Source: Bradyrhizobium sp. WSM3983
GTDB taxonomy: Bacteria; Pseudomonadota; Alphaproteobacteria; Rhizobiales; Xanthobacteraceae
Direction: 5' to 3'
Assembly (NCBI RefSeq): GCF_000473045.1
Contig: NZ_AXAY01000004.1
Coordinates: forward strand, 62,001 to 126,000
Length of the DNA stretch: 64,000 bases
How positions within the stretch are numbered: position 1 is the first letter of the stretch; each line of letters opens with the position of its first letter. A program made the translations under genes and the position numbers. The notes under the pieces are model-generated. The model made no database searches, was not told the origin of the DNA, and saw only the letters and a list, made by a program, of their open reading frames with translations. Below are positions 1 through 64,000 of this stretch, piece by piece.

Positions 1-1550
1 GCGGCGCCGAGGCAACGGCGGCGACGCTCGCCGATATCCGCCAGCGGACCGACGCGCTGACCGGGCGGACCAATGCCGCCCAGTCGAACGCTTCGAGCTT
101 TGCCCATGCCGCCGACAAGTTTACCCAATCCGCGCAAGGCATCGGCGCGCAGGTCCGTGAGGCCGGCAAGCTCGCCGACCAGGCCAGCGCCGCCGCGCAA
201 GAGGCGCGCGCCAATGTCGACCGTCTGCGAGAGTCCTCCGCTGCGATCGGCAATGTCGTCAATCTGATCGCCCAGATCGCGCGGCAGACCACGCTGCTCG
301 CGCTCAACTCCACCATCGAGGCCGCGCGCGCCGGTGCCGCCGGCAAGGGCTTTGCGGTCGTTGCCACCGAGGTCAAGGCGCTCGCGGTGCAGACCCAGGG
401 CGCGACCGAGGAGATCTCCAAAAAGATCGACGCCCTCCAGCGCGATGCCGCAGGCTCCGCCGACGCCGTGCACCGGATCTCGCAGGCGATCGAGGCGATC
501 CGCCCGGTGTTCGACACCGTCAACGGCGCGGTGGCCGAGCAGAACGCCACCACCAGCGAGGTCTCCGGCAACGCGACCAGCGCATCGCAATTCATCGTCT
601 CGGTCGGCGAAAGCGCGGCCGAGATCGACGCCGCGACCAAGGCGGCCGAGACCCATGGCGAGAACGTCGCCAGCGCCGGCAAGGCCGTGACGACTTTTGC
701 CCAGAAGCTGAAATCGCGCTGCGCCGTACTGCTCCGCCAGAGCGAGCACGACGATCGCCGCAAGACCGAACGGTTGCCCTGCCATCTCAAATTCGAAACC
801 CCGCGCGGCGTGCTGCCCGTCTACGAGATCGCGATGGACGGCGTGCTGATCGGCGGCACGGAGGCGAGCCGGCTCGCATTGCAGGCGATCATCGACGGCA
901 CCCTCGATGACGTCGGCGCCTGCCGCCTGCGCGTGATCGAGCAATCCAGGGCCGGCGCCCGCACGCAATTCGTCAACCCCAATGCCGCGCAACGCGAGAA
1001 GGTCGAAGACAAGCTCTGGTCGATTCACGAGGAGAACACGGAGTTCGTCACCCGCGCGATGGAGGCGGGCACCGCGCTGACCCGGATTTTCGAGCAGGCG
1101 GTCGCGCGCGGCGAGGTCAGGATCGATGACCTCTTCGACACCGACTACGCGGAGATCGCCGGCACCAATCCGCAGCAATACCGCACAAAATATCTGGACT
1201 GGGCCGACCGCGCGCTGCCGCCGTTCCAGGAAGCCTTTCTCGCCAAGGAGCCGCGCATGGCGTTCTGCGCCATGGTGGATCGCAATGGCTTCCTGCCGGT
1301 CCACAACAAGATCTATTCGCATCCGCAGCGGCCGGGCGACACCGCCTGGAACATGGCCAACAGCCGCAACCGCCGCATCTTCAACGATCCGGCGGGGTTG
1401 GCCGCGGCGCACAATTTGCGCTCGTACCTGATCCAGAGCTATGCGCGCGACATGGGCAATGGCAACACGGTAATGATGCGTGAGATTGACGTCCCGATCC
1501 GCGTGCAGGGCCGGCACTGGGGCGGATTTCGCACGGCTTACAAGCTGTAG
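1..1550 (+). CDS. Methyl-accepting chemotaxis protein, 5' end outside window
   Basis: The reading frame is open from base 3 and gives about 515 visible residues. The signalling hairpin tip is clear around bases 267-370 ([20 protein letters not shown], then KGFAVVATEVKALA), so this is a chemoreceptor that controls a CheA/CheW array. A PilZ-like stretch may follow near bases 760-990 (RRKTER, then MDGVLIGG), but the second motif is degenerate and this is tentative. From about base 1048 to the stop comes a C-terminal domain that is nearly repeated in the next gene (NSRNRRIF, ARDMGNGN, RHWGGFR). It looks like a cytoplasmic Cache-type ligand domain, an inference. No membrane segment is visible in the part seen. 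Confidence 0.9.
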   Translation, partial: GAEATAATLADIRQRTDALTGRTNAAQSNASSFAHAADKFTQSAQGIGAQVREAGKLADQASAAAQEARANVDRLRESSAAIGNVVNLIAQIARQTTLLALNSTIEAARAGAAGKGFAVVATEVKALAVQTQGATEEISKKIDALQRDAAGSADAVHRISQAIEAIRPVFDTVNGAVAEQNATTSEVSGNATSASQFIVSVGESAAEIDAATKAAETHGENVASAGKAVTTFAQKLKSRCAVLLRQSEHDDRRKTERLPCHLKFETPRGVLPVYEIAMDGVLIGGTEASRLALQAIIDGTLDDVGACRLRVIEQSRAGARTQFVNPNAAQREKVEDKLWSIHEENTEFVTRAMEAGTALTRIFEQAVARGEVRIDDLFDTDYAEIAGTNPQQYRTKYLDWADRALPPFQEAFLAKEPRMAFCAMVDRNGFLPVHNKIYSHPQRPGDTAWNMANSRNRRIFNDPAGLAAAHNLRSYLIQSYARDMGNGNTVMMREIDVPIRVQGRHWGGFRTAYKL

Positions 1551-1656
1551 TGCACGCTCAGGCAAGACGCCGGGCGCGAATCACGCCTTTAGGTGAAGTT
1601 GGAATGGGAATGCCGCGGAGGGCCGGCGAACGGCTCCGACTGGAGAAAGCCCGTAA

Positions 1657-3081
1657 ATGTCCCTCGCCCAGCTAGCAGTCATGGACACTGGATCCAACCG
1701 GACGCTCGCCGAACGGCTGATCGACCAGCTTGCCGACCGCATCGGCGGCCTCGGCGTCGAGCTCGCCGACATCGCCGGCAACGTCCAGGAGGTCGCCAAC
1801 CGCGTCGCCAACCAGTCGGAGCGATTCCATCACCTTCAGAAGACGGCGGAGACCATGGTCTCCGCCAACCACGACATCGCCAACGCATCGCAGGCGGTGC
1901 AATCGACCACATCAGCGGCAGTCGGCGAGATCGCACAGTCGCGCAACGCGGTCGACACCGCGGTCAGTCACATCTCCGAGCTCGTCGCGGCGGTGGAGCG
2001 GATCGAGGCGCGGCTGAGCGCCGTCGGCTCGGCGCTGGCGCAGGTCGCAAAGGTCTCCGGCTCGATTGAAGCAATCGCCAAGCAGACCAATCTGCTTGCG
2101 CTGAACGCAACGATCGAAGCAGCGCGTGCCGGCAATGCCGGACGCGGGTTCGCCGTGGTCGCAAGCGAGGTCAAGAATCTCGCGGAGGCCACCCGGCAGG
2201 CCACGCACCAGATCTCCGACACCGTGCGCGATCTCGACGGCCAGATCGAGGGCCTGATCAGCGAGAGCAGCGATGCATCCCAGCGCGCGAAGACCGCCGG
2301 CGAAGGCGCCCAGCAGATCTCCGGCATCATCTCGCGCGTCCAGCAGGGCTTTGCCTCGGTGGAAGCCGAGATCGACAGCGTCACGCGCGCGGCGACCTCC
2401 AATCTCGGCCATTGCGACACCGTCATCAACGAGCTCAACGAGCTCGCCAGGGGCGTCGACCTCTCCTCGCGCGATCTCAAGAACGCCGATCAGCGCGTGA
2501 CGAAACTGCTCGACACGTCCGAAGCGCTGATCGCACTGATTGCCGACAGCGGCGTGGAGACGTCGGATGCGCCGCTGATCCGCGTCGTCGTCGACACCGC
2601 CAAGCGGATCTCGGCCGAGTTCGAGGCCGCGGTCGATCGCGGCGAGATCACGCTCGACCAGCTCATGGACGAGAACTACCGGGAGATCGCCGGCACCGAT
2701 CCCAAGCAGTACAACACCGCTTATGTCGACTTCACCGACCGCGTGCTGCCCGCCATCCAGGACCCGATCCAGAAGTCCGATCCCCGCATCGTATTTTGCG
2801 TCGCCTGGGCCAAGGGCGGCTACCTGCCGACCCACAATCCGAACTACCGGCTGCCGCAGGGCAAAGACCCCGTCTGGAATAACGCCAATTGCCGCAATCG
2901 CCGCCTGTTCACCGATCGCGCGGTGAAGAAGGTCGCGGCCAACACAAAGCCCTTCCTGTTGCAGACCTATCGCCGCGACATGGGCGGTGGGCAGTTCGTG
3001 CTGATGAAGGATCTGTCGTCGCCGATCATGGTCCGCGGCAAGCGCTGGGGCGCGTTCCGGATGGGTTTTCGGCAGGGCTGA
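1657..3081 (+). CDS. Soluble methyl-accepting chemotaxis protein
   Basis: 474 residues. The start follows GGAGAAAG at 1642 with 7 bases between. The chemoreceptor hairpin sits at about residues 139-180 ([20 protein letters not shown], then [14 protein letters not shown]). Residues from about 312 to the end form the same C-terminal domain as in the upstream receptor ([38 protein letters not shown]). No transmembrane segment is present, so it should sense an intracellular signal. It lies about 100 bases behind the first receptor in the same direction, which suggests a duplicated and diverged pair. The ligand cannot be told from the sequence. Confidence 0.93.
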
Positions 3082-3460
3082 ATCAAAAACCTCGAAAACA
3101 ACCCCATGCACAGTAGCCGGGGCGCGTGGAATCAATGGCTTATCGCGCATGATGCGATGAGACTCGCCTAGCACCCCTGAGGAACGGAGAGAGTCGTGCG
3201 ATCGGCCAAACTCGATCCCGTTCAGCGCATCTCGCTTCAAGGCACTGAATGTAGCCGTTGACCCGTCGGGCAAAACAGGGGCACGATGCCATCATCGCAC
3301 TTGTTGGTTATCCGGCGGCTGGCCGTTGCGATTGATCCCGTCAGCAGCGCTGCGGTGCTCGCATCACCCGACTTTCGCAATCGCACGACTTTCGTCTTTG
3401 CACGGTTTTGCGCAATCGCACGATCGTCTGCGGCGATCAATGACGTACGTGATGAAAATG

Positions 3461-3475
3461 CGTCAGAAAATGACG
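3461..3475. promoter_or_regulatory. Inverted repeat CGTCA-N5-TGACG, operator candidate 1
   Basis: CGTCAGAAAATGACG is a perfect 5-base inverted repeat with a 5-base centre. It extends to 6 bases per arm (GCGTCA/TGACGC, 3460-3476). The same half-sites and spacing recur 71 bases downstream. The position upstream of the oxidoreductase operon suggests a dimeric regulator binding site, which is an inference. Confidence 0.45.
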
Positions 3476-3531
3476 CTTATCATATCAAATAACCCAAAAG
3501 CGCCACGCTGATCGTCGCACAAATTCGTGAA

Positions 3532-3546
3532 CGTCATGGCCTGACG
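3532..3546. promoter_or_regulatory. Inverted repeat CGTCA-N5-TGACG, operator candidate 2
   Basis: CGTCATGGCCTGACG repeats the half-sites and 5-base spacing of the site at 3461-3475. It lies about 130 bases before the start of the (2Fe-2S) subunit gene. Two matching sites in one leader argue against chance, but no regulator gene is adjacent. Confidence 0.45.
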
Positions 3547-3674
3547 CGTGGCCAGCGCAAATATGCATCGCCAGAAATTTCGACGCTTCATCGTTTGCCA
3601 TCGGTATGACTATTGTCGCGCGCGAGTTCGCCAACTAGATCGCCGTAAGCGATCTGGCGAAGAAGGGGATGCAT

Positions 3675-4139
3675 ATGGCAACTAACCTCACCATCAATGG
3701 CGAAACGAAATCCTTCGACGCGCCACCCGAAATGCCGCTGCTGTGGGTGCTGCGCGACATCCTCGGAATGACCGGCACCAAATTCGGCTGCGGCATCGCG
3801 CAATGCGGCGCCTGCACCGTGCATGTCGACGGCAAGGCGGTGCGCTCCTGCGTGCTGCCGGTCAGCGCGGTCGCGAACCGCGCCATCACCACCATCGAAC
3901 ATGTGGGCAGCACGCCGTCAGGCGCGAAGGTGCAGAAAGCCTGGCTCGAAGCCGAGGTGATCCAGTGCGGCTATTGCCAGTCCGGCCAGATCATGTCGGC
4001 CGCAGCACTTCTGGCGACAACGCCGAACCCCGATGATGCCGACATCGACGCCGCCATGGCCGGCAACATCTGCCGCTGCGGCACCTATGTGCGCATTCGC
4101 GAGGCCATCAAGCAGGCCGCCAGCGGCCGTCAGTCGTGA
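3675..4139 (+). CDS. (2Fe-2S)-binding subunit of a molybdenum hydroxylase
   Basis: 154 residues. It is the small electron-transfer subunit of a xanthine dehydrogenase-family enzyme of the IorA/NicA type. It carries two [2Fe-2S] clusters. The plant-ferredoxin site is [14 protein letters not shown] with a later Cys in VRSC. The second site is QCGYCQSGQ plus ICRCGTY. An ATG at 3669 directly abuts AGAAGGGG (3661-3668), so the ATG at 3675, six bases after that ribosome site, is the better start. The large subunit follows after 8 bases. Electrons should pass from the molybdenum centre through these clusters to the cytochrome encoded third in the operon. Confidence 0.93.
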
Positions 4140-4147
4140 GGTCCGCC

Positions 4148-6325
4148 ATGATCACCGAGAAGATTCTTCCAAACGTCTCCCGCCGCGCGCTTCTGACCGG
4201 CGGCCTCGCCACGGGCTTTCTGCTCGCCTTCCATCTGCCGCTGCGCGCCGCCGTCAACGAACCGGAGCAGCCGAAGGACACGACCGACGGCAAGTTCGCG
4301 CCCAACGCCTTCATCCGCATCGACGAGACCGGCCGCACCGTCCTGATGATGCCGCAGGTGGAGATGGGCCAGGGAGTCTACACCTCGATTGCGATGATCC
4401 TGGCCGAAGAGCTGGATGCCGATTGGGCAAAGGTCTCCGTGCTGCATGCGCCGCCCAACGACGAGCTCTACGCTAATCCTGTGTTCGGCTTGCAGGCCAC
4501 AGGCGGCTCGACCTCGATTCGCGCCTGGTGGAAGCCGCTGCGCGCAGCGGGCGCCAGCGCGCGCGCGATGCTGATACAGGCTGCCGCCGCGCAGTGGCAG
4601 GTCGAGCCCGCGAGCTGCACGGCGTCGAAAGGCGAGGTCGTGCACGCTGCAAGCGGCCGCAGGCTCGGCTATGGCGGACTGGCACTGGCCGCACAGAGCC
4701 AAACGCCGCCGAAGGATGTCCCGGTCAAGGACCCCAAGGATTTCGTCTATATCGGCCAACCTCTGAAGCGTCTCGACACGCCGGACAAGGTCAACGGCAA
4801 GGTCGTCTACGGCATCGATGCGATCCTGCCGAACATGAAGATTGCGACAGTCGCGACATGCCCCGTGTTCGGCGGCAAGGTCGGCAAGGTCGACGACAGT
4901 GCGGCGACGAAAATCCCGGGCGTGCGCAAGATCGTGGTGCTCGATGACACGGTTGCGGTCATCGGCGACCACATGTGGGCGGCCAAGAAGGGGCTCGAAG
5001 CGCTCAAGATCGAGTGGAACGAGGGACCAAACGCTGAGATCAGCACCAAGGACATCTGGCAGGATCTGCGCGCCGCCAGCGCGAAGGACGGAGCGATCGC
5101 AAAATCGATCGGCGACATCGCCAAGGGGCTCGCGAGCGGCGACAAATTCGAAGCGAGCTTCGAATTGCCGTTCCTGGCGCATGCCTCGATGGAACCGGTC
5201 AACGCCACCGTTCACGTCAGGCCGGATGCCTGCGAAATCTGGACCGGCACGCAGATCATGACGCGCGTGCAGGCCGAAGCGGCGAACGCCGCCGGCGTTC
5301 CCGTCGACAAGGTGATCGTCAACAACCACCTGCTCGGCGGCGGTTTCGGCCGCAAGCTCGAGCCGGACATGGTCGTCACCGCGGTGAAGATCGCCAAGCA
5401 GGTCGACTATCCCGTCAAGGTGATCTGGACTCGCGAAGAGGACATCCAGCACGACGTCTACCGCCCGGTCTATCGCGACCAGGTCACCGCGACATTGGTC
5501 GATGGCAAGGTGTCGGCCTGGAAATACAAGATCGCCGGCTCGGCCGTGATTGCACGCTGGCTGCCGCCGGCATTCCAGAAGGGCATCGATATCGACGCAG
5601 TCGATGCCGCGGCGGACATGCCCTACGACTTTCCCAACTTCCACGTCGAATACGTCCGCGCCGAACCGCCAGCGGTGCCGACCGGCTTCTGGCGCGGCGT
5701 CGGCCCGAACAACAACGTGTTCGCGTTCGAATGCGCGATGGACGAGCTGGCGCGCAAGGCCGGAAAGGACCCAGTCGAATTCCGCCGCGCCAATCTGACA
5801 AAGAACCCACGCGCGCTGGCTGTGCTGAATCTTGTCGCGGAAAGATCCGGATGGGGCGAGCCGTTGCCGCCGCGCGTCGGCCGCGGGGTCTGCGTGCAGC
5901 CGTCGTTTGGGAGCTATCTCGCGACCGTGGTGGAAGCAGAGATCGACGACATCGGCGAGATCGTGCTGCGCCGCGTCACTTCGGTGGTCGATACCGGCAT
6001 CGCGGTCAACCCCGATACGGTGAAGGCACAGATCGAAGGCGGGCTGATCTTCGGCCTGACCGCAGCGCTCTACGGCGAGATCACCATCGACAAGGGCCGC
6101 GTGCAGCAGTCGAATTTCCACGATTATCGCATGATGCGTATCAACGAGACCCCGAAGATCGAGGTCATCGTCGTCAAGAGCGGCGAGGCGCCCGGCGGCA
6201 TCGGCGAGGCCGGCGTCAATGCCGGACCGCCGGCACTACGCAACGCGATTTACGCCGCAACCGGCGTGGCGCTGCGGCGCCTGCCGATCGATCGGAAACT
6301 GCTGGCTGCCGGGAGGAAAGCATGA
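4148..6325 (+). CDS. Molybdopterin-binding large subunit, aldehyde/N-heterocycle oxidoreductase
   Basis: 725 residues, matching the IorB-type single large subunit of molybdenum hydroxylases. The N-terminus has a twin-arginine export signal (SRRALLTGG, then a hydrophobic run), so the folded, cofactor-loaded enzyme is probably exported. Family motifs include LGGGFGRKLEPD, TGFWRGVGPNNN and, near the C-terminus, GEAPGGIGEAGVNAGP, which holds the catalytic Glu. The chosen start follows GAGG in the upstream gene's end. A GTG at 4136 is also in frame but overlaps that stop. Substrate is not determined: isoquinoline, nicotinate or aldehydes are all possible for this family. The stop overlaps the next start (ATGA). 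Confidence 0.92.
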   Translation: MITEKILPNVSRRALLTGGLATGFLLAFHLPLRAAVNEPEQPKDTTDGKFAPNAFIRIDETGRTVLMMPQVEMGQGVYTSIAMILAEELDADWAKVSVLHAPPNDELYANPVFGLQATGGSTSIRAWWKPLRAAGASARAMLIQAAAAQWQVEPASCTASKGEVVHAASGRRLGYGGLALAAQSQTPPKDVPVKDPKDFVYIGQPLKRLDTPDKVNGKVVYGIDAILPNMKIATVATCPVFGGKVGKVDDSAATKIPGVRKIVVLDDTVAVIGDHMWAAKKGLEALKIEWNEGPNAEISTKDIWQDLRAASAKDGAIAKSIGDIAKGLASGDKFEASFELPFLAHASMEPVNATVHVRPDACEIWTGTQIMTRVQAEAANAAGVPVDKVIVNNHLLGGGFGRKLEPDMVVTAVKIAKQVDYPVKVIWTREEDIQHDVYRPVYRDQVTATLVDGKVSAWKYKIAGSAVIARWLPPAFQKGIDIDAVDAAADMPYDFPNFHVEYVRAEPPAVPTGFWRGVGPNNNVFAFECAMDELARKAGKDPVEFRRANLTKNPRALAVLNLVAERSGWGEPLPPRVGRGVCVQPSFGSYLATVVEAEIDDIGEIVLRRVTSVVDTGIAVNPDTVKAQIEGGLIFGLTAALYGEITIDKGRVQQSNFHDYRMMRINETPKIEVIVVKSGEAPGGIGEAGVNAGPPALRNAIYAATGVALRRLPIDRKLLAAGRKA

Positions 6326-7665
6326 GCAGGGCAATGCGTATCCTCGCAAGCCTCGTCGTGATCGCCATCGTCGCGGTGGCGCTCGGCGTCTTTATCATCC
6401 GCGGACCTGGTCCGCTCGATTTCGCCGGCGGCACCAAGGTGGCGCTGGCCGATTACCGCGCCGGCAAGCCTACGGGCGTGCCGGCCAAGCTCGAGAAGGC
6501 AAGCCTGGTCGAACGCGGCGAATATCTGGCGAAGGCGGCCGACTGCATGGTCTGCCACACCAAGCCCGGCGAGAAGGATTATTCCGGCGGGCTCGGGTTC
6601 AAGCTGCCGTTCGGCACGCTCTATTCCACCAACATCACGCCGGACAAGGACACCGGCATCGGCAATTACAGCGACCAGGACTTCCTCAACGCCGTCCAGC
6701 GCGGCAAGCGTCATGACGGTGCCCGGCTCTATCCGGCGATGCCCTACACGTCCTACACCTACATGAGCGACGAGGACGTGCTGGCGGTGAAGGCCTATCT
6801 GTTCAGCCTGCCGGCGGTGCGCGCCAAGGCACCTGAGAACACGCTGTCGTTCCCGTTCAACCAGCGCTGGGCGATGATGTTCTGGTCGGCCGTGTTCAAC
6901 CCGGACACGCGCTTTGCACCTGATGCGTCGAAGAGCCCGGAGTGGAATCGCGGCGCGTATCTGGCCGAAGCGCTGGCGCATTGCGGCGAATGCCACACGC
7001 CACGTAATCTCGGCTTTGCGCTCGACAACCGCAAGAAGTTCGCCGGCGCCATCACCGCCGGCTGGCACGCCTTCAACATCTCCTCCGACAAGGCCACTGG
7101 CCTCGGCAATTGGCGTGATGAGGATCTGATCGCGTATCTGTCGCTCGGCCACGCGCCGGGCCATGGCTCGGCCTCGGGTCCCATGGGCGAAGCGGTCGAC
7201 CACAGCTTCAGCCAGTTTGCGCCGGAGGACATCCGCTCCATCGTTGCGTATTTGCGTAGCGTGCCACAGGTCGCCTCGCCCGACCTGCCGGCCACCACGG
7301 CGCCCGTCGCGCCCGCCTCGCACAAGGACGGCGTCACGGCGGACGCCCGCGGCAAGAAGGTGTTCGCCAGCGCCTGCGCCAGCTGCCACGGCTGGAGCGG
7401 CGAAAGCCCGGTGTCGCCGACGGCGACGCTGACCGGCACCTGGGCCGTCAACGACCCCGCCGCCACCAACGTCGCGCAGATCGTGCTGTCAGGCACCAAG
7501 CGCCACACACCCGACGGCGCGCTGTCGATGCCGGCGTTCGGCGAGGCCTACACCGACGACGAGATCGCAGCGGTGGCGAACTACGTCACGGCGCGGTTCG
7601 GCACGAAGGGCTCGAAGCTCACGGCGAAGGATGTGGCCGAGTTGCGGGAGCAGACGGCGGAGTAG
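6322..7665 (+). CDS. Membrane-anchored triheme cytochrome c
   Basis: 447 residues. The start ATG lies 4 bases behind GGGAGGAAA and overlaps the large-subunit stop, so translation is coupled. An N-terminal hydrophobic helix (residues about 7-25) should anchor it or direct export. Three heme c sites are visible: CMVCH near residue 75, CGECH near residue 222 and CASCH near residue 353. The layout matches cytochrome subunits of membrane alcohol/aldehyde dehydrogenases and the cytochrome part of nicotinate dehydrogenase NicB. It most likely takes electrons from the (2Fe-2S) subunit and passes them to the respiratory chain in the periplasm. Confidence 0.93.
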   Translation: MSRAMRILASLVVIAIVAVALGVFIIRGPGPLDFAGGTKVALADYRAGKPTGVPAKLEKASLVERGEYLAKAADCMVCHTKPGEKDYSGGLGFKLPFGTLYSTNITPDKDTGIGNYSDQDFLNAVQRGKRHDGARLYPAMPYTSYTYMSDEDVLAVKAYLFSLPAVRAKAPENTLSFPFNQRWAMMFWSAVFNPDTRFAPDASKSPEWNRGAYLAEALAHCGECHTPRNLGFALDNRKKFAGAITAGWHAFNISSDKATGLGNWRDEDLIAYLSLGHAPGHGSASGPMGEAVDHSFSQFAPEDIRSIVAYLRSVPQVASPDLPATTAPVAPASHKDGVTADARGKKVFASACASCHGWSGESPVSPTATLTGTWAVNDPAATNVAQIVLSGTKRHTPDGALSMPAFGEAYTDDEIAAVANYVTARFGTKGSKLTAKDVAELREQTAE

Positions 7666-7710
7666 TGTACGACGAGATTGACGCGTAATCGTGCGCGTCG
7701 TTCTCTCTGG

Positions 7711-7837
7711 GTCGTCCCGGCGAAGGCCGGGACCCATAGCCACAGGCAGCCGTTTGGCGAAGACTGGTCGTTAGGGACTGGCACCATCCGCGATCGATGG
7801 ATCACGCGGTATGGGTCCCGGCCTTCGCCGGGACGAC
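7711..7837. repeat. Paired inverted repeat element, family A copy 1
   Basis: A perfect 27-base arm (7711-7737, beginning GTCGTCCCGGCGAAGGCC) recurs inverted at 7811-7837, with a 73-base centre. The same arms and a related centre occur at 40464-40589. It lies between convergent genes and ends 14 bases from the ymdB stop, so it may also help end transcription. Confidence 0.9.
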
Positions 7838-7851
7838 ACTGAGTTTTTGGG

Positions 7852-8676
7852 CTAGCTCAACCAGAACCTCGGCGTCGCCGGCTCGAGCCGGCCGCCTATG
7901 CGCACAGGCGCAACCCGTAGCGCAAGCCCAGTTGCATCATCAGTCTCCACCGCGACGCCGCTCAGTGTCGCGACGCCCGCGGCCGGCTCGAAGCGGCCCG
8001 ACGGAATCCCCGACGTGAACCGCCGCAGCGGCTCTTCCTTCTGCATGCCGATGATGGAGTCGTAGTCGCCGGTCATGCCGGCGTCGGTCATGTAGGCGGT
8101 GCCGCCGGTGAGAATCTGATGATCGGCGGTCGGCACATGCGTGTGCGTGCCGACGACGAGGCTGGCGCGGCCGTCGCAGAAGAAGCCGATGCCCTGCTTC
8201 TCGCTGCTCGCCTCGCAATGGAAGTCGACGACGATGGCGTCCGCAGCAACGCCGAGCGGACAGGCGCCGAGCTCACGCTCAAGCGCGGCAAAGGGATCGT
8301 CGAACGGGGTCATGAAGACGCGCCCCAAAGCGTTGACGACGAGCGCATGCTTGCCGTTCTTGGTCTCGACCAAGGCGGCGCCCCGGCCGGGCGTGCCGCG
8401 CGGATAGTTCGCCGGCCGCACCAGGCGCTCGGCGCGCTCGATGAATACGAGCGCCTCGCGCTGGTCCCAGGAGTGATTGCCGAGCGTCACCGCATCGGCG
8501 CCGGCATCGAGAAATTCCTGATAGATCGCCTCGGTGATGCCGAAGCCTGCGGCCGAATTCTCGCCGTTGACGACGACGAAATCCAGCGACCAGTCCTTGA
8601 CCATGCCGGGCAGATATTCGGCGATGGCGTTGCGGCCGCTACGGCCGACGACATCACCCACGAAGAGAATGCGCAA
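7852..8676 (-). CDS. ymdB: YmdB-family metallophosphoesterase
   Basis: 274 residues, the usual length for the TIGR00282/YmdB family. Motifs include MRILFVGDVVGRSGR at the N-terminus, VVNGENSAAGFG, TLGNHSWDQ, and VGTHTHVPTAD plus YMTDAGMTGD later, which supply the two-metal site. Family members hydrolyse 2',3'-cyclic nucleotides and affect gene expression programmes in Bacillus. The role here is not known. The start overlaps the end of fthC by 23 bases, so the two are probably co-translated. Confidence 0.93.
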   Translation of the reverse strand: MRILFVGDVVGRSGRNAIAEYLPGMVKDWSLDFVVVNGENSAAGFGITEAIYQEFLDAGADAVTLGNHSWDQREALVFIERAERLVRPANYPRGTPGRGAALVETKNGKHALVVNALGRVFMTPFDDPFAALERELGACPLGVAADAIVVDFHCEASSEKQGIGFFCDGRASLVVGTHTHVPTADHQILTGGTAYMTDAGMTGDYDSIIGMQKEEPLRRFTSGIPSGRFEPAAGVATLSGVAVETDDATGLALRVAPVRIGGRLEPATPRFWLS

Positions 8677-9250
8677 CTTCAGAACTCCGGAAATCGAAAA
8701 CGTCCGATTCCGTTAGCACATAATCCAGCGCCACGTCGTGGGCTAGTGCCGGAACCGCCTTGATCTCTTGCGCGGCAAAAGCGAGCCCGATGCCGACGAT
8801 ATTCTTGGCCTTGCGCAGATGCGCGAAGGTGAAGTCGTAGTGCCCCGCGCCATAGCCGATGCGATGGCCGAGACGGTCAAACGCCGCGAGCGGCGTCAGC
8901 ATGATGTCGGGAATGACTTCGGCGGCGGCCGGCGAGGGCTCGGGAATGCCGAGGGGGCCGAGCATCAGGCGGTCGTTCGGATGGAAGATGCGGAAGATCA
9001 GCGCCTGGCCGCGCGCGGTGATGCAGGGCAGCGCCAGCCTGGCGCCCTCTTCGGCGAGCTTCTTCATCAGCGGGATCGGATCGATCTCGCTGCGGATCGG
9101 GGAGTAGCCGGAGACGATGCTGCCGGGCAACAGCTCGAATGGCAGCCCGCGCTTGGCGAGTTTTGTCGCGGCCGTGGTGCGCTTCTTCTCGCTCAGCGCG
9201 TCGCGCGCCGCGAGGGCCTTGGCACGGAGTTCGGATTTCGAATTGGACAT
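8654..9250 (-). CDS. fthC: 5-formyltetrahydrofolate cyclo-ligase
   Basis: 198 residues. It converts 5-formyl-THF to 5,10-methenyl-THF using ATP. The family signature DRLGHRIGYGAGHYD is intact at about residues 142-156, and SGYSPIRSEIDP matches the substrate region. It lies directly downstream of the 6S RNA, the arrangement found widely (zapA, ssrS, ygfA). The enzyme name ygfA is a synonym. The gene overlaps ymdB by 23 bases. Confidence 0.93.
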   Translation of the reverse strand: MSNSKSELRAKALAARDALSEKKRTTAATKLAKRGLPFELLPGSIVSGYSPIRSEIDPIPLMKKLAEEGARLALPCITARGQALIFRIFHPNDRLMLGPLGIPEPSPAAAEVIPDIMLTPLAAFDRLGHRIGYGAGHYDFTFAHLRKAKNIVGIGLAFAAQEIKAVPALAHDVALDYVLTESDVFDFRSSEVAHSLRG

Positions 9251-9300
9251 GCGCGCTTGCTCCGAAGGCGGAGCCTTGCTCCGCTGTCATCGCCCGCCTT

Positions 9301-9404
9301 GTGCGCAATTGCGCACTGGGGCGAGCCGATCCAGTATTCCAGAGACGCCAGTGCTTAGACCTCGACGCCGCGGCGTACTGGATGCCCCGGTCAAGCCGGG
9401 GCAT
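9301..9404. repeat. Composite palindromic repeat between fthC and 6S RNA
   Basis: Two palindromes are present. GTGCGCAATTGCGCAC (9301-9316) is a perfect 16-base palindrome also found inside the repeat at 47312-47356. ATGCCCCGG/CCGGGGCAT (9382-9404) forms a hairpin with a 5-base loop. The rest resembles decayed repeat sequence and has no gene. Confidence 0.7.
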
Positions 9405-9479
9405 GACACCGAACCTTGAGCTGAACCGCAAGCGTATCAGGGACGCAATTCGACGGCCACGAACCAGAAGCAAACAGAA

Positions 9480-9643
9480 GCGCGAAGCCGCAGACGCCGT
9501 TGAAGCACTCGATCCCGGAGTTCCCTACGAAAGTAGGTGGGCACCATATGTCCGGGCCCACGGGCCCGGCCAGGGACAGTTCCCTAAAGGATCGATAAGG
9601 CCCCGGGGATATATGGCTCCGGACGCGCGTCGCAGCCTCGCTT
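9480..9643 (-). ncRNA. ssrS: 6S RNA
   Basis: The RNA lies between zapA and fthC on the same strand, the conserved position of 6S RNA. The sequence folds as expected. GCGAGGCTGCG near 9641 can pair with GCGGCTTCGC near 9481 to close the molecule, and CGATCC pairs with GGATCG further in. The symmetric bubble is flanked by AGGGAACT on both sides, and the tip is a strong GGCCGGGCCCGTGGGCCCGG hairpin. A possible -10 box TACATT lies at 9653-9648. 6S RNA binds housekeeping RNA polymerase in stationary phase. Ends are estimates from the stem, about 164 nt. Confidence 0.82.
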
Positions 9644-9741
9644 GCGCAATGTAACAACGATACTGACGAATCGCCAGCACGATCGCAAAGGCGGAGCTTC
9701 GCAATGAGATCAGACTTCCCTGCCGCCGCGGCGGAAGTGCG

Positions 9742-9865
9742 CTCCCTCCCCCGCTTGCGGGGGAGGGTTGGGGAGAGGGTGTCTCCTCGGGCGAGAACCC
9801 CCAAGAGGTGAGAGCCCTCACCCGGCGCTCTGCGCCGACCTCTCCCGCAAGCGGGAGAGGTTGAG
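9742..9865. repeat. Palindromic repeat, family C copy 1
   Basis: CTCCCTCCCCCGCTTGCGGG (9742-9761) and the CCTCTCCCGCAAGCGGGAG region near 9839-9858 form two internal hairpins and pair with each other across the element. It is a CCTCCCC-type repeat like that at 38341-38501. No gene is present here. It separates the zapA 3' end from the 6S promoter. Confidence 0.8.
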
Positions 9866-9911
9866 CCCGCAGCTCCATCGAGGACCACAATTGATCGCGT
9901 CTTGGCGGCGC

Positions 9912-10295
9912 TTACCCGATGGCGATTCCGTTGCCGACGGTGCGGTTCAAGACCTGGGTCGACTTCTCGATGCGTTCGGCGGCTGCGTTCAGCGCGTTGA
10001 CCACCGCGGTCTGGGTCATCCGGGCACGCTCGACGGCGGCGTTGCGGAAATCCCGCAGCTCGGTCAGCTCCTGCTCCATGGTGCGGATGCGGTTGCCGGC
10101 GTCGACCAGCTCGTCGCAGACGGTGAGCGCCGCCATTACGGTGAGGCGCGCATCGCCGATCTCGCCGAATTTTCCGCGCAACGACTGAATCCGGGTCTCC
10201 AGGCTTTCGGCGAGCTTCAACAACCGTACTTCCTGGCCTTCCTCGCAGGCCATGCGGTATTGCCGGGCGTTGATGGTGACGTTGATGTGGCTCAT
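9912..10295 (-). CDS. zapA: Cell division protein ZapA
   Basis: 127 residues. The N-terminal globular part ([19 protein letters not shown]) and the following heptad-rich helix match ZapA, which tethers and stabilises FtsZ filaments at the division ring. Synteny with 6S RNA and fthC supports the call. The start overlaps the stop of the upstream DUF4164 gene by 4 bases (ATGA), so the two are translationally coupled. Confidence 0.92.
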
Positions 10296-10582
10296 CCGTC
10301 CTCTCCGGTATCGAGCACCGAACGTATCGTGACGATTGCGGAATCCAGCCGGTCGGAGATCTCGCGATTGGTGCGCTCGAGCTTGCGCGCCTTCACCAGC
10401 GCGCCGTCGAGCTCATCGGCAAGCCGCGAACGGTCTGCGCCCAACGCCTGAATCCGAGTCGCGAGCTCATTCTCGTCGCGGTCGGCATCGCGTCGTCGCT
10501 CGACCGCGCTCTCGAGCGCATCGAGCGCCGCCGTGAGCCTGCGGGTCGCGATCTCGATCTCGACTGCAGAGGACTCCGTCAT
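10292..10582 (-). CDS. DUF4164 family coiled-coil protein
   Basis: 96 residues from the ATG at 10582. In-frame ATGs at 10612 and 10693 would add an N-terminus without family-like character, and none has a clear ribosome site, so the start is uncertain. The protein is almost wholly helical with heptads ([20 protein letters not shown], then [17 protein letters not shown]). It is coupled to zapA, so a part in cell division is plausible but unproven. Confidence 0.75.
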
Positions 10583-10909
10583 GGCAGAGCTGTTGGAAAC
10601 GCGATCGTTCATGCAGTCAGCGGCGGAACCTGTGGCCTTGCCCGTGGGGCTTTTCCTGGAGCTTGCCGCCCGGCAAAAGACTCGGTTCGGCAAGCGGTTA
10701 GAAGCAGAAATTTACGTGGCAAGCTAGCCGAGCGCAACGCCGCCGCGAAACTATGCACTGCTAAGCAACTTTTACGGCGAAACCGGCGTTTGATTGCCTT
10801 GGACTCCCGGAACCGAGGTGCTATCCCAGCCCCGATCTTCAGCGGCCGCCAGCCTTCCCCGCGCGGCCCGCACCACCGCCAAGCGCCTCATTTCAGACGG
10901 ATTTCAGAC
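10583..10909. other. Intergenic region upstream of transketolase
   Basis: This 327-base stretch separates the divergent DUF4164-zapA and tkt transcription units, and no gene was recognised in it. In-frame extensions of both flanking genes enter it but lack ribosome sites. It holds a probable tkt promoter, listed separately. Confidence 0.6.
10799..10826 (+). promoter_or_regulatory. Possible tkt promoter
   Basis: TTGGAC (10799-10804) and CTATCC (10821-10826) are 16 bases apart, close to the alphaproteobacterial TTGAC-N17-CTATAT pattern, and lie 84 bases before the tkt start. This is a pattern match by eye. Confidence 0.35.
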
Positions 10910-12892
<1,983 letters not shown>

Positions 12893-13060
12893 GAGTTGAG
12901 CTTGCCAAAAAAAAGGACTACCTAACGTCTCATATGATCAAGCACCGCCCGGCCGAACCGGGCGTCCGCCCTAAAAAACCCTCGCAGGCGCGCTAAGCGC
13001 GTTGTGCGGGATCGTCGGGGTTATTGAACACATCATTGAACGGTCATAAGGAGACGAAAC

Positions 13061-14068
<1,008 letters not shown>

Positions 14069-14080
14069 GAACGCTCTCGT

Positions 14081-14205
14081 GTCCCGGACGCGATGCAGCG
14101 TGAAACGCTGCGTCGCAGAGCCGGGACCCATTTAACCGCGGGACTCGCCGCAACGTGGGTCCCGGTTCTGCACAGCGGCACTGCGCGCCGCAGTGCGCCC
14201 GGGAC
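14081..14205. repeat. Palindromic repeat, family A variant, between gap and pgk
   Basis: GTCCCGGACGC at 14081 and GCGCCCGGGAC ending at 14205 form the outer arms. Inside are GCAGCGTGAAACGCTGC, a local hairpin, and an inverted GGGACCCAT / GTGGGTCCC pair. The element fills nearly all of the gap between two genes of the same operon-like block, so it could alter message stability between gap and pgk. Confidence 0.8.
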
Positions 14206-14216
14206 AAGGGCCTCCA

Positions 14217-15413
14217 ATGACGAAATCATTCCGCACCCTCGACGACGTCGACGTGAAGGGCAAGCGCGTACTTCTGCGCGTCGATCTCAACGTGCCCATG
14301 GACAATGGTCGCGTCAGTGACGCGACCCGGCTCGAGCGCGTCGCGCCGACCATCACGGAAATCTCGGACAAGGGCGGCAAGGTCATCCTGCTTGCGCATT
14401 TCGGCCGGCCGAAGGGGCGCGACGCGAAGGATTCGCTCAGGCCGGTCGCCGAGGCGCTGTCGAAGGTCGTGAATAAGCCCGTCGCCTTCGCCGATGATTG
14501 CATCGGTGAGCCCGCAGCCAGGGCTGTGGCGGACTTAAAGGATGGCGACATCCTCTGTCTGGAAAACACCCGCTTCCACAAGGAAGAGGAAAAGAACGAT
14601 CCGGCTTTCGTCGCGGAGCTGGCGAAGCTCGGCGACATCTGGGTCAGCGACGCGTTCTCCGCGGCACACCGCGCCCACGCCTCGACCGAAGGCCTCGGCC
14701 ACAAGCTGCCGGCCTATGCCGGCCGCACCATGCAGGCCGAACTCGATGCGCTGGAGAAGGCGCTGGGTTCGCCGACCAAGCCGGTTATCGCGATCATCGG
14801 CGGCGCAAAGGTCTCGACCAAGATCGACCTGCTCGAAAACCTCGTGAACAAGGTCGACGCGCTCGTGATCGGCGGCGGCATGGCCAACACCTTCCTGCAC
14901 GCCCAGGGCGTCGGCGTCGGCAAGTCGCTGGCCGAGAAGGATCTCGCGCCCACGGCGCTGCGCATCATGGAGAAGGCGGAAGCCGCCAACTGCGCCATCA
15001 TCCTGCCGGTCGACGCCACGGTCGCCTATCATTTCGCCGCCAACGCGCCCTCGCACGCCTACGGCCTCGATGCGATCCCGGCCGACGGCATGATCCTGGA
15101 CGTCGGTCCGCAATCGATCGCGCGCATCCACGCCGCCATCGACGATGCCGCGACGCTGGTCTGGAACGGGCCGCTCGGCGCCTTCGAAATGCAGCCGTTC
15201 GACCGCGGCACGATGGCGGCCGCCAAGCATGCCGCCGAGCGTACCAAGGCGAAACAGCTGATCTCGATCGCCGGCGGCGGCGACACCGTTGCGGCCCTCA
15301 ACCAGGCCCATGTGGCCGGTCAGTTCACCTATGTCTCGACCGCCGGTGGCGCATTTCTTGAATGGATGGAGGGCAAGCCCCTGCCCGGCGTCGAAGTTCT
15401 GCGCACGAAGTAA
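14217..15413 (+). CDS. pgk: Phosphoglycerate kinase
   Basis: 398 residues. It carries the substrate motif [11 protein letters not shown] near the N-terminus and [13 protein letters not shown] in the hinge region, plus the nucleotide-site GGGDTVAAL near the C-terminus. It interconverts 1,3-bisphosphoglycerate and 3-phosphoglycerate with ADP/ATP. The ATG at 14217 gives [17 protein letters not shown] longer frame from 14193 would run into the preceding repeat element and is unlikely. It follows gap in the usual order. Confidence 0.97.
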
Positions 15414-15465
15414 TTGGACCGGCAAGAAACAAGCGGCCCTTAGGCCCAAACGGAGGTAAAGACAG

Positions 15466-16533
15466 ATGGCTCGGATCACGTTGCGTCAATTGCTCGACCA
15501 TGCGGCGGAGAACGATTACGGCGTACCGGCCTTCAACATCAACAACATGGAGCAGGCGCTGGCGATCATGGACGCGGCCAATCAGGTCGACGCGCCGGTC
15601 ATCATCCAGGCCTCGCGCGGTGCGCGCTCCTACGCCAACGACGTCATGCTCAAGCATATGATGGACGCGGTCACCGAGATCTACCCGCACATCCCGGTCT
15701 GCGTGCATCTCGACCACGGCAACGAGGCCGCGACCTGCATGACCGCGATCCAGGCCGGCTTCACCTCGGTGATGATGGACGGCTCGCTCAAGGCCGACGG
15801 CAAGACCCCCGGCGACTGGGGCTACAATGTCGGCGTCACCAAGACCGTGACCGACATGGCCCATCTCGGCGGCATCTCGGTCGAGGGTGAGCTCGGCGTG
15901 CTCGGCTCGCTCGAGACCGGCATGGGCGACAAGGAGGACGGCCACGGCGCCGAAGGCAAGCTGAGCCACGACCAGCTCCTGACCAATCCGGACGAGGCCG
16001 TGAAGTTCGTCCAGGAGACCAAGGTCGACGCGCTCGCGATCGCGATGGGGACCTCGCACGGCGCCTACAAATTTACCCGCAAGCCGGACGGCGACATCCT
16101 CGCCATGAACGTGATCGAGGAGATCCACCGCAAGCTGCCGAACACGCATCTCGTGATGCACGGTTCGTCGTCGGTACCGCAGGACCTGCAAGACATCATC
16201 AACGCCTATGGCGGCAAGATGAAGCCGACCTGGGGCGTGCCGGTTGCCGAGATCCAGCGCGGCATCAAGCACGGCGTGCGCAAGATCAACATCGACACCG
16301 ACAACCGCATGGCCATGACCGGCCAGATCCGCAAGGTCCTGAACGATAATCCGGAAGAGTTCGATCCGCGCAAGTATCTGAAACCGGCGATGGAAGCCAT
16401 GACCAAGCTGTGCAAGCAGCGGCTCCAGGAGTTCAATACCGCCGGCCAGGCCTCCAAGTTCAAGAAGATCCTGACCCCCGCCGACATGGCCAAGCGCTAC
16501 GCCAAGGGCGAGCTCGACCCCCGCGTCGCGTAG
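15466..16533 (+). CDS. fba: Class II fructose-bisphosphate aldolase
   Basis: 355 residues, the length of the Calvin-cycle-subtype class II aldolases. It carries HLDHGNEA with a zinc-ligand His, [14 protein letters not shown], and MGTSHGAYK and MHGSSSVP further on, matching the metal and phosphate sites. A ribosome site GGAGG lies 11 bases before the start. It joins dihydroxyacetone phosphate and glyceraldehyde-3-phosphate using Zn2+. It is followed by an unrelated class I aldolase with the same activity. Confidence 0.95.
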
Positions 16534-16572
16534 CGATCGCGCGGTGGCTTGAGGCCGCAGGCACCTTCTTCC

Positions 16573-16676
16573 GTCATTCCGGGGCGCGCGGAGCGCGAGC
16601 CCGGAATCCATAGTGCCACCGTCGACGCGGATCAATGGATTCCGGGCTCGCGCCACGGGGCGCGCCCCGGAATGAC
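16573..16676. repeat. Palindromic repeat, family B copy 1
   Basis: The arms GTCATTCCGGGGCGCGCGGA (from 16573) and its inverted partner ending CGCGCCCCGGAATGAC (16676) flank a short centre. A 104-base copy with the same arms is at 44956-45059. It lies between the two aldolase genes. Confidence 0.92.
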
Positions 16677-16778
16677 CGATAGCCCCCCTTTACCCTGCGA
16701 CGAACGTTAACTCGGCAATTGCCCGAGAACCGTCTATTTTCACAGGCAAGGGCAGAATCGTTTTGGGAGGACCTCTCG

Positions 16779-17804
16779 ATGAATCTGACTGAGCTCAACA
16801 GGATCGCGACCGCCATGGTCGCGCCCGGCAAGGGCATCCTTGCCGCCGACGAATCCTCCGGCACCATCAAGAAGCGGTTTGACGCGATCGGCGTGGAATC
16901 GACGGAAGGCAACCGCCGCGACTATCGCGAAATGCTGTTCCGCTCGAAGGAGGCCATGAACCGGTACATCTCGGGCGTGATCCTCTATGACGAGACCATC
17001 TGGCAGGACGCGAAAGACGGAACGCCGCTGGTCAAGCTGATCGAACAGAGCGGCGCCATTCCCGGCATCAAGGTCGACGAAGGCACGCAAGGCTTGCCGA
17101 TGTGCCCGGGCGAAACAGTCACCGTCGGGCTCGACAAGCTCGCCGAGCGGCTGAAGAAATATTACGAGCGCGGCGCACGCTTCGCCAAATGGCGCGCGGT
17201 GATCGATATCGGCAGCGGAATTCCCTCGATGACCGCGATCAGCGTCAATGCGCACGCGCTGGCACGTTACGCCGCGCTGTGCCAGGCCGCGCAGATCGTG
17301 CCGATCGTCGAGCCGGAGGTGCTGATGGACGGCGATCACGACCTCGATCGCTGCTATGAGGTCACCGAGCGCGTGCTCAACAAGACATTCCAGGAATTGC
17401 GCGTGCAGCGCGTCGCGCTCGAAGGCATGGTGCTGAAGCCGAACATGGCGATCTCAGGCAAGAAATGCGCAAAGCAGGCCTCTGTCGAGGAGGTCGCGGA
17501 GAAGACAATCCGGCTGCTGAAGGCTTGCGTGCCGGCGGCAGTGCCCGGCGTCGCCTTCCTCTCCGGCGGCCAGTCGGACGAAGAGGCAACTGCGCACCTG
17601 AACGCCATGCACAAGCTTGGCCCGCTACCCTGGGGCCTGACCTTCTCCTACGGCCGCGCGCTGCAGGCCGCGCCGCAGAAGGCCTGGTCGGGCAAGGCCG
17701 AAAATGTCGTGGCCGGACAAAACGCATTCAGTCATCGTGCGCGCATGAATGGCCTCGCCTCCAAGGGCGAATGGCAAAGCAGCCTGGAAAAGAAGGCAGC
17801 CTAG
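16779..17804 (+). CDS. Class I fructose-bisphosphate aldolase
   Basis: 341 residues, Schiff-base type. MVAPGKGILAADESSGTIKK at the N-terminus and LEGMVLKPNMAISG, which holds the Schiff-base Lys, are family hallmarks. GGGAGGA lies about 10 bases before the ATG at 16779. The longer frame from 16719 has no ribosome site. It catalyses the same reaction as the class II enzyme just upstream but needs no metal. Having both classes side by side may give metal-independent flux, an inference. Confidence 0.95.
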   Translation: MNLTELNRIATAMVAPGKGILAADESSGTIKKRFDAIGVESTEGNRRDYREMLFRSKEAMNRYISGVILYDETIWQDAKDGTPLVKLIEQSGAIPGIKVDEGTQGLPMCPGETVTVGLDKLAERLKKYYERGARFAKWRAVIDIGSGIPSMTAISVNAHALARYAALCQAAQIVPIVEPEVLMDGDHDLDRCYEVTERVLNKTFQELRVQRVALEGMVLKPNMAISGKKCAKQASVEEVAEKTIRLLKACVPAAVPGVAFLSGGQSDEEATAHLNAMHKLGPLPWGLTFSYGRALQAAPQKAWSGKAENVVAGQNAFSHRARMNGLASKGEWQSSLEKKAA

Positions 17805-17807
17805 ATC

Positions 17808-18479
17808 TTGTCGAACAAATCGCCTCCGCCGCGCCCGGCGCCGCGCCTCTATCTCGCGACGCCTGTTGTCGATGATCCCGCGTCGATTCTCGCCGAATTG
17901 CCGGCTCTGCTCGCGACAGTCGATGTCGCCGCCGTGCTGGTGCGGCTGAAGGAGACCGATCAGCGCACCATGATCTCGCGGATCAAGGCCCTGGCGCCGG
18001 TCGTGCAGAATGCGGGGGCGGCCCTGCTCGTCGATGGCCATCCTGAGATCGTCGCACGCGGCGGCGCCGATGGCGCGCACCTCGCGAACATCGCCGCGCT
18101 CGAAGAGGCGATGCCGTCGCTCAAGCCTGATCGTATCGCCGGCGTCGGCGGGCTCGAGACGCGGCACGAGTCCATGAGCGCGGGCGAGATGGGCGCGGAT
18201 TACGTGCTGTTCGGCGAACCCGACGCGAAAGGCCAGCGACCGTCATCCCAGGCGATTGCCGAACGGCTGGACTGGTGGGCCGAGCTGTTCGAGCCGCCTT
18301 GCGTCGGCTTCGCCATATCGTTCGAGGAGGCCCACGACTTTGCCGCCAGCGGCGCCGATTTCGTGCTGGTCGGCGACCTCGTCTGGGCCGATTCTCGCGG
18401 GCCGAAGGCCGCGCTGATCGAGGCCGACGCCGCGATCAAGAAGGCCTACACGGCTGCTGTTGCCCTGGGCCAGGGCTAG
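17808..18479 (+). CDS. ThiE-like (thiamine phosphate synthase family) protein
   Basis: 223 residues. The start is TTG at 17808, three bases after the aldolase stop, with AGAAGG upstream. The TIM-barrel pattern of thiamine phosphate synthase is visible: RLYLATPVV, LLVDGHPEIVARGGADGAHL, GADYVLFGEPD and GADFVLVGD. However, the usual Q-x-R-x-K substrate motif is replaced by VLVRLKE, so catalytic activity is doubtful. Its tight coupling to the aldolase is notable because transketolase in this block needs thiamine diphosphate. It could be a paralogue with another role. Confidence 0.75.
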   Translation: MSNKSPPPRPAPRLYLATPVVDDPASILAELPALLATVDVAAVLVRLKETDQRTMISRIKALAPVVQNAGAALLVDGHPEIVARGGADGAHLANIAALEEAMPSLKPDRIAGVGGLETRHESMSAGEMGADYVLFGEPDAKGQRPSSQAIAERLDWWAELFEPPCVGFAISFEEAHDFAASGADFVLVGDLVWADSRGPKAALIEADAAIKKAYTAAVALGQG

Positions 18480-18487
18480 CGCCCGCC

Positions 18488-19582
18488 ATGACACTCCCGC
18501 GCATCACCCTTCTGGCCACGCTGCTGCTGGCGACGCCTGCGGCCGCGCAGCTCCAGATCACGCCGCCGGGCACGATCCCGAGCCCTGCGCCCGAAAAACA
18601 GAGGCCCAAGGAAGCTGCAAAGGAAGCTGCAAAGGAAAAGCCGAAGGTCGCGCCGCACGCGATCACCAAGAAGAAGGAGACCAAGCCGTCGGCCTCGCCG
18701 AGCCCGACGTTGCCGGCAACCGTGATCCCGGCGCCGGCGACCGACAATTCCAACGTCGACCTGGTGTTCGGCGCCTATCAGCGCGGCCAGTACAAGACCG
18801 CCTTCGACCTCGCCAGCGCGCGCGCCAAGAGCGGCGATGCCAAAGCCATGACCATGCTGGGCGAGCTCTATTCCAACGCCATGGGCATCCGGCGCGACTA
18901 CGCCAAGGCAGTCGAGTGGTACAAGCGCGCCTCCGACGCCGGCGACCGTGAGGCGATGTTTGCGCTCGCGATGCTGCGCATCTCCGGCCGCGGCGGTCCG
19001 GTCGACAAGGGCGAGGCGGTCAAGCTGATGGCCTCTGCCGCCAAGCTCGGCGAACCCAAGGCGGCCTATAACCTCGCTCTGCTCTATCTGGACGGCCAGA
19101 CCCTGCCGCAGGACGTCAAGCGCTCCGCCGAGCTGTTGCGCCAGGCGGCCGATGCCGGACTGCCCGAGGCGCAATACGCGCTCGCGACCTTCTACAAGGA
19201 AGGCACCGGCGTGCCGAAGGACCCCGAAAGGTCGGTGCGGCTGCTGCAGGCGGCATCGCTGGCGGACAATGTCGATGCCGAGGTCGAATATGCCATCGCC
19301 ATGTTCAACGGTACCGGCACGCCGAAGAACCAGCCCGCGGCCGTGGCGTTGCTGCGCAAGGCATCCCGCCAGGGCAGTGCGATCGCGCAGAACCGCCTCG
19401 CCTGGGTCCTGATCAACGGCATGGGCACATCCGTGGACAAGGTCGAGGGCTTCAAATGGCATCTGGTGGCCAAAACCGCCGGCAAGGGCGATCCCGAACT
19501 CGACAAGCAGCTGGCCGATCTGCCCGCGGACGACCGCGCCAAGGCGGAGGCCGCCGCCAAGAAATGGCTCGGAAACAAATGA
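18488..19582 (+). CDS. Secreted Sel1-repeat (TPR-like) protein
   Basis: 364 residues. A signal peptide (TLLATLLLATPAAAQ) is followed by a Pro/Lys/Ala-rich linker that contains a 12-base tandem repeat in the DNA (AAAGGAAGCTGC, about 18608-18640, encoding KEAAKEAAKE). About six Sel1-like repeats fill the rest, for example AMTMLGELYSNAMGIRRDYAKAVEWYKRA in form, with recurring A-x-x-x-L-A-x-x-Y. Such proteins act as scaffolds in the envelope. It sits 8 bases after the ThiE-like gene. The partner is not known. Confidence 0.85.
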   Translation: MTLPRITLLATLLLATPAAAQLQITPPGTIPSPAPEKQRPKEAAKEAAKEKPKVAPHAITKKKETKPSASPSPTLPATVIPAPATDNSNVDLVFGAYQRGQYKTAFDLASARAKSGDAKAMTMLGELYSNAMGIRRDYAKAVEWYKRASDAGDREAMFALAMLRISGRGGPVDKGEAVKLMASAAKLGEPKAAYNLALLYLDGQTLPQDVKRSAELLRQAADAGLPEAQYALATFYKEGTGVPKDPERSVRLLQAASLADNVDAEVEYAIAMFNGTGTPKNQPAAVALLRKASRQGSAIAQNRLAWVLINGMGTSVDKVEGFKWHLVAKTAGKGDPELDKQLADLPADDRAKAEAAAKKWLGNK

Positions 19583-19688
19583 CCTGACGCCAAATGGCGT
19601 GAATGACTTGACGTTTGGCCCCTCGCGGGGCACCCAATCCCCTCAAATGGCGCGGTTCTGCGCCCCTCCCCCAATCAAGACTGATCTC

Positions 19689-20474
19689 ATGCTGTATTCC
19701 GCTACTATCAACGTCATGGTCAAAGCCGCGCGCCGCGCCGGCCGCAGCCTCAAGCGCGATCTCGGCGAGATCGAGCATCTCCAGGTCTCCCTGAAGGGGC
19801 CGGCCAATTTCGTCTCGCTCGCCGACAAGCGCGCCGAGGAGATCCTCTACCAGGACCTCTCCAAGGCGCGGCCCGGTTACGGCTTCATCGGCGAGGAAGG
19901 CGGCACGCGGGAAGGCTCGGACAAGAGCCACACCTGGATCGTCGACCCGCTCGACGGCACCACCAACTTCCTGCACGGCATCCCGCAATTCGCGATCTCG
20001 ATCGGTCTCGTGCGCGAGAGCACCATCATCGCCGGCGTGATCTACAATCCCGCCAATGACGAGCTCTACATCGCCGAGCGCGGCAAGGGCGTCTTCCTCA
20101 ACGACCAGCGCCTGCGCGTCGCCGGCCGCCGCCAGCTCAACGAATGCGTGGTGGCCTGCGGCCTGCCCCATATCGGCCGCGGCGACCACGAGGAATTCCG
20201 CCGCGAGATGACCGCGATCCAGGACCGCGTCGCAGGCCTCCGCCGCTTCGGCGCCGCCTCCCTCGACTTAGCCTTCGTCGCTGCCGGCCGTCTCGACGGC
20301 TACTGGGAGCGCAATCTGCAATCCTGGGACCTGGCCGCCGGCATGCTGATGGTGCGCGAGGCCGGCGGCACGGTGAGCGACATCAACACGCCCGGCGATG
20401 CGCTGGTCACGGGCGACGTCGTGTGCGGCAACGAGTTCGTGCACAGCGAACTGGTGAAGATTTTGCGGAAGTAG
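19689..20474 (+). CDS. suhB: Inositol monophosphatase family protein
   Basis: 261 residues. Metal and catalytic motifs are intact: FIGEEGG, WIVDPLDGTTNFLHGIPQF, and SWDLAAGMLMVREAGG. It dephosphorylates inositol-1-phosphate or related sugar phosphates. Members called SuhB also bind RNA polymerase in enterobacteria, which may not apply here. The ATG at 19689 starts the normal family N-terminus (MLYSATINVMVKAARRAG). An earlier ATG at 19599 adds 30 residues without family character. Confidence 0.9.
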   Translation: MLYSATINVMVKAARRAGRSLKRDLGEIEHLQVSLKGPANFVSLADKRAEEILYQDLSKARPGYGFIGEEGGTREGSDKSHTWIVDPLDGTTNFLHGIPQFAISIGLVRESTIIAGVIYNPANDELYIAERGKGVFLNDQRLRVAGRRQLNECVVACGLPHIGRGDHEEFRREMTAIQDRVAGLRRFGAASLDLAFVAAGRLDGYWERNLQSWDLAAGMLMVREAGGTVSDINTPGDALVTGDVVCGNEFVHSELVKILRK

Positions 20475-20758
20475 GAATCGCGATCCACTCATAATCGGCG
20501 CGTTTGTAGCGCATGATTCGAGCCCCAGTTTGGGAGCTGGAATCAAAAGGGTCTGGCAAGACGCAACGCTTCCGGGGCAGGTCCCCGGTTGGACGCTTAC
20601 GGGATAGAAGCGGACATCAGCCAGCCGACATCTCCGCTGAAACCGTCGGAAATGACCCGTTGCCGACACCGCAAGTCTCGTCGATGCAATCCCTGAGAGA
20701 GTGGACAAGGTCGATCTCTTCAATCTAGACTTGAGGCATTTGATTGGAGGGTCGTTTT

Positions 20759-21022
20759 ATGAATTTTGCTCTTGGAGCCGCTTGGCTAGCCTTCACCACT
20801 GCGCTGCTAGTGACCCTGGGCAGCACAAGCGCGCATGCGGAAGATTGTTCGCAATACCCACCCAGCTCATACCGCGCTCATTGCGTCTCTGCTCAAAATC
20901 CGAAATTCGCAGCAAAGATAGAACGATGTAGAGATGAAGCTCGCGCAATGGGTCTCCGTGGAGGCAGAGGTGACGCAAGGGCTTTCAATGGCTATGTGGA
21001 GGCGTGTGTAAAACGTCGATAG
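20759..21022 (+). CDS. Small secreted Cys-containing protein, PsiF-like
   Basis: 87 residues. GGAGGG at 20746-20751 lies 7 bases before the ATG. A TTG at 20744 is in frame but sits in the ribosome site. A signal peptide ends near ALLVTLGSTSAHA. The mature part has four Cys and the pattern RCRDEARAMGL...GDARAFNGYVEACVKRR, which resembles the C-x-x-E-A-x-x-x-x-L-x-G-x-A-R-x-x-F repeat of PsiF proteins. Function is unknown. The 285 bases before it hold no recognised gene. Confidence 0.65.
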   Translation: MNFALGAAWLAFTTALLVTLGSTSAHAEDCSQYPPSSYRAHCVSAQNPKFAAKIERCRDEARAMGLRGGRGDARAFNGYVEACVKRR

Positions 21023-21387
21023 CAACTGCGAACGCGAGGGCAGCGAACCGATAGCCCTGACGGAGTGGACGGTAACCTTGCCTTGTTAGGTTAATTCCTA
21101 CGCACGTTTGCAACTTGCCGGCGTCCAGCAGCAGTATCACTGCCGCCAGTCGTCTGACTACGAAGGCCAGAATTTTCAGGATTGGCACGGACCGCCAGTG
21201 GAGACTGGCTGGAAAGCTGGCGGTCCACAATCCTGATAGGGTGAAGGCGAGTGAACGTCGGCTTGTGGCCCATCGCGACATACTGCAATGCCGCACAAAC
21301 TTGGTCGCGATAGGAGCAAAGCGGACGTGCATGACGCCGCCGGCTTTGTAGGCACACGGCCTCGCACGGCGGCTCGACCTGCAACGA
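21023..21387. other. Non-coding patch with a repeat-derived fragment
   Basis: No convincing gene. On the minus strand near 21250-21335 a frame reads MHVRFAPIATKF and onward. It resembles the RHVRFAPIA-type peptides predicted from a dispersed, probably non-coding repeat in Bradyrhizobium genomes. This is recalled from experience and not checked. The rest is unremarkable. Confidence 0.4.
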
Positions 21388-22518
21388 CTAAGAATCGTCT
21401 TCGTCGGATTCCTCGTCCCGATATTCACCGCCAATGGTCAGGCCCTCGATGGTCGTGGCGCCTTTTGGCTTGATCACCCGGCGAAGCGGGACCGAACTCT
21501 CGCTTCGCAATGCCTCCATCAGTTGTTCCGAATGGGTGACAATCCAGATGTCGGCACGGCGTGATGCCTTGGCGATCAGCCGGGCCAATGGTGCCAGCAG
21601 CGACGGATGCAGGCTGGTCTCGGGTTCGTTCAGCGCGATGAACGGCGGTAGTCGATAGCCCATGAACACCGCGAGCAGGCAAATGTATTTCAGCGTCCCA
21701 TCGGATAATTCGTGAGCCTTGAACGGCCGCGGCATATCCATCAGTTGCAGATCAAATTCGCACAAACCGCTTTCTTCCCATGCGCGGAGCTCAGCGCCGG
21801 GGAATGCGTCCTGGATTGCTTCCTGGATGTCGGTGGCGTCTTCCCGAATGGTATAGAGTGTCGCCAGGGCCGCAGCCAAATCGCTTCCATCGGCACTGAG
21901 CGAGGGCGTCGTGATCGCCAGACAGGGCTTTCGTATCGGTGACGCCGGATCGGTGCGAAAGTCGTGATAGAATCGCCAGCCCAGCATTGCGTTTCTGATC
22001 AAATCGATTTCGGGGCATTGTTTGCCGTCGGAAAAACCTGCAAGCGCTGTCTCGGACGGCAGCACCGCATCCTTGTGGCTGCTCCATGCACCGCTCTCGC
22101 CGCGAACACTGACGAGCGAATTTTTCCGCTCCATGAGTTGAACCGCTCGTTTGCCCTGCGTCGCCTCGATGCTTTCGGCCTTGATCATCGGCTCGCCGGA
22201 AAACGCCGCCTCAAGCGGGCCAGGAAATCCGAGCTCGATGGAATATCTCATACGGTCGAATTTGGCCGACAAGCGCAGTCGCCCATCTTCGCCGCGTTTA
22301 CGAATGCCGGACCAGCAGACCGAATTCAATCCGCCTTCGTCGGCGATTGTGCGCGTGATCCGCCCGGTTGCCGCGTCGCGCAACAGCGACAACGACTTGT
22401 AGAGATTGGATTTGCCGACACCATTCTCGCCCACAAATACCGACAAGGGGTGGATTGGTATAGAGAGCCGCCGAATGGAGCGATAGTTCGAGATCGCAAT
22501 TTCGGTCGGCCGCATCAC
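21388..22518 (-). CDS. AAA family ATPase, OLD/RecF-like
   Basis: 376 residues. An ABC-type ATPase fold is shown by ISNYRSIRRLSIPI, the Walker A motif GENGVGKSN, the signature-like ELSDGTLKY near residue 260, Walker B FIALNEPETSLHP and the H-loop IVTHSEQL. It matches the predicted ATPases of COG4637 and lacks a C-terminal Toprim nuclease. The C-terminus is acidic (DEESDEDDS). The gene is visibly more AT-rich than its neighbours: the 60 bases 21961-22020 have 30 G/C. No partner gene is beside it. DNA repair or defence roles are both possible. Confidence 0.85.
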   Translation of the reverse strand: MMRPTEIAISNYRSIRRLSIPIHPLSVFVGENGVGKSNLYKSLSLLRDAATGRITRTIADEGGLNSVCWSGIRKRGEDGRLRLSAKFDRMRYSIELGFPGPLEAAFSGEPMIKAESIEATQGKRAVQLMERKNSLVSVRGESGAWSSHKDAVLPSETALAGFSDGKQCPEIDLIRNAMLGWRFYHDFRTDPASPIRKPCLAITTPSLSADGSDLAAALATLYTIREDATDIQEAIQDAFPGAELRAWEESGLCEFDLQLMDMPRPFKAHELSDGTLKYICLLAVFMGYRLPPFIALNEPETSLHPSLLAPLARLIAKASRRADIWIVTHSEQLMEALRSESSVPLRRVIKPKGATTIEGLTIGGEYRDEESDEDDS

Positions 22519-22687
22519 ATGCTCTCAATCGGCAGGCTCTGTGTGCATTCGCGGGGCAGAGCAAATACACATTTCTTCAATCCAGGGATGCAGTCTGGAT
22601 CGATGCCTCCGAGAAAGCAAGCCGGATGCCTGTTTGACGTCGCACCGAGTGGCATCAGTTCTGAAGCAATCAGGACCGATCCGGCAT

Positions 22688-25600
22688 TCAGTGGCCGGCT
22701 CTTGCCGGCGCGGGTGGCCCGTACCTCTCGGCCTTCTCCTCTGCCTTCTCCCGATCTCCCGCCAGCACGCGTTGCACGGAGACGAAGAACACCGGCACCA
22801 TCAGCAGCGCCAGGATCACCACCGCGATCATGCCGCCCATCACGACGGTGCCGAGCGATTGCTGGCTGGCGCCGCCGGCGCCATGGGCGATGGCCATCGG
22901 CAGCACGCCGCAGATGAAGGCAAGGCCGGTCATCAGGATGGGGCGGAAGCGCAGACGGCAGGCCTCGATGGTGGCCTCCACCAGCGGCTTGCCTTCCTTG
23001 CGCAGATCCTTGGCGAACTCGATGATCAGGATGGCGTCCTTGGCCGCGAGCCCGATGATGGTGATCAGGCCGACGGTGAAATAGACGTCGTTGGGCAGAC
23101 CGCGCAGCATGGCGGCCACTACCGCGCCGACGATGCCGAGCGGCACGGTGAGCAGCACCGCGAGCGGAATGGTCCAGCTCTCGTAAAGTGCGGCAAGACA
23201 CAGGAACACCACGAACACGGAGAGCGCGAGCAGGAACGGCGCCTGCGAGCCCGACAGCTTTTCCTGGAGCGACTGTCCGGTCCATTCATAGCCGAAGCCG
23301 CGCGGCAGTTTGCCCGCGAGCCGCTCCATCTCCGCGATGGCGTCGCCCGAGGTGAAGCCGGACCTGGCTTCGCCCGATATGCGCACGGCGGGATAATAGT
23401 TGAAGCCGGCGATCTGCGTCGGGCCGCGCGCCCATTCGACCGTGGCGAAGGACGAGAACGGCACCAGCTGGCCGCGGCTGTTCTTGACGTTGTAGTTGAG
23501 GATGTCCTCGGTCCGCATGCGGTCGCGGGCATCGGCCTGCACCACGACGCGCTGCATGCGGCCACGGTTCGGGAAGTCGTTGATGTAGTTCGAGCCGAGA
23601 TCGGTCGAGATGGTGTTGTTGATGTCCTCGAAGGTGACACCGAAGGCGCCGGCCTTTTCGCGGTCGATCACGAGATTGACCACGCCAGCCTCGGGCAGGC
23701 CCTCGACATAGACCTTCTGCAACACCGGGCTCGCATTGGCGTCCGCGATCAACTGGTCGGCGGCGCGTATCAGGGCCGGATAGCCCTTCTGGCCGCGGTC
23801 CTGGAGCCGGAACGAGAAGCCCGAGGAGTTGCCGAGATTGTCGATCGGCGGCGGCTGCAGCGCCGAGATTTTTGCGTCGCGGATCGACGACGACAGATCG
23901 CGATTGATGTCATTGACGATCGCGGCAGCAGATTCCTTCGGCCCGCGCTCCGACCAGTCCTTCAGCGTGATAAAGGCCTGCGCGGTGTTCATGCCCTGCC
24001 CGGAGAAGCTGAAGCCGGTGAGGAAGGTGACATCCTTAACGCCGGGGCGTTCGGCGAGATATTTCTCGACCTTCTCGATCACGGCTTCGGTGCGAGGATA
24101 GGACGAATCCGACGGCGTCTGCACGTCGGTGGTGACAAAGCCCTGGTCGTCGACCGGCAGGAAGCCGCCGGGCAGGTTGACGAAGGCCCAGGAGAGGCCG
24201 GCCAGCAGCGCGACGTAGACCAGCATCAGTCGGCCGGTGCGCTTCAACGAGAAGCCGACGGTGCGGGAATAGCCCTCCTTGCCGCCTTCGAGCATCCGGT
24301 TGAACCAGCCGAACACGCCCTTCTTCGCGTGGCCGTGACCAGCCGCAACCGGCTTCAGAATCGTCGCGCACAGTGCCGGCGTCAGCGAGAGCGCCAGGAA
24401 GGCGGAGAAGCCGATCGCCGCGACCATGGTCACCGAGAACTGGCGGTAGATGATGCCGACTGAACCGGGGAAGAACGCCATCGGCACGAACACCGCCATC
24501 AGCACCAGCGTAATGCCGATGATGGCGCCTGATATCTGCGACATCGCTTTCCGCGTCGCTTCCTTCGGCGGCAAGCCCTCCTCGGTCATGATGCGCTCAA
24601 CGTTCTCGACAACGACGATGGCGTCGTCAACGAGGATGCCGACCGCGAGCACCATGCCGAACATCGAGAGCATGTTGATGGAGTAGCCGGCGAGCAGCAG
24701 CGTGGTACAGGCGCCCAGCAGCGCCACCGGCACCACGATGGTCGGAATGATGGTGTAGCGGATGTTCTGGAGAAACAGGAACATCACCACGAACACCAGC
24801 ACCACGGCTTCGACAAGCGTTGTCAGCACCTTCTTGATCGAGGCCTCGACCACCGGCGTGATGTTGTAGGGGATTTCGTAGGAGATGTTGGCCGGGAAGA
24901 AGCGCGACAGCTCCTTCATCTTCTCCTCGACCGCGCTCGCAGTCGCCAGCGCATTGCCGGTCGGCGACATCAGCACGGAGAGACCGGCAGTCGGCTTGCC
25001 GTTCAGGCGCGTATTGAACTGGTAGCTGAGACCGCCGACCTCGACCCGCGCGACGTCGCGCAGCCGCACGGTCGAGCCGTCGGCATTGGCGCGCAAGATG
25101 ATGGCGCCGAATTCATCCGGCGAAGACAGCTGGCCCTTGACCAGCACCAGCGCCGAGGTGCGCTGGCTGTCCGTCGACGGCTCGGCACCGATGCTGCCCG
25201 AGGCCACCTGCGCGTTCTGAGCGGCAATCGCCTTGTTGACGTCGTCGGCCGTCAGCCCGTAGCCGACGAGCTTTGCGGGATCGACCCACACACGAAGACT
25301 GCGCTCGGTCGAATAGAGCGTGGCGCGGCCGACGCCCGGAATGCGGCGGATCTCGCCGAGCACGTTGCGGATCATGAAATCGCCCAGCCCAACCTCGTCG
25401 AGGCTGCCGTCGGTCGAGTTCAGCGTGATGATCTGGAGCACGGCACTGGAGGCTTCCTCGATCAGGATGCCCTGCTGCATTACCGCGCGCGGCAGGCGCG
25501 CCTCGACGCGCTTGATGCGGTTCTGCACCTCGACCGAGGCCGCGCTGGTGTCGGTGCCCGGCTGGAAATTGGCGATGATCTCGACCTGGCCAAGCGAGTC

Positions 25601-25846
25601 GCTGGTCGATTCGAAGTTGAGGATGCCGGAGGCGCCGTTGAGCTCCTCCTCGATCAGCCGGGTGACGCTGTTGTAGAGGTTTTCCGGCGACGCGCCCGGG
25701 TAACTCGTCGAGATCGAGATCGAGGGCGGCGCGATGATCGGATATTGCGCGATCGGCAATAGCGGGACCGAGATCGCGCCGATCAGACAGATGAACAGCG
25801 CGACGACCCAGGCGAAGATCGGCCTGTCGATGAAGAAGCTGGCCAT
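22688..25846 (-). CDS. RND multidrug efflux permease (HAE1/AcrB type)
   Basis: 1052 residues, full length for an inner-membrane proton-driven efflux pump. The N-terminus MASFFIDRPIFAWVVALFIC is typical, and the proton-relay Asp pair is in TM4 (AVGILVDDAIVVVENVERIM). Twelve membrane helices and two large periplasmic loops are expected. It follows the adaptor gene after 6 bases. No TolC-type outer-membrane gene or TetR regulator is adjacent, so the pump must share an outer-membrane channel. Substrates are unknown. Confidence 0.95.
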   Translation of the reverse strand: MASFFIDRPIFAWVVALFICLIGAISVPLLPIAQYPIIAPPSISISTSYPGASPENLYNSVTRLIEEELNGASGILNFESTSDSLGQVEIIANFQPGTDTSAASVEVQNRIKRVEARLPRAVMQQGILIEEASSAVLQIITLNSTDGSLDEVGLGDFMIRNVLGEIRRIPGVGRATLYSTERSLRVWVDPAKLVGYGLTADDVNKAIAAQNAQVASGSIGAEPSTDSQRTSALVLVKGQLSSPDEFGAIILRANADGSTVRLRDVARVEVGGLSYQFNTRLNGKPTAGLSVLMSPTGNALATASAVEEKMKELSRFFPANISYEIPYNITPVVEASIKKVLTTLVEAVVLVFVVMFLFLQNIRYTIIPTIVVPVALLGACTTLLLAGYSINMLSMFGMVLAVGILVDDAIVVVENVERIMTEEGLPPKEATRKAMSQISGAIIGITLVLMAVFVPMAFFPGSVGIIYRQFSVTMVAAIGFSAFLALSLTPALCATILKPVAAGHGHAKKGVFGWFNRMLEGGKEGYSRTVGFSLKRTGRLMLVYVALLAGLSWAFVNLPGGFLPVDDQGFVTTDVQTPSDSSYPRTEAVIEKVEKYLAERPGVKDVTFLTGFSFSGQGMNTAQAFITLKDWSERGPKESAAAIVNDINRDLSSSIRDAKISALQPPPIDNLGNSSGFSFRLQDRGQKGYPALIRAADQLIADANASPVLQKVYVEGLPEAGVVNLVIDREKAGAFGVTFEDINNTISTDLGSNYINDFPNRGRMQRVVVQADARDRMRTEDILNYNVKNSRGQLVPFSSFATVEWARGPTQIAGFNYYPAVRISGEARSGFTSGDAIAEMERLAGKLPRGFGYEWTGQSLQEKLSGSQAPFLLALSVFVVFLCLAALYESWTIPLAVLLTVPLGIVGAVVAAMLRGLPNDVYFTVGLITIIGLAAKDAILIIEFAKDLRKEGKPLVEATIEACRLRFRPILMTGLAFICGVLPMAIAHGAGGASQQSLGTVVMGGMIAVVILALLMVPVFFVSVQRVLAGDREKAEEKAERYGPPAPARAGH

Positions 25847-25852
25847 GACGCG

Positions 25853-27046
25853 TTACCGCGTAACCTTAAGGGCGTGCCGGTTGTCCGCGCTCGCCTCTGC
25901 CTCGGACCAGGATTGCGGCTTGACCTTGTCGCCGGCCGCAAACTTCTGGAAGCCTTCGACCACGACCTTGTCGCCGGCCTTCAGGCCGTCAGTGACGAAC
26001 CAGACGCCGTCCTGCACCGAGCCGGTGCGCACCGGCTGCACGGCGATGCGGTTGTCGTCCTTAACGACGAACACCTCGCTGCTGCCGCCGCCATTGCGCT
26101 GGACCGCCTGCTGCGGCACCGCGATCGCGTCGGAGTCGAGGCCCTGATCGATGCGGACGCGGACATACATGCCCGGCAGCAGCTCGCGCTTGGGATTGCG
26201 GAACTCGCCGCGCAGCGTCACCTGGCCGGTATGGGCGTCGACCTTGGCATCGGAGAACAGCAGCTTGCCGTCGAGTCCATAAATGGTGTTGTCATCGAGC
26301 ACGAGCCGCACCTTGACGGCATCGGCCTCGATGCGATCGAGATCGCCGCTTTCGAAGGCGCGGCGCAGCTGATTGAGCTCGGTCACCGACTGGGTGAAGT
26401 CGGCATAAATCGGATCGAGCTGCTGCACGGTGGCGAGATTGGTCTCGTTCTGCACGACGAGCGCGCCCTCGCTGACCAGGGCCGCGCCGACCACGCCGTC
26501 GATCGGCGCACGCACGGTGGCATAATCGAGATTGAGCTTTGCCCGCGCGAGCTCGGCCTTGCGGCCCTCGACTTCGGCCTTGGCCTGAAGCTCGGCGGCG
26601 ATGGTCTTTTCGTTCTCGGCTTCGGGAGCAGCGCGCTGGCTGGTCAGCGTCGCGATTCGGCGCGCCTGCTGCCTGGCCTGCATCAGGGCGGCGTCGGCCT
26701 TGGCGAGCGCGGCCTCATTGGCCATCACCTCGACCTCGAACGGACGCGGATCAATCCGATAGAGCGGATCGCCCGCCTTCACTTCACTGCCCTGGCGGAA
26801 CAGGCGCTCGACCACGATGCCGGAGACGCGCGGGCGCACTTCGGCCACGCGTGTCGGTGATATCCGGCCGGGCAGCTCACGCACCACGGCGCGGGCTTGC
26901 TGCTTGACGATGACGACGCTGACATCGGGTTCGATGGGCTGGGCAGCCGAAACGGCAGAACTGGATTCATCGCAAGCGCCTAGCAGCGGCGCAAAGGCCG
27001 CGAGCATCATTGCAACGCATGCCGATCGCGCTCGAAGTCCTGACAT
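25853..27046 (-). CDS. RND efflux periplasmic adaptor lipoprotein
   Basis: 397 residues from the ATG at 27046. This start places a lipoprotein signal at the N-terminus (AAFAPLLGAC, lipobox Cys near residue 25). A longer frame to 27133 hides it. The adaptor domains are in order: biotinyl-lipoyl (VRPRVSGIVVERLFRQGSEV), a helical hairpin, the returning lipoyl half (ATVRAPIDGVVG), beta-barrel and membrane-proximal part. It bridges the permease to an outer-membrane channel. It is the first gene of a two-gene operon. Confidence 0.93.
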   Translation of the reverse strand: MSGLRARSACVAMMLAAFAPLLGACDESSSAVSAAQPIEPDVSVVIVKQQARAVVRELPGRISPTRVAEVRPRVSGIVVERLFRQGSEVKAGDPLYRIDPRPFEVEVMANEAALAKADAALMQARQQARRIATLTSQRAAPEAENEKTIAAELQAKAEVEGRKAELARAKLNLDYATVRAPIDGVVGAALVSEGALVVQNETNLATVQQLDPIYADFTQSVTELNQLRRAFESGDLDRIEADAVKVRLVLDDNTIYGLDGKLLFSDAKVDAHTGQVTLRGEFRNPKRELLPGMYVRVRIDQGLDSDAIAVPQQAVQRNGGGSSEVFVVKDDNRIAVQPVRTGSVQDGVWFVTDGLKAGDKVVVEGFQKFAAGDKVKPQSWSEAEASADNRHALKVTR

Positions 27047-27220
27047 GAAGTGGGGTGCCCCAAAATTGTTGAAACGGATCACGCTTCTCGCGCAACGCCT
27101 GTCCTGGGCGATCCGCGCGGCTGGTGCGGTCAAAATAGAAGGGACTTGCTGCGACGCAACGCATCGCGCGGGCGGCTCAATGTCACATGAGCTATCGCGC
27201 TGAGTTCATGCTGATTTTTT

Positions 27221-27242
27221 GGACTCACCAGATTGTGAGTCC
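27221..27242. promoter_or_regulatory. 8-base perfect inverted repeat, operator candidate
   Basis: GGACTCAC-CAGATT-GTGAGTCC lies about 175 bases upstream of the efflux adaptor start. No T-run follows it on either strand, so it is not a standard terminator. A TetR-like operator is possible but no such gene is near. Confidence 0.35.
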
Positions 27243-27278
27243 AGTTCCATCGTCTCGCTCTGCGACAGAACATCGCAA

Positions 27279-27560
27279 TTAGTCCGCGGCTTTCATCCGA
27301 AAATGGCTCACGCCCCACTCGGTCTCGGGCATACGCAAACAGACCTGCGGTCGCGAGACGAGGCCGGCGACCAGCCATTGCCGCTCATTAGGCCGCTCGC
27401 CCCGCTCCGACCAGCCCGACCGCGAAGATCCAGATCGTATCGATCCAGCCGGAATTGCCGGTGCGTTGCTGCACAACCCAGGCGAACGCCATCAGAACCG
27501 CGAGCGAGAGCGCGATGACCGCCAGTCCCCAAGAAACATCGCCATGCAAAAAATCCGACC
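27279..27560 (-). pseudogene. Remnant of a DUF1295 membrane protein gene
   Basis: One frame reads ALSLAVLMAFAWVVQQRTGN, then SGWIDTIWIFAVGLVGAG, which is the recognisable N-terminal part of DUF1295 (steroid 5-alpha-reductase-like) proteins. It then hits a stop. A different frame continues with NERQWLVAGLV and, after an apparent internal deletion, TEWGVSHFRMK, which resembles a later part of the family. No start codon fits the first frame. The gene is thus frameshifted and mostly deleted. The rest of 27047-27716 has no other gene. Confidence 0.6.
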
Positions 27561-27716
27561 TAAGCCTGTGGAATGCCGAAGTTTTGCAAAATACGTCTGC
27601 AACCAAGCCCGGTTTCAGCTTTGGGTTCCCGCCCGTTCCCGAAATCCGCACATCCGGCGCTTTTTTTGGGCGAGCGCTGTGCCATAGTGCGCGCTGCAAG
27701 CAAGCTTTCGTAACGG

Positions 27717-28751
27717 ATGATCCCGCCCATGCCGTCAGGCGCCTCGCCCCGCTCCCCCATGGATATCGAATACACCAAGCTCTCCTCGCCCAGCGTCTTC
27801 CTGGTGCGGATGCTGGTGTTTCTTGTGCTCTGCACCCTGGTGGGCGTGGTGCTCTACAAGCAGATCATCCAGGCCTTCTTTGCCAATCCGGGGCTCAATG
27901 CCCTGATCGGCGGCGTGATGTTCATCGGCATCATCCTGGCCTTCCGCCAGGTGATCCGGCTCTATCCTGAGGTGTCCTGGGTCAACAATTTCCGAATCGC
28001 CGACCCCGGCCTGGCGCCGGCCCGGCACCCGAAGCTGCTGGCGCCGATGGCGATGATCCTGGGCGGCGAGCGCACCGGGCGGATGTCGATCACGCAAACG
28101 ACCATGCGGCATCTGCTCGATTCGATCGCGACCCGCCTCGACGAGGCCCGCGACATCTCCCGCTACATGACCGGCCTGCTGGTCTTCCTCGGCCTGCTCG
28201 GCACCTTCTGGGGCCTGATCGAGACGGTCGGCTCGGTCGGCAAGGTGATCGACGGGCTCAAGGTCGGCGGCGATGCCGGCGCGCTGTTCGACACTCTGAA
28301 GGAGGGCCTGGCTGCCCCGCTCGGCGGCATGGGCATCTCGTTCTCCAGCTCGCTGTTCGGCCTCGCCGGCTCGCTGATCCTCGGCTTCCTCGACCTGCAA
28401 TCGAGCCAGGCCCAGAACCGCTTCTACACCGATCTCGAAGACTGGCTCGCCACCACCGTGCGCGAATATGGCACCGGCGAGGCCGCCGCCGTCGCGAGCA
28501 GTGGCGGCGGGGTTGCCAGCGGCGAGCTCCAGGCGGCCGTCGAGCGCTTGCGCTCCGCGCTCGATGAAGGCAGCGCCAGCCGCGGCACCACGGCGGCGAT
28601 GGCGAGCCTCGCCGAAGCGATCCAGGCCCTGGTCTCGCACATGCGGACCGAGCAGCAGATGATCCGCGAATGGGCCGACGGCCAGGGCGAGCAGAACCGC
28701 GAGATCCGCCGCCTGCTGGAGCGCATCGCGCGCCAGCCCGAGAAGAGTTAA
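27717..28751 (+). CDS. MotA/TolQ/ExbB-like proton channel protein
   Basis: 344 residues. Helices are visible at about residues 28-48 and 62-76, then at about 145-165 (YMTGLLVFLGLLGTFWGLIE) and 200-225 (GGMGISFSSSLFGLAGSLIL). The last two match the MotA_ExbB domain, including the TFWGLIETV pore region. A C-terminal helical tail follows. It probably forms the stator ring for the MotB/OmpA-like protein encoded 25 bases downstream. No flagellar gene is nearby, so it may power an envelope process and not swimming, an inference. Confidence 0.85.
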   Translation: MIPPMPSGASPRSPMDIEYTKLSSPSVFLVRMLVFLVLCTLVGVVLYKQIIQAFFANPGLNALIGGVMFIGIILAFRQVIRLYPEVSWVNNFRIADPGLAPARHPKLLAPMAMILGGERTGRMSITQTTMRHLLDSIATRLDEARDISRYMTGLLVFLGLLGTFWGLIETVGSVGKVIDGLKVGGDAGALFDTLKEGLAAPLGGMGISFSSSLFGLAGSLILGFLDLQSSQAQNRFYTDLEDWLATTVREYGTGEAAAVASSGGGVASGELQAAVERLRSALDEGSASRGTTAAMASLAEAIQALVSHMRTEQQMIREWADGQGEQNREIRRLLERIARQPEKS

Positions 28752-28776
28752 GCAATCTAACGTGTGAGAGGCGAGC

Positions 28777-29805
28777 ATGGCTCTAGCCCGCGGCCGCCGC
28801 AGCGAAGGCGCCTTCAACTACTGGCCCGGATTCGTCGACGCCCTGTCGACGCTGGTGCTGTCGATCGTATTCCTGCTCTCGGTGTTCCTGGTCGTGCAGT
28901 TCTTCCTGTCGCAGGAGGTGACCGGCAAGGACAAGGCGCTGGAACAGCTCAACGCCAAGATCGCGCAGCTCAACGAACTGCTCTCGCTGGAGAAGCTTGG
29001 CAAGCTATCGCTCGACGACCAGGTCTCGTCGCTCAAAGCCGGCCTCGCTTCGGCCGAGAGCGAACGTGACCGCATCAAGGGCCTCTATGAGGGGCTCGCC
29101 GCCGCCGGCAACGACGCGCAGGGCAAGACCTCCGAGCTCGGCAAGGCGCTCGACTCCGAGAAGGCAGTCTCGGCGCGGGCGCTGGCGCAGATCGAAGTGC
29201 TGAACCAGCAGATCAGCGCGCTGCGCCGGCAATTGGCAGCACTCGAAGAGGCGCTCGACGCCTCCGAGAAGCGCGACAAGGAATCGCAGAACCGCATCGC
29301 CGATCTCGGCTCACGCCTGAACGTCGCGCTGGCGCAGCGCGTGCAGGAATTGTCGCGGTACCGCTCGGAGTTCTTTGGTCGTCTGCGCGCCATTCTCGGC
29401 AACCGTCCTGACATCCGCGTGGTCGGCGACCGCTTCGTGTTCCAGTCCGAAGTGTTCTTCGACACCGGACAGGCAACGCTGCTGCCCGAGGGCCGCGCCG
29501 AGCTCGACACGGTCGCGGCCGCGCTGATCGAGCTCGACAAGAAGATCCCGCCCGAGATCGCCTGGGTGCTGCGCGTCGACGGCCACACCGACGTGCGACC
29601 GGTGAATGGCCCGAACTTCAAGTCGAACTGGGACCTGTCCGCGGCGCGCGCGATCTCGGTGGTGCAGTACCTGATCTCGATCGGCGTGCCGGCCCAGCGC
29701 CTGGTGGCCGCCGGCTTCGGTGAATTCCAGCCGCTTGACACCGCCAACACCGAAGACGCCTACAAGCGAAACCGCCGCATCGAGCTGAAGCTGACGGAGC
29801 GGTAG
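28777..29805 (+). CDS. MotB-like protein with coiled coil and OmpA domain
   Basis: 342 residues. A single N-terminal membrane helix contains a conserved-type Asp at residue 21 (WPGFVDALSTLVLSIVFLLS), the position of the proton-binding Asp of MotB/TolR/ExbD. A long coiled coil (about 48-195) leads to an OmpA-like peptidoglycan-binding domain with DGHTDVRPVNG and NWDLSAARAISVVQYL and the C-terminal NRRIELKL. It should couple proton flow through the upstream channel to peptidoglycan. The stop shares a base with the next start. Confidence 0.88.
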   Translation: MALARGRRSEGAFNYWPGFVDALSTLVLSIVFLLSVFLVVQFFLSQEVTGKDKALEQLNAKIAQLNELLSLEKLGKLSLDDQVSSLKAGLASAESERDRIKGLYEGLAAAGNDAQGKTSELGKALDSEKAVSARALAQIEVLNQQISALRRQLAALEEALDASEKRDKESQNRIADLGSRLNVALAQRVQELSRYRSEFFGRLRAILGNRPDIRVVGDRFVFQSEVFFDTGQATLLPEGRAELDTVAAALIELDKKIPPEIAWVLRVDGHTDVRPVNGPNFKSNWDLSAARAISVVQYLISIGVPAQRLVAAGFGEFQPLDTANTEDAYKRNRRIELKLTER

Positions 29806-30251
29806 TGAGCGCGCTCCACCTCCGCCCCTACGTGGCCGCCGACGAAGCGGCGGCGATCGACCTCTGGCATCGCACCTGGCAGCAGGCCTATCCGCAGATC
29901 GACTTCGCTGGGCGGCTGGACTGGTGGCGCGAGCGCTGGCGCAACGAGCTGGTGCCGAAAGCCGCGATCGTGGTCGCCGAACAGGACGGCGCCCTGACCG
30001 GCTTCGTCACCATCGACGGCGACGGCTATCTCGACCAGCTCGTGGTTGATCCCAACCATTGGGGCTCGGACGCGGCAAGGCTTCTGGTCGGCGAAGCGAA
30101 GCGCCTGTCACCATCGGGCGTCACGCTGCTCGTCAACAAGGACAACAGCCGCGCCATCCGCTTCTACGAGCGCAACGGTTTTGCCCATGCCGGTGACGAT
30201 GTGAATCCGACGTCGGGTCGGTCGGTGCTGAAGATGGATTGGCGGCCGTGA
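29805..30251 (+). CDS. GNAT family N-acetyltransferase
   Basis: 148 residues from a GTG start that overlaps the previous stop (TAGTG). The acetyl-CoA binding core is recognisable (YLDQLVVDPNHWGSDAARLLV, in two parts) and ends with LLVNKDNSRAIRFYERNGF. The substrate is unknown. Tight coupling to the MotAB-like pair suggests a shared transcript. Confidence 0.85.
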   Translation: MSALHLRPYVAADEAAAIDLWHRTWQQAYPQIDFAGRLDWWRERWRNELVPKAAIVVAEQDGALTGFVTIDGDGYLDQLVVDPNHWGSDAARLLVGEAKRLSPSGVTLLVNKDNSRAIRFYERNGFAHAGDDVNPTSGRSVLKMDWRP

Positions 30252-30318
30252 CAGACGTCACGGAGAAGCCCGACGCGGTTTGCTAGCGTGGCAACCAGCA
30301 AGCGGATGGAGAGGATCG

Positions 30319-30585
30319 ATGCGGCTGAGCGATCTGGCCAAGGGGTCTTCGGTCTTTCTCGGCGTCATCGTCGCCGGCTATGTGTCAACGATCTATGTCG
30401 ACCAGCGCCTCGCGCCGCCCAAGACGGCGGATGAGACGACGGGTTTGCCTGCGCCAACTGGCACCCCTGCTCCGACAGACAGCCCGGCTCCGGCCAACGG
30501 TGGCTCGGCCTGTATCGGCGAGGGCGGCAGCTGGAAGAACTGGCCGTGGCCGAACGTGCCGATGGGCTCGCCGAAATGCCCGTGA
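30319..30585 (+). CDS. Small membrane-anchored Pro/Thr-rich protein
   Basis: 88 residues. GGAGAGGA lies 4 bases before the ATG at 30319. One hydrophobic segment (SSVFLGVIVAGYVSTIYV) is followed by a Pro/Thr/Ala linker (TGLPAPTGTPAPTDSPAPA) and a short tail with two Cys and several Trp (WKNWPWPNVP). I do not recognise the family. It would sit in the inner membrane with the tail outside. Confidence 0.65.
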   Translation: MRLSDLAKGSSVFLGVIVAGYVSTIYVDQRLAPPKTADETTGLPAPTGTPAPTDSPAPANGGSACIGEGGSWKNWPWPNVPMGSPKCP

Positions 30586-30602
30586 GCGCGCGAAGCGCCA
30601 CC

Positions 30603-32429
30603 TCACGCCCCCTCGAACTGCAGCCTCGCCAGCCTGGCATAAAGCCCATTCACAGCCACAAGCTCCGCATGCGTGCCCTGCTCGACGATCTTGCCCTGGT
30701 CCATCACCAGGATGCGGTCGCAGGAGAGAACGGTGGCGAGGCGGTGCGCGATCACCAGGGTGGTGCGGTGGCGCATCAGCTCCTCGAGCGCGGTCTGCAC
30801 CAGCGTCTCGCTTTCGGCGTCGAGCGCGGAAGTCGCCTCATCGAGCAGCAAGAGCGGCGCATCGCGCAGGATCGCGCGCGCGATCGCGATGCGCTGGCGC
30901 TGGCCGCCGGAGAGCGTCACGCCGCGCTCGCCGAGCGGGGTCTCGAAACCTTCGGGCAGACGGCGGATGAACTCGGTGGCATGCGCGAGCTCGGCGGCGC
31001 GCTCGACCTCGGCGTCGGTCGCATCGGGCCGGCCGAAGCGGATGTTTTCGCGGGCGCTCGCGGCGAACACATTGGATTCCTGTGGCACCAGCGCGATGCG
31101 CGAGCGGAAATCGCGGGGGTCGGCAGATTTCACCGGCACGCCGTCGAGCGAGATTGCGCCGCTGCGCGGATCGTAGAAGCGCAAGAGGAGATGGAAGATC
31201 GTGCTCTTGCCGGCGCCGGACGGGCCGACGATCGCAACCTTCTCGCCGGGCCGCACGGTGAACGATACGGCGTCGAGCACGTTGACGTCGGGCCGGGCGG
31301 GGTAAGAGAAGCTGACGCGGTCGAAGCCGACCTCGCCGCGCCCCGGCACCGGCAGCGCGCGAGGCGACGCGGGTGCTGCGATCTCAGGCTTCACATGCAA
31401 AATCTCGAACAGGCGTTCGGCAGCGCCGGACGCAGCCGACACCTCGCCCCAGACCTCGCTGAGCTGGCCGAGGCCTGCGGCCGCGAAAGCCGCGTAGAGC
31501 ACGAACTGACCGAGCCGGCCCGGCGTGATCGCGCCGGTGAGCACGTCATGCGAGCCGATCCAGAGGATTGCGACCACGCTGGCGAACACGATGAAGATGA
31601 CGATGGCGGTCAGCACCGAGCGGGCCTGGGTCGAGGTGCGCGCGGCCTCGTAGGCCTGCTCGACCTCGCCGCCAAAGCGCTTCGCAGCCAAGCCCTCGCT
31701 GGTATAGGCCTGCACGGTGCGGATCGCGCCGATCAGCTCGCCGGCATAGGCGGACGCATCGGCAAGCGTGTCCTGTGCATTGCGCGACAGACGTCGCACC
31801 CAGCGCCCGAAGGCGACCAGAGGCAGCACGATCAGGGGAATGGCCAGCAGCACGAAGCCGGAGAGACGGGGACTCGTAATCACCATCATGGCTGCCGCGC
31901 CAAAAAACATCATCAGATTGCGCAGCGCGATCGAGACGGAGGCGCCGACCGCGGATTTGATTTGCGTGGTGTCGGCGGTGAGGCGCGACACCAGCTCGCC
32001 GCTGCGCGCGGAATCGAAGAAGGCCGGCGAGAGCGAGAGCAGATGCGCGAAGACGTCGCGCCTGAGATCGGCGACGATGCGCTCGCCGATCGTCATCACG
32101 AGGTAGTAGCGCGAGGCGCTCGCGAGCGCGAGCACGGCGACGACAGCAATCATCACCGAGAAGTAGCTGTTGATCAGCGCGATGCCTTCCGGCGTCAGGC
32201 CGAAATCGATCATCCTGCGCACCGCGACCGGCACCAGCAGCGTGGTCAACGCCGCGACCGTCAGCGCGACGAAGGCGAGCGCCGCCCGGCCGCGATAGCG
32301 GGCCACGTAAGGCGCGAGCGCCATCAGCGGCCGCAGCTTGGCGCGGCCTTTCTCAGGCTGCTCGATCAGTTCGACCTCAATCGACGGGGCCTCTGCGGGC
32401 CCAGTTTCAAGCCGTTCTACTGCGCTCAT
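30603..32429 (-). CDS. ABC exporter, fused permease and ATPase
   Basis: 608 residues from the ATG at 32429. A longer frame to 32534 has no better signal. An N-terminal six-helix exporter domain is followed by an ATPase with Walker [11 protein letters not shown]-loop VPQESNVF, signature [14 protein letters not shown] and Walker [13 protein letters not shown]. It is a half-transporter that should act as a homodimer, of the MsbA/LmrA type. The substrate (lipid, peptide or drug) cannot be told. It converges with the small anchored protein gene. Confidence 0.92.
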
Positions 32430-32540
32430 TAGAATCCGACCAAAAGAGAGACGTTGACTCCACATAGGCCGCGGCAGGGGGCGAGGCAAATCCGGGATGT
32501 CCCTTAGGGGCCAGCCCGGTTCTCCTTTGCCCACAATGGC

Positions 32541-32569
32541 TTGTTTTGAAGGGGCCTCTGGGGTATAGA
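32541..32569 (+). promoter_or_regulatory. Probable rpmE promoter
   Basis: TTGTTT (32541-32546) and TATAGA (32564-32569) are separated by 17 bases and lie 62 bases before rpmE, which is divergent from the ABC exporter gene. The pattern fits a housekeeping promoter. Confidence 0.5.
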
Positions 32570-32631
32570 CCCCGCCAAATCCGTCATTCGATAGTCACTC
32601 GAGCGAGGCGCCGGGCGCCCTAGGAATTGCC

Positions 32632-32859
32632 ATGAAAGCCGAAATTCATCCGGATTATCATACGATTAAGGTCGTCATGACCGACGGAACCGAGTACCTG
32701 ACCCGCTCCACCTGGGGCAAGGAAGGCGATACGCTGAACCTCGACATCGACCCGAAGTCGCACCCGGCCTGGACCGGCGGCAACGCCCAGCTGATGGATC
32801 GCGGCGGCCGCGTCTCGCGCTTCCAGAAGAAGTTTTCGGGCTTCCTCAAAAAGGATTGA
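32632..32859 (+). CDS. rpmE: 50S ribosomal protein L31
   Basis: 75 residues. The sequence [20 protein letters not shown] and the HPAWTGG motif are typical of L31. It lacks the zinc-binding CxxC, so it is the C-minus form usual in many alphaproteobacteria. It is transcribed alone and followed by a strong terminator. Confidence 0.97.
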
Positions 32860-32884
32860 TCCGGCCGCAAGGCTGGAGACGAAA

Positions 32885-32919
32885 AACGCCCCCGGAGGAC
32901 CGGGGGCGTTTTTGTTTTT
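32885..32919 (+). terminator. Rho-independent terminator after rpmE
   Basis: An 11-base stem (AACGCCCCCGG / CCGGGGGCGTT) with an AGGA loop is followed by TTTGTTTTT. A-runs on the other side give T-runs on the minus strand, so it can also end rcdA transcription. Confidence 0.92.
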
Positions 32920-32945
32920 GGACCCGTCATCGGCGGCGATAGCGC

Positions 32946-33455
32946 TTACCGCTCGAACGCGGCCTTCAGCGCGTTGAGATGCGGCACCAGCGGATTGCCG
33001 ATCGCGGGGAGCTCGGCCGGCGGGGTATGGATGGTGGTGTCGAGGCGGCGGACACGGGTTTGCAGGCTCATCGAGCGATGGATCAGCTCCTGGAGCAGCG
33101 ACGGCAGCTTCTCGATGGTATCGGCGGGGCCGGGATCGGCGGCGGAGAGCTTGACCTTGGTCTTCTCGCGATTGGCCTGGACCAGCGTCATCTCGCCTTC
33201 CTTCACCGCTCGGTGCAGCAACAGCCACGAGGCGAGCTGCATCAGGCGTGTGGTGAGGCGCATGCTTTCGGTCGCGTAGGTGAGGCTGACGGCGCGATCC
33301 AGCGCCTTGGCCTCGTTGCGGCCGGCGCCGTCGAGATAGGCTGCGGTCTCCTCGACGAGATCCATGCCCTCGCGGAACAGGGCGCCGAACGCCGCAGAAT
33401 TGGTGAACCGCTCGCTGAGTTGAACGAGAGCGCCGTCGGCTTGCAAACGTTCCAT
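32946..33455 (-). CDS. rcdA: DUF1465 protein, RcdA-type protease adaptor
   Basis: 169 residues, matching DUF1465. In Caulobacter the family member RcdA helps ClpXP degrade the cell-cycle regulator CtrA, together with CpdR and PopA. The protein is helical, with LSERFTNSAAFGALFREGMDLVEETAAYLDG-type N-terminal helices and LTYATESMRLTTRLMQLASW in the middle. The role is carried over from the family. It faces rpmE and shares its terminator. Confidence 0.85.
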   Translation of the reverse strand: MERLQADGALVQLSERFTNSAAFGALFREGMDLVEETAAYLDGAGRNEAKALDRAVSLTYATESMRLTTRLMQLASWLLLHRAVKEGEMTLVQANREKTKVKLSAADPGPADTIEKLPSLLQELIHRSMSLQTRVRRLDTTIHTPPAELPAIGNPLVPHLNALKAAFER

Positions 33456-33626
33456 GGTTAACGCCCCTTACGCAACTGTTTATCCGTCCGGCTTTGGCGC
33501 CGGCTTATGATGAACAAATCATTGCGCGCTGGGACCGCGGAGTCCAGCGACAAGCGCAGATATGGTTTCCGCGGGTCATTCCTCGGAATTCAACCGGGAC
33601 GAGACGCAAAAAGCAGGAATGAGACG

Positions 33627-33712
33627 AAAAAAGAGCCGCCGGAAAACCGGCGGCTTTGAAAGTTGATAACAGGGAGGCGTCAAACAGAGTGGACAGGAGC
33701 CACTCGGTGTCC
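33627..33712 (-). ncRNA. Small RNA candidate, suhB/alpha-r8-like
   Basis: Read on the minus strand there is a hairpin GAGTGG-CTCCTGT-CCACTC (33705-33687), then a single-stranded stretch with GCCTCCCTGTTATC, then a terminator (AGCCGCCGG/CCGGCGGCT, 33655-33634) ending in six T. An unpaired CCTCCCTGTT between two hairpins recalls the alpha-r8 (suhB, MmgR) family of alphaproteobacterial small RNAs, which carry an anti-Shine-Dalgarno CCUCCC. The 5' end is a guess and may lie further upstream. It could instead be the 3' end of the DUF1192 transcript. Confidence 0.55.
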
Positions 33713-33859
33713 AAACGAGGACAGTTCCAGTCATAAACCCGAAAGCTTAATGTGGAGTAAACGAACGATTATTTTGAGGGTTCGTTAGCCATGTCGGTCA
33801 GTGGCCGAGGGGGGAACAACCTCTTCGTCGTCGCCCCCAGCGAGAGCTCAAACCAGACC

Positions 33860-33967
33860 CTCATGGTGAGGAGCGCGCCCTTCGCGCGCGTCTCGAACCA
33901 TGAAGGCCCCGCTCTCGTCCGCGGCCATCCTTCGAGACGCGCGCAAGAGCGCGCTCCTCAGGATGAG
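33860..33967. repeat. Palindromic repeat, family D
   Basis: CTCATGGTGAGGAGCGCGCC (from 33860) has its inverted partner GCGCGCTCCTCAGGATGAG ending at 33967, with CGCGCGTCTCGAACCAT / ATCCTTCGAGACGCGCGC inside. It fills part of the gap between the small RNA candidate and the DUF1192 gene. No second copy was seen in the window. Confidence 0.85.
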
Positions 33968-34005
33968 GACTGTGCATACGGCCAGCTCCGCTCCAGCACC
34001 GGTCC

Positions 34006-34197
34006 CTACGACTTGAACACGCTGTTCGCCGCGTCGCGCGAGGCGCGCTTCCTGGTGGCGGCTTCTTCCAGTCTGCCGATCTCGGTCTTCAGCAGGGCGA
34101 CGCGCTCGGTCAGTTCCTCGACTGACAACAGTGAGAGATCCTGTCCGATCTCGTGGGTGACCTTCTTGCGCGGGCGGTCGTCGTCTTCCATCGGCAT
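34006..34197 (-). CDS. DUF1192 family small protein
   Basis: 63 residues. DLSLLSVEELTERVALLKTE followed by IGRLEEAATRKRASRDAANS is the DUF1192 pattern, a short coiled coil conserved in Hyphomicrobiales. The start at 34197 gives MPMEDDDRPRKK, with an alternative Met two codons on. Function is unknown. The gene stands alone, diverging from the quinone oxidoreductase gene. Confidence 0.85.
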   Translation of the reverse strand: MPMEDDDRPRKKVTHEIGQDLSLLSVEELTERVALLKTEIGRLEEAATRKRASRDAANSVFKS

Positions 34198-34317
34198 CGT
34201 CGTTCCTCCGATCAGGTCCGCTAGGCGGTCAAACCAAGTTGAAGCGGTTGCCAGCGCCAGGCGCTCTGGTTAATCAACTGGCCTGTTCAATCCTGCCCTC
34301 TTCTCCAAGGACAAATC

Positions 34318-35316
34318 ATGGAAAAGCTGCCCGCGCAAATGACCGTGGTCGCCATCTCCAAGCCCGGCGGACCGGAGGTGCTGGTGCCGGAACAACGGCC
34401 CCTGCCGCAGCCCGGTCCCGACGAGATCCTGGTCAGGGTGCAGGCCGCGGGCGTCAACCGGCCCGACGTGGCGCAGCGCTCCGGCGCCTATCCGCCGCCG
34501 CCCGGCGCCAGCGACCTGCCGGGTCTCGAGATCGCCGGCGAAGTGGTCGCCGTCGGCAGCAACGCCAAGCGGCACAAGATCGGCGACAAGGTGATGTCGC
34601 TCGTCGCCGGCGGCGGCTATGCGCAGTATTGCATCGCGCAGGACGCCCAGGCGATGAGCGTGCCGCCGGCGCTGTCGATCGCGGAAGCCGGCGCGCTGCC
34701 GGAAACCCTGATGACGGTCTGGCACAATGTGTTCGAGCGCGGCGGGCTGAAAGCCGGCGAGACGCTGCTGATCCATGGCGGCTCCTCCGGCATCGGCACC
34801 ATGGCGATCCAGCTCGCCAAGGCGTTCGGCGCAAAAGTGTTCGTCACCGTCGGCTCGCAGGACAAGATCGATGCCTGCCTCAAGCTCGGTGCCGACCGCG
34901 CCGTCAACTACAAGACCGAAGACTTCGTCGCCGTAGTGAAGGAAGAGACCGACAAGGTCGGCGTCAACCTGATCCTCGACATGGTCGCGGGCGAATATGT
35001 CGACCGCAACTATGACGCCGCCGCGGTCGACGGACGCATCGTGCAGATCGCAACCCTCAACGGCCCCAAGGTCAGCGTTAACATCGCCAAGGTGATGGTG
35101 AAGCGGTTGACCCATACCGGCTCGACCTTGCGCCCCCGTAGTAATGCGGACAAGGCGGCGATGGTGGCTGCGATCGAGGCTAAAGTGATGCCGCTTTTGC
35201 GGGAAGGCCGCGTCAAACCGCTGATGGACAGCGCTTTCCCGCTGGAAAAGGCATCCGACGCACACCGGCGCATGGAGACCTCCGCACATATTGGCAAAAT
35301 TGTGTTGGAGGTCTAG
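34318..35316 (+). CDS. NAD(P)H quinone oxidoreductase, zinc-independent MDR family
   Basis: 332 residues. It belongs to the medium-chain reductase family (PIG3/Qor type): AAGVNRPDVAQRSGAYPPPP at the substrate side and HGGSSGIGTMAIQLAKAFGA as the NADPH-binding motif. Zinc-binding Cys residues are absent. It probably reduces quinones or other electrophiles with NADPH. CCAAGG precedes the start by about 8 bases. Confidence 0.92.
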   Translation: MEKLPAQMTVVAISKPGGPEVLVPEQRPLPQPGPDEILVRVQAAGVNRPDVAQRSGAYPPPPGASDLPGLEIAGEVVAVGSNAKRHKIGDKVMSLVAGGGYAQYCIAQDAQAMSVPPALSIAEAGALPETLMTVWHNVFERGGLKAGETLLIHGGSSGIGTMAIQLAKAFGAKVFVTVGSQDKIDACLKLGADRAVNYKTEDFVAVVKEETDKVGVNLILDMVAGEYVDRNYDAAAVDGRIVQIATLNGPKVSVNIAKVMVKRLTHTGSTLRPRSNADKAAMVAAIEAKVMPLLREGRVKPLMDSAFPLEKASDAHRRMETSAHIGKIVLEV

Positions 35317-35452
35317 GCCGCTGGCCCACCAGACGAGGCGGAAACCCTTTGATTTTCTTGGGTTTCGTGGCATCTATCGCCACCTGCCGAACCACTTCTG
35401 TTCGGTCTGAAATCGTCTTTACAGAGTTTGCGTCGAACGCGGAGAACTGACC

Positions 35453-38329
35453 TTGCGTCTGATCAGGTGCCTCGCGCCCATCGCGCTGGGCCTCATGATT
35501 CTTGTCGCCGCGTCCCCTGCACGCGCGCTTGACGCTGTCAGCGTCCGTGGCGATGCGCCCGCGATCGACCTCACCGGCGTGCTCGAGCATCAGCGCAGCG
35601 ACGCCGACCGCATCCAGGTCTCCACCGCGCCCGGCACCGACGGCATCGTCCGCCGCATCGAGGTGCGCGCCCGCGAAGGCGGCCAGAACTGGGTGGTGTT
35701 CGCGCTCGCCAACAATACCGACGACCAGCTCGACCGCCTGATCGTTGCCCCACATTACCGCATCGTGTCGTCAGGCCTGCTGTGGCCCGACCTCGGGCTG
35801 TCGCGCATCGCGACCATCACGCCCTCGACCGGCGACCGGCCGGAACGGCAGGAAAGCCCGACCGCCGACGTCTTCCGTATCACGCTCGATCCCGGCGCCG
35901 TCGTCACCTTCGTCGCGGAGTTGCGCACCGACAAGCTGCCGCAGCTCTATCTGTGGGAGCCGGAAGCCTACAAGGACAAGGTCAACTCCTTCACGCTGTA
36001 CCAGGGCATCGTGATCGGCATCTCCGGCCTGCTGGCGCTGGTGCTGACCATCCTGTTCGTGGTGAAGGGCAGCATCATGTTCCCGGCGGCGGCGGCGCTG
36101 GCCTGGGCGGTGCTCGTTTATATCGGTGTCGATTTCGGCTTCTGGGGCAAGGTGCTCGACATGTCGAACAACGCCGAGCGCATCTGGCGCGCGGCGGGTG
36201 AAGCGATATTGGCGGCGACGCTGCTGGTGTTCCTGTTCGCCTATCTCAATCTCAGTCGATGGCATGTGCGCTACTCCCACATCACGGTGGGCTGGCTTGC
36301 ATTCCTTGGCTCGCTGGTTGCGCTCGCGCTGTTCGACCCGGCCGTCGCCTCCGGCATCGCGCGCATCTCGCTGGTGCTGATCGCCTTCGCCGGCTTTGCG
36401 CTGATCGTCTATCTCTCGACCCACGGCTTCGACCGGGCGGTGTTGCTGATCCCGACCTGGTTCCTCCTGGTGGTCTGGGTGGTTGCAGCCGGCATGACGG
36501 TGGCCGGTTCCGTTACCAACGACATCGTCGGCCCGGCGCTGCTCGGCGGCCTCGTGCTGATCGTGATGCTGATCGGCTTCACGGTGATGCAGCACGCCTT
36601 TGCCGGCGGCGGCGCCACCACCGGCGTCGTCTCAGATATCGAGCGGCGGGCCCTGGCGCTGGCCGGTTCCGGCGATCTGATCTGGGATTGGGACGTCTCC
36701 GCCGATAAGGTTTTCACAAGCCCCGAGACCGAGGCCCTGCTCGGCCTCAAGCGCGGCACGCTGGAAGGTCCGGCAGCCTCCTGGCTCGAAGTGCTGCATC
36801 CGCTCGACCAGGACCGTTTCCGCGCTGCGCTGGACAGCGTGCTCGACCAGCGCCGCGGCCGGCTGGTGCAGGATTTCCGGCTGCGCACTCCCGACGGCCA
36901 CTTCATGTGGTTCGCGCTGAAGGCGCGCCCGGTGGTCGGCTCCGACGGCGAGGTCTCGCGCGTGGTCGGCACGCTTACCGATGTCACCGAGCTGCGCAAC
37001 GCCGAGGAACGCCTGCTGCACGATTCCGTGCACGACAATCTCACCGGCCTGCCCAACCGCAAGCTGTTCATGGACCGGCTGGGTGCGGTCGCGCATTTCG
37101 CAAAATCGATGCCGACGCTGCGCCCGACGCTGATGGTGATCGACCTCGACCGCTTCAAGCAGGTCAACGATTCCGTCGGCATCGCGGTCGGCGATTCCAT
37201 CCTGCTGACGCTGGCCCGCCGCCTCACCCGCATCCTGAAGCCGCAGGACACGCTGGCCCGGCTTGCCGGCGACCAGTTCGGCCTGATCCTGCTGTCGGAG
37301 CAGGACCCGGCCCGCATCACCGCCTTCGCGGAAACCATCCGCAAGACCATCCGCGCCCCGATCGCCTTCAACGATCGCGAGATTTTCCTGACTGCCTCGA
37401 TCGGGCTCGCCCTTTCAGATCCTCAGACGCAACTGACCGACGAGATCATCAAGGACGCCGAGCTTGCGATGTATCATTCCAAGCGCATCGGCGGCGACCG
37501 CATCGATGTCTACAAGCCGGCGATGCGCGCGCGAAAGACCGATCGCCTGACGCTGGAGAGCGAACTGCGCCGCGCCATCGAGCGGCAGGAGCTCACCATC
37601 CTGTACCAGCCGATCGTGCGGCTGGAGGATCGTTCGGTCGCCGGCTTCGAGGCGCTGGTGCGCTGGGATCATCCGAAGCTCGGGCGCATGGCGCCGTCGG
37701 AATTCATCACCATCGCGGAAGAGACCGGCCTGATCGTCGACCTCGGCATGTTCGTGCTCGACCAGACCGCAAAACAGCTCTCGATCTGGCAGCGCGCGAT
37801 GCGCTCGCGCGAGCCGATCTTCGCGAGCGTCAACGTCTCCTCGCGGCAATTGCTGCGCCATGACCTGATCCACGACATCCGCACGGTGCTGTCGCGCTCC
37901 TCGGTGGCGCGCGGCACGCTGAAGCTGGAATTGACCGAATCGCTGGTGATGGAGAATCCGGAGCACGCGGCGCAAATGCTGACGCGGATTCGCGAGCTCG
38001 GTACCGGGCTGTCGCTCGACGATTTCGGCACCGGCCATTCGTCGCTGGCCTATCTGCAACGCTTCCCGTTCGACACCATCAAGATCGACCAGTCCTTTGT
38101 CCGCACCACCAATCGCGGCACGCGGCCGGTGATCCTGAAGTCGATCATCGCGCTCGCGCATGATCTCGGCATGGACGTGGTGGCGGAAGGCGCCGAGACC
38201 GATTCCGACGCGGTCGAGCTGTATCAACTGGGCTGCGAATACGCGCAGGGCTTTGCCTTCGGCGAGCCGATGGACGCGGACGCCGCGATGCGGCTGCTGA
38301 CGGAAGTGCGGCTGGAAGCGGCGAGCTAG
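35453..38329 (+). CDS. Membrane GGDEF-EAL protein, likely c-di-GMP phosphodiesterase
   Basis: 958 residues from a TTG start behind GGAGA at 35441. In order: signal peptide, a periplasmic domain (about 27-180), seven or eight membrane helices (about 185-385), a PAS domain (about 400-520), GGDEF (about 525-685) and EAL (about 695-950). The cyclase motif is degenerate (LAGDQFGLIL), so it should not make c-di-GMP. The EAL part keeps FEALVRW, the ELTESLVMEN helix and LDDFGTGHSS, so hydrolysis of c-di-GMP is likely. The layout resembles 7TM sensor proteins. The signal sensed is unknown. Confidence 0.92.
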   Translation: MRLIRCLAPIALGLMILVAASPARALDAVSVRGDAPAIDLTGVLEHQRSDADRIQVSTAPGTDGIVRRIEVRAREGGQNWVVFALANNTDDQLDRLIVAPHYRIVSSGLLWPDLGLSRIATITPSTGDRPERQESPTADVFRITLDPGAVVTFVAELRTDKLPQLYLWEPEAYKDKVNSFTLYQGIVIGISGLLALVLTILFVVKGSIMFPAAAALAWAVLVYIGVDFGFWGKVLDMSNNAERIWRAAGEAILAATLLVFLFAYLNLSRWHVRYSHITVGWLAFLGSLVALALFDPAVASGIARISLVLIAFAGFALIVYLSTHGFDRAVLLIPTWFLLVVWVVAAGMTVAGSVTNDIVGPALLGGLVLIVMLIGFTVMQHAFAGGGATTGVVSDIERRALALAGSGDLIWDWDVSADKVFTSPETEALLGLKRGTLEGPAASWLEVLHPLDQDRFRAALDSVLDQRRGRLVQDFRLRTPDGHFMWFALKARPVVGSDGEVSRVVGTLTDVTELRNAEERLLHDSVHDNLTGLPNRKLFMDRLGAVAHFAKSMPTLRPTLMVIDLDRFKQVNDSVGIAVGDSILLTLARRLTRILKPQDTLARLAGDQFGLILLSEQDPARITAFAETIRKTIRAPIAFNDREIFLTASIGLALSDPQTQLTDEIIKDAELAMYHSKRIGGDRIDVYKPAMRARKTDRLTLESELRRAIERQELTILYQPIVRLEDRSVAGFEALVRWDHPKLGRMAPSEFITIAEETGLIVDLGMFVLDQTAKQLSIWQRAMRSREPIFASVNVSSRQLLRHDLIHDIRTVLSRSSVARGTLKLELTESLVMENPEHAAQMLTRIRELGTGLSLDDFGTGHSSLAYLQRFPFDTIKIDQSFVRTTNRGTRPVILKSIIALAHDLGMDVVAEGAETDSDAVELYQLGCEYAQGFAFGEPMDADAAMRLLTEVRLEAAS

Positions 38330-38340
38330 ACTGCACGTCT

Positions 38341-38501
38341 TACCCTCCCCTGGAGGGGGAGGGTCGATCGCGCGTAGCGCGAGCGGGGTGGGGTGATCTC
38401 TCCACTCGGGCACTGTTGGATGTGGAGAGACCGTCACCCCACCCCGTCGCACATTTCGCTGCGCTCAATGTGCGCCGACCCTCCCCCTCCAGGGGAGGGT
38501 A
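38341..38501. repeat. Long palindromic repeat, family C copy 2
   Basis: A perfect 26-base inverted repeat (38341-38366 against 38476-38501; TACCCTCCCCTGGAGGGGGA and onward) surrounds further inverted segments (GGGGTGGGGTGATCTCTCCAC against GTGGAGAGACCGTCACCCCACCCC). It lies between convergent genes, 11 bases after the EAL gene stop. Confidence 0.92.
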
Positions 38502-38520
38502 AGCATCATAGCCGGCCGCG

Positions 38521-38784
38521 CTACCGCCTCCGGTCGCTCTTCATCTTCGTGAACCGCACGGTCTGCCCGTCCGGCATCCGCATGGCCTTAAAACCCGCAG
38601 CGAGGCAGGCTTCGCGCTGCGGCATCTGGATGTCGGGGCTGCGCGAGGTATCCCACCATGAGGCACGATTCGCCGCACGCGGGAGTGCCGCGCCGATGAT
38701 CTCCTCGATCTCTTCAAAGCTCAGCACGAATTCCATCTGCTTCTGCCGCAGCAGGTAATCGCGTAGCGCGTCGTAATCGTTCAC
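38521..38784 (-). CDS. DUF7662-like small protein
   Basis: 87 residues. MNDYDALRDYLLRQ and EFVLSFEEIEEIIGAALPRA, then RASWWDTSRSPD and CLAAGFKAMRMPD, match a small conserved family in which an LSFEEIE helix and a WW pair recur. The function is unknown. No signal peptide or helix spans a membrane. It converges with the EAL gene across the family C repeat. Confidence 0.75.
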   Translation of the reverse strand: MNDYDALRDYLLRQKQMEFVLSFEEIEEIIGAALPRAANRASWWDTSRSPDIQMPQREACLAAGFKAMRMPDGQTVRFTKMKSDRRR

Positions 38785-38930
38785 CGCCGTCCTCTATCGC
38801 TTCGTCCGCGGCATGATCTGCGTAAAAACGAGGCTCGCGGAAACCAATCCTTAACTGATTGCGGCAGCGTCGTCGCGGCTTAAACACTACGCAAGATTTC
38901 AGGCGCATCCATCAGGGTCGGGAGCAAAGG

Positions 38931-40427
38931 ATGCTGTCTGGATCGCGCGACACCACGGCCCGCCGGCCGTGGCGTATTTCGGCGAAGCTGCTGATCATCT
39001 CGTCCGTCGTGACGGTGATCGGCTTTTCCGCCATTTGCGTCAACGTCATGCTGGACATGCGCCACGGCGAGGAGGCGCTTGCCCGCCAGACGCTGGAAAA
39101 CCTGGCCACGTCGATCGACGCAGACATCAGCCGCAATATCGAGATCTACGACCTGTCGCTGAAGGCGGTCGCCAGCAACATGATGCTGCCCGAGCTCGCC
39201 ACGGTCTCGAAGCCGATCCGCCACCTCATCCTGTTCGATCATGCGACGACGGCGCGGCATTTCGGCGCCATCCAGGTGTTCGATGCCGACGGCAGGCTGA
39301 CCATCGACGCCTCCACGCTCGATCCACAGCCGGAGAACCGCGCCGACGAGGACTATTTCAGGATTCACCGCGACAACCCCGAGGCCGCGCTGTTCATCAG
39401 CCGGCCGATGCTGTTCCGCGGCGCTTATTCAATCGTGCTGAGCCGGCGCATCAGCGACACCGACGGCGGCTTCCTGGGGGTCGTCGCCGGCTCGATCCGC
39501 TTCGGCTATTTCCACGAGCTATTCGAGCGACTGAGCCTCGGTCCCAACGACACCATCACCGTGCTGAAGCGCGACCGCACCATCATGATGCGGCGACCGT
39601 TCGACCTCGACGTCATCGGCAGGAACCTGGGAACGCAGCAGGAGTGGAAGCCCGACAATCTCAAGGCCGGCGGATCCTACACCGGCAAGGGGCCGGTGGA
39701 CGTTACGCCGCGCCTCTACGTGCGCAGCAGCGGCTCTGGTCCGCTGTTTGTCGTGGCGGGCAAACCGCTGGATACCGTGTTCGAGCTCTGGCAAAAGGAG
39801 GCGCTCCGCATCGGCGCCGTGGTCCTGGTGCTCTCCCTGTTCGTGCTGGGCTCGGCCATCGTGCTCGCTCGCGAGATCGGCCGCCGTGCGGATGCCGAAA
39901 GCAAGCTCGAGGAGATGGCGACGACGGACGCGCTCACGGGCCTGCGCAACCGCCGCAAGTTCGACCAAGTCATCGACATGGAATGGCGCCGCGCCATGCG
40001 TCAGAGGATGCAGGTCGCGCTGTTGATGATCGATGCCGATCACTTCAAAGCTTACAACGACACCTTCGGCCACCAGGCCGGCGACCAGGTGCTGGTCGGC
40101 ATCGCCATCTGCATCTCCGATTCGGTGGGCCGCGCCGGCGACTGCGCCGCGCGCTATGGCGGCGAGGAGTTCGCCGTGCTGCTGCCGAACACGTCCGCCG
40201 CCGATGCCTTCAAGATCGCCGAGACCATCCGGACCAAGGTGCTTGGCTGGTCCGAGGGCGGGACGGGATCGACCGTCTCCTGCGGCATCGCCAGCCTTGC
40301 GCCCACGGCCGGCATGGACTGGGCCATCCTGGTCGCCGCCGCCGACAAGGCGCTCTATGCGGCGAAAGCCGGCGGCCGCAACCAGTCGGTGGTGGCGAGC
40401 TTGCCGAAGCTGTCGCTGGTGGCGTGA
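38931..40427 (+). CDS. Diguanylate cyclase with periplasmic Cache domain
   Basis: 498 residues. The ATG at 38931 follows GGAGCAAAGG. Two membrane helices (about 20-40 and 305-325) bracket a periplasmic region that looks like a Cache sensor (FDADGRLTIDAST, DYFRIHRDNP, SRPMLFRGAYSIVLSRRI). The GGDEF domain is active in form: TTDALTGLRNRRKF and RYGGEEFAVLLPNT. It should make c-di-GMP in response to a periplasmic ligand, opposing the EAL protein encoded just upstream. No inhibitory RxxD site was noted with confidence. Confidence 0.93.
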   Translation: MLSGSRDTTARRPWRISAKLLIISSVVTVIGFSAICVNVMLDMRHGEEALARQTLENLATSIDADISRNIEIYDLSLKAVASNMMLPELATVSKPIRHLILFDHATTARHFGAIQVFDADGRLTIDASTLDPQPENRADEDYFRIHRDNPEAALFISRPMLFRGAYSIVLSRRISDTDGGFLGVVAGSIRFGYFHELFERLSLGPNDTITVLKRDRTIMMRRPFDLDVIGRNLGTQQEWKPDNLKAGGSYTGKGPVDVTPRLYVRSSGSGPLFVVAGKPLDTVFELWQKEALRIGAVVLVLSLFVLGSAIVLAREIGRRADAESKLEEMATTDALTGLRNRRKFDQVIDMEWRRAMRQRMQVALLMIDADHFKAYNDTFGHQAGDQVLVGIAICISDSVGRAGDCAARYGGEEFAVLLPNTSAADAFKIAETIRTKVLGWSEGGTGSTVSCGIASLAPTAGMDWAILVAAADKALYAAKAGGRNQSVVASLPKLSLVA

Positions 40428-40463
40428 GGCGCGGCTGCGGTACTGCGCACCACAACCACGGAG

Positions 40464-40589
40464 TCGTCCCGGCGAAGGCCGGGACCCATAACCACAGGGA
40501 GTGGTTTGGCGAAGATTAGTAGTTCGGTACGCTTACCGATCGCACTTGATAGATTCCGCGGTATGGGTCCCGGCCTTCGCCGGGACGAC
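40464..40589. repeat. Paired inverted repeat element, family A copy 2
   Basis: The arms at 40464-40490 and 40563-40589 are the same 27 bases as in the element at 7711-7837. The centre shares CCACAGG and the run TTTGGCGAAGA with copy 1. Like copy 1 it lies between two convergent genes, here the cyclase gene and galU. Confidence 0.92.
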
Positions 40590-40598
40590 ATTGGGGGC

Positions 40599-41474
40599 CT
40601 ACTGCCCCAGATACTTCTTCATCTCCGCGATCAGCCCCTCACGCAATTCCGGGCGCTTCAGCGCGTAGGCGATGTTGGCGCGGAGGAAGCCGGGCTTGGA
40701 GCCGCAATCATGGCGCTCGCCCTCGAACTCAACGCCGTAGAATTTTTGCGATTTGGCAAGGCCGATCATGGCGTCGGTGAGCTGGATCTCGCCGCCGGCG
40801 CCGCGCTCCTGGGTCTCCAGGATCTTGAAGATCTCGGGCTGGAGAATGTAGCGGCCGGTGATCGAGAGGTTGGAGGGCGCGGTGCCCTTGGCCGGCTTCT
40901 CGACCATGCCGTCGACCTCGAACATCTTGCCGGTGCGTTTTCCGACGCCGCAGATGCCGTATTGATGGGTGAGATGGTCGGGCACCGCCTCGACCGCGAT
41001 GACGTTGGATTTTTCGCCGAGCTTGCTGGCCGTCTCGATCATCTGCTTCAGGCAGCCGGGCGTGTTGAGCACGAGCTCGTCGGGCAGCACCACCGCGAAC
41101 GGCTCGTCGCCGACGATGTCGCGCGCGCACCAGACCGCGTGACCGAGGCCGAGCGGCGCCTGCTGGCGGGTGAAGCTGACGGCGCCGGCTTCCGGCTGGT
41201 TCTGTGCCAAAATCTCCTGCTCGGCCTTCTTGCCGCGCGCAGCGAGCGTCGAATCGAGCTCGAACATCTTGTCGAAATGATCTTCTATGACATTTTTGTT
41301 GCGGCCGGTGACGAAGATGAAGTGCTCGATGCCGGCTTCCCTCGCCTCGTCATAGACGTACTGGATCAGCGGCTTGTCGACGATGGTGAGCATTTCCTTC
41401 GGCATCGCCTTCGTGGCGGGCAAGACGCGGGTGCCGAGGCCGGCGACGGGGAATACGGCTTTGCGGATTTTCAT
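40599..41474 (-). CDS. galU: UTP-glucose-1-phosphate uridylyltransferase
   Basis: 291 residues, usual length. The nucleotide motif FPVAGLGTRVLPATKAMPKE at the N-terminus and VVLPDELVLN, EKPAKGTAPSNLSITGRYIL further on are diagnostic. It makes UDP-glucose for exopolysaccharide, LPS and glucans. The gene stands alone. Its start faces the lytic transglycosylase gene across 174 AT-rich bases that must hold both promoters. Confidence 0.96.
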   Translation of the reverse strand: MKIRKAVFPVAGLGTRVLPATKAMPKEMLTIVDKPLIQYVYDEAREAGIEHFIFVTGRNKNVIEDHFDKMFELDSTLAARGKKAEQEILAQNQPEAGAVSFTRQQAPLGLGHAVWCARDIVGDEPFAVVLPDELVLNTPGCLKQMIETASKLGEKSNVIAVEAVPDHLTHQYGICGVGKRTGKMFEVDGMVEKPAKGTAPSNLSITGRYILQPEIFKILETQERGAGGEIQLTDAMIGLAKSQKFYGVEFEGERHDCGSKPGFLRANIAYALKRPELREGLIAEMKKYLGQ

Positions 41475-41648
41475 GTGATTGATCGAATACCTTGGGACAC
41501 ATGTGACGAGAGCAATGGCATCTTGCTAGCCGGTTTGCAGCCGGTAACAAAGGCGGATGTGGGGCCTCGTCCGCATAGAGTTAAGAAAAAAGCAGCCAAT
41601 AAAATTTCACCTTTGTTAAGTTATTGGCAACCGTAACAGGGCCTCCTG

Positions 41649-43076
41649 ATGGCGGATTTTCGGCCGGACAGGTGGGACATGATGCAATCGGTGGCAGGGT
41701 TGGCAAGACGCACTGGATCGCTGACCAGCACAACATTGATTGCGGCCACCTTGCTGTTCCCTGTCTCGGCGCAGGCCCAGACGCAAAACGGCCTGTCGAA
41801 CCTGTTCGGCGGGATTTTCTCCGGCCCGAATCCGGCACCCTCGCAAGCCCCGCCCGGCCCCGGCGGCGCCCAAACGGGAGCTCAGCCTTGGAGCGGCGAG
41901 GACGGCGCCTCCGGCCATCCGCTGATGACCGCGGCCGCGATCCGCGAAGCCGCCGGCAATTTTGACAATTGCGTCGCGGGGATGTGGCCTGATGCCGCAC
42001 GGCGCAACATCACGCAGGACAATTTCCAGCGCTTCACCGCGGGCCTGTCTCCCGATCTGCGCATCATGGACCTGATGGATTCGCAGCCCGAATTCACCAA
42101 GTCGATCTGGGACTATCTCGACATTCTCGTGAACGACAACCGCCTCGCCAAGGGCAAGGAAGTCCTCGCCAAGTACAAGGCGCAGTTCGATGCGACCGAA
42201 AAGGCCACTGGCGTCGATCGCTATATTATCGCGGCGATCTGGGGCATCGAGTCCAACTATTCGACGCAGATGGGCGACCGCAGCGTGCTGCAATCGACCG
42301 CGACGCTCGCCTGCGTCGGGCGCCGCCAGGCCTATTTCAGGGACGAGTTCCTCTCCGCGCTGGAAATCCTCAACCGCGGCGATCTCAGGCCTGAGCAGAT
42401 GCGCGGCTCCTGGGCCGGCGCGTTCGGCCCGACCCAGTTCATGCCGACCGCGTTCAAGCGCTTTGCCGTGGACGGCGACGGCGACGGACGGCGCGACGTC
42501 GTCGACAATCCCACCGACCTGATCGCCTCCACCGCCAACAATCTGAAAAAGGACGGCTGGCAGAGCGGCCAGACCTGGGGCTACGAGGTCGTGGTGCCTC
42601 AGGGCTTCAACTACATGCTGGCCGACCGCGCCAAGGCGATGACGGTCGCGCAATGGGAGAAGCTCGGGCTCAAGCGACCAACCAACCAGCCCTTCCCGCA
42701 TCCGGCGGAAAAGGCCTATCTGCTGGCGCCGGCCGGCGCGCAGGGCCCGGGCTTCCTGATGCTGCAGAACTTCCGGGTCATCATGAAATACAATCCGGCC
42801 GAGGCCTATGCGATGGCGATCGGCCATTTCGCCGACCGCCTGCGCGGCGGCCAGCCCTTCGTGCAGCCCTGGCCGCGGCAGGAGCGGGAATTGTCCCGGG
42901 GCGAGCGGCTGGAACTCCAGCAGCTTTTGGCCCAGCGGGGCTTCTACAAGGGCACCCCGGACGGCCAATTTGGCGGCCAGACCCGGGACGCGCTGCGCAA
43001 TTTCCAGGCCTCGATCGGGGTGCCTGCGGACGGGTTTGCCTCCTCCGACGCGCTGGACCGGCTGCGCGGGCGGTAA
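41649..43076 (+). CDS. MltB-family lytic murein transglycosylase
   Basis: 475 residues. A signal peptide ends near LLFPVSAQAQ. The SLT_2 catalytic domain spans about 90-390, with IIAAIWGIESNYSTQMGDRS holding the catalytic Glu and WAGAFGPTQFMPTAF. A C-terminal peptidoglycan-binding domain follows (LLAQRGFYKGTPDGQFG and ALRNFQASIG). It cuts glycan strands to anhydromuropeptides in the periplasm. The start could also be the ATG at 41679, as neither site has a strong ribosome signal. Confidence 0.93.
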   Translation: MADFRPDRWDMMQSVAGLARRTGSLTSTTLIAATLLFPVSAQAQTQNGLSNLFGGIFSGPNPAPSQAPPGPGGAQTGAQPWSGEDGASGHPLMTAAAIREAAGNFDNCVAGMWPDAARRNITQDNFQRFTAGLSPDLRIMDLMDSQPEFTKSIWDYLDILVNDNRLAKGKEVLAKYKAQFDATEKATGVDRYIIAAIWGIESNYSTQMGDRSVLQSTATLACVGRRQAYFRDEFLSALEILNRGDLRPEQMRGSWAGAFGPTQFMPTAFKRFAVDGDGDGRRDVVDNPTDLIASTANNLKKDGWQSGQTWGYEVVVPQGFNYMLADRAKAMTVAQWEKLGLKRPTNQPFPHPAEKAYLLAPAGAQGPGFLMLQNFRVIMKYNPAEAYAMAIGHFADRLRGGQPFVQPWPRQERELSRGERLELQQLLAQRGFYKGTPDGQFGGQTRDALRNFQASIGVPADGFASSDALDRLRGR

Positions 43077-43222
43077 AAAGTGCCGAAAGTAACCCTGAGC
43101 TGGGATTTTGGCCGATCCCCGGTATTGCCCCAAGAATCTGCAAGAGAATTTGCCCGTTTGGCGCCCAATTCCGTTATTATATTCTGGCAATCCCAGACCC
43201 CGTTGCGCGCGCCCGAGATCGC

Positions 43223-44935
43223 ATGTCGAAGCCCAAATCCTTTTTCAAGGCGCTCACCGAGACCGGCCCGCTGATCGCGCTGGGGACGGCGCTCGCGATC
43301 CTGGTCTCGATCGCGGGTCCGGCTTCGGCGCAGTTCTTCAACTTCCCTAGCTTCGGCGGTCCGCCGCAGCGCCAGGCTCCGCCACCACGAAATGGCGGCG
43401 GTGGCGGCTGGTTCGGCGGCGATTTCTTTGCGCCCTTCCAGCAGCCACAGCAGCAAGCGCCGCGTCAGGATTTTTCGCGCGCGCCGGCGCCCGCCAAGCG
43501 CGACACCATTCCCGACAAGAACGTGCTGGTGATCGGCGACGCCATGGCCGACTGGCTCGCCTACGGCCTGGAAGACGCCTATACCGAGCAGCCCGACATG
43601 GGCGTGATCCGCAAGCACAAGACCACATCCGGCCTGATCAAGTACCAGCCGAAGGGCGAGCCCTCGGATTGGGTGGCCGCCGCGAAGGGCATTTTGGAGA
43701 CCGAGAAGCCTGACGTCATCGTCGTCATGCTCGGCCTCAACGACCGCATCGCGATCCGCGAGCCCGTCGCCGACAAATCCGACAAGCCGGCCGACAAGGA
43801 CAAGAAGAACGACAAGGGCGCGCGCGCGAAGCCGCAAGGAAAAGGTGACGCCAAGCCCGGCGATGCCAAGCCCGACACGGCCGCGAAGCCCGACGACAAG
43901 CCGGTTGACACCGACCTGCCGCAGGACGACGCCGACAACGCCGATACGCCCGCCGCTGCGCCGGAAAAGACCGCGCGCAACCCGAACGGCCTCTACGAAT
44001 TCCGCGACGACCGCTGGGTCGAGCTCTACAGCAAGAAGATCGAGGAGCTCGCCAACGTCCTCAAAGCCAAGGGCGTGCCGGTGCTCTGGGTCGGCCTGCC
44101 TGCGATCCGCGGACCGAAGGGCACCGCGGACATGCTGTTCCTGGATTCGCTCTATCGCGAAGGCGCGGCCAAGGCCGGCATCACCTATGTCGACGTCTGG
44201 GACGGCTTCGTCGACGAAGCCGGCCGCTTCCTGCAGAAGGGTCCGGATTTCGAAGGCCAGATCCGTCAACTCCGCAGCTATGACGGCGTCTATTTCACCA
44301 AGCCGGGCGCGCGAAAACTCGCGCATTATGTCGAGCGCGAGATCACGCGCCTGCTGGCGGGCCGCTCCGGCCCGATCGCGCTGCCGAGCGAACCGGCGAC
44401 GCCCGACACCAGCGCCGAGCCCGGCAAGCCGGCGCCGCGGCCGCTGGCGGGTCCGATCGTGCCGCTGGTTGCGGCCTCGATCTCGACCGATCAGTTGCTG
44501 GGTGGACCGGGCACACGCCCCGCCGCCGTCGATGCGCTCGCCGCCCGGACGCTGGTGAAGGGCGAGCCGCTCGCTGCGCCTGCAGGCCGTGCCGATGATT
44601 ATTCCTGGCCGCGTCGCGAAGTTGGTCGCGAGCAGGCCAAGGGCGATACGCCGGTGGCGGCGACGACGCCCGATGGTGGCACCACGGCTCCCGGTGTGGC
44701 CGGCCCGCCCGGTGCTGCCGCCGCGATCACGCCGCCCAAGCCGCTCGCGCCGAAGAAGCCGACGCCGCCGCAGCAGCCGGCACAGGCCACGCCGTCATTG
44801 CGCGATTTCTTCGGCTTCGGCTCGCCGCAAGCACCGCCGCGTCAACTGGCGCCGGCGCCGCGCAGCCCGTATCCCAATCCCGCGATCCCGCGTCCGCCCG
44901 GCAATGTCGGGCGCTCGGCGGAAATGGCGCGGTAG
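43223..44935 (+). CDS. Secreted SGNH/GDSL-type (DUF459) protein
   Basis: 570 residues. After a signal peptide (about 12-37) come a Pro/Gly-rich linker, an SGNH core (VLVIGDAMADWLAYGLEDA, VVMLGLNDR), an Lys/Asp-rich insert (about 190-240) and block V (SYDGVYFTKPGARKLAHYVE). The tail beyond about residue 375 is long and Pro/Ala-rich. Two core positions are unusual: Ala replaces the usual nucleophile Ser in the GDS block (GDAMA), and Tyr occupies the usual His position after the catalytic Asp (DGVY). It may be inactive or use other residues. It lies 147 bases behind the lytic transglycosylase gene, so an envelope role is likely. Confidence 0.85.
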   Translation: MSKPKSFFKALTETGPLIALGTALAILVSIAGPASAQFFNFPSFGGPPQRQAPPPRNGGGGGWFGGDFFAPFQQPQQQAPRQDFSRAPAPAKRDTIPDKNVLVIGDAMADWLAYGLEDAYTEQPDMGVIRKHKTTSGLIKYQPKGEPSDWVAAAKGILETEKPDVIVVMLGLNDRIAIREPVADKSDKPADKDKKNDKGARAKPQGKGDAKPGDAKPDTAAKPDDKPVDTDLPQDDADNADTPAAAPEKTARNPNGLYEFRDDRWVELYSKKIEELANVLKAKGVPVLWVGLPAIRGPKGTADMLFLDSLYREGAAKAGITYVDVWDGFVDEAGRFLQKGPDFEGQIRQLRSYDGVYFTKPGARKLAHYVEREITRLLAGRSGPIALPSEPATPDTSAEPGKPAPRPLAGPIVPLVAASISTDQLLGGPGTRPAAVDALAARTLVKGEPLAAPAGRADDYSWPRREVGREQAKGDTPVAATTPDGGTTAPGVAGPPGAAAAITPPKPLAPKKPTPPQQPAQATPSLRDFFGFGSPQAPPRQLAPAPRSPYPNPAIPRPPGNVGRSAEMAR

Positions 44936-44955
44936 TCGCTGCTCTGAATTAAGGT

Positions 44956-45059
44956 GTCATTCCGGGGCGCGCAGAGCGCGAGCCCGGAATCCATCGCGCC
45001 ACGATCAATGTTGATAAATGGATTCCGGGCTCGCGCCAAGAGGCGCGCCCCGGGATGAC
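44956..45059. repeat. Palindromic repeat, family B copy 2
   Basis: GTCATTCCGGGGCGCGCAGA at 44956 pairs with the inverted arm ending CGCGCCCCGGGATGAC at 45059. Length (104 bases) and arms match the element at 16573-16676, with a different centre. It lies between convergent genes. Confidence 0.92.
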
Positions 45060-45062
45060 GAC

Positions 45063-45437
45063 CTAGCGGTAATAGCGCCAGCGCGGCGGTGGACGGCGTG
45101 CGGGGCGGGACATCAGAAGCGCGAGCGCGAAGCCGATGCCGCCGGCGACCAGAAGCGCGCCGAGCGGATTGTCCTGCACCTTCTTCGAAATCGCCTGCGT
45201 GCCATCGCGAAAAGTGTCGCCGCTGTTGTCGTAAGCGTCCTTGGCGTAGCTGGTGGCGGTGTCCGTGGCGTCGCGCACGGCATCCTTGGCCTGGCCGTAG
45301 AGATTTTGCACGGTGCCGGCGGCTTCGCGCGCCTTGCCCGACGCCTGTGTCTGCGCATCGCCTGCGAGATCGCCGACCGCGCCTTCCGCGCGTCCAGCGA
45401 ATTCCTTGGCCGATCCGACAATCCTGTCGTTGTCCAT
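45063..45437 (-). CDS. CsbD-like stress protein with C-terminal membrane helix
   Basis: 124 residues. GAGGAGGAG just upstream fixes the start at 45437; a longer frame to 45647 is not real. The N-terminal part has the CsbD pattern (DNDRIVGSAKEFAGRAEGAV, DAQTQASGKAREAAGTVQNL). A helix near the end (NPLGALLVAGGIGFALALLM) should anchor it in the membrane, followed by an Arg/Pro tail. CsbD proteins are stress-induced and of unknown mechanism. Confidence 0.8.
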   Translation of the reverse strand: MDNDRIVGSAKEFAGRAEGAVGDLAGDAQTQASGKAREAAGTVQNLYGQAKDAVRDATDTATSYAKDAYDNSGDTFRDGTQAISKKVQDNPLGALLVAGGIGFALALLMSRPARRPPPRWRYYR

Positions 45438-45510
45438 GATGCTCCTCCTCGGGGTCTGCCGGAGTAACCGATCAGGAGCAGCGCAGTTCCAATGCGGCTC
45501 AGAGTTTGGC

Positions 45511-46248
45511 CTAGAGAATGAGCCCGCCATCGACGACCAGCGTTTGCCCAATGATGTAGGACGACAACGGCGAGGCCAGGAACAGCGCCGCACCCGCCAT
45601 ATCGGCCGGCGTGCCCAATCGCCGCAGCGGAATGCGTGACAATGCACCTTCGAGCCGCTTCGGATTGTCGGTCGTCACCTTCGTCATCTTGGTGTCGACG
45701 AGACCGGGCGCGATGCCATTGACGCGGATGCCGTCTTCCGCCCAGGCCTCGCCCAGCGTCCGCGTCAATCCGACCGCGCCGGTCTTCGACGCATTATACG
45801 CGGGATTGCCCATGGTGGAATGATAGGCCGCAGTCGAGGACACCATGATCAGCGCGCCCTTGGAATCCCGCAACATGGAATGAAACCGCGTCGCGCACGC
45901 CATCAGGCTCATCAGATTGACCTCGACGACCTTGCGAAAGCCCGCCATCTCGAACTCGCCGCGGCGATAGATCACCGCGCCCTGCGCGAGCACCAGGATA
46001 TCGAGCTTATCACAGGAAGGCTTGAACGCTTCGATGGCACCGGGGTTGCTGACGTCGAGCTGCGCGTAAGCAAGACCGGTGAGATCGGAGCCCTGCTCCG
46101 CTGAATATTCCGTTGCAAGAGCACGCGTGCCGCACACCGCAACATGCGCGCCTCTGGCGCGAAAAGCTTGCGCGATGCCGTTGCCGATGCCGCTGGAACC
46201 ACCGACGACCAGCACCTGCTTGCCAGAGAAATCGAGCTCGTTCGCCAT
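45511..46248 (-). CDS. SDR family oxidoreductase
   Basis: 245 residues. AAAAAGGAGG precedes the ATG at 46248. A longer frame is not supported. The Rossmann motif VVGGSSGIGNGIAQAF, the NAG variant LVLAQGAV, the catalytic Ser and YxxxK (VSSTAAYHS, AYNASK) and the closing VDGGLIL are present. It oxidises or reduces an alcohol/ketone with NAD(P). It diverges from the TfdA-like dioxygenase gene with about 170 bases between, so they may serve one pathway. Confidence 0.9.
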   Translation of the reverse strand: MANELDFSGKQVLVVGGSSGIGNGIAQAFRARGAHVAVCGTRALATEYSAEQGSDLTGLAYAQLDVSNPGAIEAFKPSCDKLDILVLAQGAVIYRRGEFEMAGFRKVVEVNLMSLMACATRFHSMLRDSKGALIMVSSTAAYHSTMGNPAYNASKTGAVGLTRTLGEAWAEDGIRVNGIAPGLVDTKMTKVTTDNPKRLEGALSRIPLRRLGTPADMAGAALFLASPLSSYIIGQTLVVDGGLIL

Positions 46249-46417
46249 CGCGGCCTCCTTTTTGTTTTGCTTGTTTGATGTCTGCGGATCGATTCCAGCC
46301 TTGTCAATCTCAGCGCTTAAGAGATATGCGCACCGAGCGTTGACAACGAGGAGTGCAGGAGTAGCTTTTTCACCGGCAGGGCGGGACCAACCGCTCGCGG
46401 TTCGCGGGAGATGCGCC

Positions 46418-47305
46418 ATGACGATCGCCATCCGGCAGCTTCAGAAGCATTTTGTCGGCGAGGTCTCCGGCCTCGATCTGCGAAAGGCTCTCACACCGGA
46501 TGAAGCCCGCGAGGTCGAGGCCGCCATGGACAAATACGCGGTGCTGATCTTCCACGACCAGGACATCACCGACGAGCAGCAGATGGCCTTCGCGCTGAAT
46601 TTCGGTCAGCGCGAGGATGCGCGCGGCGGCACCGTCACGCAGGCGAAAGACTACCGGCTCCAGTCCGGCCTCAACGACGTCTCCAATCTCGGCAAGGACG
46701 GCAAGCCGCTCGCCAAGGACAGCCGCACGCACCTGTTCAATCTCGGCAACTGCCTGTGGCATTCCGACAGCTCGTTCCGCCCGATCCCGGCAAAATTCTC
46801 GCTGCTGTCGGCGCGCGTGGTGAATCCGAAGGGCGGCAACACCGAATTCGCCGACATGCGCGCGGCCTATGACGCGCTCGACGACGAGACCAAGGCCGAG
46901 ATCGAGGATCTCGTCTGCGAGCACTCGTTGATGTATTCGCGGGGATCGCTCGGCTTCACCGAATACACCGACGAAGAGAAGGCGATGTTCAAGCCGGTGC
47001 TGCAGCGACTAGTGCGCATCCATCCCGTGCATCGCCGCAAGTCGCTGTATCTCTCATCGCACGCCGGCAAGATCGTCAGCATGAGCGTGCCGGAGGGACG
47101 GCTGCTGCTGCGCGATCTCAATGAGCACGCGACGAACGCAGAATTCGTCTATGTCCACAAGTGGAAGCTGCATGATCTCGTGATGTGGGACAACCGCCAG
47201 ACCATGCACCGCGTCCGCCGCTACGACCAGTCGCAGCCCCGCGACATGCGCCGCGCGACGGTGGCGGGGACCGAGCCGACGGTGCAGCAGCAAGCGGCGG
47301 AGTAG
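46418..47305 (+). CDS. TauD/TfdA-family 2-oxoglutarate dioxygenase, TfdA-alpha-like
   Basis: 295 residues. The Fe(II) motif is LWHSDSSF (His and Asp) with the distal His in NRQTMHRVRRYD, and Arg residues in RRATV for 2-oxoglutarate. Over its length it resembles TfdA (GNTEFADMRAAYDAL, FVYVHKWKLHDLVMWDN), which cleaves 2,4-D by hydroxylation of the ether side chain. TfdA-alpha genes are known from Bradyrhizobium of unpolluted soils, so a natural aryloxy- or related acid is the likely substrate. A sulfonate dioxygenase is the alternative, but the TfdA-like middle speaks against it. Confidence 0.85.
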   Translation: MTIAIRQLQKHFVGEVSGLDLRKALTPDEAREVEAAMDKYAVLIFHDQDITDEQQMAFALNFGQREDARGGTVTQAKDYRLQSGLNDVSNLGKDGKPLAKDSRTHLFNLGNCLWHSDSSFRPIPAKFSLLSARVVNPKGGNTEFADMRAAYDALDDETKAEIEDLVCEHSLMYSRGSLGFTEYTDEEKAMFKPVLQRLVRIHPVHRRKSLYLSSHAGKIVSMSVPEGRLLLRDLNEHATNAEFVYVHKWKLHDLVMWDNRQTMHRVRRYDQSQPRDMRRATVAGTEPTVQQQAAE

Positions 47306-47311
47306 CTTGCT

Positions 47312-47356
47312 GTCGTCCCGGCCCCCGTGCGCAATTGCGCACTAGGCCGGGACGAC
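47312..47356. repeat. Short family A palindrome with GTGCGCAATTGCGCAC core
   Basis: GTCGTCCCGGCC and GGCCGGGACGAC flank the core GTGCGCAATTGCGCAC (47327-47342), which also occurs at 9301-9316. It lies between convergent genes, 6 bases after the dioxygenase stop. Confidence 0.85.
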
Positions 47357-47377
47357 ATGGGAGAGCGTCGCACCAAA

Positions 47378-48022
47378 CTACGCGTGCCCCGCGTCGTTCG
47401 ACAGCATCCCGGGATCGATGCCGATCTTGCGCAGGGCGCGGCCGTATTTCTCGTCGACATCGTCGCCGAAGATCAGATCCGCATCCGCGTCGCAATGCAG
47501 CCAGCCGTTGCTCTGGATCTCAGTCTCGAGCTGACCCGGCGCCCAGCCGGCATAGCCGAGCGCGAGGATGGCGTGCTTGGGGCCGGAGCCGTTCGCGATC
47601 GCGCGCAGGATGTCGACCGTCGCGGTGAGGCAGACGCCGTCGTCGATCCGCAATGTCGCGTGCTCGATGTAGAAGTCGCTGGAATGCAGCACGAAGCCAC
47701 GGCCGGTGTCGACCGGGCCGCCGGCCAGCACTTTCATGCTTTCGGCATTTTGCGGCAGCTTGATGTGCTCGCCCTTCTTGACGATGCCGAGCTGCTCCAG
47801 CAGTTCCGGGAAATCGATGCTGCCGGCCGGATGATTGACGATGATGCCCATCGCGCCCTCGGCCGAATGCGCACAAAGATAAATCACCGAGCGCTCGAAG
47901 CGGGAGTCCCCCATGACAGGCATCGCGATCAGGAGCCGGCCGTCGAGATAACCGGCCGAATTGGGGAGCCCAGCGCCCGCGCTGCGGGTGCTTTCGCCCG
48001 TCCTCTTGCCTGTGGGAGCCAT
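47378..48022 (-). CDS. YqgE/AlgH family protein
   Basis: 214 residues. After a basic leader, [40 protein letters not shown] and [18 protein letters not shown] are the family's signatures. The family is widespread and of unclear biochemical role (AlgH was first tied to alginate control). The gene diverges from the DsbD-domain gene and probably shares its control region, 48023-48164. Confidence 0.92.
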
Positions 48023-48164
48023 GGATGAAGCACTCCGGTTTCCATTCCTATCCTGATGTCGGGCCGGGCTGCTGTCAAATCAAGGCTTGCAGAGACTTGA
48101 TTCAAGTGCATCCATCACAAGCAATTCAATGGTTTGCCCCGGGGGTACCCTGTAAAGACGTACC

Positions 48165-49004
48165 ATGCTGACAAGAGTTCCCCTGCATGCGGCGATTGGC
48201 GTCGCGACCACCTTGCTTACGTCGCCGCTGACGATGGTGGCCCATGCCGACGATGCTTCATTGTGGCAGCGCGACGGCCATTCCGCGGTGCGGCTGCTCG
48301 CGGGATCGCGCACCGGCGCGGTGCTGCTCGGCGGTATCGCTTTCCAGCTCCAGCCCGGCTGGAAGACCTATTGGCGCATGCCCGGCGATTCCGGTGTGCC
48401 GCCGCGGTTCGACTTCTCCAAGTCGGACAATGTCGAAACGGTGACGGTGATGTGGCCGGCGCCGCTGAAATTCGACGACGGCGCGGGCGGCCATTCGATC
48501 GGCTATCACGACCAGATCGTGCTGCCCTTGCGTATCGTCGCCAAGGCCGCCGACAAGCCGGTGACATTGCGCGCCGAGATCAATTACGCCGTCTGCGAAA
48601 AGCTCTGCATTCCCGTCGAGGCCAATGTCGAGCTCGGTTTCAACAACGTCGCCTCGACCGAAGATGCCAATCTGCGCGCGGCGCTCGACACCGTGCCGAA
48701 GCCCGCCACCATCGGCGATCCCAATCCGCTGACCATCCGCGACGTCAAGCGCGACGGGCCCAAGAACGTGGTGGTGGATGTCGTTGCGCCCGAGAACAGC
48801 AAGGTCAATCTGTTCGTGGAGGGGCCGACACTGGAGTGGTCGCTGCCGATCCCGGCGCCGGTAGAGCACAGCCCGCCCGGCGTGAAGCGATTTTCATTCG
48901 AGCTCGACGGATTGCCGCCGGGCGTCAAGCCCGATGGTGCAGCGCTAAAGTTCACGCTGGTGGGGCCGGAGAAATCGTACGAGTTCAATACGAATTTGGA
49001 GTAG
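48165..49004 (+). CDS. Periplasmic protein with DsbD/ScsB N-terminal domain
   Basis: 279 residues. A signal peptide ends near TMVAHADDA. The domain resembles the N-terminal part of DsbD/ScsB, including GIAFQLQPGWKTYWRMPGDS and the Cys pair YAVCEKLCIPVE. The membrane and thioredoxin parts of DsbD are missing, so it is a stand-alone domain of family length. It may take reducing power from another membrane protein and pass it to periplasmic partners, an inference. Confidence 0.88.
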   Translation: MLTRVPLHAAIGVATTLLTSPLTMVAHADDASLWQRDGHSAVRLLAGSRTGAVLLGGIAFQLQPGWKTYWRMPGDSGVPPRFDFSKSDNVETVTVMWPAPLKFDDGAGGHSIGYHDQIVLPLRIVAKAADKPVTLRAEINYAVCEKLCIPVEANVELGFNNVASTEDANLRAALDTVPKPATIGDPNPLTIRDVKRDGPKNVVVDVVAPENSKVNLFVEGPTLEWSLPIPAPVEHSPPGVKRFSFELDGLPPGVKPDGAALKFTLVGPEKSYEFNTNLE

Positions 49005-49007
49005 TTC

Positions 49008-49150
49008 GTCGTCCTGGACAAGCGCAGCGAAGCGGAGCGCAGATCCAGGACCCATTACCCCGAGAGGTACTGGCGGCGCGCAACTGGTAACCCCGAGTCT
49101 TCGTCAAACTTCTTCCAGGGATAGTAGGTCCTGGCTTTCGCCAGGACGAC
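49008..49150. repeat. Inverted repeat element, family A variant
   Basis: GTCGTCCTGGAC (49008) pairs with GTCCTGGCTTTCGCCAGGACGAC ending at 49150, with AAGCGCAGCGAAGCGGAGCG and other inverted bits inside. It fills the gap between the DsbD-domain gene and the flippase gene, both on the plus strand. Confidence 0.8.
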
Positions 49151-49242
49151 GGATAGCCACCCAACTGAATCTTAACGAATGGTTGCTAATCCCGACCTAC
49201 CGCTGCATGCGGGATGCCCGGGGATTCTTCGAATTGGCCGTG

Positions 49243-50601
49243 ATGGATGCAGAACCCGCAACGACCGGACCGGCCGGGCTGATCGCGCGGCTGCGTGCCA
49301 GGCTGACGGGCGGATCGAGCGAAGCGTCGCTGACGCGGCGGCTGGCCGGCACCATCTTCGTCATCCGCGTCATTAGCGCGGGCCTTGCGTATTTTTCGCA
49401 AGTGCTCCTCGCGCGCTGGATTGGGACATCCGACTACGGCATTTATGTTTATGTCTGGACCTGGGTGCTGCTGCTCGGCAGCATGATGGATTTTGGCATC
49501 TCGGCCTCCGCGCAAAAGATCATTCCGGAATATCGCGCCAGCGGTGATCACGCGCTATTGCGCGGCTTTCTCTCCGGCAGTCGCTGGCTCACCTTCGCAA
49601 TCTCCACGCTGGTCTCTCTGGCGCTTGCCGGCATCGTCAAACTGCTGTCGCCCTGGATCGACCCGGCCGAGGAGCTGCCGCTCTATATCGGCTGCATGAC
49701 GCTGCCCGCCTTCGTCGTCGCCAACACCCAGGACGGCATCGCGCGCTCGCATGACTGGATGCGGCTCGGCCTGATGCCGCAATTCATCATCCGCCAAGCC
49801 TTGATCATCGGCATCACCGCTAGCGCCTTCCTGCTCGGTTATCATCTCGGCGCGATCGCCGCGATGGTCGCGAGCGCCGGCGCGGTGTGGATCGCGATGA
49901 CCGGGCAGATGGTGGTGCTGAACCGTAAGCTCGCCGATCACATCGAGCCAGGCCCCAAGGCCTATGACATCAGTGGCTGGCTCGCCGTCTCGCTGCCGAT
50001 CCTGCTGGTCGAAAGCTTCTACCTGCTCTTGTCCTACACTGACGTGCTGGTACTGCAGCAGTTCCGCCCCTCCGACGAAGTCGGCGTCTATTTCGCTGTC
50101 GTGAAGACGCTGGCTCTGGTGTCCTTCATCCACTACGCGATGTCGGCAACGACGGCGCATCGCTTTGCCGAATACAACGCGCTCGGCGACAAGACGCGCT
50201 TGTCCGCCTATGTCGCGCACGCCATCAACTGGACGTTCTGGCCGTCGCTGGCGGCGACCGCCGTTCTGCTCACGCTGGGCAAGCCGCTGCTCTGGCTGTT
50301 CGGACCGCAATTCGTTGTCGGCTACGACATCATGTTCGTCGCCGCGGTCGGCCTCGTGGTGCGCTCTGCGATCGGGCCCGTCGAACGCCTGCTCAACATG
50401 CTCGGCCAACAGAAGATCTGCGCGCTGGCCTATGCGCTCGCCTTCGTGATGAATCTCGTGCTCTGCATCGCGCTGGTGCCGCGCTTCGGCGGCCACGGCG
50501 CCGCGGCCGCGACCTCGATCTCGCTCACCTTCGAGACGGTGCTGCTGTTCTGGATCGTGCGGCAACGGCTGGGGCTGCACGTGCTGGCGTTTGGTAAATA
50601 G
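49243..50601 (+). CDS. Polysaccharide flippase (MATE/Wzx superfamily)
   Basis: 452 residues from the ATG at 49243. A TTG at 49183 would add 20 residues, and no ribosome site decides between them. About 12-14 membrane helices are visible, with the family start RLAGTIFVIRVISAGLAYFS and QVLLARWIGTSDYGIYVY. It probably flips a lipid-linked sugar or polysaccharide unit across the inner membrane. No glycosyltransferase is adjacent, so the substrate is open. Confidence 0.88.
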   Translation: MDAEPATTGPAGLIARLRARLTGGSSEASLTRRLAGTIFVIRVISAGLAYFSQVLLARWIGTSDYGIYVYVWTWVLLLGSMMDFGISASAQKIIPEYRASGDHALLRGFLSGSRWLTFAISTLVSLALAGIVKLLSPWIDPAEELPLYIGCMTLPAFVVANTQDGIARSHDWMRLGLMPQFIIRQALIIGITASAFLLGYHLGAIAAMVASAGAVWIAMTGQMVVLNRKLADHIEPGPKAYDISGWLAVSLPILLVESFYLLLSYTDVLVLQQFRPSDEVGVYFAVVKTLALVSFIHYAMSATTAHRFAEYNALGDKTRLSAYVAHAINWTFWPSLAATAVLLTLGKPLLWLFGPQFVVGYDIMFVAAVGLVVRSAIGPVERLLNMLGQQKICALAYALAFVMNLVLCIALVPRFGGHGAAAATSISLTFETVLLFWIVRQRLGLHVLAFGK

Positions 50602-50796
50602 GTCTAGGGACCCATCCTTGCTCGCCCCCTCGGGGAACGACTGTTTCCCAACGAGCCTGAGGACAAGGCGAAACGCCTCCCTGGTCCCGCCTTGAAGCAC
50701 AATTTTTCTTATTCCACCCAAGCGGTTGCGCTCCAGGGGAAATTTATTCTACGTCGTATTGCCCAAATGACGAGATAAACCTAGATTTTCCCAACC

Positions 50797-51621
50797 ATGA
50801 TTGATCCGCTTTACGTCGCCTCGGGATTCGGCGTCGGCCTGCTTGTCGGGCTGACCGGCGTGGGAGGCGGCTCCTTGATGACGCCGCTGCTGATCCTGCT
50901 GTTCGGAATCCACCCGACCACCGCCGTCGGCACCGACCTGCTGTATGCCGCCGCTACCAAGACCGGCGGCAGCATCGTGCATGGCTGGTCGCGCAGTGTG
51001 CACTGGCCGGCGGTGCTGCGGCTTGCCTGCGGCAGCATCCCGGCGAGCGCGCTGACGCTGCTGGTGCTGTGGAAGCTCGACCTCAGGGGCGATGCCGAGC
51101 GCAACCTGGTCAATCTGGTGCTATGCTTCGCGCTGATCCTGACCGCAACATCGCTGATCTTCCGCAAATCGATCATGGAGCGCTATCGCCGGCGCATGGA
51201 GCAGGTCAGCGAGCGCACCACGGTGATTGCGACTGTCATCACCGGCATCATGCTCGGCGTGCTGGTCTCGATTTCGTCGGTCGGCGCCGGTGCGGTCGGC
51301 GTGACCGTGCTGCTACTGCTCTACCCACGCCTGCCGATGGCGACCATCGTCGGCTCCGACATCGCGCACGCGGTGCCGCTGACGCTGGTGGCCGGCATCG
51401 GACACTGGATGCTCGGCTCGGTCGACTGGGCCCTGATGGGCGTGCTGCTGCTAGGCTCGCTGCCGGGCATCATCCTCGGCAGCTACAGCGCGACGCGCGT
51501 GCCGGAGACGGTGCTGCGCGTGGCGCTCGCCAGCGTCCTCATCGTGGTCGCCGGCAAGATCATGTTCGCGGAGCTGAACCTGCAATCCGCGATCGTGACG
51601 GCGTTGGCCTGGAGCCATTGA
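50797..51621 (+). CDS. TauE/SafE family sulfite/organosulfur exporter
   Basis: 274 residues, about eight membrane helices. The duplicated family motifs GVGGGSLMTPLLILLFGIHP and SVGAGAVGVTVLLLLYPRLP are clear. Family members export sulfite, sulfoacetate or other organic anions. The sulfate assimilation cluster lies 3 kb downstream, so a sulfur link is possible but they are separate transcripts. The 195 bases before it contain no gene. Confidence 0.92.
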   Translation: MIDPLYVASGFGVGLLVGLTGVGGGSLMTPLLILLFGIHPTTAVGTDLLYAAATKTGGSIVHGWSRSVHWPAVLRLACGSIPASALTLLVLWKLDLRGDAERNLVNLVLCFALILTATSLIFRKSIMERYRRRMEQVSERTTVIATVITGIMLGVLVSISSVGAGAVGVTVLLLLYPRLPMATIVGSDIAHAVPLTLVAGIGHWMLGSVDWALMGVLLLGSLPGIILGSYSATRVPETVLRVALASVLIVVAGKIMFAELNLQSAIVTALAWSH

Positions 51622-51650
51622 GCGGGAAGAGGCCGCCGCGGCCTCGGTGT

Positions 51651-51745
51651 CGTAAAGGTAGGCAAAGCGGAGCGTGCCCACCACTTTTTTTTCGATCAGG
51701 GAGAGATGGTGGGCACTGGGCTGACGCGCCTTTGCCCACCCTACG
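51651..51745. repeat. Palindromic repeat, family E
   Basis: GGCAAAGCGGAGCGTGCCCACCA is mirrored by TGGTGGGCAC...GCGCCTTTGCCCACCCTACG, around a centre that starts with eight T (51685-51692). It lies between convergent genes. The hairpin plus T-run could end the TauE transcript. Confidence 0.85.
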
Positions 51746-51757
51746 GCATCGTAGCCG

Positions 51758-52546
51758 TTACTCCGCGGTCCAGCCGCCGTCGATCGACAGGTTCGTGCCC
51801 GTGATCTGCGCGGCATCGTCGCTGCACAGGAACAGTGCGAGTGCTGCGACCTGCTCGGAAGTCACGAACTCCTTGGTCGGCTGCGCGTCGAGCAGCACGT
51901 CGTTGATGACCTGCTCGCGGGTGAGGTTGCGCGCCTTCATCGTATCGGGGATCTGCTTCTCCACCAGCGGTGTCCAGACATAGCCGGGGCTGATGCAGTT
52001 GGCGGTGATCTTGTGAGTTGCGACTTCCAGCGCCACGGTCTTGGTCAGGCCGGCAATGCCATGCTTGGCTGAAACGTAAGCCGACTTGAAGGGCGAGGCG
52101 ACCAGCGAGTGCGCGGACGCGGTGTTGATGATGCGGCCCCAGCCCTTCTTCTTCATGCCGGGGACGGCGGCGCGGATGGCATGGAAGGCCGAGGACAGGT
52201 TGATCGCGATGATCTGGTCCCACTTCTCCGGCGGGAATTCCTCGATCGGCGAGACGAACTGGATGCCGGCATTGTTGACGAGGATGTCGACCGAGCCGAA
52301 CGACTTCTCGCCCAGCGCAATCATCCCGGCGATCTCGGCCGGCTTGGTCATGTCGGCGGGCGAGTAGACTGCCTTGACGCCGAAATCGGACTCGATCTTG
52401 GCGCGTTCCTTCTCGATATCCTCGGGTGAACCGAAACCGTTGATCACGACATTGGCGCCGGCAGCCGCAAAGGCGCGCGCATAGGCGAGCCCGATGCCGC
52501 TGGTCGAACCGGTCACGACGGCGTTCTTGCCTGACAGAGTACCCAT
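51758..52546 (-). CDS. bdhA: 3-hydroxybutyrate dehydrogenase
   Basis: 262 residues, SDR family. VVTGSTSGIGLAYARAF, NNAGIQFVSPIEEFP, and the catalytic part NTASAHSLVASPFKSAYVSA with YVSAK are typical of BdhA. It oxidises 3-hydroxybutyrate to acetoacetate with NAD, in polyhydroxybutyrate breakdown. Its start lies one base after the patatin stop, with AAGGAG inside the patatin's last codons, so the two are translationally coupled. Confidence 0.92.
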   Translation of the reverse strand: MGTLSGKNAVVTGSTSGIGLAYARAFAAAGANVVINGFGSPEDIEKERAKIESDFGVKAVYSPADMTKPAEIAGMIALGEKSFGSVDILVNNAGIQFVSPIEEFPPEKWDQIIAINLSSAFHAIRAAVPGMKKKGWGRIINTASAHSLVASPFKSAYVSAKHGIAGLTKTVALEVATHKITANCISPGYVWTPLVEKQIPDTMKARNLTREQVINDVLLDAQPTKEFVTSEQVAALALFLCSDDAAQITGTNLSIDGGWTAE

Positions 52547-52547
52547 A

Positions 52548-53723
52548 TTATTCGCTCCTTTTTGGCGGGGGCGCGGTGACGTCCCCGGTGAGATCGTAGG
52601 TCACCATGGTCTCGCCGGACTGCGGCCTCTCGAGCCAGTCCTTGTGGCGCATCGACAAATGCACATCGCGCACGCCGCTTTCCCAGTGCTCGACCATGGC
52701 GACATGCGAGAAGTCGTAGTCCTTGGACGAGGATTCGTAGTTCTTGCTGCGATAGATCAGGTGCACCACGGTGACCGTGCTTTCGCGCGAGATCTTCGCG
52801 AGGAATTCGACTGACGGGTCGTTCTTCAGATAGTCCGGCAATTTGCCGATCAGGTCGCGCACGGCACGGCGCGCGTTGTGGATCTGCTTGTTCTTGTCGG
52901 TGTTCATCCGCGTGCGGCTGGAGAAGCGGATGTCCTTCTCGCGCTCGGTGGCCTCGAGCAGCGAATTCGGCAGGTCACCGCGGGCGCTGAACAGATCGAC
53001 CTGGAAGATCAGCATGTCGCGATTGACCTCGGCATCGAGCACGAAGTCGAGCGGCGTGTTGGAGGCGATGCCGCCGTCCCAATAATGCTCGCCGTCGATC
53101 ACGACCGACGGAAAGCCCGGCGGCAGCGCGCCGGAGGCCATGATGTGCTCGGGACCGATTTTCTTGCCGAGCTTCTTGAACTCGTAATTGTCGAAATATT
53201 TGAAGTTGCCGGAGGTAACGCCGACGGCCCCGACCGACAGGCGCGTCTTCAAATCATTGATGCGGTCGAAGTCGACCAGATGCTCCAGCGTCTTCTTCAG
53301 CGGCGCGGTGTCGTAATAGCTCTCGGCCTGGGGGCTGCCCGGCGGCCAGAGCGGCGCAGGCGGAATGCGCGGCGTGAAGAAACCCGGCACGCCGAAGGTG
53401 GCGATCAGCGCAGCGCTGGTGGAATTGAACAGCTCCCGGCTGTGGTCACTCTTGCCGAGCGGCTTCCATGGCACCGGCTTGGAGACCATCTCCCAGAATT
53501 CCTTGAGCCGCTTGACGCGGGTCTGGCCCTCATTGCCGGCGATGATGGCGGCATTGACGGCGCCGATCGAGATGCCGGCAACCCATTCCGGCTCGAAGTC
53601 GAAATGGCACAGCGACTGATAGGCGCCTGCCTGATAGGAGCCGAGCGCACCGCCGCCCTGGAGAACCAGGACGCGCTGAGCCTTCGCGGGGACTGTTGCG
53701 ACTTCCGGGCTGTGATCTGTCAT
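52548..53723 (-). CDS. Patatin-like phospholipase with DUF3734
   Basis: 391 residues. The oxyanion loop VLQGGGALGSYQAG, nucleophile elbow GISIGAVNAA and catalytic Asp in WDGGIASNTP are intact, so it should be an active serine lipase. The C-terminal part (from about 295) is the DUF3734 region. It is the first gene of a pair with bdhA. Such pairs suggest a role in polyhydroxybutyrate or lipid turnover, perhaps releasing hydroxyacids that BdhA oxidises. Confidence 0.92.
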   Translation of the reverse strand: MTDHSPEVATVPAKAQRVLVLQGGGALGSYQAGAYQSLCHFDFEPEWVAGISIGAVNAAIIAGNEGQTRVKRLKEFWEMVSKPVPWKPLGKSDHSRELFNSTSAALIATFGVPGFFTPRIPPAPLWPPGSPQAESYYDTAPLKKTLEHLVDFDRINDLKTRLSVGAVGVTSGNFKYFDNYEFKKLGKKIGPEHIMASGALPPGFPSVVIDGEHYWDGGIASNTPLDFVLDAEVNRDMLIFQVDLFSARGDLPNSLLEATEREKDIRFSSRTRMNTDKNKQIHNARRAVRDLIGKLPDYLKNDPSVEFLAKISRESTVTVVHLIYRSKNYESSSKDYDFSHVAMVEHWESGVRDVHLSMRHKDWLERPQSGETMVTYDLTGDVTAPPPKRSE

Positions 53724-53801
53724 GCAGGAACAATAGCAAAAGGCGAGCCACCGTGGCGACAGTCTGCCGCGGCGTCAATGCATTCCGGGATCAAGTCTGG
53801 C

Positions 53802-54305
53802 TTATCGGGGGTCCGTCGAAGCCAGGATCATGGTCCAGAACACCTTGTACTTGGTGCCTGGAGCATAGCCCGCCGCTATGCCCAATTTTGTGACACCGCT
53901 CTTGAGCATATTGGCGCGGTGGGGCGGCGAGTCGCGCCAGCCGGAAAACGCTTCCGCCAGCGTATGATAGCCGGCCGAGACGTTCTCGACCGCCACCGTC
54001 GCAGGGTAGCCGCCGGAAGCAAGGCGCTTGGCGAGCGGCGCGCGGACGTCGTGGTCCATCTTGTTGGCCGCCGCCATGGCTTGGGACTGGGATTCGGCGA
54101 GCCGCATCAGATCGGAGTCGATGACGACGGTGCCGAGCCCGTTGTTCTGGCGGTATTGCGAGATCATGATCGCGGCCGCCGGCGCATCAAGCTTGGCGCC
54201 CGGGACCGACATGTCGGCATACATCGACGGCTGCTGGACCGGCGCTTCGTTGCCGGCACAGCCGGCGAGAAGCAAAGTGATGAGAATTGCGGCCGCAGCG
54301 CGCAT
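53802..54305 (-). CDS. CAP-domain (SCP/PR1-like) lipoprotein
   Basis: 167 residues from the ATG at 54305, which puts a lipobox at ITLLLAGC. An upstream ATG at 54341 is less likely. The CAP domain follows: RLAESQSQAMAAANKMDHDV, VAVENVSAGYHTLAEAFSGW and SPPHRANMLKSGVTKLGIAA, which match the family His, Glu, Glu and His region. It would sit in the outer or inner membrane, facing the periplasm. The function is not known. Confidence 0.9.
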   Translation of the reverse strand: MRAAAAILITLLLAGCAGNEAPVQQPSMYADMSVPGAKLDAPAAAIMISQYRQNNGLGTVVIDSDLMRLAESQSQAMAAANKMDHDVRAPLAKRLASGGYPATVAVENVSAGYHTLAEAFSGWRDSPPHRANMLKSGVTKLGIAAGYAPGTKYKVFWTMILASTDPR

Positions 54306-54395
54306 GAATCGAGGCCCCCAGAGGAAGGGCCGTTGTTGCATACCAACCGTGGCTGAAAGGTGAATTTTGAGGAAAATTCGACCCGATAAGGCCGC

Positions 54396-55433
54396 TCAGG
54401 CGTTCGCAAAAATGCGGTAGCGGCGGGGCTCGAGGCCAATGGTGTCGCCGGCGCGCAGTTCCCGGTCGCGGGGGGCGTCGATCTCGATGGTCTCGCCGCC
54501 GGACAATGCGACCTCGGTCCGCTGCACGGGGCCGAAATTCCGGACGTGCTGGACCGCGCCCTCGAAGGCGCCCGAGCCGGGCGGACCGACCAGCATGTCG
54601 TGTCGCCGTACGAACAGTTTTGACGCGCCAGACGCCAGGCCGTCTGCTGCAAGATTGAGCTGGCGGTCGCCGAGCCTGATCACGCCGCCCTCGACCTGAA
54701 CCGCAAGCTCGACGGATTCGCCGATGAAGCCGTGGACGAAGGCGGTCGCCGGGGTCTCGTAGACCTCGTCGGGCGAGCCGATCTGCTCGATCCTGCCCTT
54801 GTCCATCACGACGACACGGTTGGCGACTTCGAGCGCCTCCTCCTGGTCGTGGGTGACGAAGATCGAGGTGACATGGATCTCATGGTGCAGCGAGCGCAGC
54901 CATTTGCGCAGCTCTTTGCGCACCTTGGCATCGAGCGCGCCGAAGGGCTCGTCGAGCAGCAGGATGCGCGGCTCAATCGCGAGCGCGCGGGCGAGCGCGA
55001 TGCGCTGGCGCTGGCCGCCGGAGAGTTGACTCGGATAGCGGTCGGCGAGCCAGTCGAGCTGCACGAGGTCGAGCAGCTCCTTGACCCGCCTGCGGATTGT
55101 CGCCTCGTCCTTGCGGACCGCACGCGGCTGCACGCGCAGGCCGAAGGCGACGTTCTCGAACACGCTCATGTGGCGGAACAGCGCGTAGTGCTGGAACACG
55201 AAGCCGACATGACGTTCGCGCGCGCCCTGCGCCAGTGCGTCCTCGCCGTTGAAGGCGACCTCGCCGGAATCGGGCCAGTCGAGCCCGGCGATGATCCGCA
55301 GGAGCGTGGTCTTGCCGGAGCCGGAGGGACCGAGCAGCGCGAGCAGCTCGCCGTCATTGACTTTGAGGTCAACGCCGTCGAGCGCGGCAAAACTACCGAA
55401 CTTCTTGACGAGATTTCTGACTTCAATCGTCAT
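54396..55433 (-). CDS. cysA: Sulfate/thiosulfate ABC importer ATPase
   Basis: 345 residues. Walker [12 protein letters not shown], signature [15 protein letters not shown], Walker [13 protein letters not shown] and the H-loop [12 protein letters not shown] are intact. A C-terminal TOBE-type region follows. Last gene of sbp-cysT-cysW-cysA on the minus strand. Its start overlaps the end of cysW by 11 bases. Confidence 0.94.
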
Positions 55434-56334
55434 TGATGTCGTGTCCTTCGTCGAGGTGACGTTCGAGAATTGTCTTGGCGATCAGCGTGATCAGCGCCAG
55501 CATTGCGAGCAGCGAGGCGATCGCAAACGCCGCGACGAACTGGTATTCGTTGTAGAGTATCTCGACCAGCAGCGGCATGGTATTGGTCTCGCCGCGGATG
55601 TGGCCGGAGACGACGGAGACCGCACCGAACTCGCCCATCGCGCGCGCGTTGCAGAGCAGGACGCCGTAGAGCACGCCCCATTTGATGTTGGGCAGCGTGA
55701 CGCGGAAGAAGGTTTGCAGGCCGGAGGCGCCGAGCGAGATCGCGGCCTCCTCCTCCTGCGTGCCCTGCTCCTGCATCAAGGGGATCAGCGCGCGCGCCAC
55801 GAAGGGGAAGGTCACGAAGGTGGTGGCGAGCGCGATGCCCGGCACCGCGAACAGGATCTGGATGTCGTGATCCCTCAGCCAGCCGCCGAAATAACCCTGT
55901 GCGCCGAACAGCAGCACAAAGACCAGGCCCGAGATCACCGGACTGACGGAGAACGGCAGGTCAATCAGCGTGATCAGGAAAGTCTTGCCTGTGAATTCGA
56001 ACTTGGCGATCGCCCAGGCGGCGACGAGACCGAAGATGAGATTGAGGCTCACCGAGATTGTGGCGACCACCAGCGTCAGCTTGATCGCAGCCAGCGCCTC
56101 CGGTTCTGCGAGCGCGGCGAGATAGGCCAGAATGCCTTTCGAGAAGGCTTGCGCGAACACCAGAACCAGCGGCAGCACGATGAAGACCGATAGGAACACG
56201 ATCGCCAGCGCGATGATGGCGATGCGCACCGCCTTGGGCTCGGTGCGGAGATTGTTGCGCGCGGCGGCGGCATGCGCGCGCGCCTTTGCGGCGGATTGTG
56301 AGAGCGAGACTGGCTCTGCAATCTGCATTGTCAT
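55423..56334 (-). CDS. cysW: Sulfate ABC importer permease CysW
   Basis: 303 residues, about six membrane helices. The EAA loop region ([20 protein letters not shown]) that contacts CysA is clear, as is [20 protein letters not shown], typical of CysW. A 30-residue Ala/Arg-rich N-terminal tail precedes the first helix. It pairs with CysT to form the channel, and lies 9 bases behind cysT. Confidence 0.94.
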
Positions 56335-56343
56335 GCTTCGCCC

Positions 56344-57180
56344 TCAGCGCGCCGGGACCCGGTTCTGCGCCCAGCGCTGCAACCGGTTGACCGCGAAGAT
56401 GATGACGAAGGAGACGACGAGCATGACCGCCGCGATGGCGGTCGCATCGGCACAGCGGAATTCGGAGAGCCGGATCACGATCAGCAACGGCGCGATCTCT
56501 GAGACATTTGGCAGATTGCCGGCGATGAAGATCACCGAGCCGTATTCGCCGACCGCGCGCGCAAAGGCGAGCGCGAGCCCGGTGAGCAGCGCCGGCGCGA
56601 GTGAGGGGAGGATCACGCGGATGATGGTCTGCCAGCGGCTGGCGCCAAGGCTGCCCGCAGCCTCCTCGATCTCGGGGTCAAGATCCTGCAGCACCGGCTG
56701 CACGGTGCGCACCACGAAGGGAATGCCGATGAAGATCATCGCGACGAAGATGCCGACCGGCGTGAACGCCACCTTGATGCCGAGCGCCGCAAGCGGCGCA
56801 CCTAGCCAGCCCTTCTCGGCGAACAGCGCGGTCAGCGCGACGCCCGCAACCGCCGTCGGCAGCGCAAAGGGCACATCGACGATGGCATCGAACAGCCGCC
56901 GGCCCGGGAAGCGGTAGCGCACCAGCGCCCAGACGATGATGCTGCCCATGACGAGATTGACGCAGGCTGCAGCAAAAGCGAGGCCGAAGGAGACACGGAG
57001 CGCGTTCAGGGTGCGGCGGCTGGAGAGGATGTTCCAGAACTGCTCGGGGCTGAGCTCGAGCGATTTCAGGAACAGCCCGGCGAGCGGAAGCAGGATGATG
57101 ACGGACAGCCATGTCAGCGTCAGTCCCATCGTGAGACTGAAGCCCGGCAATGTCCGTCGTCGTGCTGCGATTACGCTCAC
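56344..57180 (-). CDS. cysT: Sulfate ABC importer permease CysT
   Basis: 278 residues, about six membrane helices, N-terminus MSVIAARRRTLPGFSLTMGL. EEAAGSLGASRWQTIIRVIL is the CysA-contact loop and AFARAVGEYGSVIFIAGNLP the family signature. It is the other half of the importer channel. The gene is also called cysU. Confidence 0.94.
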   Translation of the reverse strand: MSVIAARRRTLPGFSLTMGLTLTWLSVIILLPLAGLFLKSLELSPEQFWNILSSRRTLNALRVSFGLAFAAACVNLVMGSIIVWALVRYRFPGRRLFDAIVDVPFALPTAVAGVALTALFAEKGWLGAPLAALGIKVAFTPVGIFVAMIFIGIPFVVRTVQPVLQDLDPEIEEAAGSLGASRWQTIIRVILPSLAPALLTGLALAFARAVGEYGSVIFIAGNLPNVSEIAPLLIVIRLSEFRCADATAIAAVMLVVSFVIIFAVNRLQRWAQNRVPAR

Positions 57181-57213
57181 CCGGCCCCCTACTGCCCCTC
57201 CGACAGCGCCAGA

Positions 57214-58230
57214 TCAGTTCTTGTAGATCTGATCAAAGACGCCGCCGTCGGCAAAATGTTCCTTCTGCGCCTTGGTCCAGCCGCCGAACAATTCGTCGAT
57301 CGTGAACAGCTCGACCTTCGCGAAGGCGTTTTCATACTTTTTTGCGATCTCGGCATCGCGCGGACGGTAGAAGTTGCGCGCGGCAATCTCCTGCCCTTCC
57401 TTGGTGTACCAGTACTGGAGATAGGCATCGGCAACATTGCGGGTGCCTTTCTTATCGGCAACCTTGTCGACGATCGCGACGGGCGGTTCCGCGAGGATCG
57501 AGAGCGGCGGTGCCACGATCTCGAATTTCTCCGGGCCGAATTCCTTCAGCGCGAGATAGGCCTCGTTCTCCCAGGCGAGCAGCACGTCGCCGACGCCGCG
57601 CTCGACGAAGGTCACGGTCGCACCGCGCGCGCCGGTGTCGAGCACCGGTACCTGCTGATAGAGTTTTCCGATGAAATCCTTGGCCTTGTCGGCCGAGCCG
57701 TATTTCTTCTGCGCAAAGCCCCAGGCCGCCAGGTAATTCCAGCGCGCACCACCCGAGGTCTTCGGGTTCGGCGTGATCACGGCGACGCCCGGCTTGAGCA
57801 GGTCGTCCCAGTCCTTGATGCCCTTGGGATTGCCCTTGCGCACCAGGAAGACGATGGTCGACGTGTAGGGTGATGAATTCTGCGGCAGCCGCTTCTGCCA
57901 ATCTGCCGCGATAAGGCCCTTGCCGGCGATGGCGTCGATGTCATAGGCGAGCGCGAGCGTCACCACATCGGCCTGCAATCCGTCGATCACCGCCCTCGCC
58001 TGCGAGCCGCTGCCGCCATGCGACTGCTTGATCTCGACGCTCTTGCCGGTCTCCTTCTGATAGGCGTTCGCGAACGCCTTGTTGAACTCGACATAGAGCT
58101 CACGCGTCGGATCATACGACACGTTCAAGAGGTTGATATCAGCAGCGAGAGCCGCGCTCGCCAAGAATCCCGTCGCGAGAAGCGCTGTTGCGAGAAGTCC
58201 TGCAGCGAGCGGAACGATACGACGCATCAT
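57214..58230 (-). CDS. sbp: Periplasmic sulfate-binding protein
   Basis: 338 residues. Three in-frame ATGs precede the chosen one. GGAG lies exactly 6 bases before the ATG at 58230, which favours [11 protein letters not shown]. The signal peptide ends near LASAALA, and the mature protein starts [37 protein letters not shown] and [19 protein letters not shown] match sulfate-binding proteins. It heads the importer operon. The 124 bases between it and the cysH stop hold its promoter, unless it is read through from cysH. Confidence 0.94.
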
Positions 58231-58354
58231 GTCCATCTCCATTCACTTCGACGACGTCAATGTCAGCGAAGGCATGCAGGCGAAACTCGCGGCGAAAGGC
58301 TCTCAAGTCAACGGAACCGGATTTCCTTGTTCGTAGCCGCGCAACTCGACTGTG

Positions 58355-59080
58355 CTACGAAGTCTTCATCGTGTGGATGCCGCATTCTGTCTTGGCGCGG
58401 CCGCGCCAGCGACCGGCGCGCTCATCCTCGCCCTCAGTCGTTCTGCTCGTGCAAGGCATACACCCAACCGAGCGAAAACCGGACGCCGCAAGTGGATGAC
58501 GCGGCAATTTGGCGCGGACGAAGATCGCTTCGAGTTCCTCACGCGAGACATTGGCGAACGGGTTGAACTTCAGCCGCGCACCATCGTCCTCGACGACCGG
58601 AATGTCGGTGCGCGCATTGCCCTGGAAGCGCTTGCGGCCGTTGAGCCAGGCCGAAAACGGCTTCAGCGCACGCGCCAGTGGCTCGACTTTACGAATACGG
58701 CAGCAGGCGTCGGGATCGGAGAACCAGAGGTCGCGGTCGGGATCTTCGCGCGACAGCGTCTGCTCAGCCGGCTTGACCGAACGAACGTCCTTCAGCCCCA
58801 GCATTGCGACGAGCGTGTCGCGATAGGCCAGCGTCTCCTCGAACAGCCAGCCGGTGTCGAGAAAGATCACCGGGATTGCCGGATCGACATCGGCCACCAC
58901 CTTGAGCAGCGTCGCCGATTCCGTGCCGAAGGACGACAACAGCGCGAGATTGTCGCGCCCGACAGCCTTCAACGCGGCCGCGACGACCTCCGCGGGAGAC
59001 GCATCGCGCAAGGTGCGATCGAGCTCTGCCGCGGAAGGCAGTGTGGAAACAGACGAGATCTGAGGCGCGATGGCGTTCAC
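58355..59080 (-). CDS. cysH: APS reductase (iron-sulfur type CysH)
   Basis: 241 residues. SSFGTESATLLKVVADVDP and FLDTGWLFEETLAYRDTL are the substrate motifs. Cys pairs DACCRIRKV and VGCMPCTSRT give the four ligands of a [4Fe-4S] cluster, and ECGIH near the end holds the catalytic Cys. This makes it the plant-type APS reductase that uses APS directly, and not a PAPS reductase. It overlaps the DUF934 gene by 4 bases (cysH is upstream of sbp and downstream of DUF934 on the minus strand). Confidence 0.95.
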   Translation of the reverse strand: MNAIAPQISSVSTLPSAAELDRTLRDASPAEVVAAALKAVGRDNLALLSSFGTESATLLKVVADVDPAIPVIFLDTGWLFEETLAYRDTLVAMLGLKDVRSVKPAEQTLSREDPDRDLWFSDPDACCRIRKVEPLARALKPFSAWLNGRKRFQGNARTDIPVVEDDGARLKFNPFANVSREELEAIFVRAKLPRHPLAASGFRSVGCMPCTSRTTEGEDERAGRWRGRAKTECGIHTMKTS

Positions 59081-59592
59081 GTGCCGACCCCCTCGGAGTG
59101 ACGCAGCTGCATGCGCCGGTGCAGCGCCGTGATGCGGCCGTCGCCGGTCGGCTGGTAGAACACCGAATAGCGCTTCGCGGTCTGCATGAAGGCTTCCGCG
59201 TCGGCCTGCTTCTTTACCTCGAAAGAATCGAAGCCGGCACGCAGCATGAACACGAACTGGTCGCGCAGGATCTGGCCGGTCGCGCGCAAATCGCCCCGAT
59301 AATTGTAGCGCTCGCGCAGCAGCCGCGCCTGGCTATAGGCACGTCCGTCACGGAAGGTCGGGAACACCAGCGCAACCGTGGCGACCTTGCCGAGATAGGG
59401 CACGAGCCCGTCGATATCGCGGTTGTTCGGCCAGATCACGCCGACTTTGCCGGCGCGCTTGAGCAACGCCTCCGCCTCGCCGACGAAACGCTCCGCGGGA
59501 ACCAGGATGTCGCCAGCTTCAGGCAGCGGCGTGTCGACCGCGAGTTTGACAAAACTGTCGTCGACGATTTTCCCGCCGTTAACGAGTGGCAT
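59077..59592 (-). CDS. DUF934 family protein
   Basis: 171 residues. It matches DUF934: MPLVNGGKIVDDSFVK, KVGVIWPNNRDIDGLVPYLG, VFPTFRDGRAYSQARLLRER and the end FYQPTGDGRITALHRR. It is tightly coupled between cysI (14-base overlap) and cysH (4-base overlap). Its role in sulfite or APS reduction is unknown, and the phylogenetically conserved position suggests a real one. Confidence 0.9.
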   Translation of the reverse strand: MPLVNGGKIVDDSFVKLAVDTPLPEAGDILVPAERFVGEAEALLKRAGKVGVIWPNNRDIDGLVPYLGKVATVALVFPTFRDGRAYSQARLLRERYNYRGDLRATGQILRDQFVFMLRAGFDSFEVKKQADAEAFMQTAKRYSVFYQPTGDGRITALHRRMQLRHSEGVGT

Positions 59593-61234
59593 AGACGCGC
59601 TCCTTGAAGGGTTCGACGCCGAGGCGCTTCACCGTGTCGATGAACAGCTCCTCCGGCCGCTCGCGCAGCGCCAGATAGGCTTCCACGACGTCCTCGATGA
59701 CGTCGGCGACTTCGTCGAACTTGACGCCGGGGCCGATCAGATTGCCCAGCGCAGCACCCTCATCGGCGCGACCCCCGATGGTGATCTGGTAGACCTCCTC
59801 GCCGTTCTTCTCGACGCCGAGAATGCCGATATGGCCGACATGGTGATGGCCGCAGGCGTTGATGCAGCCGGAGATGTTGATGTGGAGCCGGCCGATCAGA
59901 TTGGCGAGCTCATGGTTGGCGAAGCGCCGCGTCAGCTCCTGCGCGATCGGGATCGAGCGCGCATTCGCCAGCGAGCAATAATCGAGCCCCGGGCAGGCGA
60001 TGATGTCGGTGATCAGGTTGACGTTCGGTGTCGCCAGCCCAAGCTTGTCGAGCGCCTTCCACAACGCCGGCAGATCGCGCTTGGCAACATGCGGCAGCAC
60101 CAGGTTCTGTTCGTGGCCGACGCGGATCTCACCAAAGGAATATTTGTCGGCGAGATCGGCCAGCGCATCCATCTGCTCGGCCGTGGCGTCGCCTGGAGGC
60201 GCGCCGATCGGCTTCAACGAGATCGTGACGATGGAGTAGCCCTGCACCTTGTGCGGCGACACCGAATTCTTGCGCCACGCCTCGAAGTCCGCGTCCGCCG
60301 CGGCCTGACGCAGCTCGTCCGGCATGTGCGGCAGCTTCTCGTAGTTCGGATAGGTGAAGCGCGAGCGGATGTCCTCGATCACCTCGTCATCGATCTGGAG
60401 CGAGGAATTGCGGATGTGCTGCCACTCGTCCTCGACCTCGCGCGAGAATTTTTCGATGCCGAGCTCGTGCACCAGGATCTTGATGCGCGCCTTGTAGATG
60501 TTGTCGCGGCGGCCGTACTGATTGTAGACGCGCAGGATCGCCTCGATATAGCTGAGGATATCGCGGCCGTGGACGAAGTGCTTGATGGTCTTGCCGATGA
60601 ATGGCGTGCGGCCGAGACCGCCGCCGACCAGCACCTCGAAACCGGTCTCGCCCTTCTCGTTCTTAATCAGCTTCAACCCGATGTCGTGGATCTTGATCGC
60701 GGCGCGATCATGATCCGACGCGGTGATCGCGATCTTGAACTTGCGCGGCAGGAACGAGAATTCCGGATGCAGCGTGGTGTGCTGACGGATCAGCTCCGAC
60801 CAGATGCGCGGATCCTCGATCTCGCCGGGCGCGACTCCCGCCCACTGGTCCGAGGTGACGTTGCGCATGTTGTTGCCGGACGTCTGCATCGCATGGATGC
60901 CGACCTCGGCGAGATCGGCGAGCGCATCCGGCAGCTCGGCGAGCTTGATCCAGTTGAACTGGATGTTCTGCCGCGTAGTGAAGTGGCCGTAGCCGCGGTC
61001 GTATTTGCGCGCGACATGGGCGAGCGCCCGCAACTGGTTCGAGGCCAGCGTCCCATAGGGGATCGCGACGCGGAACATGTAGGCGTGCAGCTGCAGATAG
61101 ACGCCGTTCTGAAGCCGCAGGATCTTGAACTCGTCCTCGGTCAGCTCGCCCGAGAGGCGGCGCTTCACCTGGTCGCGGAACTCCGAGACGCGCTCGTTGA
61201 CGAGCGTGCGGTCGATTTCGTCGTAAGCGTACAT
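59579..61234 (-). CDS. cysI: Ferredoxin-type sulfite (or nitrite) reductase
   Basis: 551 residues. The two pairs of Cys that bind the coupled [4Fe-4S] cluster and siroheme are present, as CPGLDYC and INISGCINACGHHH. TTRQNIQFNWIKLAELPD and LGRTPFIGKT are substrate-side motifs. The family covers nitrite and sulfite reductases; neighbours cysG, cysH and cysD point to sulfite. No cysJ is present, so electrons should come from ferredoxin or another donor. Confidence 0.93.
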   Translation of the reverse strand: MYAYDEIDRTLVNERVSEFRDQVKRRLSGELTEDEFKILRLQNGVYLQLHAYMFRVAIPYGTLASNQLRALAHVARKYDRGYGHFTTRQNIQFNWIKLAELPDALADLAEVGIHAMQTSGNNMRNVTSDQWAGVAPGEIEDPRIWSELIRQHTTLHPEFSFLPRKFKIAITASDHDRAAIKIHDIGLKLIKNEKGETGFEVLVGGGLGRTPFIGKTIKHFVHGRDILSYIEAILRVYNQYGRRDNIYKARIKILVHELGIEKFSREVEDEWQHIRNSSLQIDDEVIEDIRSRFTYPNYEKLPHMPDELRQAAADADFEAWRKNSVSPHKVQGYSIVTISLKPIGAPPGDATAEQMDALADLADKYSFGEIRVGHEQNLVLPHVAKRDLPALWKALDKLGLATPNVNLITDIIACPGLDYCSLANARSIPIAQELTRRFANHELANLIGRLHINISGCINACGHHHVGHIGILGVEKNGEEVYQITIGGRADEGAALGNLIGPGVKFDEVADVIEDVVEAYLALRERPEELFIDTVKRLGVEPFKERVYATR

Positions 61235-61245
61235 AAGTGAATGCC

Positions 61246-61563
61246 TTAAACTTGGGCCGGCTGTCCGATGGTGACGCCCGTTTGGCGTATCTGTTCACGC
61301 AGATTGCCGGGTTCGATCTTGCCGTCCGCGCCAACCTGCACCGGGGCGATATAGGGACCGATCGCGCCGACGTCATCGGCCACGGACTCCGCGAGCAAGG
61401 CCTTTGCCTCGTCGGAGTTGCGCACGATCGCGGCTTCCGACAGGTCCGCGGACCAGCTCTTGGCGGCGGTGCGATACACCACGATACCGTCCCAGGTGCG
61501 GTTGGCGGTCACGACCGAAGGGCCGGCGATTTTGATCTTCTTCTGTTCAAGCGGGGAGGTCAT
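61246..61563 (-). CDS. DUF2849 family protein
   Basis: 105 residues. KIAGPSVVTANRTWDGIVVY and SADLSEAAIVRNSDEAKAL are DUF2849 features. It sits between cysG (4-base overlap) and cysI (11-base gap). The function is unknown. A basic, soluble protein of this size could be an assembly or electron-transfer factor of sulfite reductase, which is only a guess. Confidence 0.88.
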   Translation of the reverse strand: MTSPLEQKKIKIAGPSVVTANRTWDGIVVYRTAAKSWSADLSEAAIVRNSDEAKALLAESVADDVGAIGPYIAPVQVGADGKIEPGNLREQIRQTGVTIGQPAQV

Positions 61564-62984
61564 TCGGCTGCATCCAATAGGTCAGAGATGATTTGCTTTG
61601 GGGATTGACGGCGCAGAGACCCGGCATGCCGGACCACATCGCCGATGATGAGAATGGCGGGACCACCATTGGTCCGCTTTACGAGCTCGGGCAGGTCTCG
61701 CAGCGTGCCGATCGCGCCCTGCGCGTCCGGCCGCGTGACGCGGGCGAACACGCCGACCGACGTCTCCGGCGAACGGCCCGCGGCAAACAGGCCGGCGCGA
61801 ACGGCGGGCGCAGCGCTCATGCCCATGTAGACCACGACAGTCATCTTGGTGTCGGTCAGTGTCGACCAATCCACCGTCTCCGCGTCGCGCGCCTTGTGCG
61901 CTGTGAGGAAGGTGATGCGGGTTGCTTCGTGACGATAGGTGAGCGGCACCTCGAAATCGGCGGCGCCGCCGAGTCCCGCTGTAATGCCGGGGATGATCGA
62001 ATAGGCAACGCCTGCCGCGCGGAGGGCTTCCATCTCTTCGCCGCCGCGGCCGAACACGAAGGGATCGCCGCCCTTCAGCCGCACCACGCGCTGGCCAGCT
62101 TGCGCGGCCTCGATCATGCGCTTGTTGATGGCGTCCTGGCCGATGCCGGGCTTGCCAACGCGGCGGCCGACGGCAACGCGCGTGGTGTCGCGACGGATGC
62201 GGTCGAGAATTTCCGGAGAGACCAGCTCGTCATGGAAGACGATGTCGGCATCCTGCAATGCGCGCAGCGCCTTGATGGTCAGAAGATCGGGATCGCCGGG
62301 GCCGGCACCGACCAGCGCGACCGAGCCTTCCGGCTTCTCGGCGCGCGCGAAATCGGACGGATCTGAGATCGCCTTGAGCGCTGCGTCCGCTTCGCCTTTG
62401 CGGCCGGCCAACACGGCAGCGCCGATCGGACCGTCGATCACGAGCTCCCAGAAGCGGCGGCGCAGCGGAAATTCGGCAATGCGCTCATTGATGGACTTGC
62501 GGAAGCCGCCGATGAACTCGGCAAGCTCGCCGATGCGCGCCGGCAGCAGCGCCTCGATCTTCTCGCGCACGCGCCGCGCGACCACCGGCGAGGTGCCGCC
62601 GGTGCCGACCGCGACCACGACATCGCCGCGATCGACGATCGCCGGGAAGATGAAGCTGGAATGTTCGAGATCGTCCATGACGTTGACCGGCAGGCCAAGC
62701 GACTTCGCCCGCGCCGACATCGCCACGCCGACATCACCCGCGCCCGCACAGACAATAGCGATGACACCGGCAAGATCGGCCGTCAGTGGATCGCCCGTCG
62801 CAAACTCAATACGCGCCGCATCATCGGAGCTCAGGCCCAGCTCATGATTGCCGTCGATCGCATGCACGCGGATGCGCGCACCGGCAGCGGCGAGCACGCG
62901 CAGTTTTGCGCGCAAAAGCTCACCCCCGCCGATGAGCACCACCGGACCGTTACTGAGATCGAGGAACACCGGCAAGAACCGCAT
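61560..62984 (-). CDS. cysG: Siroheme synthase CysG (trifunctional)
   Basis: 474 residues. The N-terminal precorrin-2 dehydrogenase/ferrochelatase part has FLPVFLDLSNGPVVLIGGGE and VAVGTGGTSPVVARRVREKI. The C-terminal uroporphyrinogen-III methyltransferase part (about 225-460) has VGAGPGDPDLLTIKALRALQ, VVRLKGGDPFVFGRGGEEME and GITAGLGGAA. It makes the siroheme used by the CysI product. It is the first gene of the reductive operon. Confidence 0.95.
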   Translation of the reverse strand: MRFLPVFLDLSNGPVVLIGGGELLRAKLRVLAAAGARIRVHAIDGNHELGLSSDDAARIEFATGDPLTADLAGVIAIVCAGAGDVGVAMSARAKSLGLPVNVMDDLEHSSFIFPAIVDRGDVVVAVGTGGTSPVVARRVREKIEALLPARIGELAEFIGGFRKSINERIAEFPLRRRFWELVIDGPIGAAVLAGRKGEADAALKAISDPSDFARAEKPEGSVALVGAGPGDPDLLTIKALRALQDADIVFHDELVSPEILDRIRRDTTRVAVGRRVGKPGIGQDAINKRMIEAAQAGQRVVRLKGGDPFVFGRGGEEMEALRAAGVAYSIIPGITAGLGGAADFEVPLTYRHEATRITFLTAHKARDAETVDWSTLTDTKMTVVVYMGMSAAPAVRAGLFAAGRSPETSVGVFARVTRPDAQGAIGTLRDLPELVKRTNGGPAILIIGDVVRHAGSLRRQSPKQIISDLLDAAE

Positions 62985-63127
62985 ACGATACTCGCTTGCC
63001 CCACATTCGGGGTTGACTGGAATTATTTTCTATATATGTGTCGTTTCGAGCGCGCAAAGAGAAAATTTTTTCTTCTCTTCTGCATCGCAACTATAGAAAA
63101 TTCGCCTCCAAACGCAAAGTGGCAGAG
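62985..63127. promoter_or_regulatory. Divergent cysG/cysD control region
   Basis: This AT-rich region holds ATTTTCTATA (63025-63034) and its exact inverse TATAGAAAAT (63092-63101). On the minus strand, TTGCGC and TATAGA are 17 bases apart (about 63053 to 63026), a good promoter for cysG. On the plus strand CTATAG (63091-63096) is a likely -10 for cysD. The mirror pair may thus be two -10 regions, or a regulator's half-sites. Confidence 0.5.
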
Positions 63128-64000
63128 ATGCATCTTCTCAGGACCGATTCTGGTGCAGATGGCCGGGACTCCCGCGCCGCCGTTTCCGAGCAAATTCCCG
63201 TCGCGCTGACCGCCCCCAGCATGGACCATCTCGACCAGCTGGAAGCGCAGAGCGTCTACATATTCCGGGAGGCCTTCGCCCGCCTGAAGAAGATCGCCCT
63301 GCTGTGGTCGCTCGGCAAGGACTCCAACGTCATGATCTGGCTGGCGCGCAAGGCGTTCTTCGGCCGCCTGCCGTTCCCCGCCCTCCATGTCGATACCGGC
63401 AAGAAGTTTCCGGAGATGTATCGGTTCCGCGATCACTACGGGAAAGAGTGGGAGCTCGATCTGCGCGTCGAGCCCTGCCCGCCCATCGATGCCGTCGACC
63501 CAACGCTGCCGCCTGCCGCCCGTTCCGCCGCGCGCAAGACCGAAGGCCTCAAGATGGCGCTGGCCAAGTACGGCTTCGACGGCCTGATCGCCGGCATCCG
63601 CCGCGACGAGGAAGCCACCCGCGCCAAGGAGCGCGTGTTCTCGCCGCGCGGTCTCGAAGGCAATTGGGACGTGCGCGACCAGCCGCCGGAGTTCTGGGAT
63701 CATTTCAACGCGTCGCCGCCGCAGGGCGCTCACTTGCGCATTCACCCGATCCTGCATTGGACCGAGGCGGACATCTGGGCCTACACCAAGCGCGAGAACA
63801 TCCCGATCATCCCGCTATATCTCGCCAAGGACGGCAAGCGCTATCGCTCGCTGGGTGATCAAGACATCACCAATCCGGTCTCATCGACCGCGACGAACAT
63901 CGACGAGATCCTGATCGAGCTCGAACAGACCAAGGTGCCGGAGCGCGCCGGCCGCGCGCTCGACCACGAGACCGAGGACGCTTTCGAGCGCCTGCGCGTC
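63128..64000 (+). CDS. cysD: Sulfate adenylyltransferase subunit 2, 3' end outside window
   Basis: 291 codons visible. The PP-loop motif LLWSLGKDSNVMIWLARKAF, then HVDTGKKFPEMYRFRD, AGIRRDEEATRAKER and LGDQDIT are CysD signatures. It makes APS from sulfate and ATP with CysN or CysNC, expected just beyond the window. The ATG at 63128 lies about 25 bases after a predicted transcript start. An ATG at 63221 (MDHLDQLEAQ) is the alternative and gives the shorter N-terminus often annotated. Confidence 0.94.
   Translation, partial: MHLLRTDSGADGRDSRAAVSEQIPVALTAPSMDHLDQLEAQSVYIFREAFARLKKIALLWSLGKDSNVMIWLARKAFFGRLPFPALHVDTGKKFPEMYRFRDHYGKEWELDLRVEPCPPIDAVDPTLPPAARSAARKTEGLKMALAKYGFDGLIAGIRRDEEATRAKERVFSPRGLEGNWDVRDQPPEFWDHFNASPPQGAHLRIHPILHWTEADIWAYTKRENIPIIPLYLAKDGKRYRSLGDQDITNPVSSTATNIDEILIELEQTKVPERAGRALDHETEDAFERLRV

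Follow-up and report, generated by a model that had tools for sequence, protein, structure and literature searches.

Between the genes for a DUF1192 protein (34006-34197; PF06698, 89.1 bits) and a DUF1465 protein (32946-33455; PF07323, 195.7 bits), both on the minus strand of the 64,000-nucleotide stretch analysed here (the window), lies a compact structured element on the same strand, and the question is which small RNA it encodes and what controls it. The DUF1465 family goes by the name RcdA, a usage shared by the papers cited below. A sequence-only reading of 33627-33712 had proposed that a small RNA able to mask ribosome sites is encoded here and had likened it to the suhB/alpha-r8 (MmgR) family. 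The first proposal is supported by the covariation described below and by a search of the window against all Rfam families, in which 33768-33626 matched RF02356 (BjrC1505) with 131.8 bits, as compared with a gathering cut-off of 50. The match covers model positions 1-140 of 140, no difference from the family being found, and BjrC1505 is present in a single copy in the genome. As judged by this comparison, the element is a BjrC1505 small RNA gene, and the hairpin, CCUCCC stretch and terminator are its 3' part. A function of BjrC1505 or a link to CtrA was absent from the open-licence literature searched.

The features proposed for the minus strand, namely the hairpin GAGUGG-CUCCUGU-CCACUC (33687-33705), the following stretch GACGCCUCCCUGUUAUC (33665-33681) and an intrinsic terminator with a 9-bp stem and a T run (33627-33655), were all confirmed in the sequence and by folding. 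The 86-nt stretch folds with -31.5 kcal/mol, as compared with -18.8 +/- 2.9 for shuffled sequences (z -4.4), and none of the 200 shuffles equalled it. The upstream boundary at 33712 did not hold, as the unit begins further 5' and hairpin 1 (GUCC/GGAC, 33709-33722) had been halved; a promoter-like block at 33761-33730 had also been overlooked. This block includes a CtrA-type box, TTTA-N7-TTAA (33747-33761), and a putative -10 element, TATGAC (33730-33735), which was assigned by eye in the alignment, the mechanical promoter scan having picked another pair at 33797-33768. With the start placed at 33722 from the -10 element and hairpin 1, the primary transcript would be ~96 nt long (33627-33722). 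The RF02356 interval thus seems to take in ~46 nt of promoter; if the true 5' end were the start of the Rfam model at 33768, the box would fall inside the RNA. The CCUCCC stretch had been described as exposed, which is plausible but uncertain, since folding of the whole Rfam interval leaves its UCC paired in the minimum-energy structure and open in the centroid. Five ORFs of 34-69 codons overlap the element; none is gene-like, and all are judged implausible as genes from their length and poor conservation. A 7-codon GTG frame in the core, spotted by eye, was rejected as coding, with indels disrupting the frame in some relatives. Elsewhere in the window, 6S RNA was found at 9481-9641 on the minus strand (RF00013, 84 bits), and a REP-like inverted repeat with GCGCGC stretches is visible by eye at ~33860-33960, between the DUF1192 gene and the small RNA.

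Conservation of the structure was assessed in an alignment of 47 transcripts, taken from 60 prepared references after exclusion of L056 and some near-duplicates. Across its three helices, 97.5% of cells are paired and 7 of 19 pairs are changed on both sides. None of 500 shuffles scored as high, and sliding the partners cut pairing below 50%, though this slide control is biased in favour of the structure, which was drawn from one sequence. Hairpin 1 varies in sequence with pairing kept (pairing in 96.3% of cells, two-sided changes in 2 of 6 pairs), and the terminator covaries as well (4 of 7 pairs), whereas hairpin 2 is nearly invariant and GACGCCUCCCUGU, the core of the putative anti-Shine-Dalgarno seed GACGCCUCCCUGUUAUC, is invariant or nearly so in the 47 sequences.

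The genus, order and class referred to here are taken to be Bradyrhizobium, Hyphomicrobiales (Rhizobiales) and Alphaproteobacteria. Of 297 genomes sampled within the order, 245 matched RF02356 at E<=0.001, 212 of them over the Rfam cut-off; in the remaining 52 no match was found, some being missed by the strict filters. DUF1465 was present in 265 of the 297. Among the matches listed for both, RNA and rcdA share contig and strand in 104/104 genomes, rcdA always being the downstream partner, with a gap from the RNA to the DUF1465 domain of 151-1440 (median 243). In the first 49 loci from other genomes, rcdA was found in all 49 and DUF1192 in 40. At least seven genomes without a DUF1465 match retain the RNA (G017, G131, G050, G121, G150, G198 and G120; the match in G050, at 42.3 bits, is under the Rfam cut-off); they come from the 20 of 32 DUF1465-lacking genomes that were listed, and in all seven loci rpmE adjoins the RNA and rcdA was not found. 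G017 carries a second, weaker copy (L084, 43.8 bits) with its own exact TTAA-N7-TTAA box.

The family, as judged by sequence, reaches past the Rfam cut-off to Sinorhizobium, Rhizobium, Agrobacterium and other orders; this cut-off misses 6/6 Rhizobiaceae-type and 11/13 other-order loci tested. A promoter-free model built from the transcript alone (R1) matched 67 of 240 genomes of the class at E<=0.01, of which 64 (of 237) are outside the order. The best E values were 4.5e-20 and 6.7e-16, and among the weakest matches there may be other anti-Shine-Dalgarno RNAs. With a distant query, rcdA was found nearby in 11 of 27 other-order loci. Rhizobiaceae-type loci have a diverged form of the RNA, TTTTTCTCCCTGTTTTACC, an exact 26-mer of which was found in at least 120 stretches, including those of S. 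meliloti 4H41, S. fredii USDA 205, Agrobacterium vitis, Rhizobium rhizogenes and R. leguminosarum. The RNA is followed by rcdA in 110 of these, and in the other 10 the sequence ends within 700 bases.

Upstream of hairpin 1, the alignment has TTAAC-N6-TTAA with a variable middle. In 50 loci, TTAA-N7-TTAA is exact in 19 and has one mismatch in 31. With at most one mismatch allowed, the box is present in 57/58 loci of the order, the present one included, all of which were chosen with RF02356, a model that spans the box region (L067, unanchored, and L073 and L084, a weak match and a second copy, were excluded). It is likewise present in 20 of 24 other-order loci found with R1, the best-scoring from the 64 genomes outside the order (L092 and L112, of the same order, and L096, L101 and L104, at contig ends, were excluded). 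For loci of the Rhizobiaceae type, which were collected by means of a 3'-end string, a first count gave 76 of 80, and a recount of the at least 120 stretches gave 108 of the 119 with upstream DNA (L200, with none, was omitted). The background in random windows was 0 to 1.3% (0.7% in the comparison made for the 50 loci), the control for the Rhizobiaceae type being run on the 80 loci of the first count. A good box is missing in the 11 other Rhizobiaceae-type loci and in four of other orders (L110, L113, L115 and L118); some of these four may encode another RNA. An exact box, TTAACCGCAAATTAA, precedes the RNA of S. meliloti 4H41, which is located between DUF1192 and rcdA. Box and seed are separated by 76-106 nt (median 79) in the order, whereas the gap from the RNA to DUF1465 ranges over 151-1440.

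Own-genus loci have TTTA as their first half-site and an unaltered second one; this change, made without a compensating one, would break a pair of an RNA helix, which we take to favour the box as a DNA site. The box of the present locus, with one mismatch to TTAA-N7-TTAA, has its 5' base at ~-39 from the predicted start. In the sections of PMC4287350 that bear on it, full CtrA sites of Caulobacter are mostly at -35 and associated with activation, and the full site of ctrA P2 is at -39. CtrA is encoded in this genome (421.7 bits) and is present in the seven genomes that keep the RNA without a DUF1465 match. It is also present in 12/12 tested genomes without an RF02356 match, so the RNA is no precondition for CtrA.

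The reading that we favour, with a probability of about 0.6, is that phosphorylated CtrA at the box ~-39 drives a ~96-nt anti-Shine-Dalgarno repressor RNA and that the CtrA site credited to rhizobial rcdA mainly belongs to this RNA. The RNA might instead act in trans from a housekeeping promoter, with TTAA-N7-TTAA bound by another factor or being part of a plain A+T-rich promoter. We regard this as unlikely. In its favour, shuffled upstream regions reach at most one mismatch in 7.8% of cases, the box of the present locus is imperfect, and the four suhB or suhB-like loci of this genome, unlike BjrC1505, have no CtrA box (0/4). Against it, hardly any change is seen in the half-sites although the intervening bases vary, the spacing stays within narrow limits, and loci with a diverged RNA still have the box.

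A second alternative takes the element as the 5' leader of rcdA, whose own CtrA promoter would lie upstream and whose hairpins and terminator would form an attenuator. The constant position of the RNA ahead of rcdA in the 104 genomes would fit this, as would the prediction of conserved CtrA control of rcdA (in the relevant part of PMC2877005) and its confirmation in Caulobacter (parts of PMC4287350 and PMC4433202). Against it, the RNA is kept in the at least seven genomes without a DUF1465 match, where the box is present in 6/6 anchored loci; RNA and rcdA are more than 1.2 kb apart in two genomes among the matches listed; and rcdA was not found in the 11 phage-scan loci considered below. Moreover, according to the sections of PMC4433202 on rcdA, ChIP-seq shows CtrA of S. 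meliloti bound in the promoter region of rcdA, yet depleting CtrA leaves rcdA unchanged in microarray and follow-up assays. We consider a leader improbable.

The favoured reading, a promoter of the RNA itself, is consistent with this published binding without a response of rcdA. An earlier paper had noted a CtrA motif ahead of an rcdA start (in a passage of PMC3616915), and a passage of PMC10469942 describes multiple starts for rcdA in all three agrobacterial lineages, along with a possible CtrA site, agrobacterial CtrA sites being mapped there in general further upstream than those of Caulobacter. The passages of PMC4433202, PMC3616915, PMC2877005 and PMC10469942 that deal with rcdA do not mention a small RNA at this gene. 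We infer that these data relate to the present RNA. Since the box is conserved upstream of the RNA across loci, what has been taken for the CtrA site of rcdA in rhizobia and agrobacteria is probably, in the main, the promoter of this RNA.

Kinship with suhB, alpha-r8 and MmgR, suggested by the sequence-only reading, was not supported, and membership of that family was refuted. A search with the suhB model (RF00519) gave a full-length match of only 25.7 bits at the locus, against a gathering cut-off of 41, whereas three matches elsewhere in the genome were over the cut-off (75, 50.4 and 47 bits) and one was just below it (38.7). These suhB or suhB-like loci (L002, L003, L004 and L005) are on other contigs. 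The single-stranded 10-mer of alpha-r8, given as UUUCCUCCCU in a passage of PMC12559287, is absent from BjrC1505, the locus reading GACGCCUCCCUGUU in its place, and the hairpins also differ. The neighbours DUF1192 and DUF1465 differ from the N-formylglutamate amidohydrolase gene usual beside suhB; as that gene was not found either among eight ORFs flanking the three suhB loci that exceed the cut-off, neighbours do not discriminate here. What is shared with suhB/alpha-r8 RNAs (MmgR, SisA-D) is a CCUCCCU ahead of the terminator, and the RNAs may act alike through pairing with ribosome sites. Given the weak full-length match and this common layout, a remote common origin is possible, but a diverged member of suhB is most improbable. 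The link to polyhydroxybutyrate found no support, and a bdhA-patatin pair was not located among the eight window proteins scanned. NfeR1 (alpha-r14) and AbcR (alpha-r15) are similar in having anti-Shine-Dalgarno motifs in loops or unpaired stretches and many transport mRNA targets, as described in part of PMC7143759; neither these nor any other Rfam family besides RF02356 was over its cut-off at the locus. CcnA of Caulobacter, compared by description, differs in being 182 nt long, located at the replication origin and directed at ctrA and gcrA. An origin from the 3' UTR of the DUF1192 message, a concern already raised by the sequence-only reading and suggested by 40 of the 49 loci, in which a DUF1192 gene precedes the RNA on its strand, is weakened by the conserved promoter-like block in between, directly upstream of the RNA, and by the phage-scan loci, in which DUF1192 was not found, and can be given very little credence.

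The seed is complementary to AACAGGGAGGC, and ribosome sites are therefore its likely targets; the loop of hairpin 2 is also complementary, to AGGAG. In 25 of 26 own-genus genomes the string AACAGGGAGG is found with an ATG 2-12 bases after it and the reversed pattern is near zero, though any Shine-Dalgarno-like string would behave likewise. One site recurs ahead of the gene for SBP56 (PF05694), as AACAGGGAGGCAGT and then ATG, in 13 of 26 own-genus genomes, SBP56 itself being present in 20; L245 and L327 exemplify this block. Upstream of SBP56, AACAGGGAGGC, which overlaps a strong Shine-Dalgarno sequence, would form 11 bp with the seed; in the 18 of 21 SBP56 loci that were read, it is exact in 13 and inexact in 5. 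The duplex energy of -23.0 is no independent test, as SBP56 was selected for its match, and the resemblance of a strong Shine-Dalgarno sequence to the complement of the seed counts against inferring a target. Several other genes with the site resemble those of periplasmic binding proteins, as judged from their N-termini. SBP56 and binding-protein genes as targets are thus suggestive only. For ctrA and rcdA of this genome, the predicted pairing was unremarkable (-14.8 and -16.6; 5% of random pieces reach -17), and both were rejected. The gene gapR was dropped, the pattern being found in one own-genus gapR paralogue and the start region being covered in 3 of 30 gapR loci.

A scan of IMG/VR with a 16-base core of the RNA gave 11 contigs, of which four scored 51-89 bits with R1, one 27.8, while the others reached at most 17.6 bits or gave no score; one further contig, with 52.7 bits, came from a second pattern. 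Homologues of the RNA were located in L280 (5995-6097), L285 (1065-1166), L289 (3146-3234), L290 (2360-2467) and L345 (2676-2783). In four of these five contigs, phage genes adjoin the copy: that for the terminase large subunit in L280, tail genes in L289 and L290, and the major head protein gene in L345. L285, the best match, has one primosomal-protein match in 2.7 kb, and its phage status rests on IMG/VR. L281, a weak match, has terminase and portal genes. The box with at most one mismatch was found in none of the six phage contigs, L281 included, the best sites having 2-4 mismatches as in random DNA. A named phage collection gave no match to the RNA. L342, L343 and L344 were set aside as chance or very weak viral matches, and plasmid matches, which span 27-34 nt at the terminator end alone, were not accepted as homologues.

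Comparison with relatives establishes the family membership, the conserved structure, the synteny with rcdA in the order and the conserved CtrA-type box; expression, dependence on CtrA and targets are inferred. Phosphorylated CtrA would bind the box and activate the promoter, so that the RNA would be made during the CtrA phase of the cell cycle. Its CCUCCCUGUU stretch, and perhaps the CUCCUGU loop too, would then pair with the ribosome-binding sites of several mRNAs and block their translation, by analogy with reports for SisA, AbcR and NfeR1. Within the literature searched, four points appear to be new: the conserved CtrA-type promoter, the likely reassignment of the rhizobial rcdA site, the occurrence of the RNA beyond the Rfam cut-off and its copies in phages. 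If the CtrA link is true, BjrC1505 would join the best-studied bacterial cell-cycle circuit, from a position beside a gene whose product takes part in CtrA degradation, and the binding of CtrA ahead of rcdA without control of rcdA in S. meliloti would be explained. That phage contigs carry copies suggests that keeping the RNA pays for a phage. More tentatively, and as a speculation that may well fail, an ancient, class-wide RNA would convert the CtrA phase into translational repression from a promoter misread as that of rcdA, and its phage copies, having escaped CtrA, would run the host programme at any time.
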